A DNA stretch of 20,966 bases from a virus (IMGVR_UViG_3300035703_000450:1-20966); one strand, 5' to 3'. Counted from the stretch's first letter, positions 1-20,966 are shown. The notes: generated by a model from the sequence alone, not told the origin. Translations and numbers: made by a program.

Positions 1-16
1 CCAATACTTCTTCCAC
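1..16 (-). CDS. possible start of a further minus-strand gene, cut by window edge
   Basis: The holin stop codon TAA is followed at once by GTG GAA GAA GTA TTG, which could begin another protein (Met-Glu-Glu-Val-Leu) that leaves the window. The TAA-GTG arrangement is the same as at the membrane-protein/portal junction at 14664. There is no strong ribosome binding site and only five codons are visible, so this is a pointer rather than a gene call. Confidence 0.25.
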
Positions 17-235
17 TTAACCATCACTATTCTTCTCCTTCTGTATGTCTTCCCAAGCTGCCCCAAAAATGTATGAGGTCAGAATCAAACTTATCAACGC
101 AACCCCACCCGTCACCAGGTCACCGGCCCCCATACGGTCAGCCCACACCGCAAGCACCGCCGACACAATCATTCCCACACCGAGAGAGAAGGCTGCGAAA
201 ATATATCTGCGCCGAATCTTCCAGTTATTGCTCAT
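17..235 (-). CDS. putative holin, two membrane segments
   Basis: A 72-aa protein starting MSNNWKIRRRYIF. A short positive head is followed by a hydrophobic segment at about residues 10-30, a polar turn (ADRMGAGD), a second hydrophobic segment at about 38-60, and a charged tail rich in Lys, Glu and Asp. This is the layout of small actinophage holins, which form the membrane lesion that releases the endolysin. The ATG overlaps the stop of the preceding gene (ATGA). A longer reading upstream to 304 exists but lies inside that gene and is rejected. It is the third gene of the endolysin / coiled-coil membrane protein / holin cassette. The holin role is inferred from topology, size and position, not from a catalytic motif. 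Confidence 0.7.
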   Translation of the reverse strand: MSNNWKIRRRYIFAAFSLGVGMIVSAVLAVWADRMGAGDLVTGGVALISLILTSYIFGAAWEDIQKEKNSDG

Positions 236-474
236 GCTGTCATCACCGCGATCAACGGGGAAACGATTGCAGCCAAGAACCCAAACCCTCCGATGGCTTT
301 CCACATATTCATTTCAAGTTTGCGAATCCGAACCTCATGGTCTTCAATCTTGGACTCTTGGTCAGGGAGTGAGTTGGCGATCCGTTCGAGCAGTTTCGCT
401 TGTCGCTGGACTTCCATATAAATGTCGCGCATAGACACTTTCACGCCAGCTGTTTCAGGATGCTCGTCAGTCAC
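232..474 (-). CDS. coiled-coil membrane protein of the lysis cassette
   Basis: An 80-aa protein. Residues about 14-57 (MRDIYMEVQRQAKLLERI onwards) are charged and heptad-like, as in a coiled coil. Residues about 58-79 form one hydrophobic segment (AIGGFGFLAAIVSPLIAV) running to the C-terminus. Small proteins of this shape sit beside actinophage endolysins and are usually annotated as holins or lysis membrane proteins. This one could be the holin, a regulator of the neighbouring two-helix holin, or a spanin-like factor. The GTG start overlaps the endolysin stop in GTGA, so its translation is probably coupled to the endolysin. Family assignment rests on shape and position only. Confidence 0.65.
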   Translation of the reverse strand: MTDEHPETAGVKVSMRDIYMEVQRQAKLLERIANSLPDQESKIEDHEVRIRKLEMNMWKAIGGFGFLAAIVSPLIAVMTA

Positions 475-1163
475 AGTGAACCCTCATTCAGTTTGCGTTG
501 AATCGTAGACCAAGTGCCACGCCCCCACACACCGTCAGCTGTCACACCGATACGCGATTGCACAGCCTTCCTGGTTGGTAGGTCAAGTTTGCCGGTTTGG
601 GGAGTCCCCACCCAAGCCTGAATCGCCTTATAGGTCATAGCCCCTGGCACACCATCCACGCGACCCTGATAGAACTTCTGGTCTTGTAACCAGGTTTGCC
701 ATTGCTTCCAGGTTGCGCGATCTTCACGCCCAGACACTTTCAATGTTGATGCTGCGGAGTTTCCATTCAGGTAAGGCGTGGGATCCACATCGGTTCCCCA
801 GTTGGCCCATTTCCGAACCTCAAAGTGAAGGTGAACCCCAGTGCTCGCCCCAGTAGTCCCCGAAGTGTAAATGAAAGTCCCAGCCTCCACCCGTTCACCC
901 ACGCGGAGCCCAGTCTTGTGCGCCCCATGATAGTAAGCCGTATGCACTTCCCCATGATCTATGAGCACAGTGTGACCGCCACCTTTAGGGCTCCAACCGA
1001 TATGAGCGACAACGCCTGGCGCTGCCGAAGTCACCGGAAAAGTCCCTGCAACATCAAGCCCACGATGTTTAGTCTGCCTGCCTGTAATCGGGTGCTTACG
1101 CATCCCATACTTGCCGTTGGGATTGATAGTGAACCCGTCAGGCCAGGGTTTCTGAAGTTTCAC
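471..1163 (-). CDS. endolysin: M23 metallopeptidase with peptidoglycan-binding tail
   Basis: A 230-aa protein that should cut peptide cross-links in the host cell wall at the end of infection. The N-terminal half is an M23 (LytM/lysostaphin-type) zinc peptidase. The HxxxD zinc motif is H33 and D37 (KHRGLDVAG), an active-site His follows at H79 (YYHG), and the HxH motif is H111 and H113 (HLHFEV). The C-terminal part, about residues 145-228, carries two peptidoglycan-binding-like repeats, around GRVDGVPGAMTYKAIQ and GVTADGVWGRGTWSTIQ. There is no signal peptide, so export should depend on the holin downstream. The start is GTG, preceded by GAGG at 7-base spacing. The gene begins right after the small virion protein and overlaps the next gene by four bases. 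Confidence 0.9.
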   Translation of the reverse strand: MKLQKPWPDGFTINPNGKYGMRKHPITGRQTKHRGLDVAGTFPVTSAAPGVVAHIGWSPKGGGHTVLIDHGEVHTAYYHGAHKTGLRVGERVEAGTFIYTSGTTGASTGVHLHFEVRKWANWGTDVDPTPYLNGNSAASTLKVSGREDRATWKQWQTWLQDQKFYQGRVDGVPGAMTYKAIQAWVGTPQTGKLDLPTRKAVQSRIGVTADGVWGRGTWSTIQRKLNEGSL

Positions 1164-1165
1164 CG

Positions 1166-1489
1166 TTACGCCTCAACCCAGGTGAAAGTTTCCTCATCCA
1201 AAACCCAGTCAGCGATCTCATCAGTAGGCTCAGGCTTAGGTGCAATGAAAGCATCCAGGTTCTCGTCATAGGTGTAACCGATACCGGCATAGTTGCCCCT
1301 GAAAGGTGTGCCACCGTTAGCGTGAATTCCTGCGAGCGTGTTGTAAGAAGTTTGCACGCACCGTTGACCCCTGAAAGCACCGTAATAGTCCTCCCAAGAA
1401 GTCACACCCTCGGCAAGGTCATCCTCATCCCTGCCCACAATAACCTCAGTGACCAGGTTGCTTTCGTTGAGAAATGCATAATGTGCCAT
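1166..1489 (-). CDS. small virion-associated protein of the type found in aquatic phages
   Basis: A 107-aa protein beginning MAHYAFLNESNLVTEVIVG. It has a central QTSYNT...FRGNYAGIGYTYDENLDAF block and a C-terminal WVLDEETFTWVEA. From memory this pattern (MAHFA-N-V-VIV, then RKNYAGIGYTYD, then WVL-EET-W) recurs in small structural or hypothetical proteins of marine and freshwater phages infecting quite different hosts. It often lies beside tail-fibre genes, as here. No enzymatic motif is visible. The ATG overlaps the fibre gene stop in TGATG. Its role is unknown. A tail-tip or fibre accessory role is inferred from position. Confidence 0.7.
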   Translation of the reverse strand: MAHYAFLNESNLVTEVIVGRDEDDLAEGVTSWEDYYGAFRGQRCVQTSYNTLAGIHANGGTPFRGNYAGIGYTYDENLDAFIAPKPEPTDEIADWVLDEETFTWVEA

Positions 1490-2553
1490 CACGCCACCGT
1501 TACCGTTCCTGTTCCAGCAGTGAAACTTGTTATCTTGAAATTGCCAGATGTTGAAGTTGTAGAAGTCAAACCAACGCCAACCGTCAAGGTTAAACTGCTT
1601 GGATATTTGATAAGCACAATGCCAGAACCGCCAGCCCCAGCAGCAGTTGTATCATTACCGGCCCCACCACCACCACCAGTGTTAGCTGTTCCAGAAACCC
1701 CAGCGGTTCCACTCTGTCGGACACCGCCAGCACCACCACCACCAGAACCGCCAGTGCCGTTCTCGCCTCCGAAAAACGATGAACCGCCACCGCCTCCGGC
1801 TCGCGTAACAGCAGTACCCGATATAGACGAAGAAACTCCGGCTCCACCATCACCCCACCCTGGACCGACACCGTTACCACCGACAGCACCGGCCCCACCA
1901 CCACCACCGCCAGCAGCACCAGCACCAGCAGTACCACCAGCAAACCCTTGACCAGCTACCGGCGGCCCACCAGCGTTAGACACTGGCCCACCACCACCAC
2001 CAGAACCACCATCACCAGCAGCAGTCGAATTATCTTGCCGGCCACCGCCACCGCCAGTCGCATAAACCCCACCAAGATAACTAAGACTGCCGCGCGTACC
2101 GGCAACACCAGCACCTGAGCTTGCGGCACCACCAGCGCCAACCGTTACCGTAAAAGAATAACCAGGATTGAAACCCAAAGAAGGAACCGCAGAGCCACCG
2201 CCACCAGAGTTTTCGCCAACTACAGAAGACAAATATCCGCCAGCACCACCGCCACCGGCAGCTTCTCGGTTAGTGTTATTAGTACCGCGACCACCACCAC
2301 CACCACCAGCGACAACCACAAAATCTAGTGTTTTCAATCCTGTTTCCAACTCGGCCCAAGCTGTCCCGTTATAGAACTGCAACGCATCAGTGTCTTTCAG
2401 AAAAGCAAACTGGCCCTCCACCGGCGCAGTGATCGCTGACCCACGCGCAGCAGTCCCAGCAAAGACGAGCACACCCTGCATGAGGTAGTCGTTTATCAGG
2501 TCTTCCGTCAAAATCTCTCCACTGACGAACTCGCGGTAACCGCCTGCAGCCAT
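1489..2553 (-). CDS. tail fibre / adhesin with glycine-rich C-terminal domain
   Basis: A 354-aa protein and the probable receptor-binding fibre. Residues about 1-68 form a base domain shared with the preceding gene (VLVFAGTAARGSAIT...EGQFAFLKDTDAL). Residues about 75-310 are extremely rich in glycine, with many GGGGG and GGxGG runs separated by short hydrophobic or aromatic segments. This region ends in GSGIVLIKYP, the usual close of the phage glycine-rich domain. The last ~35 residues are Thr/Ser-rich beta strand. Such domains fold as polyglycine helix sandwiches in some phage adhesins. The ATG at 2553 lies in the junction CTAATGGC and has GGGGGAA upstream. A start at 2568 would be non-ATG and is rejected. 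The proline-rich reading frame opposite it is a mirror of the glycine codons. Confidence 0.82.
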   Translation of the reverse strand: MAAGGYREFVSGEILTEDLINDYLMQGVLVFAGTAARGSAITAPVEGQFAFLKDTDALQFYNGTAWAELETGLKTLDFVVVAGGGGGGRGTNNTNREAAGGGGAGGYLSSVVGENSGGGGSAVPSLGFNPGYSFTVTVGAGGAASSGAGVAGTRGSLSYLGGVYATGGGGGRQDNSTAAGDGGSGGGGGPVSNAGGPPVAGQGFAGGTAGAGAAGGGGGGAGAVGGNGVGPGWGDGGAGVSSSISGTAVTRAGGGGGSSFFGGENGTGGSGGGGAGGVRQSGTAGVSGTANTGGGGGAGNDTTAAGAGGSGIVLIKYPSSLTLTVGVGLTSTTSTSGNFKITSFTAGTGTVTVA

Positions 2554-2762
2554 TAGAAATTCCCCCAACTAGTTTTGAAAACCGTCAACTTATCTACATC
2601 CTTCAAAAACGCAAACATGCCCTCAGAAGGCGAAGTGATCGCAGCATCCCGAGCCGCAGCCGAAGCAAACACCATAATCATCTGATCCATCATGAAAGTG
2701 TTTACCTCCGAGGCAAGAAGGACATTCCCATCCTGGAACACCTTGAACCCTGCACCAGCCAA
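2553..2762 (-). CDS. free-standing fibre-base domain protein
   Basis: A 69-aa protein (MAGAGFKVFQDGNVLLASEV onward) that aligns along its whole length with the first ~68 residues of the glycine-rich fibre downstream. The shared pattern is VFA-x-x-AAR-x-x-AIT-x-P-x-EG-x-FAFLKD-x-D-x-L. It is probably a tail-tip or fibre attachment subunit produced by duplication of the base domain. The start is TTG, but a perfect AGGAGG lies seven bases upstream and overlaps the stop codon of the minor tail gene. This makes the unusual start convincing. Its own stop overlaps the fibre start in CTAATGGC. Confidence 0.75.
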   Translation of the reverse strand: MAGAGFKVFQDGNVLLASEVNTFMMDQMIMVFASAAARDAAITSPSEGMFAFLKDVDKLTVFKTSWGNF

Positions 2763-2773
2763 TTCAACGCCTC

Positions 2774-3970
2774 CTAGAAACCAAGAACGCCTGGAGCGCC
2801 CACACCTATTGTACCGAACACTGGGTCGCCAATGACGAAGAGTGAAGTCTGAAGTGAGCCCACACCCACAGTGATGATGTGGTCTTCAGCAGAGATCTGA
2901 TGGTTGATGGCGATGACAAGACCGTAACGCTCAATGGCTGGCGCAATACCGTTAGGAGTGAACTTCACCTGAATCACAGAGCCCATGTCCAGGCCAAACA
3001 TTGCAGCCTTCTGGGAGCTGTTCAGATTGGCCATATCTACAGACAGCCTTGCAAACCGGTAATCCGGTTCCCCATACCGGCCCACAAGAAAGTCTGCGTA
3101 ATCCTCAACCTGTGTCAGCGTAGACAACAGGGTTTGCACATCCCTATCCAGGATGCCGTAGCGAGTCTGTGACAGCGCGTTATTAGATGTTGCAGTGCCA
3201 GCATTAGAGGACACTGTGATCTGGTTGTAAAGCTCCTCAGTGCCATACTCCACCAGTGCTGGTGCAAAGGGAATCCCTGTGCCGTCATCAGCGAACACTG
3301 TCACATTGTCTGTGGTGGGTGTGGAGAGTCGGTCTTTGAAAGCCACTCGGCCTTGCTTGTCAATGAACAGAAGGCCACCCTCTGAGAGTTCCACCTGTTG
3401 CAGGTAGGTGAGAGCGTTGCCTTCAAACACATCAGCTCCGAGTGTGGAAGCGCCAGTGTCAATGTTGCGCTCCGAAACTGGCCAGTCCACAGTAGGCATA
3501 TTCAGGACAGCTGTCACCCTGTCACCGGAAGATTGCACTGTTGCGGTCCCAGCCGTCAACACCTGTTGTGCAAGGAAAGTCAAACCGTCAGAAGCTTGCA
3601 ACTCTGCAACAGACTGACCGGAAACATCGTAGCCAAGGTTCCAGTCAGTGACCTTCCCCACATATTGTGCTGTACCGTCAGCGAGCACTCGCACATCACG
3701 CCTGGGGACAATGTTGCCGACGAAAGGTGAAGCAGAGAACAGTGGATCAAAAGCCCTGTCAGTGTTATTGAACTCCACATTTAGAGAACCAGCGTTGAAC
3801 CGGTCCAGGTCTCGGTTCTTACCCCTGGCAATACTGATAGATCTAACCCTTGAAGTGACATCCTCAAAGGTGATACCGCCAATAGTGAACTCTGTGGAAC
3901 CGATAAGACCGGCAACAGGATCGTCAAGGGTGAAAGACTTTGACAGTCCAAGCTCAACTGTTACAGCCAT
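2774..3970 (-). CDS. minor tail protein (distal tail / baseplate type)
   Basis: A 398-aa protein placed directly after the tape measure, where phages of this type encode the distal tail or tail-hub protein. The N-terminal part contains FEDVTSRVRSISIARGKNR, then FNAGSLNVEFNNTDRAFDP and VPRRDVRV. I recognise this block from actinophage minor tail proteins. The rest is beta-rich with one enriched Gly/Val C-terminus (GTIGVGAPGVLGF). No peptidase motif is visible. The ATG overlaps the tape-measure stop in CTAATGGC with no clear separate ribosome site, which suggests coupled translation. The minor tail class is fairly sure. Whether it acts as Dit, Tal or both is not decidable here. Confidence 0.8.
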   Translation of the reverse strand: MAVTVELGLSKSFTLDDPVAGLIGSTEFTIGGITFEDVTSRVRSISIARGKNRDLDRFNAGSLNVEFNNTDRAFDPLFSASPFVGNIVPRRDVRVLADGTAQYVGKVTDWNLGYDVSGQSVAELQASDGLTFLAQQVLTAGTATVQSSGDRVTAVLNMPTVDWPVSERNIDTGASTLGADVFEGNALTYLQQVELSEGGLLFIDKQGRVAFKDRLSTPTTDNVTVFADDGTGIPFAPALVEYGTEELYNQITVSSNAGTATSNNALSQTRYGILDRDVQTLLSTLTQVEDYADFLVGRYGEPDYRFARLSVDMANLNSSQKAAMFGLDMGSVIQVKFTPNGIAPAIERYGLVIAINHQISAEDHIITVGVGSLQTSLFVIGDPVFGTIGVGAPGVLGF

Positions 3971-5739
3971 TAGGCGCTCGCAAACACAGGACCGCTAGTG
4001 CGCTCGAACTTCTTGATGGCTGACACAATCTGAGCTCCGAGCGCTGCCCCGTTAGTTCCCATACCAGCGTTGACTGTGATGTTGTAAGTGTTCCCACCGA
4101 GCGCATCGTTAGGGGTAATCCTGCCACCGCCTGCTGCAGGTGTGAACAGCTCTGGCCCCATCTCGCCGACAAGGAAAGAGCCACTAGAAGAGACAGGACC
4201 ACCGGCAGCCCTCCGGCCCCTCAACGGGATATCGGTTGCTGCACTTCCGATGTCGTAGCCGTCATTTTGAAGTCGCTCAAAGGCCTTTCTAATGTCATTG
4301 ATGGCGTTAGAAATACGCTCCAAGGCTCGCGCATAAAGCGACATGGGGTTGAGCATATCCAAAAAGAATCCCATGATCGTTGGAGTTTCCTCTCCAAACA
4401 TCTCAAAACTGTTCAGCATCTCATCAACGAAAAAGGAAATGTCATCAATGATAGAGGCCATGTTTCCAAGGGATGGGAGCACAGACTCAACAGCATCCAA
4501 AAGGATAGGAACCAAACTGCCAGCCATCTCACCAAGCTGGGTGACAGTCTCCTCAATGTCCGGCCATATCTCAGCAAACTTCGCTGCAATGTTCGCCATA
4601 GCTTCGCTCTCAGCAAAGTCAGAAATCGCGCCAAAAATGTTGATGAAAGCGGTCTCAATCTCATCACCGTTCTCCTCCACCCAGCCTTGAAAGTTAGCCA
4701 GGTGTGGCAGGAGATCATCAAGAATCGCCCCACCAATATCAATCAGGCTGTCCTTAGCGGTTGCCATAGCCACATCAAACTTCTGTTGCGAAGTGTCAGA
4801 GACAATCGCCATTGCCTCATCTAATATGCCCACACCATCAGTCATCTGACCGATGATGTCTGTGTTGGTTTGCAGGTTAGGTCCTGTCAAAGCCAGGACA
4901 GCGTTCAAACCTTCAATAGATCCAAAGACTCTGGTGATTGCATCTTCGTTGTCACCGAACGCTGCGCGCATGTCAACGATGGTGGCAAGAAAGCCCTTTT
5001 CTTTGATGCTCTGCCGGACACCATCAGCGCTCATACCAAACTCAGCGAGTATTGCGTTAGCTTCAGAGGAGGGTTTCAGGAAAGCCTGGAAAGCTCCACG
5101 CACACCAGTAACAGCTTCAGAAGCGTTGAGACCACCTCTGGTCAGACCAGCAATGACACCTAGGGTTTCTTGCAAGCTAATACCAAGCTCGGCAGAGATA
5201 GGGATAACTCGGCCCAAAGATGCTGCAAGCTCCTCTGGTGCAAACTGACCAAGCCGGACAGCCTCAGCGAGAGCATCTACAGCCTCACTGCCAGAGATTA
5301 CTGAAGGACCGTAAGTGTTCATGGCTGCGGTTGCAGCGTTAGCAATGGAGCTCATGTCACCGAGTCCGACAGCTGCACCCTTCAGGGAGGCTTCCAGGAC
5401 ATCTATGGCATCAGCGCCACGCAACCCCGAGGAAGTAATAAAGAACAGTGCCTCGCCAGCTTCATTACCGGACTTACCAAACTGTGGTCCAAGCCTCCTA
5501 GCGGCCTCCTGCAACTCAGTGATCTCATCGGTAGTCAAACCAACCAAACCCTGAATCTTGGCAAAGGTAGTCTCAAACTGTGCAGCCTCACGCACAGAAG
5601 CAACAGCCACAGCAGTCAACGCTGCTGCAGCCACCCTGCCCACATCTACCGCAAAGTTTTGGAAGTTAGCGAGCGCCCTCTGAGCACCCTCCAAACCCTT
5701 CGCATCAAACTTTGTAACCAGCGGAATGAAAATAGCCAT
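3970..5739 (-). CDS. tape measure protein
   Basis: A 589-aa protein that sets tail length and is ejected with the DNA. The N-terminal ~270 residues match the phage minor tail / TP901 tape-measure core: REAAQFETTFAKIQGLVGL, then EAGEALFFITSSGLRG, then FAPEELAASLGRVIPISAEL, then LTRGGLNASEAVTGVRGAF. The middle is helical with an Ala-rich stretch near residues 33-49. The C-terminus has the common RRAAGGPV and GEMGPELFTP motif. At roughly 0.15 nm per residue (general knowledge) it predicts a short tail of about 90 nm. It follows the chaperone genes, as expected. The ATG overlaps the previous stop in CTAATGGC, with AAGGA nine bases upstream. Confidence 0.92.
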   Translation of the reverse strand: MAIFIPLVTKFDAKGLEGAQRALANFQNFAVDVGRVAAAALTAVAVASVREAAQFETTFAKIQGLVGLTTDEITELQEAARRLGPQFGKSGNEAGEALFFITSSGLRGADAIDVLEASLKGAAVGLGDMSSIANAATAAMNTYGPSVISGSEAVDALAEAVRLGQFAPEELAASLGRVIPISAELGISLQETLGVIAGLTRGGLNASEAVTGVRGAFQAFLKPSSEANAILAEFGMSADGVRQSIKEKGFLATIVDMRAAFGDNEDAITRVFGSIEGLNAVLALTGPNLQTNTDIIGQMTDGVGILDEAMAIVSDTSQQKFDVAMATAKDSLIDIGGAILDDLLPHLANFQGWVEENGDEIETAFINIFGAISDFAESEAMANIAAKFAEIWPDIEETVTQLGEMAGSLVPILLDAVESVLPSLGNMASIIDDISFFVDEMLNSFEMFGEETPTIMGFFLDMLNPMSLYARALERISNAINDIRKAFERLQNDGYDIGSAATDIPLRGRRAAGGPVSSSGSFLVGEMGPELFTPAAGGGRITPNDALGGNTYNITVNAGMGTNGAALGAQIVSAIKKFERTSGPVFASA

Positions 5740-6347
5740 TAGCGGCCCATCCTTATTCTTTGAATCTCCATAGTGGCATCGCGCATGTAAGCATCAATAG
5801 CTCGCTTACCAAGCCCCTCAATGGTCTTGTAGCGCGTTACAGCCGAATCAAAGGCGAAGTATCCACCTGTGCCTCTAATGGGCTTAGCTTGGCGTATACC
5901 GGCGTTGAAGGCCCTTCCCTGACCATTCACCCGATGCTGGAAGCCAGGAACACCATTCTTTTCATATACTGCCGAGAAAGTACGCCCAGGCCTCTTACTA
6001 GATCCGGCAAGCTCGGCATAATCAAAACCAATACCGCCAGCACCCCTAGTGCCACCAGTAAACTTCATTGCCAAAAGCCTTTGAGTGTTACCACGCCCAG
6101 TGCCAGGAGTAAACGACACCGAAGCTTTAGGCACACCAGTCCACCTGGTCACACCATTCACAGGATTACCACCCCTGCGAGTGTTAGGACCCATACCTGA
6201 AAGCGGTGGAGTCTGTGGAACATCACCGGCAATCTCACGCGCAATTGGCAGAATCATCCCACGCATGTCAGCTCTCAACTTATTGACAGCCTTGCGATCC
6301 AAGTCCCGTAAGGTCTTAGTGACCTCCACAAGGCCCTCCACGCGCAT
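5739..6347 (-). CDS. HK97 gp10-like neck / tail completion protein
   Basis: A 202-aa basic protein starting MRVEGLVEVTKTLRDLD. This N-terminus resembles HK97 gp10-family proteins (G-L-x-E-x-x-x-x-L, then KLRADMRGMILPIAREIA). The centre is Gly/Arg-rich, with FDYAELAGSSKRPGR resembling the YA-x-x-x-E-x-G turn of that family. It would help join head and tail or complete the tail. Its place between the chaperones and the tape measure is unusual, since gp10-like genes normally precede the tail terminator. The ATG at 6347 has no good ribosome site. An in-frame TTG at 6362 has GGAG six bases upstream and may be the true start. Either start overlaps the end of the frameshifted chaperone. Confidence 0.55.
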   Translation of the reverse strand: MRVEGLVEVTKTLRDLDRKAVNKLRADMRGMILPIAREIAGDVPQTPPLSGMGPNTRRGGNPVNGVTRWTGVPKASVSFTPGTGRGNTQRLLAMKFTGGTRGAGGIGFDYAELAGSSKRPGRTFSAVYEKNGVPGFQHRVNGQGRAFNAGIRQAKPIRGTGGYFAFDSAVTRYKTIEGLGKRAIDAYMRDATMEIQRIRMGR

Positions 6348-6388
6348 CTGAGTAGACAGCAAGACACACTCCAATCCTGCTACCTATT

Positions 6389-6807
6389 CTATCGCTTGCG
6401 CTTGCGTGGCCTCTGGCTCCCCTTATATTTAGCTTCCACAGCGCGCTGAATAGTAAACAGCATCCGAGGGTGCAAGTTACCGAGCTCGGTGGGACTGATA
6501 CCGGTCTCCACTGCAAGTTGCGCAATAAGCCAATGGGCTGAGGAATCACCCAGCCCTATTATTTTTTTGGGGGAGCAGCCTCAACAGTCGAAACAGTCTC
6601 AACCCACTTCTCAAAGCTTAGGCTGGTAGCACCGGTTCGCTTCAAAACATGCCAGGCAAGCCACAGCAGGTGTGTGATTTTCACTCCCTGACCAAGGCTA
6701 GAAACACTTATATCAAACTGTGCCTCAAAAGCTACAAGGTCAGCGGCAATACCACTGACCTCGTGACTAGATTCATCCAATAGTGTGACAAGAAGATTGA
6801 AGTTCAT
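6389..6807 (-). CDS. tail assembly chaperone, -1 frameshifted long form (gpGT-like)
   Basis: If the ribosome slips back one base on A AAA AAA at 6568-6562, it avoids the TAA and reads 57 more codons to a TAG at 6391-6389. The extension begins IIGLGDSSAHWLIAQLAV and ends SQRPRKRKR. This gives a 139-aa fusion. The extension looks like a genuine gpT domain: a helical WLIAQLAVETGISPTELG core and a strongly basic tail. It has no start codon of its own at the right place, so only the frameshift explains it. An open frame from 6316 to 6549 is in a different frame and is a shadow. The coding overlap with the gp10-like gene is absent or small, depending on that gene's start. Confidence 0.82.
6535..6568 (-). 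promoter_or_regulatory. programmed -1 ribosomal frameshift signal
   Basis: The heptamer A AAA AAA occupies 6568-6562 in the chaperone reading frame (CCA AAA AAA TAA). Five bases downstream is a stem-loop with a perfect 6-bp stem, GGGCTG (6556-6551) pairing with CAGCCC (6540-6535), around a 10-base loop. Slippery site, short spacer, stem-loop and an open -1 frame together are the classic layout of tail-chaperone frameshifting. Confidence 0.82.
6559..6807 (-). CDS. tail assembly chaperone, short form (gpG-like)
   Basis: An 82-aa product between the tail tube and the tape measure, the standard position of the gpG chaperone that keeps the tape measure soluble and recruits tube subunits. It has an acidic helical N-terminus (LLDESSHEVSGIAADLVAFE), a hydrophobic helix (ITHLLWLAWHVLKRTG), and ends in VEAAPPKK. 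The last codons CCC CCA AAA AAA TAA carry the slippery run. Most ribosomes should stop here, giving an excess of the short form over the extended form, as known for lambda gpG and gpGT. The start is an ATG at 6807, 19 bases after the tail-tube stop. Confidence 0.85.
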   Translation of the reverse strand: MNFNLLVTLLDESSHEVSGIAADLVAFEAQFDISVSSLGQGVKITHLLWLAWHVLKRTGATSLSFEKWVETVSTVEAAPPKK

Positions 6808-6826
6808 GTCACAGATACTACCCTAT

Positions 6827-7234
6827 TTAGACAGTACCCCTGGTGATTGCGCCATCAACCGGCCAAGTAACATCCATAGTGGCCAGATCGCCCACATTGG
6901 AAGCAAAGGGAGTTGTTTGAACCACAAGCGCGTTGAACCGGTACTCAGGATTTGCGGTTCCAACAGTAGAGCTGGTTGGCCTGATGGTGATTGCAACAGT
7001 GCCACCCAGGTTGCTGAAGATGGTGCTGTCAACCGAGCCCACAGCAAAGTCCTGGTGGAAGCTGAGAGTCACAGAAGCATCCTGAAGTCCGGCGATATAT
7101 CTGCGTGCAGTGTTGCCAAAACTGGTGATCTCCAGTTGCTCCCTTGTAATGTCAAGAGTGGCTGCGGCAAGGCTGGTAGAAAAATCAACTGCGTTGATCG
7201 TAATGTCGTAATCTGTAGCTGAAAACTTCGCCAC
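6827..7234 (-). CDS. major tail tube protein
   Basis: A 135-aa beta-rich protein starting MAKFSATDYDITINAVDFS. The block EITSFGNTARRYIAGLQDAS and the following VTLSFHQDFAVGSVDS match the actinophage tail-tube family, in which each subunit stacks as hexamer rings around the tape measure. The size is at the short end for major tail proteins, with no added Ig-like domain. The GTG start has a strong AAGGAG five bases upstream, which fits a protein needed in hundreds of copies. It lies between the tail terminator and the chaperone genes, the canonical order. Confidence 0.85.
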   Translation of the reverse strand: MAKFSATDYDITINAVDFSTSLAAATLDITREQLEITSFGNTARRYIAGLQDASVTLSFHQDFAVGSVDSTIFSNLGGTVAITIRPTSSTVGTANPEYRFNALVVQTTPFASNVGDLATMDVTWPVDGAITRGTV

Positions 7235-7243
7235 AATGTCTCC

Positions 7244-7645
7244 TTAGTCTGCGTAAACTATGGCCGCAAACTCTGCTGCCAAGTATTGTTGCTCCCCTAA
7301 TGTTATCGCACCAATGTTGGTCATCTCTTGAAGCTTCACATCAAAAGCTGAACCGCCAAGAGTGCGATCTGATTCCAGGGCAGTCTTCACACCACCTGCA
7401 CCTGTGGAGGCGTAAGCGTTCAATCGTTGCTGTGCGAGGCGCTCTGCGACCTTGCCCACAATCACAGTGATGGTGAAGTTGTAAAGGACCAGGCCATTCT
7501 GAAATGCCTGATCATAAGTGACATTGTTTAGCTGGACCACCGCGATAGGTGGGTTTGGCTGGTCTGGGAGCTCTGCGCTAGTGCGCAAGCCCGAGATGGT
7601 TGCCAGGTTAGTAGCAATCCCATCCCTAATGTCAGTGATACTCAC
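7244..7645 (-). CDS. tail terminator protein
   Basis: A 133-aa protein starting at a GTG (MSITDIRDGIATNLATISGL). The pattern of an N-terminal helix, then PPIAVVQLNNVTYDQAFQNG, a strand VLYNFTITVIVGKVAERLAQ, RLNAYASTG...VKTALESDRTLGG and a closing YLAAEFAAIVYAD fits actinophage tail terminator / tail completion proteins. These cap the tail tube and contact the head neck. The GTG overlaps the connector stop in GTGA. An upstream extension to 7831 is open but overlaps the connector gene and reads as Cys/Arg-rich nonsense, so it is rejected. Confidence 0.72.
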   Translation of the reverse strand: MSITDIRDGIATNLATISGLRTSAELPDQPNPPIAVVQLNNVTYDQAFQNGLVLYNFTITVIVGKVAERLAQQRLNAYASTGAGGVKTALESDRTLGGSAFDVKLQEMTNIGAITLGEQQYLAAEFAAIVYAD

Positions 7646-8259
7646 GCGAGGAACATCCTTCTGAAAGGCATCAGCAAGGCAGAAATATCGGGATCCACAG
7701 CGCCCACCCTCATTACACCTAAATCTCCGAAGCCCATCACACCTGTAGGTGAATCGTAACGCTTGAACTGTCTCATAGAGAGAATGATGGTGGCCTGCTT
7801 GATTGCTGTCGGAATAGTGGCGAAACCCCACACCCCAGCAATCTGCACACTGGCCTCATTGGAGTTCACATTCTGTGGCTCATAGATGGGGAACAGGTAC
7901 TCTCCCACAGCCCTAATCTGTGTGTAAGGAGACCGGATTCCACCAGATATCCCATTGAGAGGATTCAGTTGGTAATCGGTGGCAGACCAGGTTGTCGAAA
8001 ACACCCCAGAACCATCACTGTCAGTCTTCAGAAAAGTCAGGGTTTGCAGATCATCAATGTCCACAGTGAACACATCGGTTGGCCTGTAAATCCTTGTCGC
8101 GGTTGACTGTGTGAAAACGCGCTCACAGAAACCATCAATCTGTCTTGATGCAGCCTCAATGCTTATCTCAAGCAGAGAATCATCCTGAGTGTCACCGGTG
8201 GGGATCCGTAGTGCCGCCTTCACATCAGCGAGTGTGGCGTATCCGTTACTTATTGCCAT
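7642..8259 (-). CDS. head-tail connector protein (gp6-like adaptor)
   Basis: A 205-aa protein starting MAISNGYATLADVKAALRIP. The early helical region (DDSLLEISIEAASRQIDGFC) and the later ATIPTAIKQATIILSMRQFKR match the HK97 gp6 / SPP1 gp15 connector family. This family binds the portal ring and starts the neck. A strong GGAGG lies seven bases before the ATG. It follows the GT4 glycosyltransferase rather than the capsid directly, and runs four bases into the tail terminator gene. No separate head-closure (stopper) gene is obvious next to it. Confidence 0.8.
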   Translation of the reverse strand: MAISNGYATLADVKAALRIPTGDTQDDSLLEISIEAASRQIDGFCERVFTQSTATRIYRPTDVFTVDIDDLQTLTFLKTDSDGSGVFSTTWSATDYQLNPLNGISGGIRSPYTQIRAVGEYLFPIYEPQNVNSNEASVQIAGVWGFATIPTAIKQATIILSMRQFKRYDSPTGVMGFGDLGVMRVGAVDPDISALLMPFRRMFLA

Positions 8260-8302
8260 GAAAAGCCTCCAGCCTCTAGTTTAGCGCCAGAGTCCACCCA
8301 CA

Positions 8303-9490
8303 CTATTGAGAAAGAGCCTTCCTGAAAAAAGGCATCCAGTGGTCCTGCCAGACTCTCTCAACATCAAACTGCATAGCGAACTCCCTAGCCACTGTGGAAG
8401 TGTCTCTATCGGCCTCGTATGCCTTCTCAAGGGCTTCTACGAGAGAAGCAAGGACCGGAATCTGAAAGAAAGCGCTCTGGGGGGAATCCCAAAATGGCTG
8501 TCCGAGCACCGGAAAGCTGTCAGGGCTCATCAAGTCTGCTGTAGCCGCCCAATCTGATGCAATAGATCTCACGCCACATGCAGCGCTTTCAATAATCGGG
8601 ACACCAAAACCTTCCCCATAGGTTGCCATCCACACCACATCAGAAGCCGTATAGATTGCAGCCATGTCCGCATCACTGTAACCAGTGCGCAACTCATCCC
8701 TGTTAGCGAAAGTCACAGCGGTCTCAGGCACACCAGAAGACTTCATTAGAGTGCCAAGGTGGAAGCCTCCGACAACTGGCAGAACATCAGCGTGAATATA
8801 CAGGTGAGAGTCAGGGTGTTCCTTGTGGAAGATGCCGAAACTGAGGAAGAGCTCAGAAAATCCTTTGCGGTGGACTATCTGGTTTGCCTTGTTCGCCATG
8901 ACAGCTGTCACAAGAAACTTGTCTGCGCCAATCCCCATGAACTCTCTAGTCTTCACACCCCTAAACAGTTGCGTAGGTTTGAAAACTTTAGTGTCAACAG
9001 CATGCGGAATATAGTCAGCCTCAAAACCTGCTGCAGCGAGCTGTCTCTGCCCATGAGGTGCCATAGCAATCGGAGTCACATTGTCTTTCTCTAGAAAGCG
9101 TTTCACCATAGGTGGCATGGTGACATGATCTAGAGGAACCCAAGAATAGATGGGAACCTTAGTTTCCAGGTCGTTGTAAACCCACACATCGTAGAGAGTG
9201 AGCATGAAGTGAGGCAGGTTCTCAAAACCTCTGCGGTGGTGGTCATGCCATAACTCCATCACATCATCAGAGTAAGGTTTGTAACCTTTGGGATAGATCG
9301 GAACATCACCATGCTTGGTCCGGTGTTTCGCAATGTAACCCTCATTGCCATAGTTGGACAGCACACCAACATGAATCCCATGCCGTTTCATACGCTCAAC
9401 CAGCATGCTCACCTGCACTGAATAGCCGGTGGGAAGTCCTGGTGAGTTGGATGCGATAGACACAACACCCTTGAGTTTCTCTATAGCCAT
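8303..9490 (-). CDS. GT4-family glycosyltransferase next to the capsid gene
   Basis: A 395-aa GT-B fold enzyme that transfers a sugar from an activated donor. The N-terminal acceptor domain has the loop SNSPGLPTGYSVQV (about 14-27). The linker contains IPHAVDTKVFKP (about 161-172). The C-terminal donor domain has HRKGFSELFLSF and the family signature YGEGFGVPIIESAACG, giving the E-x7-E pair E293 and E301. The start is set at the ATG (MAIEKLKG). A longer reading to 9523 would run through the terminator stem. It sits between major capsid and connector genes, where capsid-modifying glycosyltransferases are known in some mycobacteriophages. Virion glycosylation is therefore a reasonable but unproven role. 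The terminator upstream should lower its transcription relative to capsid. Confidence 0.85.
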   Translation of the reverse strand: MAIEKLKGVVSIASNSPGLPTGYSVQVSMLVERMKRHGIHVGVLSNYGNEGYIAKHRTKHGDVPIYPKGYKPYSDDVMELWHDHHRRGFENLPHFMLTLYDVWVYNDLETKVPIYSWVPLDHVTMPPMVKRFLEKDNVTPIAMAPHGQRQLAAAGFEADYIPHAVDTKVFKPTQLFRGVKTREFMGIGADKFLVTAVMANKANQIVHRKGFSELFLSFGIFHKEHPDSHLYIHADVLPVVGGFHLGTLMKSSGVPETAVTFANRDELRTGYSDADMAAIYTASDVVWMATYGEGFGVPIIESAACGVRSIASDWAATADLMSPDSFPVLGQPFWDSPQSAFFQIPVLASLVEALEKAYEADRDTSTVAREFAMQFDVERVWQDHWMPFFRKALSQ

Positions 9491-9504
9491 GCGCCCACAA
9501 TAGC

Positions 9505-9541
9505 AAAAACCCCCACCAGTCACTAAGACCGGCAGGGGTTT
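9505..9541 (-). terminator. strong intrinsic terminator after the major capsid gene
   Basis: Read on the minus strand, AAACCCC pairs with GGGGTTT, and inside it CCGGTC pairs with GACTGG (one wobble) around a TTAGT loop. Two wobble pairs join the halves, making a stem of about 15 pairs. It ends in a run of T (GGGGGTTTTT). It lies 21 bases beyond the capsid stop and 14 bases before the GT4 start. Confidence 0.85.
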
Positions 9542-9562
9542 CTGCTTGGTAGCTTTTCAGCC

Positions 9563-10693
9563 TTATGGCATCAAGAGTGCCTTGAGGTGACTGCTTCCGT
9601 TAGCGACAGCGGCTCCTAGGCGGTAGGTGTACCTGAAGCCAGTGATGTCATTGGCAAAATATGCCTGATCGCTCACTGCGACTGACAAACCGGTTTGCAC
9701 GATTTTCACGCTCGGCCAATGTCCGAAGAAGACTGGCTTGTTTCCGGAGGCAATGCTTGCTACAGCCGGATTGACAATCACTGGGATGCCAAGGATGGTC
9801 GAAGGACCACCAGTGACAACATCCAAGATGTATTGTCCATCCGATGTCTTGAGCTTGCGAATCGCACCCAGCGTGGAGTTGTTCACCATGTAGGCTGCGC
9901 CTGGGAGCTGGCGAACCAGTCCATCAGCGGAGAACTGCAGGTCAATCAGCTCGTCAGCGGTAATCGCCGTAGCGGTACCAGCGGTACCACCAACACCAGC
10001 AACAGCAGTGACAGCAGCGTGGACAACAGCGTTGACTCGCGTACCGATGGCATTGCCGGCCTGTTCAGCAAGGCTGTTCTCCAATGGAAACCCAACATCT
10101 GAGAGAAGCTCATTTGCAATCTTCGATATGAAGCCCTGCTTTGCCAAACTAACGAGCAGTGAGGAGTAGGTTCCCTCAGACTCGGAGATAGCAGAACCAG
10201 CAGCTGACTCGGTTGCGGTGGGGTAAGCAGTGACCACAGGAATCCGCAAATCCTCGCCAGAAGTCCTTGTGAAGACCTCAGAGGTCTCAAGGTACGGTCC
10301 AACCAGGCGTGCAAGGCTGTAAACGCGGTCCAAGAACGAAACTGGGACAGTGTTGACAGAGGGAATCAGCGTGGCACGCTGTTCAGTACCGAAGTAGTGC
10401 TCGCGAATCTCTCCACGCGCCATAGCGCGGAAGATCTCCACATCGGAGCGACCCTCAGCAACAGGAGCGAAACCGCGAGAAGCTACAGAAGCCTCAAGAG
10501 CGCGCTCTTCATTGCGGCGTGCAACCTCAAGCGCTTCGTCAGCGCGAGTGATGTCAGCCTCAATGCGGTCAATTTTTTCTAACTCAGCCTGGGAGATTCC
10601 ACGCTTGTCCTGCTCGGCAGCATCCAAAACTTCACGGATCTGCATGGTCAGGTTAGCGCGGACTTCTTCCTGAGTTTTGATGAACTCAGACAT
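9563..10693 (-). CDS. major capsid protein, HK97 fold
   Basis: A 376-aa HK97-type major capsid protein. The N-terminal ~75 residues are a charged coiled coil (AAEQDKRGISQAELEKIDRI onward). This corresponds to the delta domain that acts as an internal scaffold and is normally removed by the prohead protease. The shell domain follows: TLIPSVNTVPVSFLDRV, LRIPVVTAYPT, QGFISKIANELLSD, LGIPVIVNPAV and the C-terminal ITGFRYTYRLGAAVAN. No separate scaffolding gene is seen, in line with a delta-domain system. The start is the ATG after GAAAGGA at six-base spacing, not the open frame extending to 10801, which would cover the leader. It is bracketed by a terminator upstream and another downstream, so it may be a separately boosted transcript. 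Confidence 0.93.
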   Translation of the reverse strand: MSEFIKTQEEVRANLTMQIREVLDAAEQDKRGISQAELEKIDRIEADITRADEALEVARRNEERALEASVASRGFAPVAEGRSDVEIFRAMARGEIREHYFGTEQRATLIPSVNTVPVSFLDRVYSLARLVGPYLETSEVFTRTSGEDLRIPVVTAYPTATESAAGSAISESEGTYSSLLVSLAKQGFISKIANELLSDVGFPLENSLAEQAGNAIGTRVNAVVHAAVTAVAGVGGTAGTATAITADELIDLQFSADGLVRQLPGAAYMVNNSTLGAIRKLKTSDGQYILDVVTGGPSTILGIPVIVNPAVASIASGNKPVFFGHWPSVKIVQTGLSVAVSDQAYFANDITGFRYTYRLGAAVANGSSHLKALLMP

Positions 10694-10825
10694 GTAATGT
10701 CCTTTCAATAATGATTGTGATTGTGTGGTAGCGCTGCGGTGGTGACACTCAACAGCTCTCAGCAGCGGTAACGCACAAATCTGATATCTCAATAGTACCA
10801 AGTAAGGCTTACCTTACTGCTGGAA
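10694..10825 (-). promoter_or_regulatory. capsid leader with promoter-like element and palindrome
   Basis: This space holds no gene. A -10-like hexamer TACTAT lies at 10797-10792. Just upstream, where a -35 would be, is an interrupted palindrome AGTAAGG-TAAG-CCTTACT at 10819-10802, which could be an operator or activator site. No TTGACA-like -35 is present. Transcription from here would give a leader of about 90 bases. That leader contains a weak stem (CGCTGC/GCAGCG, 10767-10762 with 10737-10732) and the capsid ribosome site GAAAGGA. The promoter call is inference. Confidence 0.42.
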
Positions 10826-10867
10826 AGAGAAAACCCTGGCCAGCCGAAAGGGGAAACTAGCCAGGGA
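10825..10867 (-). terminator. intrinsic terminator upstream of the capsid gene
   Basis: On the minus strand CCCTGGC (10867-10861) pairs with GCCAGGG (10841-10835). The 19-base loop can pair a little further (TAG/CTG side). The stem is followed directly by TTTTCTCTTT. It lies eight bases after the stop of the 71-aa gene and about 40 bases before the palindrome and -10 element. It would separate the portal/protease transcript from the capsid transcript, with some read-through expected. Confidence 0.7.
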
Positions 10868-10875
10868 GAAACTCG

Positions 10876-11091
10876 CTATCGCTGTTCAACAGCCCCAAGA
10901 ACGCGAGTCTCTTTTTCTCGCTGCTGAACTGTACCCTGAACAGGGCTCACCCTCTTTGGTGTGTCAGCAGGATCCTCATCCAACGCGACAATGGCATCAG
11001 CGAAAGCCCCAGCCATCTCCCTAATCACACCAGAGACAGGATTCCCAGCAACATCAAGAATGGCCTGCTCAATGTCATTCCTGGAAGCCAT
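10876..11091 (-). CDS. small conserved protein between protease and capsid
   Basis: A 71-aa protein: MASRNDIEQAILDVAGNPVS, then GVIREMAGAFADAIVALDED, a linker, and a charged end KETRVLGAVEQR. I recall similar small proteins (IE-x-A-I-x-x-V-A-GNP near the start, KETRV near the end) next to head genes of actinophages, but no function is established to my knowledge. A head assembly or scaffold helper role is inference from position. The ATG overlaps the protease stop in CTAATGGC. The gene ends just before a terminator. Confidence 0.68.
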   Translation of the reverse strand: MASRNDIEQAILDVAGNPVSGVIREMAGAFADAIVALDEDPADTPKRVSPVQGTVQQREKETRVLGAVEQR

Positions 11092-13022
11092 TAGTAACCC
11101 ATCAAAAGTTGCAGCTTCTTCTTCTTCAAAGCCAGCATCTCTAAACCATTGTCAAGCTGTGCAGGTGCCTCAACCGGTGCAAGCTTGTCCAAAACTGTTG
11201 TGATCAGGTTGCGGTCATCGGTTGTGATGTCCTCACCGTTCTCAATCTTCAACAGAGCATCAGCAAGAGCATCAGCATCAACCTCTGCGCGCTTCGCAAC
11301 CTTGTCCAAACCTCGGACCGCTGTGGAGCCTGCTGTGGCTGGGTAGGCAGGGAATGACACAATGCTGACCTCCCTGAGAACTACCTTCTTGAGAGTCCTC
11401 ACAGAGCCGTCAACAGACCACTCATCACCACCGCGTGCAACAGTGAAGCCGAAACTCATAGAGTCAACGATTCCTGTGGAAACAAGCTCTCGGACATCAT
11501 TGCCAAGAGTAGTGCGTGGCAGCACTGCGTGAACATACAAGCCCCTGTCATCTTCTGTCAGGCGAAGATTGCCGGCGCGAGTAGATCCGAGCACCTGCCC
11601 TGTGTCATGGTTCCACAACAATTTGATGTCGTTGCGGTTGCGCAAAGAACCTCGGAAAGCTCCTGGCTCAATACGCTCAATGAAAGGCAAAGGCTCACTG
11701 TCACTGTTGAAGACTGCAGCGTAACCAGTGAAGGTCATGCCCTCCGGTGTTTCACGCAGTTCAAACTGTGCTGGATTGATGCGTGTTTCCATCTTGCTCA
11801 ATGCTTCGCCTTTCGCGCGACCTTCATTCTCTGCTTCTATTCTACCAATCACGCCATCCGCGTAGTCCATAGCGCGTTGCGCAGACCGTCTAGTGGTGCC
11901 ACCACCCCAAAGAGCGATAGCGACAACACCAGGGCTGGGGAAGCCATCACTGGTAGGTGAGGCGGCTGGTGCATCAAAGTCCACCATGTGCCTTGCAAGG
12001 AAAGCTCTGATGCGCACCCACTTGTCAGCTGTGACCGAACCATCAGCCATAGCCCTAGCTTCACGCACTGTTGCAGGCATCAAACCGTCACCAGACAGGC
12101 CAGCCTCATGCCATTGCAAACCCCTCCGAGCGCTTGCACGCATGTAAGCCGGTGGAGTCAAGTCAACCTGGCGAATCTCAGAACGCTCATCCAGCCGGTC
12201 AATCAAAGTAAGGGTGCTGAATCTGTGACCGACAAGAGTGTCAGTGGGATTCCACTCCATCATGCCCTCATCGTTCTCAGACTCACGCCACACCCTGATA
12301 AGCGCTGCAGGGTTGTCCTCAGAACCATTGATTACAAAGTCACTGTCAGGCACATTGATCTGACCGTCAATCACAATCCGAGTTATCTGGCCCCGAGCCA
12401 TACCACCTGAAGAGTCCCACTCCACAAAGTCACCAACAGAAAGCTCACCAGGTTCAGCTCGGTCCTCACCCTCAACATCAGGCACCTCATCAGTAGCTAA
12501 AGCAGTAATCCCAAGCGCTCGGAATCTCTCGCGGTTCTCAGGATCATCATCAACAGCGACCATGACATTGTAAGTTTCCAGAAGCCTCTCGGCCACAGCC
12601 TGCTTGAAGTCCGGTGTGACAGTGTTCACGCTCGGCTGCATAATCAGCTGGTCAAAGTCAATGTCTAAAGAGTCAAGCTCGGTCACAGTTTCTTCCCTGC
12701 GATCTTCAGCGCGACCAGTCACAATGATGACCTCAGTGTCATCGAAAGACTCCACATAGTTCACCACGCGGTCATTGCGCATACCATCCACAATGAGAGT
12801 GCCGTCAATGTCCACAATCACTGCAGGCGGTCCAGAGTCAAGGCGCTTCTCAGAGCGCTCGCCCTCAAAAGTTGAATCCTCAGACAACGCAATCGCAACA
12901 CCCTGGTCAATAGCCTCATCCTTAGTGGCATGGCAGCCCATAACTTCGCCGTCCTCTTTCACAGTCGCATACTCCCCCACAGCACAGCCAGGATTGTTCT
13001 CTTCAATGTAATAAGGAGCCAT
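11091..13022 (-). CDS. multidomain prohead protease with embedded HAD phosphatase domain
   Basis: A 643-aa protein, about three times the usual length of an S78 prohead protease. Modules in order: residues 1-50, a small Cys-containing domain (NPGC...VMGCHATKDEA); 66-176, a HAD phosphatase domain with motif I DIDGT (D71, D73), motif II VTGR (T102), a Lys at K140 and motif IV VDDD (D158-D160); 195-277, an Hva1/TUDOR-like domain (GDFVEWDSSGGMARGQI...VGHRFSTL); 288-398, a helical phage domain (GLSGDGL, RHMVDFDAP); 411-570, an S78 protease with H472 (LLWNHD), the Ser motif DSMSFGF (S521/S523) and LREVSIVSFPAY; then an acidic and Lys-rich tail. All HAD key residues are present. It lies between portal and capsid, as a prohead protease should. 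The protein may be self-cleaved into parts. An in-frame ATG at 11792 could start a protease-only form. Confidence 0.9.
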   Translation of the reverse strand: MAPYYIEENNPGCAVGEYATVKEDGEVMGCHATKDEAIDQGVAIALSEDSTFEGERSEKRLDSGPPAVIVDIDGTLIVDGMRNDRVVNYVESFDDTEVIIVTGRAEDRREETVTELDSLDIDFDQLIMQPSVNTVTPDFKQAVAERLLETYNVMVAVDDDPENRERFRALGITALATDEVPDVEGEDRAEPGELSVGDFVEWDSSGGMARGQITRIVIDGQINVPDSDFVINGSEDNPAALIRVWRESENDEGMMEWNPTDTLVGHRFSTLTLIDRLDERSEIRQVDLTPPAYMRASARRGLQWHEAGLSGDGLMPATVREARAMADGSVTADKWVRIRAFLARHMVDFDAPAASPTSDGFPSPGVVAIALWGGGTTRRSAQRAMDYADGVIGRIEAENEGRAKGEALSKMETRINPAQFELRETPEGMTFTGYAAVFNSDSEPLPFIERIEPGAFRGSLRNRNDIKLLWNHDTGQVLGSTRAGNLRLTEDDRGLYVHAVLPRTTLGNDVRELVSTGIVDSMSFGFTVARGGDEWSVDGSVRTLKKVVLREVSIVSFPAYPATAGSTAVRGLDKVAKRAEVDADALADALLKIENGEDITTDDRNLITTVLDKLAPVEAPAQLDNGLEMLALKKKKLQLLMGY

Positions 13023-13297
13023 TAGTCAACCTGTCTAATATCCAAAACGCTTGCCACAGTTGCAGTGTGATTGGAGATGGCAAACAGTCTGTCATTGGGC
13101 TGCAGGATTAGTGTCAATGTTTCCTGGGGACCAAGGCGCAAACCATCAGAAGTTGTAACCGCTGAACCGCCCAGAAAGAGGACATGCGCGTTGTCATTGT
13201 TATTGTTGTGAACATGCACCTGGTGTGGCATGTTATCAGCGCCGACAATCTCAGCAACAGCTGTTCCAATAGTGACCTGACGATTTTCTAAAGGCAT
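13022..13297 (-). CDS. small beta-rich protein between portal and protease
   Basis: A 91-aa protein with a middle VHVHNNNNDNAHVLFLGGSA, then VTTSDGLRLGPQETLTLIL and a terminal VASVLDIRQVD. The alternation of short strands and G/N turns suggests a compact beta sandwich. Similar sequences (N-x-x-x-x-H-V-x-x-GGS-x-VTTS-x-G-x-x-L, then LFAIS) occur as small unknown or decoration-like proteins in diverse phages, from memory. No catalytic motif is visible. The ATG at 13297 overlaps the portal stop (TGATG), with GAGG seven bases upstream. A GTG one codon earlier is possible. It ends in CTAATGGC at the protease start. Confidence 0.68.
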   Translation of the reverse strand: MPLENRQVTIGTAVAEIVGADNMPHQVHVHNNNNDNAHVLFLGGSAVTTSDGLRLGPQETLTLILQPNDRLFAISNHTATVASVLDIRQVD

Positions 13298-14664
13298 CAC
13301 TGCACCTCATCCTTGTAAACGCTGTCTGGGTTTGCAGGATCTACTTGTGCCACACCCTGCAACTGCACTGAAGGCAAACCAGTGTGAGCAACCGGTGGCA
13401 AACCAATCATCTCCATAGCCTCCGCAGGACTGAAGCCAGCAAACACTAGATCGCGGACCATCTGGACCTTCTCACGCTGTGCGCGCACACCAGACTCAGA
13501 CAAGTTCACATTAGCGAGAGGCACGCGGACCTGGGAGGCTGCTTCGCCTTCCTGAGCTTCCAAGTCTTCCCAGCCCCTGATGTCGTTGATGGTGAGGAAG
13601 CCAGACTGGATGCCTGTGGAGTAGGCAGAGAATCTTGACTGAATATCTGCTCGCAGAAGACCATTCATGTTGAAGCGCAAGAAGGCATCAGCGCCACCAG
13701 GGTAGCGAGACAGGAGAGGGGTGAACGATTCCTCTAATAAAGTGGTATATGGCCTGAGCGTATGGGTGACGAATCCGAGCATATTCTGCTCAACACTGGA
13801 ATAGGTGTTGGTCCCTGGCAGATTCAGCATGTGAGAAGGAATACGCCAAATCCTGGCAACATCCTCCACAGCCATCCTGCGAGCCTCAAGCGCTTGCGAC
13901 TTCTCGGGATCTGCTTGGGTTGCTTTGAAAGTCGCACCACCAGACAGGATTCCAGTCCGGCCAGACTTTCTCCAGCCCTTGTGAGCGTTGTCGAAAGAGT
14001 TGCGCAGAGACTCTGCCTGCTCCTGAGTCAAAGCGTTAGGGTACTCAATGACACCCTGGAGTGTGGTCGAATTGCCGAAGAAATTGGCAGCGTACATCTC
14101 AAGGCTCTTACCTAAAGCCAGATTCTCCTTCATGGCCGTCACCCTGGACACACCCCTGATGGTGCCAGGCTTCAAAAGGTCAGGGATATAGATGACTTCC
14201 TCGGAGCTCAGAGGCTTATCTTCACCGACAACAGTGAACATGAGCCGGCCCAATCCATTCCTGGAGACCTCCACCTGATGCGGATTCAACACCACAAGGT
14301 TCACGATTTGGCCTGCCCTATTGCTGAAAATCCGTATAAATGCGTTGCCATCAATCAAAAGACTGACAAGAACGCTCTTATAGAAAGTGCTGTGACCAGG
14401 GAAGTTCACATCAGGCTGTGCAACCCAAGAAGGCTTAGGTCTGAACAATTCGCGGTTGCCGCCATCGCGGTAGTAAACATCTACCGGCAGTGTGCCAATA
14501 GTGTCACTGATAAGAGACACCGCAGACCAGACAGCTGCGATCTGGTAGGCATTGTCCTCATTGACATAAGTCCCAGCAACACTGCTAAATACAATGTCAT
14601 CACCAGTCTCAAAGATTGTCTGGAAACTGATTGCCCTGTCTTCCCAAAGTTTGTTGAATACCAC
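13297..14664 (-). CDS. portal protein, HK97 type
   Basis: A 455-aa portal, the dodecameric ring through which DNA is packaged and ejected. Family features are clear: YQIAAVWSAVSLISDTIGTL near the N-terminus, LLIDGNAFIRI, HQVEVSRNGLGRLMF, the LALGKSLEMYAANFFGNSTT helix, RMAVEDVARIWRIPSHML and TYSSVEQNMLGFVTHTLRP. The C-terminal quarter (VFAGFSPAEAMEMIGLPPV) is the usual flexible tail. The start is GTG directly after the TAA of the small membrane protein (TAAGTG), with GGGG a few bases upstream. It lies between the terminase and the prohead protease, the standard order. Confidence 0.94.
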   Translation of the reverse strand: MVFNKLWEDRAISFQTIFETGDDIVFSSVAGTYVNEDNAYQIAAVWSAVSLISDTIGTLPVDVYYRDGGNRELFRPKPSWVAQPDVNFPGHSTFYKSVLVSLLIDGNAFIRIFSNRAGQIVNLVVLNPHQVEVSRNGLGRLMFTVVGEDKPLSSEEVIYIPDLLKPGTIRGVSRVTAMKENLALGKSLEMYAANFFGNSTTLQGVIEYPNALTQEQAESLRNSFDNAHKGWRKSGRTGILSGGATFKATQADPEKSQALEARRMAVEDVARIWRIPSHMLNLPGTNTYSSVEQNMLGFVTHTLRPYTTLLEESFTPLLSRYPGGADAFLRFNMNGLLRADIQSRFSAYSTGIQSGFLTINDIRGWEDLEAQEGEAASQVRVPLANVNLSESGVRAQREKVQMVRDLVFAGFSPAEAMEMIGLPPVAHTGLPSVQLQGVAQVDPANPDSVYKDEVQ

Positions 14665-14796
14665 TTATCGCCCCAAAGCCAATCCGATTAGAAGAATGAA
14701 AACGCCTGCCACAATCAACCCCACAGGGAGACTGACAAGGATTGCGCCTGCCGTAATAGCCACTGCACCAGTAATCTGAAGAATGTTAGACATCAT
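14665..14796 (-). CDS. 43-codon hydrophobic membrane protein
   Basis: This very small gene fills the space between terminase and portal exactly. It begins ATG ATG TCT three bases after the terminase stop, with GGATAGG as the ribosome site, and ends TAA immediately before the portal GTG. The 43-aa product (42 if the second ATG is used) is almost wholly hydrophobic: MMSNILQITGAVAITAGAIL, then LPVGLIVAGVFILLIG and an Arg end. This gives one long or two short membrane helices with an SLP turn. The function is unknown. It could be a phage membrane effector, an early holin-like factor or a superinfection protein. Exact packing between neighbours and intact start, stop and ribosome site support it as real. 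Confidence 0.66.
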   Translation of the reverse strand: MMSNILQITGAVAITAGAILVSLPVGLIVAGVFILLIGLALGR

Positions 14797-14799
14797 CAC

Positions 14800-16326
14800 C
14801 TATCCAAAGAATTGTGGCACTGGTTCTAGTTTAGCGCCTGTCAGTGCTCTATCTACTGCGAGAATCAGTGCTACCGCCCCATCTATCTTCCTAGGGCTGT
14901 TCCTTGCATCTTTCACAATGCGTGGACCCAGGTTGTCAATCTTAGTGACAGCGTTACTCAAGTGTCTTGCGAGCAAAGGATTACCGTCATGGATCAGCCT
15001 GGACTCCATCACAGCATCAAACACTTTCGCGCAAGCTGGCACCATGCGCCTTGCGCTCGTTGAAGGCCACTCCACAATAGGCACACCCTGCTCCTCCAAA
15101 GCTTGCATAGATCTCTGCCACCGGAACGGGTCGCAAGCAACCTCACGCACTTTAGGGTGAGCCTGGCAGAAGTCCAACACTGTCTGCTCAACCTCCGCAA
15201 TGTCCACGCGCCAATCATCATCATGCAGGTTCAGGTCTTTCTCCCACGCCTTCACCATGAAAACGCGGACAGGGTCATCCGCATCTTTAGGCACAACAGC
15301 ACCCACAATCACTGAAGCATCACCGGAGAAAGAACCGTCAAAACCTAGGACAATCTCATCATCAGGTGATACCTCAAACTCTGCCTCGCAAGCCTCCCAC
15401 GCACCAGAAGGCAACCAAGAAGTCTGCGAGCTCACCCACTGGTTGCAGCGCTTAGTGCGAAACTCCGCCTCCGGTGTTCTCCTCACAGCAGACTCAAAAT
15501 CCGAGACAGCGTTCAGATCCCCAAAGCCAGGATTAGCGATAGCCCAAGTCTCCGGCTTCCGATGGTCTGACTCCTCCGGTGCCTCCCACGCTGCCATGAA
15601 GAAACTTGGATCATCAACTTCACCGCGTGCAACCTTCTGGCCGTATTGGTAGAGGCTGAAACAGATTGAGTCTCGCCCAGTCGAATCCATGCGAACACCA
15701 GCGGTACTGATTGCAATCAGCGTTGACAGCTTCCCACGCGCACCCATAGCTAGAGAGAAAGTGTCATACAGGTCGCGGTTCTTCTGAGCGTGGAGCTCAT
15801 CCATCACCGTCATAGTTGGTGAGAGACCTTCTTTGGAGTAGGCCTCAGCCGATACAACCCGATACACTGAACCCAGTTTAGGAAGCTCAATAGCATCCCG
15901 ATACAGTTTGGTGATTGCCGAAAGGTTAGGGCTTGCCTCAATCATGCGCTTGGCATCTTTGAAAACGATTCTGGCCTGGTCCTTTTCTGCTGCCACGCTG
16001 TAGCACTCCCCTCCAGAAGGACCACAGATAAGACCGTAAAGCGCAATGACAGAACCTAGCGCGCTCTTACCGTTCTTCCTAGGCATCAGGATTAGCTGGG
16101 ACTGGTGTCTGTAGCCGCCATTCTCATAAGCAAAGAGATGCTCCAACAGAGACACCTGCCAAGGTCGCAACACCAAAGGCTCACCAGTGCGACCAGCCAC
16201 CGAATCCTTAGTGATGATGCCGAAAGCCTGAGCAAACTCTGTTACCGGTTCAAGCCTCCTGCCAGCCTCAATCGCCTTCTCAGGAACAGGAGTCAACCAG
16301 CGAGGCGGCCAGCTAGACTGCTCCAT
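14800..16326 (-). CDS. terL: large terminase subunit
   Basis: A 508-aa packaging motor from the start at 16326. Numbering from that start, the ATPase half has Walker A MPRKNGKS at about 81-88, Walker B TVMDE at about 173-177 and the coupling motif STAG at about 207-210. The nuclease half has D330 (GFDGS), D399 (CDPF) and D482 (KIDG) as likely metal-binding acidic residues. It matches the Terminase_1, HK97-like family over its full length. The ATG at 16326 is preferred because GAGGAG lies seven bases upstream. A TTG at 16341 would place that ribosome site inside the gene. The 14-base overlap with the small subunit suggests coupled translation. Confidence 0.95.
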   Translation of the reverse strand: MEQSSWPPRWLTPVPEKAIEAGRRLEPVTEFAQAFGIITKDSVAGRTGEPLVLRPWQVSLLEHLFAYENGGYRHQSQLILMPRKNGKSALGSVIALYGLICGPSGGECYSVAAEKDQARIVFKDAKRMIEASPNLSAITKLYRDAIELPKLGSVYRVVSAEAYSKEGLSPTMTVMDELHAQKNRDLYDTFSLAMGARGKLSTLIAISTAGVRMDSTGRDSICFSLYQYGQKVARGEVDDPSFFMAAWEAPEESDHRKPETWAIANPGFGDLNAVSDFESAVRRTPEAEFRTKRCNQWVSSQTSWLPSGAWEACEAEFEVSPDDEIVLGFDGSFSGDASVIVGAVVPKDADDPVRVFMVKAWEKDLNLHDDDWRVDIAEVEQTVLDFCQAHPKVREVACDPFRWQRSMQALEEQGVPIVEWPSTSARRMVPACAKVFDAVMESRLIHDGNPLLARHLSNAVTKIDNLGPRIVKDARNSPRKIDGAVALILAVDRALTGAKLEPVPQFFG

Positions 16327-16777
16327 CCTCAAACTCCTCAACCCTGTTCGCTCTACGATCCATCAGCTCCTCAAGCTTGGACTTCGCTTTCACCTCAGCC
16401 AGGCCAAGGCGAGACCTATCCGAAGGCGTAAACCCAAGCAACGACAGTGAAGTCTGAATCAACTTCTCAGTCTCCAACAGACTCATGTTCACCGGCCTGT
16501 TAGTTGGATCTCCAAGAAACTCCTCACGCAGAATCTCGCGCCTATCCAAAAGCTCACAACACATCTGCAACAGCTGCGTATCACTGCGAGGACTAATCCA
16601 CATGCCGCCCACCATGTAGATCTCATCCCACAATTGCTGGCCGGCCTCACCCAAAGGTCGCAACGGTTCCCTGAAGCCACCCTCGATAGTCATCAGCTCA
16701 CCCTCGCCAGGCATCGCCCTCTTGCCAGGGTTTCCGAGCTTTCGTTTCAACTCAATCGGCTTCGCAGGATTAGGCAT
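16313..16777 (-). CDS. terS: small terminase subunit, P27 family
   Basis: A 154-aa protein that should recognise the packaging site and deliver DNA to the large subunit. P27-type hallmarks are LKRKLGNPGKR at about 10-20, a helical centre (DTQLLQMCCELLDRREILRE) and the C-terminal LLGFTPSDRSRLGLAEV at about 113-129. The start is the ATG at 16777, with AGAGG seven bases upstream. A TTG ten codons earlier is less likely. It overlaps the preceding kinase gene by eight bases (ATGCCTAA) and the large subunit by 14. Confidence 0.9.
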   Translation of the reverse strand: MPNPAKPIELKRKLGNPGKRAMPGEGELMTIEGGFREPLRPLGEAGQQLWDEIYMVGGMWISPRSDTQLLQMCCELLDRREILREEFLGDPTNRPVNMSLLETEKLIQTSLSLLGFTPSDRSRLGLAEVKAKSKLEELMDRRANRVEEFEDGAV

Positions 16778-17192
16778 GAGCTGTCCTCTTTCCAAAATAG
16801 GTGTCAATCACTTTGCGTGCAATCTTCTGATTAGCCACAGGCCTTTCCTTCAATCTAGTCAGGCACTCAGCCTTGCCAGGATTCATCTCAACGAACCGCG
16901 CACCGGCGTAACGGTAAACAGATCGCTCATCATTGCTCGGATCAGTGTGAATAATCCAAACACCTAAACGCCTCTCAGCCTGAGCAACACCGAGCGCTGC
17001 CTTCACCGCAGCCTTCCGAGCTTCACGCGCAACCAAGCGCACCAAGTCCGAATACTCAAAAGACTCAGTGCCATCAACCGACAACGCCAAAGCAATCCGG
17101 TCCATGTCAACGATGATGTCCCCTGGCTTTGCGCTCTCGCGTATGAAAGTTGACTTGCCACCACAAGGCGGACCAGTCACCACAGTCAACAT
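16770..17192 (-). CDS. P-loop kinase / AAA-like ATPase next to terminase
   Basis: A 140-aa protein whose very N-terminus is a nucleotide-binding loop: MLTVVTGPPCGGKST, Walker A at residues 7-15. IIVDMDRIALAL follows, with D29 and D31 in the place used by polynucleotide- and nucleoside-kinase-like enzymes. Later parts (VWIIHTDPSNDER, RFVEMNPGKAECLTRLKERP) fit the small kinase fold with a lid. Similar proteins stand beside terminase genes in many actinophages, usually called AAA or ATP-binding proteins; their substrate is not known. The ATG at 17192 brings the P-loop to the N-terminus as usual. A TTG at 17210 is possible. The first gene after the non-coding gap. Confidence 0.8.
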   Translation of the reverse strand: MLTVVTGPPCGGKSTFIRESAKPGDIIVDMDRIALALSVDGTESFEYSDLVRLVAREARKAAVKAALGVAQAERRLGVWIIHTDPSNDERSVYRYAGARFVEMNPGKAECLTRLKERPVANQKIARKVIDTYFGKRTAHA

Positions 17193-17434
17193 TGTTCCAG
17201 CGTACCCCAAACCCTTTGAACTGCGGATACCTACAAGGCGGTGGCTACGGGGTGCTGGTGGCTGGCACTAGAGCCATTCACCCCACTCCTGGTAAATGCC
17301 GGTGGTGGTAGTGGCCTGGTTGCAGGGATGCGTCTAGCACGCATGTTCGATTTGTTTACATGCCCTGAACCCTGTGGGGTATAGCTGTTGTGTGACAGTT
17401 GGTGTCTAGGGTGCCTACCCCCTACCCCCCCCTG
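17193..17434 (-). other. non-coding gap, candidate packaging (cos) site
   Basis: This is the longest non-coding stretch of the window (242 bases) and the only one next to the HNH/terminase genes. No open frame with a ribosome site is seen on either strand. At the HNH end the minus strand reads G8, TA, G5, TA, GG (C-runs at 17425-17432 and 17418-17422), enough guanine for unusual DNA structure. At 17341-17363 is an inverted repeat GCATGT...ACATGC with an 11-base spacer. G-rich repeats (GGTGGCT twice) lie at 17230-17265. HNH plus terminase flanks fit a cos region, but no cut site can be named. Confidence 0.45.
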
Positions 17435-17770
17435 CTACCTGGGTGGGGTTGTTTTGTTTCCTTTGCTTTGATTGCAGAAAGCATGAGTGATGGCTAGGGG
17501 TGATGTCGGATCTGATGGGTAGATGTGGTCTGCTTGTCCAGTTCCAGGTGGCACTACCCTGCCACACAGGTAGCAGATACCTCCCCTGGTTTTTAACAGC
17601 ATTGCTTTCTTTCTATATGAGCTGTCATATAGGGTGGCTTTCTTTGCTTTCCTTGCTGGGTCGTTGTCGCGGATTCTATTGCGAGCCTTCTCGCTCTTCA
17701 GGTGGCATGGTCTGCAAGTAGCAGCGCGTGACAGAACCCCACACTCGATGCAAGGTTTGTTGAAGGTCAT
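17435..17770 (-). CDS. HNH endonuclease
   Basis: A 111-aa nuclease. The N-terminus has a zinc ribbon (C7, C10, C19, C22 in CIEC and CRPC). The catalytic part has C66 and C69 (CYLCG), then the HNH core ADHIYPSD (D81, H82), ITHAFCNQSKGNK (H96, C99, N100, K103). In HK97 and related cos phages an HNH protein beside the terminase is needed for specific cutting at the packaging site. The location here, immediately before the non-coding gap and terminase genes, fits that role. The ATG overlaps the GT2 stop in ATGA. A free homing nuclease is the alternative, less likely because the gene is embedded in the operon. Confidence 0.88.
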   Translation of the reverse strand: MTFNKPCIECGVLSRAATCRPCHLKSEKARNRIRDNDPARKAKKATLYDSSYRKKAMLLKTRGGICYLCGRVVPPGTGQADHIYPSDPTSPLAITHAFCNQSKGNKTTPPR

Positions 17771-18429
17771 GGTGTCCAGTCGTTCTCTCTGCGCATAGAC
17801 AACTCCCAGCCTCCTTGTGACTGGTCTCCTTCTCTTTGTTTGCGGTCATACCATGTTTGGTTTCTTTGGAAGGTGGAGCTGTTGCGGAATCTGTAGGTGG
17901 TGTCTGACTTGATGGTGGAGGAGTTGTCATGGTGGGTTTTCACATCCATGTAGTTGATATAGATCGCGTGGTATTCGCACCGTCTCAGGTAATCGGTGTC
18001 TTCAAAGTAGGCAGGGTAGAAAGCTTCATCCCAGAGGCCCACCTTCTGAATTACCTTTTCACCCACAGCGAAAGCGTGGAAGTGAGGGAAGTCTGTCAGC
18101 AGTGTGAGCTCGTCAGGTAGCGCATTGGCAAGCTTCTGCAGTTCCCCAGGGTGAAAGAACATGTCATTAGATGCGATAGTCCAATGAGAGTCCATAGGGA
18201 AGAGCTTGATGCCCAGATTCCATGAAGCTGCCACACCAAGGTTAGATGGCATAGGCAGGTAGGTGGTATGTTCCACACAGTCTGGGATGTCAAGCTGTTG
18301 GTCTTCTTTCACATAGGCTGCACCGTTGTCAATGATGAGCAGGTGGCCGATGGGATAGTCAAGGCTGTTCAACATTCTCTGCAGGAGGTCGTACCGGTTG
18401 AGCACTGGGACAATGAGGTTAGGAATCAT
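17767..18429 (-). CDS. GT2-like glycosyltransferase
   Basis: A 220-aa GT-A fold protein. It opens with LIVPVLNRYDLLQRMLNSLD, the usual nucleotide-sugar binding start of family 2, followed by IDNG (33-36), SNLGVAASWNLGI (62-74), an SND triad at 87-89 in the DxD position, and FEDTDYLRR (142-150) as the catalytic acidic motif. The C-terminal ~45 residues are polar and Asn/Gln/Arg-rich. It is 11 bases overlapped with the methyltransferase and four with the HNH gene. Its partners are three other sugar-related genes just upstream. The acceptor (virion protein, host surface or DNA) is unknown. Confidence 0.8.
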   Translation of the reverse strand: MIPNLIVPVLNRYDLLQRMLNSLDYPIGHLLIIDNGAAYVKEDQQLDIPDCVEHTTYLPMPSNLGVAASWNLGIKLFPMDSHWTIASNDMFFHPGELQKLANALPDELTLLTDFPHFHAFAVGEKVIQKVGLWDEAFYPAYFEDTDYLRRCEYHAIYINYMDVKTHHDNSSTIKSDTTYRFRNSSTFQRNQTWYDRKQREGDQSQGGWELSMRRENDWTP

Positions 18430-18940
18430 TTAGCCCTCCAAAGACGAAGATGTGTGAGAGTTCTTCTGGCTGGTCTTCAAGATGCAACAGTTTGCAATCT
18501 GAGAACAGTGTCATGATGTCTTCAACTGTGAAGTCTTGCAGGTGAAACGGATTGACATGTTTGGTAGGTCTTGTCGGTACTGATACCAGGATGATGCGTT
18601 TAGTTTGCTTCAGCACTGACACAAGATGGGCTGGGTTTGGTAGGTGCTCCAGGGTTTCAAAGCAGACAGCAACATCAAACTGTTCGTGTGGTTGCCAGGT
18701 CATTAGATCTACACCGCAATGGAATCTGCCAAAGCTGGTGAACTCTTGCTCTGGAGTTATCTTGTCCACGCCCAGATAGTCAACGCTTACCCTGTCTGCG
18801 ATCAGCTTGGCACCGTAGCCGACACCGCAAGCAACATCAAGAACCTTGTCACCAGGTTTCATCCAGGATGTGGCCAGTTCATACCGGTAGACATGGCCGG
18901 TCTGCTGTGGGAGTTGCTCCCCTGTTATACGCTCAAACAT
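18419..18940 (-). CDS. SAM-dependent class I methyltransferase
   Basis: A 173-aa protein with a classical Rossmann methyltransferase core: motif I VLDVACGVGYG (33-43), an acidic residue after strand 2 in LGVDK (D59), and FETLEHLPNP (94-103) as the post-motif segment seen in small-molecule and sugar methyltransferases (Methyltransf_11/23 type). No DNA-methylase motif (DPPY or PCQ) is present. Set between glycosyltransferase genes, it may methylate a sugar on the product of this cluster. It overlaps the upstream gene by eight bases and the downstream one by 11. It lacks the long N-terminal domain of larger relatives. Confidence 0.83.
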   Translation of the reverse strand: MFERITGEQLPQQTGHVYRYELATSWMKPGDKVLDVACGVGYGAKLIADRVSVDYLGVDKITPEQEFTSFGRFHCGVDLMTWQPHEQFDVAVCFETLEHLPNPAHLVSVLKQTKRIILVSVPTRPTKHVNPFHLQDFTVEDIMTLFSDCKLLHLEDQPEELSHIFVFGGLNDS

Positions 18941-19592
18941 CTTTAGGGTGCTTCCACCAGGTCAGATAAGGGTTGTGGAACTCTCTGTGAGGGAACATGC
19001 CAAGGTTAGGCTCCAGCTTCCATAGCAGGTAAGGGAAAGATACCTGGTCTTGGATGGACCAGCGCAGGTTCTCCTCATACCAAGCTTGGCCGAAGGTTCT
19101 CGCGCTGTTGTTGTTGCGCCACACAATCGCACCGCAAGCCCACAAGCCGAACTTCTCCGGCATACCCTCAGCCCTGTAATGCTCAGTCTGCTCGCGTATC
19201 GGCCAGTCAGAATACTTAGGCCAGTCCTGACAGAACGCAGCCTCCTGATACAAACAGGATCTATGCCACAAGTCAGGGTGCTCCCACACCATCAAGTCAT
19301 TGTCACCAAGGGATTGCTCGCAGAACTCTCGGAAGCCTTCACCAGTGATCTCGAACGCTGCATCAATCCACACTGCTATCTCTGACTTCACATAATCAAA
19401 AGGGAGCATCTTGGGAGCTTTAGCAGCCAGTCTTGGGTGTTGGTCGCTTGGCATCACAACCATGCGCCAGCCGTCAGCCTGCAGCTCTGGATCATCAGTG
19501 AAGCAGACAGCATCATCGAAACCATGAAACTGTGGCAAAGGTCGCAACGGTTCAAAGTCACCATATAACGCTGTTATGAGTGTGGTTGCCAA
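18933..19592 (-). CDS. DUF616/TOD1-like putative glycosyltransferase
   Basis: A 219-aa protein. TALYGDFEPLRPLP at the start, then AVCFTDDP, W-R-M-V-V, PRLAAKAPKMLPF and SEIAVWIDAAFEI follow the order of the DUF616 (TOD1/MUCI70, glycosyltransferase-like) domain, with the ID-A pair near residue 75 in the DxD-like position. Family knowledge points to a GT-A fold. Direct enzymology in phages is not known to me. The start is uncertain: a TTG at 19592 has GGGGGAA just upstream, another TTG at 19604 has no ribosome site, and both overlap the preceding gene. It lies in a row of overlapping sugar genes. Confidence 0.68.
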   Translation of the reverse strand: MATTLITALYGDFEPLRPLPQFHGFDDAVCFTDDPELQADGWRMVVMPSDQHPRLAAKAPKMLPFDYVKSEIAVWIDAAFEITGEGFREFCEQSLGDNDLMVWEHPDLWHRSCLYQEAAFCQDWPKYSDWPIREQTEHYRAEGMPEKFGLWACGAIVWRNNNSARTFGQAWYEENLRWSIQDQVSFPYLLWKLEPNLGMFPHREFHNPYLTWWKHPKDV

Positions 19593-20188
19593 AAGTTCCC
19601 CCAATATGAGTAACCGTCACGCATGTTCTTCACTGTCGGTTTGTTCAATCCTATCCACCCCTCAGCCTGGTAACGATTGCTTACACTTACAGGTGAAAGT
19701 GTGCGTATATAGTCCGAGCGAGCCCACCAAAAGTTGCCGGCAAAGAAGAAGTCATGATCTACATGCTCTGGCTCCCAAGACTTCAACCAGTAAGGACCAG
19801 CCGCCTCCACCATCGTCAACGCTTTCACGCACTCCTGCCAGCGTGTAACAGTGTCATAAGTCATGGACACTCTCCACTGCCTAGCCAGTTCACTGTTAGA
19901 CCAAGCGCCTTTGGTGTGAGCGTAGAAAATAGCACCATCATCGGTCTGTGCGAAGTCGTGGAGCTTCTGCAGCGTTACTTGCTCCCAGCCTGTTGCGGAC
20001 TCTGCAACACACACACCAGGGAGCTCGGCCTTCACCTTGTCGCGGTTCTCCGATGTCCCTACAATGCCAAGGAATAGATCGTCAAGGTTGTCAATCAAGC
20101 CTGATATGGCCAGCTCTTCAATATGCTCGGTGGCAGGTGTTAGCCAGTCCCCGTCAGCAAAGACATGATAGAAGTGTGTCAGTCTCAC
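19574..20188 (-). CDS. putative glycosyltransferase with HTKG motif
   Basis: A 204-aa protein starting MRLTHFYHVFADGDWLTPAT. Mid-protein motifs are GWEQVTLQKLHDFAQ, FYAHTKGAWSN, FFFAGNFWWARSDYIR and NRYQAEGWIGL. The H-x-K-G element and the GNFWW segment recur in bacterial proteins thought to be glycosyltransferases of capsule or rhamnan type. I recognise the pattern but cannot name a characterised member. The GTG start has GGGGTGA upstream and follows the preceding stop by three bases. It is the first gene of the sugar cluster. The enzyme class is probable, the substrate unknown. Confidence 0.6.
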   Translation of the reverse strand: MRLTHFYHVFADGDWLTPATEHIEELAISGLIDNLDDLFLGIVGTSENRDKVKAELPGVCVAESATGWEQVTLQKLHDFAQTDDGAIFYAHTKGAWSNSELARQWRVSMTYDTVTRWQECVKALTMVEAAGPYWLKSWEPEHVDHDFFFAGNFWWARSDYIRTLSPVSVSNRYQAEGWIGLNKPTVKNMRDGYSYWGNFWQPHS

Positions 20189-20191
20189 CTG

Positions 20192-20497
20192 TCACCCCAA
20201 AGGCCTATCGAAATACACCCAGGCTTGAATCACATTCAGGAAGTCGCGGATGTTCAACTCTTTCATGTTGTCAAAGTCTTTAGCTTCAAAAGCTATCTCT
20301 GCAGCATCAAACAGGAGTAACAGGTCTGAACCATCCTGTCTCACCTGTGCCTCCTTCAACTCAAACAGCAAAGCCACAGGGATTGTAAAGAAGTTCTTAG
20401 CTACACCCCTGAACTTGTCTGTCACAACCTCTACTGGTGGCAGGTCTGCAGAATACATGGAATGGACAACCCGTTGAAACTCTTGCTCCTCTGTCAC
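20192..20497 (-). CDS. small helical protein of unknown function
   Basis: A 101-aa acidic, mainly helical protein (MTEEQEFQRVVHSMYSADLP onward). The segment FTIPVALLFELKEAQVRQDG, then LLLLFDAAEIAFEAKDFDNM and a C-terminal RDFLNVIQAWVYFD, is vaguely like phage tail-assembly chaperones in layout. The clear chaperones of this phage are at 6389-6807, so this is only a weak resemblance. The GTG start overlaps the metallophosphoesterase stop in GTGA, which supports it as a real gene. No motif gives a function. Confidence 0.6.
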   Translation of the reverse strand: MTEEQEFQRVVHSMYSADLPPVEVVTDKFRGVAKNFFTIPVALLFELKEAQVRQDGSDLLLLFDAAEIAFEAKDFDNMKELNIRDFLNVIQAWVYFDRPLG

Positions 20498-20966
20498 AAC
20501 AGGTCAATCTTTCCCCTGAAAGGCTCACCCTTCACCAATTCAAAGCAAGTAACAGCTGGTGTGGAATCCCCACCACCACCATTCATTCTGGTAAACCAGT
20601 CAGATCCACTGTCCATAGTGCTCGCTTGCACCCACCAACGCTCTCGGCCCTGAGTTCCAGAGAACTGTTCAAGCCTGTGATGGTGGAAGTGACCAGTGAC
20701 CATCAGGGTTGCGGCTGCAAGATAGGTGTCATTGAAGACTGCTTTAGTCCAGAAGCTTTGGAAAGCATCAGGCCTTTGCACTTGGTGTCCATGAATCGCA
20801 CCCAAAATGTGTGAGCCGTCACCGAACACATCAAAAGCAAAGCCCTCGTCATGAGGTTGTGGAATCAGCCAGCGCTCCACAGGCAAACCCACCTCGGTAG
20901 CAAGTCTGCGAACCTGCTGCAGAATCACAATCCCCCAGTCATCCACACCAGGCCTGCCAACATGTT
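20494..20966 (-). CDS. metallophosphoesterase, 5' part outside the window
   Basis: The C-terminal ~157 residues of a calcineurin-like phosphoesterase. The frame is open to the window edge (preceding codons read HVGRPGV before DDWGIV), so the GTG at 20946 is not the likely start. The visible motifs are the metal-binding HGHQ and GHFHHHR near the end of the fold, with RWWVQASTMDSGSDWF behind them, a pattern common in actinophage metallophosphoesterases. The N-terminal metal motifs (D-x-H, GNH) should lie just outside. It could act on nucleotides or phosphoproteins; the substrate is unknown. Confidence 0.82.
   Translation of the reverse strand, partial: HVGRPGVDDWGIVILQQVRRLATEVGLPVERWLIPQPHDEGFAFDVFGDGSHILGAIHGHQVQRPDAFQSFWTKAVFNDTYLAAATLMVTGHFHHHRLEQFSGTQGRERWWVQASTMDSGSDWFTRMNGGGGDSTPAVTCFELVKGEPFRGKIDLL

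Follow-up and report, generated by a model that had tools for sequence, protein, structure and literature searches.

A phage prohead protease with a PNKP-type HAD domain in a slot for exchangeable modules

Results

A multidomain protease gene in the head operon

The window analyzed here is the whole 20,966 nt stretch of viral DNA IMGVR_UViG_3300035703_000450:1-20966. Its minus strand carries a head operon encoding, in this order, an HNH nuclease, a P-loop kinase, the small and large terminases, the portal protein, a 92-aa protein, the protease under study, a 71-aa protein, the major capsid protein and a glycosyltransferase (Table 1). The protease gene sits between the portal and major capsid protein genes, as is usual for an HK97-type prohead protease. 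It runs uninterrupted from an ATG start at 13022 down to 11091 and encodes 643 aa, as the initial annotation had proposed. The closest isolate is Pontimonas phage phiPsal1, and matches in bacterial genomes were confined to four contigs of one uncultured Microbacteriaceae MAG; an aquatic member of the actinobacterial family Microbacteriaceae is the most likely host.

Several other genes of the window were recognized, all on the minus strand. The kinase-like ORF overlaps the start of the small terminase gene; annotations of this kinase domain in actinophages name it either small terminase or polynucleotide kinase, and phage BFK20 has it fused to the S78 head protease. A small HNH endonuclease gene (17435-17770), kept in the relatives L004, L006, L036 and L041, precedes the kinase and terminase genes. 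A glycosyltransferase gene (8303-9523) occupies the interval between the capsid and head-tail genes. Judged from the sequence, additional genes for glycosyltransferases and methyltransferases are apparently present upstream of the terminase (17767-19604). Genes of the glycosyltransferase/methyltransferase type likewise follow the capsid gene in phiPsal1. The tail region includes an extremely glycine-rich protein of 359 aa (1489-2568), and an M23 peptidase with a peptidoglycan-binding domain (471-1163) is probably the endolysin.

Table 1. Coordinates of the protease domains, candidate cleavage motifs, neighboring head genes and XkdF-type fusions at other loci
Feature	Residues	Coordinates	Strand	Basis
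643-aa multidomain prohead protease (CDS)	1-643	11091..13022	-	ATG ORF; architecture matched in eight distinct proteins on independent contigs
N-terminal module (NTM), PYYI...C...CH (conserved PY-I, C13, C30-H31)	1-52	12867..13022	-	Alignment, AF2
HAD domain, polynucleotide 3'-phosphatase (PNKP) type	65-178	12489..12830	-	Pfam HAD_PNKP, PHROG, AF2, Foldseek, profile match
Hva1-TUDOR-like domain	188-272	12207..12461	-	Pfam PF11160; AF2 all-beta, high confidence
Helical head-protein domain (HEL)	275-402	11817..12200	-	phrog_80 / phrog_2859
S78 (HK97-type) prohead protease domain	411-600	11223..11792	-	Pfam, TIGR01543, Foldseek, invariant columns
E-D-R before TUDOR, candidate cleavage motif		12459..12467	-	
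E-I-R before HEL, candidate cleavage motif		12171..12179	-	
E-T-R before S78, candidate self-cleavage motif	412-414	11781..11789	-	Invariant in 44-row alignment
Major capsid protein		9563..10801	-	Pfam Phage_capsid
92-aa small gene, no assigned function, portal/protease interval		13022..13300	-	ORF position
Portal protein		13297..14664	-	Pfam Phage_portal, E 4e-76
Large terminase		14800..16341	-	Pfam TerL_ATPase + TerL_nuclease
P-loop kinase, polynucleotide-kinase type, adjoining the small terminase gene		16770..17210	-	phrog_4581, phrog_9644, phrog_505
XkdF-type prohead protease + PNKP-like HAD		L316:305-2125		
XkdF-type prohead protease + Dps		L273:4146-5564		

The protein consists of five modules (Table 1). 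The protease is the last of them and begins near residue 411, in agreement with the initial annotation: residues 423-577 match Pfam Peptidase_S78 (PF04586; E 1e-43, 149.9 bits against a cut-off of 21), and TIGR01543 scores 122.9 bits against a cut-off of 59. The catalytic His and Ser of S78 proteases correspond to H472 and S523, both invariant in the 44 sequences aligned, and Foldseek matched the domain to the T4 gp21 protease (E 8e-4) and weakly to herpesvirus assemblin. The same annotation regarded S78 proteases as normally standing alone, which holds for HK97-type phages; in the present family, by contrast, the protease as a rule carries an N-terminal extension.

The helical domain and TUDOR-like domain that had been placed between HAD and protease were both recovered. 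AF2 predicts helices with high confidence over residues 275-400; the HEL region belongs to phrog_80 and phrog_2859, the former of which (head maturation protease) spans residues 275-593. HEL is also part of capsid or minor head protein chains in Synechococcus, Roseobacter and Nodularia phages. Residues 197-243 match Pfam Hva1_TUDOR above its gathering score (E 9e-6). This domain, which possibly binds nucleic acid, is present too in head-region proteins of Roseobacter phage CRP-811 and Limnohabitans phage DC31. At the N-terminus, NTM is modeled as a small beta-beta-alpha domain (AF2 pLDDT about 92) that may bind metal. NTM is kept in nearly every relative and, in the fetched set, occurs almost only on S78 proteases. 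The initial annotation did not include NTM, nor the interchangeability of the modules, the polynucleotide-3'-phosphatase affinity of HAD and the published concept of polyvalent proteins, which are described below.

The HAD domain resembles polynucleotide 3'-phosphatases

A HAD domain with all four motifs had been assigned to residues 66-176, and Pfam HAD_PNKP matches residues 65-176 above the gathering score (cut-off 27.6 bits), with 28.6 bits and E 2e-6 for the whole protein and 35.8 bits and E 1e-8 for the domain alone. Several relatives score below this cut-off; HAD_PNKP was found in all 26 diverse HAD members. The PHROGs covering the domain are the polynucleotide kinase families phrog_415 and phrog_505. 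The motifs are D71-x-D73, T102-G-R104, K140, the position of which had been given exactly, and D158-D159.

Structure prediction had been suggested as a check on the fold, and AlphaFold modeled the HAD alone, with 26 relatives, as a HAD fold at pLDDT 94.5. In a Foldseek search of the PDB, the best match to this model was the T4 Pnkp 3'-phosphatase (5uj0; E 7e-7, TM 0.78), and the top 12 fold matches were all T4 Pnkp or bacterial Pnkp1. The HAD sequence profile likewise matched Pnkp1 (E 3e-10) and T4 Pnkp (E 3e-5). A first profile had also hit 'Pizza' beta-propellers in the PDB, but these were false positives from summed repeats and disappeared with a larger alignment. The full-length AlphaFold model (pTM 0.32) shows the domains as separate beads and has low confidence over HAD, because the mixed-architecture alignment scrambles this part of the chain; the HAD structure was taken from the single-domain model.

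Among 62 distinct complete HAD-S78 proteins, both Asp residues of motif I, the Thr and Arg of motif II and the Lys of motif III are present in every one, and the motif IV Asp in 61, the remaining protein having Glu. The dN/dS ratio, calculated by the Nei-Gojobori method on pooled pairs, was about 0.10 for HAD, 0.125 for S78, 0.04 for TUDOR and 0.17 for NTM and HEL. HAD is under purifying selection, with dN/dS about as low as that of the protease. Since the catalytic residues are conserved, fold and profile resemble T4 Pnkp and dN/dS is low, the HAD is very probably an active phosphatase. Judged by its family, its substrate is most likely polynucleotide 3'-ends, and these sequence and model comparisons make 3'-phosphatase activity itself probable.

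Kinase and ligase partners

The free kinase encoded next to the small terminase gene and the HAD each match one half of phrog_505. A Pnkp split between this kinase and the HAD on the protease was rejected, as kinase and HAD did not co-occur and no ligase was found. A PNK-type kinase was present at 2 of 9 loci with HAD and 3 of 20 without it (P 0.63), an AAA_33 kinase in 1/10 HAD-containing contigs, and a DNA or RNA ligase in 0/10 of these contigs, which may be fragments. Thus, no complete phage repair pathway is visible, and a host ligase would have to complete repair.

Rapid module turnover between NTM and HEL

Scans of IMG/VR retrieved hundreds of relatives. The initial annotation called for a search for the same fusion in other phages, and the fusion proved to be conserved: the layout of the window protein, NTM-HAD-TUD-HEL-S78, was found in eight distinct proteins on separate metagenome contigs. 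Among 187 distinct complete S78 proteins, the commonest layouts were NTM-TUD-HEL-S78 (50), NTM-HAD-HEL-S78 (39) and NTM-HEL-S78 (18), followed by NTM-CYS-HEL-S78 (16), the window layout (8) and NTM-HAD-DPS-S78 (6); these proteins come from loci fetched with HAD, NTM and Dps as scan queries, so that the counts are enriched for these modules and are no unbiased census. Further layouts contain DUF5824 or DUF3721 modules or have permuted orders, namely NTM-HEL-HAD-S78 and HAD-S78; HAD is placed after HEL in L238 and L242. Outside the S78 proteins, HAD was seen in only a few ORFs of the fetched loci, among them the XkdF fusion of L316.

In a tree of 94 S78 domains, the presence of HAD changes at least 18 times and that of TUDOR at least 20 times; this tree was built quickly, has many weak forks and used rows chosen to keep differing architectures, and it speaks to mosaicism, not to rate. 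Well-supported sister proteases carry unlike modules, for example L096 with HAD and L063 with TUDOR. These results indicate that the constant flanks enclose a slot whose content turns over fast, with HAD, TUDOR, Cys-rich, DUF5824, DUF3721 and Dps/ferritin modules. Because many relatives have no HAD, this domain is dispensable in the long run.

The fusion might have been a sequencing or assembly artefact or an accidental gene fusion, and some loci could be read in this way. In L139 (2390-3732) and L150 (3787-5666), the N-terminal modules, including NTM, and the protease are in separate, slightly overlapping frames, and in L091 a frame break lies within S78. However, the intact fusion is present on dozens of independent contigs; this recurrence rules out assembly error, and we attach next to no probability to an artefactual or accidental origin. 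L139 and L150 represent either genuine split genes or frameshift errors.

Parallel fusions to prohead proteases

A Dps/ferritin domain (PF00210, E about 1e-15) is inserted between HAD and S78 in L125, L126, L265-L269, L271 and L272, and accompanies S78 without HAD in L270; Dps and HAD together are found on S78 in six distinct complete proteins. The XkdF proteins (PF14550, Peptidase_S78_2), unrelated to the S78 proteins, form a second prohead-protease family, one member of which is fused to a PNKP-like HAD (L316) and another to Dps (L273). In Arthrobacter and Microbacterium phages, an XkdF protease encoded beside the MuF and portal genes is fused to a 2H phosphoesterase. Moreover, Corynebacterium phage BFK20 gp5 (phrog_9644) joins a PNK-kinase-like domain to S78, and its record states 'experimentally confirmed presence among structural proteins'. 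Prohead proteases have gained nucleic-acid end-processing enzymes and Dps several separate times. This convergent gain is our strongest argument that the passengers matter.

Probable entry into the prohead and candidate cleavage sites

S78 proteases work inside the prohead, and domains attached to them should therefore be carried in. The best indirect support for entry of the modules comes from CRP-811, in which HEL, TUDOR, S78 and the capsid fold are combined in one 861-aa chain (L003:2884-5469). This chain is annotated merely as major capsid protein. Further indirect support is given by BFK20 gp5, whose kinase-like domain and S78 are recorded in a virion protein, and by HEL in the capsid or minor head chains of other phages. 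The 643-aa protein is probably present in the prohead. The initial annotation had supposed that the protein enters the prohead and is cut apart there, which is plausible. Fragments of HK97-type proteases are able to leave the head, and the passenger therefore need not stay; that it is retained with the genome and delivered is a prospect we put a little below even.

The most enriched spaced pair in the linkers is E-x-R. Before HEL, it was present in 18/22 TUD/HEL, 10/16 HAD/HEL and 13/15 CYS/HEL linkers, compared with 5.6, 2.0 and 4.3, respectively, after shuffling, and before S78 in 66/69 linkers compared with 21. The enrichment was not seen at NTM exits, where 6/18 NTM/TUD linkers contain the motif and 6.2 are expected. 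A universal E-x-R cleavage site, as a pooled count might suggest (237/329 linkers, 92 after shuffling), was rejected since splitting by junction and removal of redundancy left the enrichment only before HEL and S78. The major capsid protein has E-[KQ]-R-[AT] at its presumed delta-domain boundary (10376-10384), and E-[KQRA]-R-[AT] occupies this boundary in 25/26 non-redundant capsid proteins aligned. The sequence pattern is suggestive of cleavage sites shared by linkers and capsid protein, but E-x-R could also be a conserved domain edge.

Discussion

We propose tentatively that the 643-aa protein is a modular head polyprotein through which cargo for healing nucleic-acid ends or protecting the genome is loaded into the prohead, a reading that falls slightly short of an even chance in our estimation. 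S78 and HEL, possibly together with NTM, would direct the chain to the prohead interior. The slot between NTM and HEL would be occupied by exchangeable passengers, here the PNKP-type HAD with its intact catalytic residues and the TUDOR-like domain. During maturation, the protease would probably cut the linkers, with E-x-R as the candidate site, and so release both itself and the passengers. The passenger would stay with the packaged genome and enter the cell with it, where the HAD would strip 3'-phosphates from broken nucleic-acid ends, enabling host enzymes to reseal them. Possible targets are RNA ends produced by host anticodon nucleases or other RNases, or DNA ends from oxidative damage, which likewise leaves 3'-phosphates. 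RNA end healing as a counter-defence, following the logic of T4 Pnkp, is suggested because 2H, kinase and HAD are all of RNA end-healing types, while guarding of DNA against oxidative damage is suggested because Dps is among the passengers.

The passengers might instead act in assembly or packaging, trimming the 3'-phosphate of concatemer or cos ends or dephosphorylating a head protein before being destroyed or lost. The gene is located between the portal and capsid genes, and the PNK-like kinase, which in other phages is joined to the small terminase or bears that annotation, adjoins the small terminase gene here; on this account, end-processing enzymes cluster with packaging genes. However, kinase and HAD do not co-occur, and the exchange of HAD for Dps, TUDOR or Cys-rich modules is easier to reconcile with a dispensable passenger than with a required step, which makes a role in assembly or packaging unlikely. 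The slot domains could also be structural, as inert scaffold, spacer or DNA-organizing modules of enzyme origin that are exchanged regardless of catalysis. Consistent with this, no enzymatic role is known for HEL, TUDOR or the Cys-rich module, the slot is almost unoccupied in the 18 distinct NTM-HEL-S78 proteins, and the predicted full-length structure consists of separate beads. On the other hand, the HAD catalytic residues are kept in 62 otherwise divergent proteins with one conservative change, and HAD has a dN/dS of 0.10. Inert spacers would lose the motifs, which disfavors this reading, and a structural role strikes us as quite improbable.

Another possibility is that the delivered HAD disarms a host immune nucleotide signal or reverses RNase-based abortive infection. 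This would account for the separate fusion of 2H, PNK-kinase-like and PNKP-phosphatase domains, all of RNA-end-processing types, to prohead proteases, and it follows the logic proposed for 2H fused to MuF (Iyer et al. 2017, PMC5512222); the rapid turnover of the slot also resembles an arms race. Pure counter-defence does not accommodate the Dps, Cys-rich and TUDOR passengers, and the substrates of capless PNKP-type HADs are polynucleotide ends, not free cyclic nucleotides; an RNA- or nucleotide-directed counter-defence is, in our view, rather doubtful. Cargo loading for end healing or genome protection remains the reading that we prefer. Its wider form, in which S78 and XkdF/S78_2 proteases of unrelated phages are a general, convergent carrier that gains PNKP phosphatase, PNK-type kinase, 2H and Dps, loads them into every head and frees them by self-cleavage so that repair or protection proteins would be present at the start of infection, is more speculative, and we offer it as a possibility on the less likely side.

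Few proteins have to be placed inside every phage head, and the prohead protease is among them. If it is a carrier, it would provide a simple, general route for loading enzymes into virions and would link RNA/DNA end repair and Dps to virions of phages that infect aquatic actinobacteria. The natural exchange of modules, seen across hundreds of phages, reveals which passengers the carrier tolerates, and HEL with S78 may be considered as a natural capsid-loading tag. In this way, the question of which phage components other than DNA reach the cell becomes testable.

The 643-aa protein shares features with several known systems. Its HAD has the fold and the D-x-D, S/T-x-R, K and D motifs of T4 Pnkp and bacterial Pnkp1, but it is accompanied by no kinase domain, measures about 115 aa compared with about 140 aa, and is attached to a head protease. 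In BFK20 gp5, which is recorded among the structural proteins, a nucleic-acid enzyme-type domain is likewise N-terminal to S78, but it is kinase-like instead of a phosphatase and NTM, TUDOR and HEL are lacking. The phiPsal1 prohead protease (AUV61415) belongs to the same family and gene order and is 62% identical in its NTM and HEL-S78 parts, whereas a Cys-rich HiPIP-like module replaces HAD and TUDOR. As proposed here for the passengers, MuF-fused effectors, which are borne on a head protein, and T4 Alt, which is packaged in the head, are expected to travel with the DNA. Here, the carrier would be the maturation protease and not MuF or a free internal protein, and no toxin-type domain was found, unlike in these systems.

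Polyvalent proteins, described from phages and conjugative elements, combine many disparate domains in one polypeptide and are predicted to be delivered with the DNA. Any assemblin-like peptidase among these domains invariably occupies the C-terminus and has a probable role in virion processing; effectors, including 2H, are found fused to MuF or portal proteins (PMC5512222). The 643-aa protein resembles polyvalent proteins in having several disparate domains and a C-terminal peptidase, delivery being predicted for both. It differs in its carrier, which would be the S78 head protease of the phage itself, and in that the family's passengers are a PNKP-type phosphatase, TUDOR and Dps. The main text of PMC5512222 mentions no phosphatase, Tudor or Dps, and prohead protease appears just in one reference title. 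Literature searches on prohead proteases joined to HAD-superfamily domains and on the prohead protease of Pontimonas phage gave no results, and this polyvalent-protein paper was the sole precedent found for the S78-HAD fusion. The 643-aa protein fits the polyvalent-protein concept; the proposed use of the phage's own head protease as carrier and passengers outside the main text of that paper are new. In addition, two loci (L275:4968-7379 and L280:1899-3971) encode phage proteins of 690-803 aa with Dps at the N-terminus, DUF5824 at the C-terminus and no recognized protease, which are possibly further polyvalent proteins.
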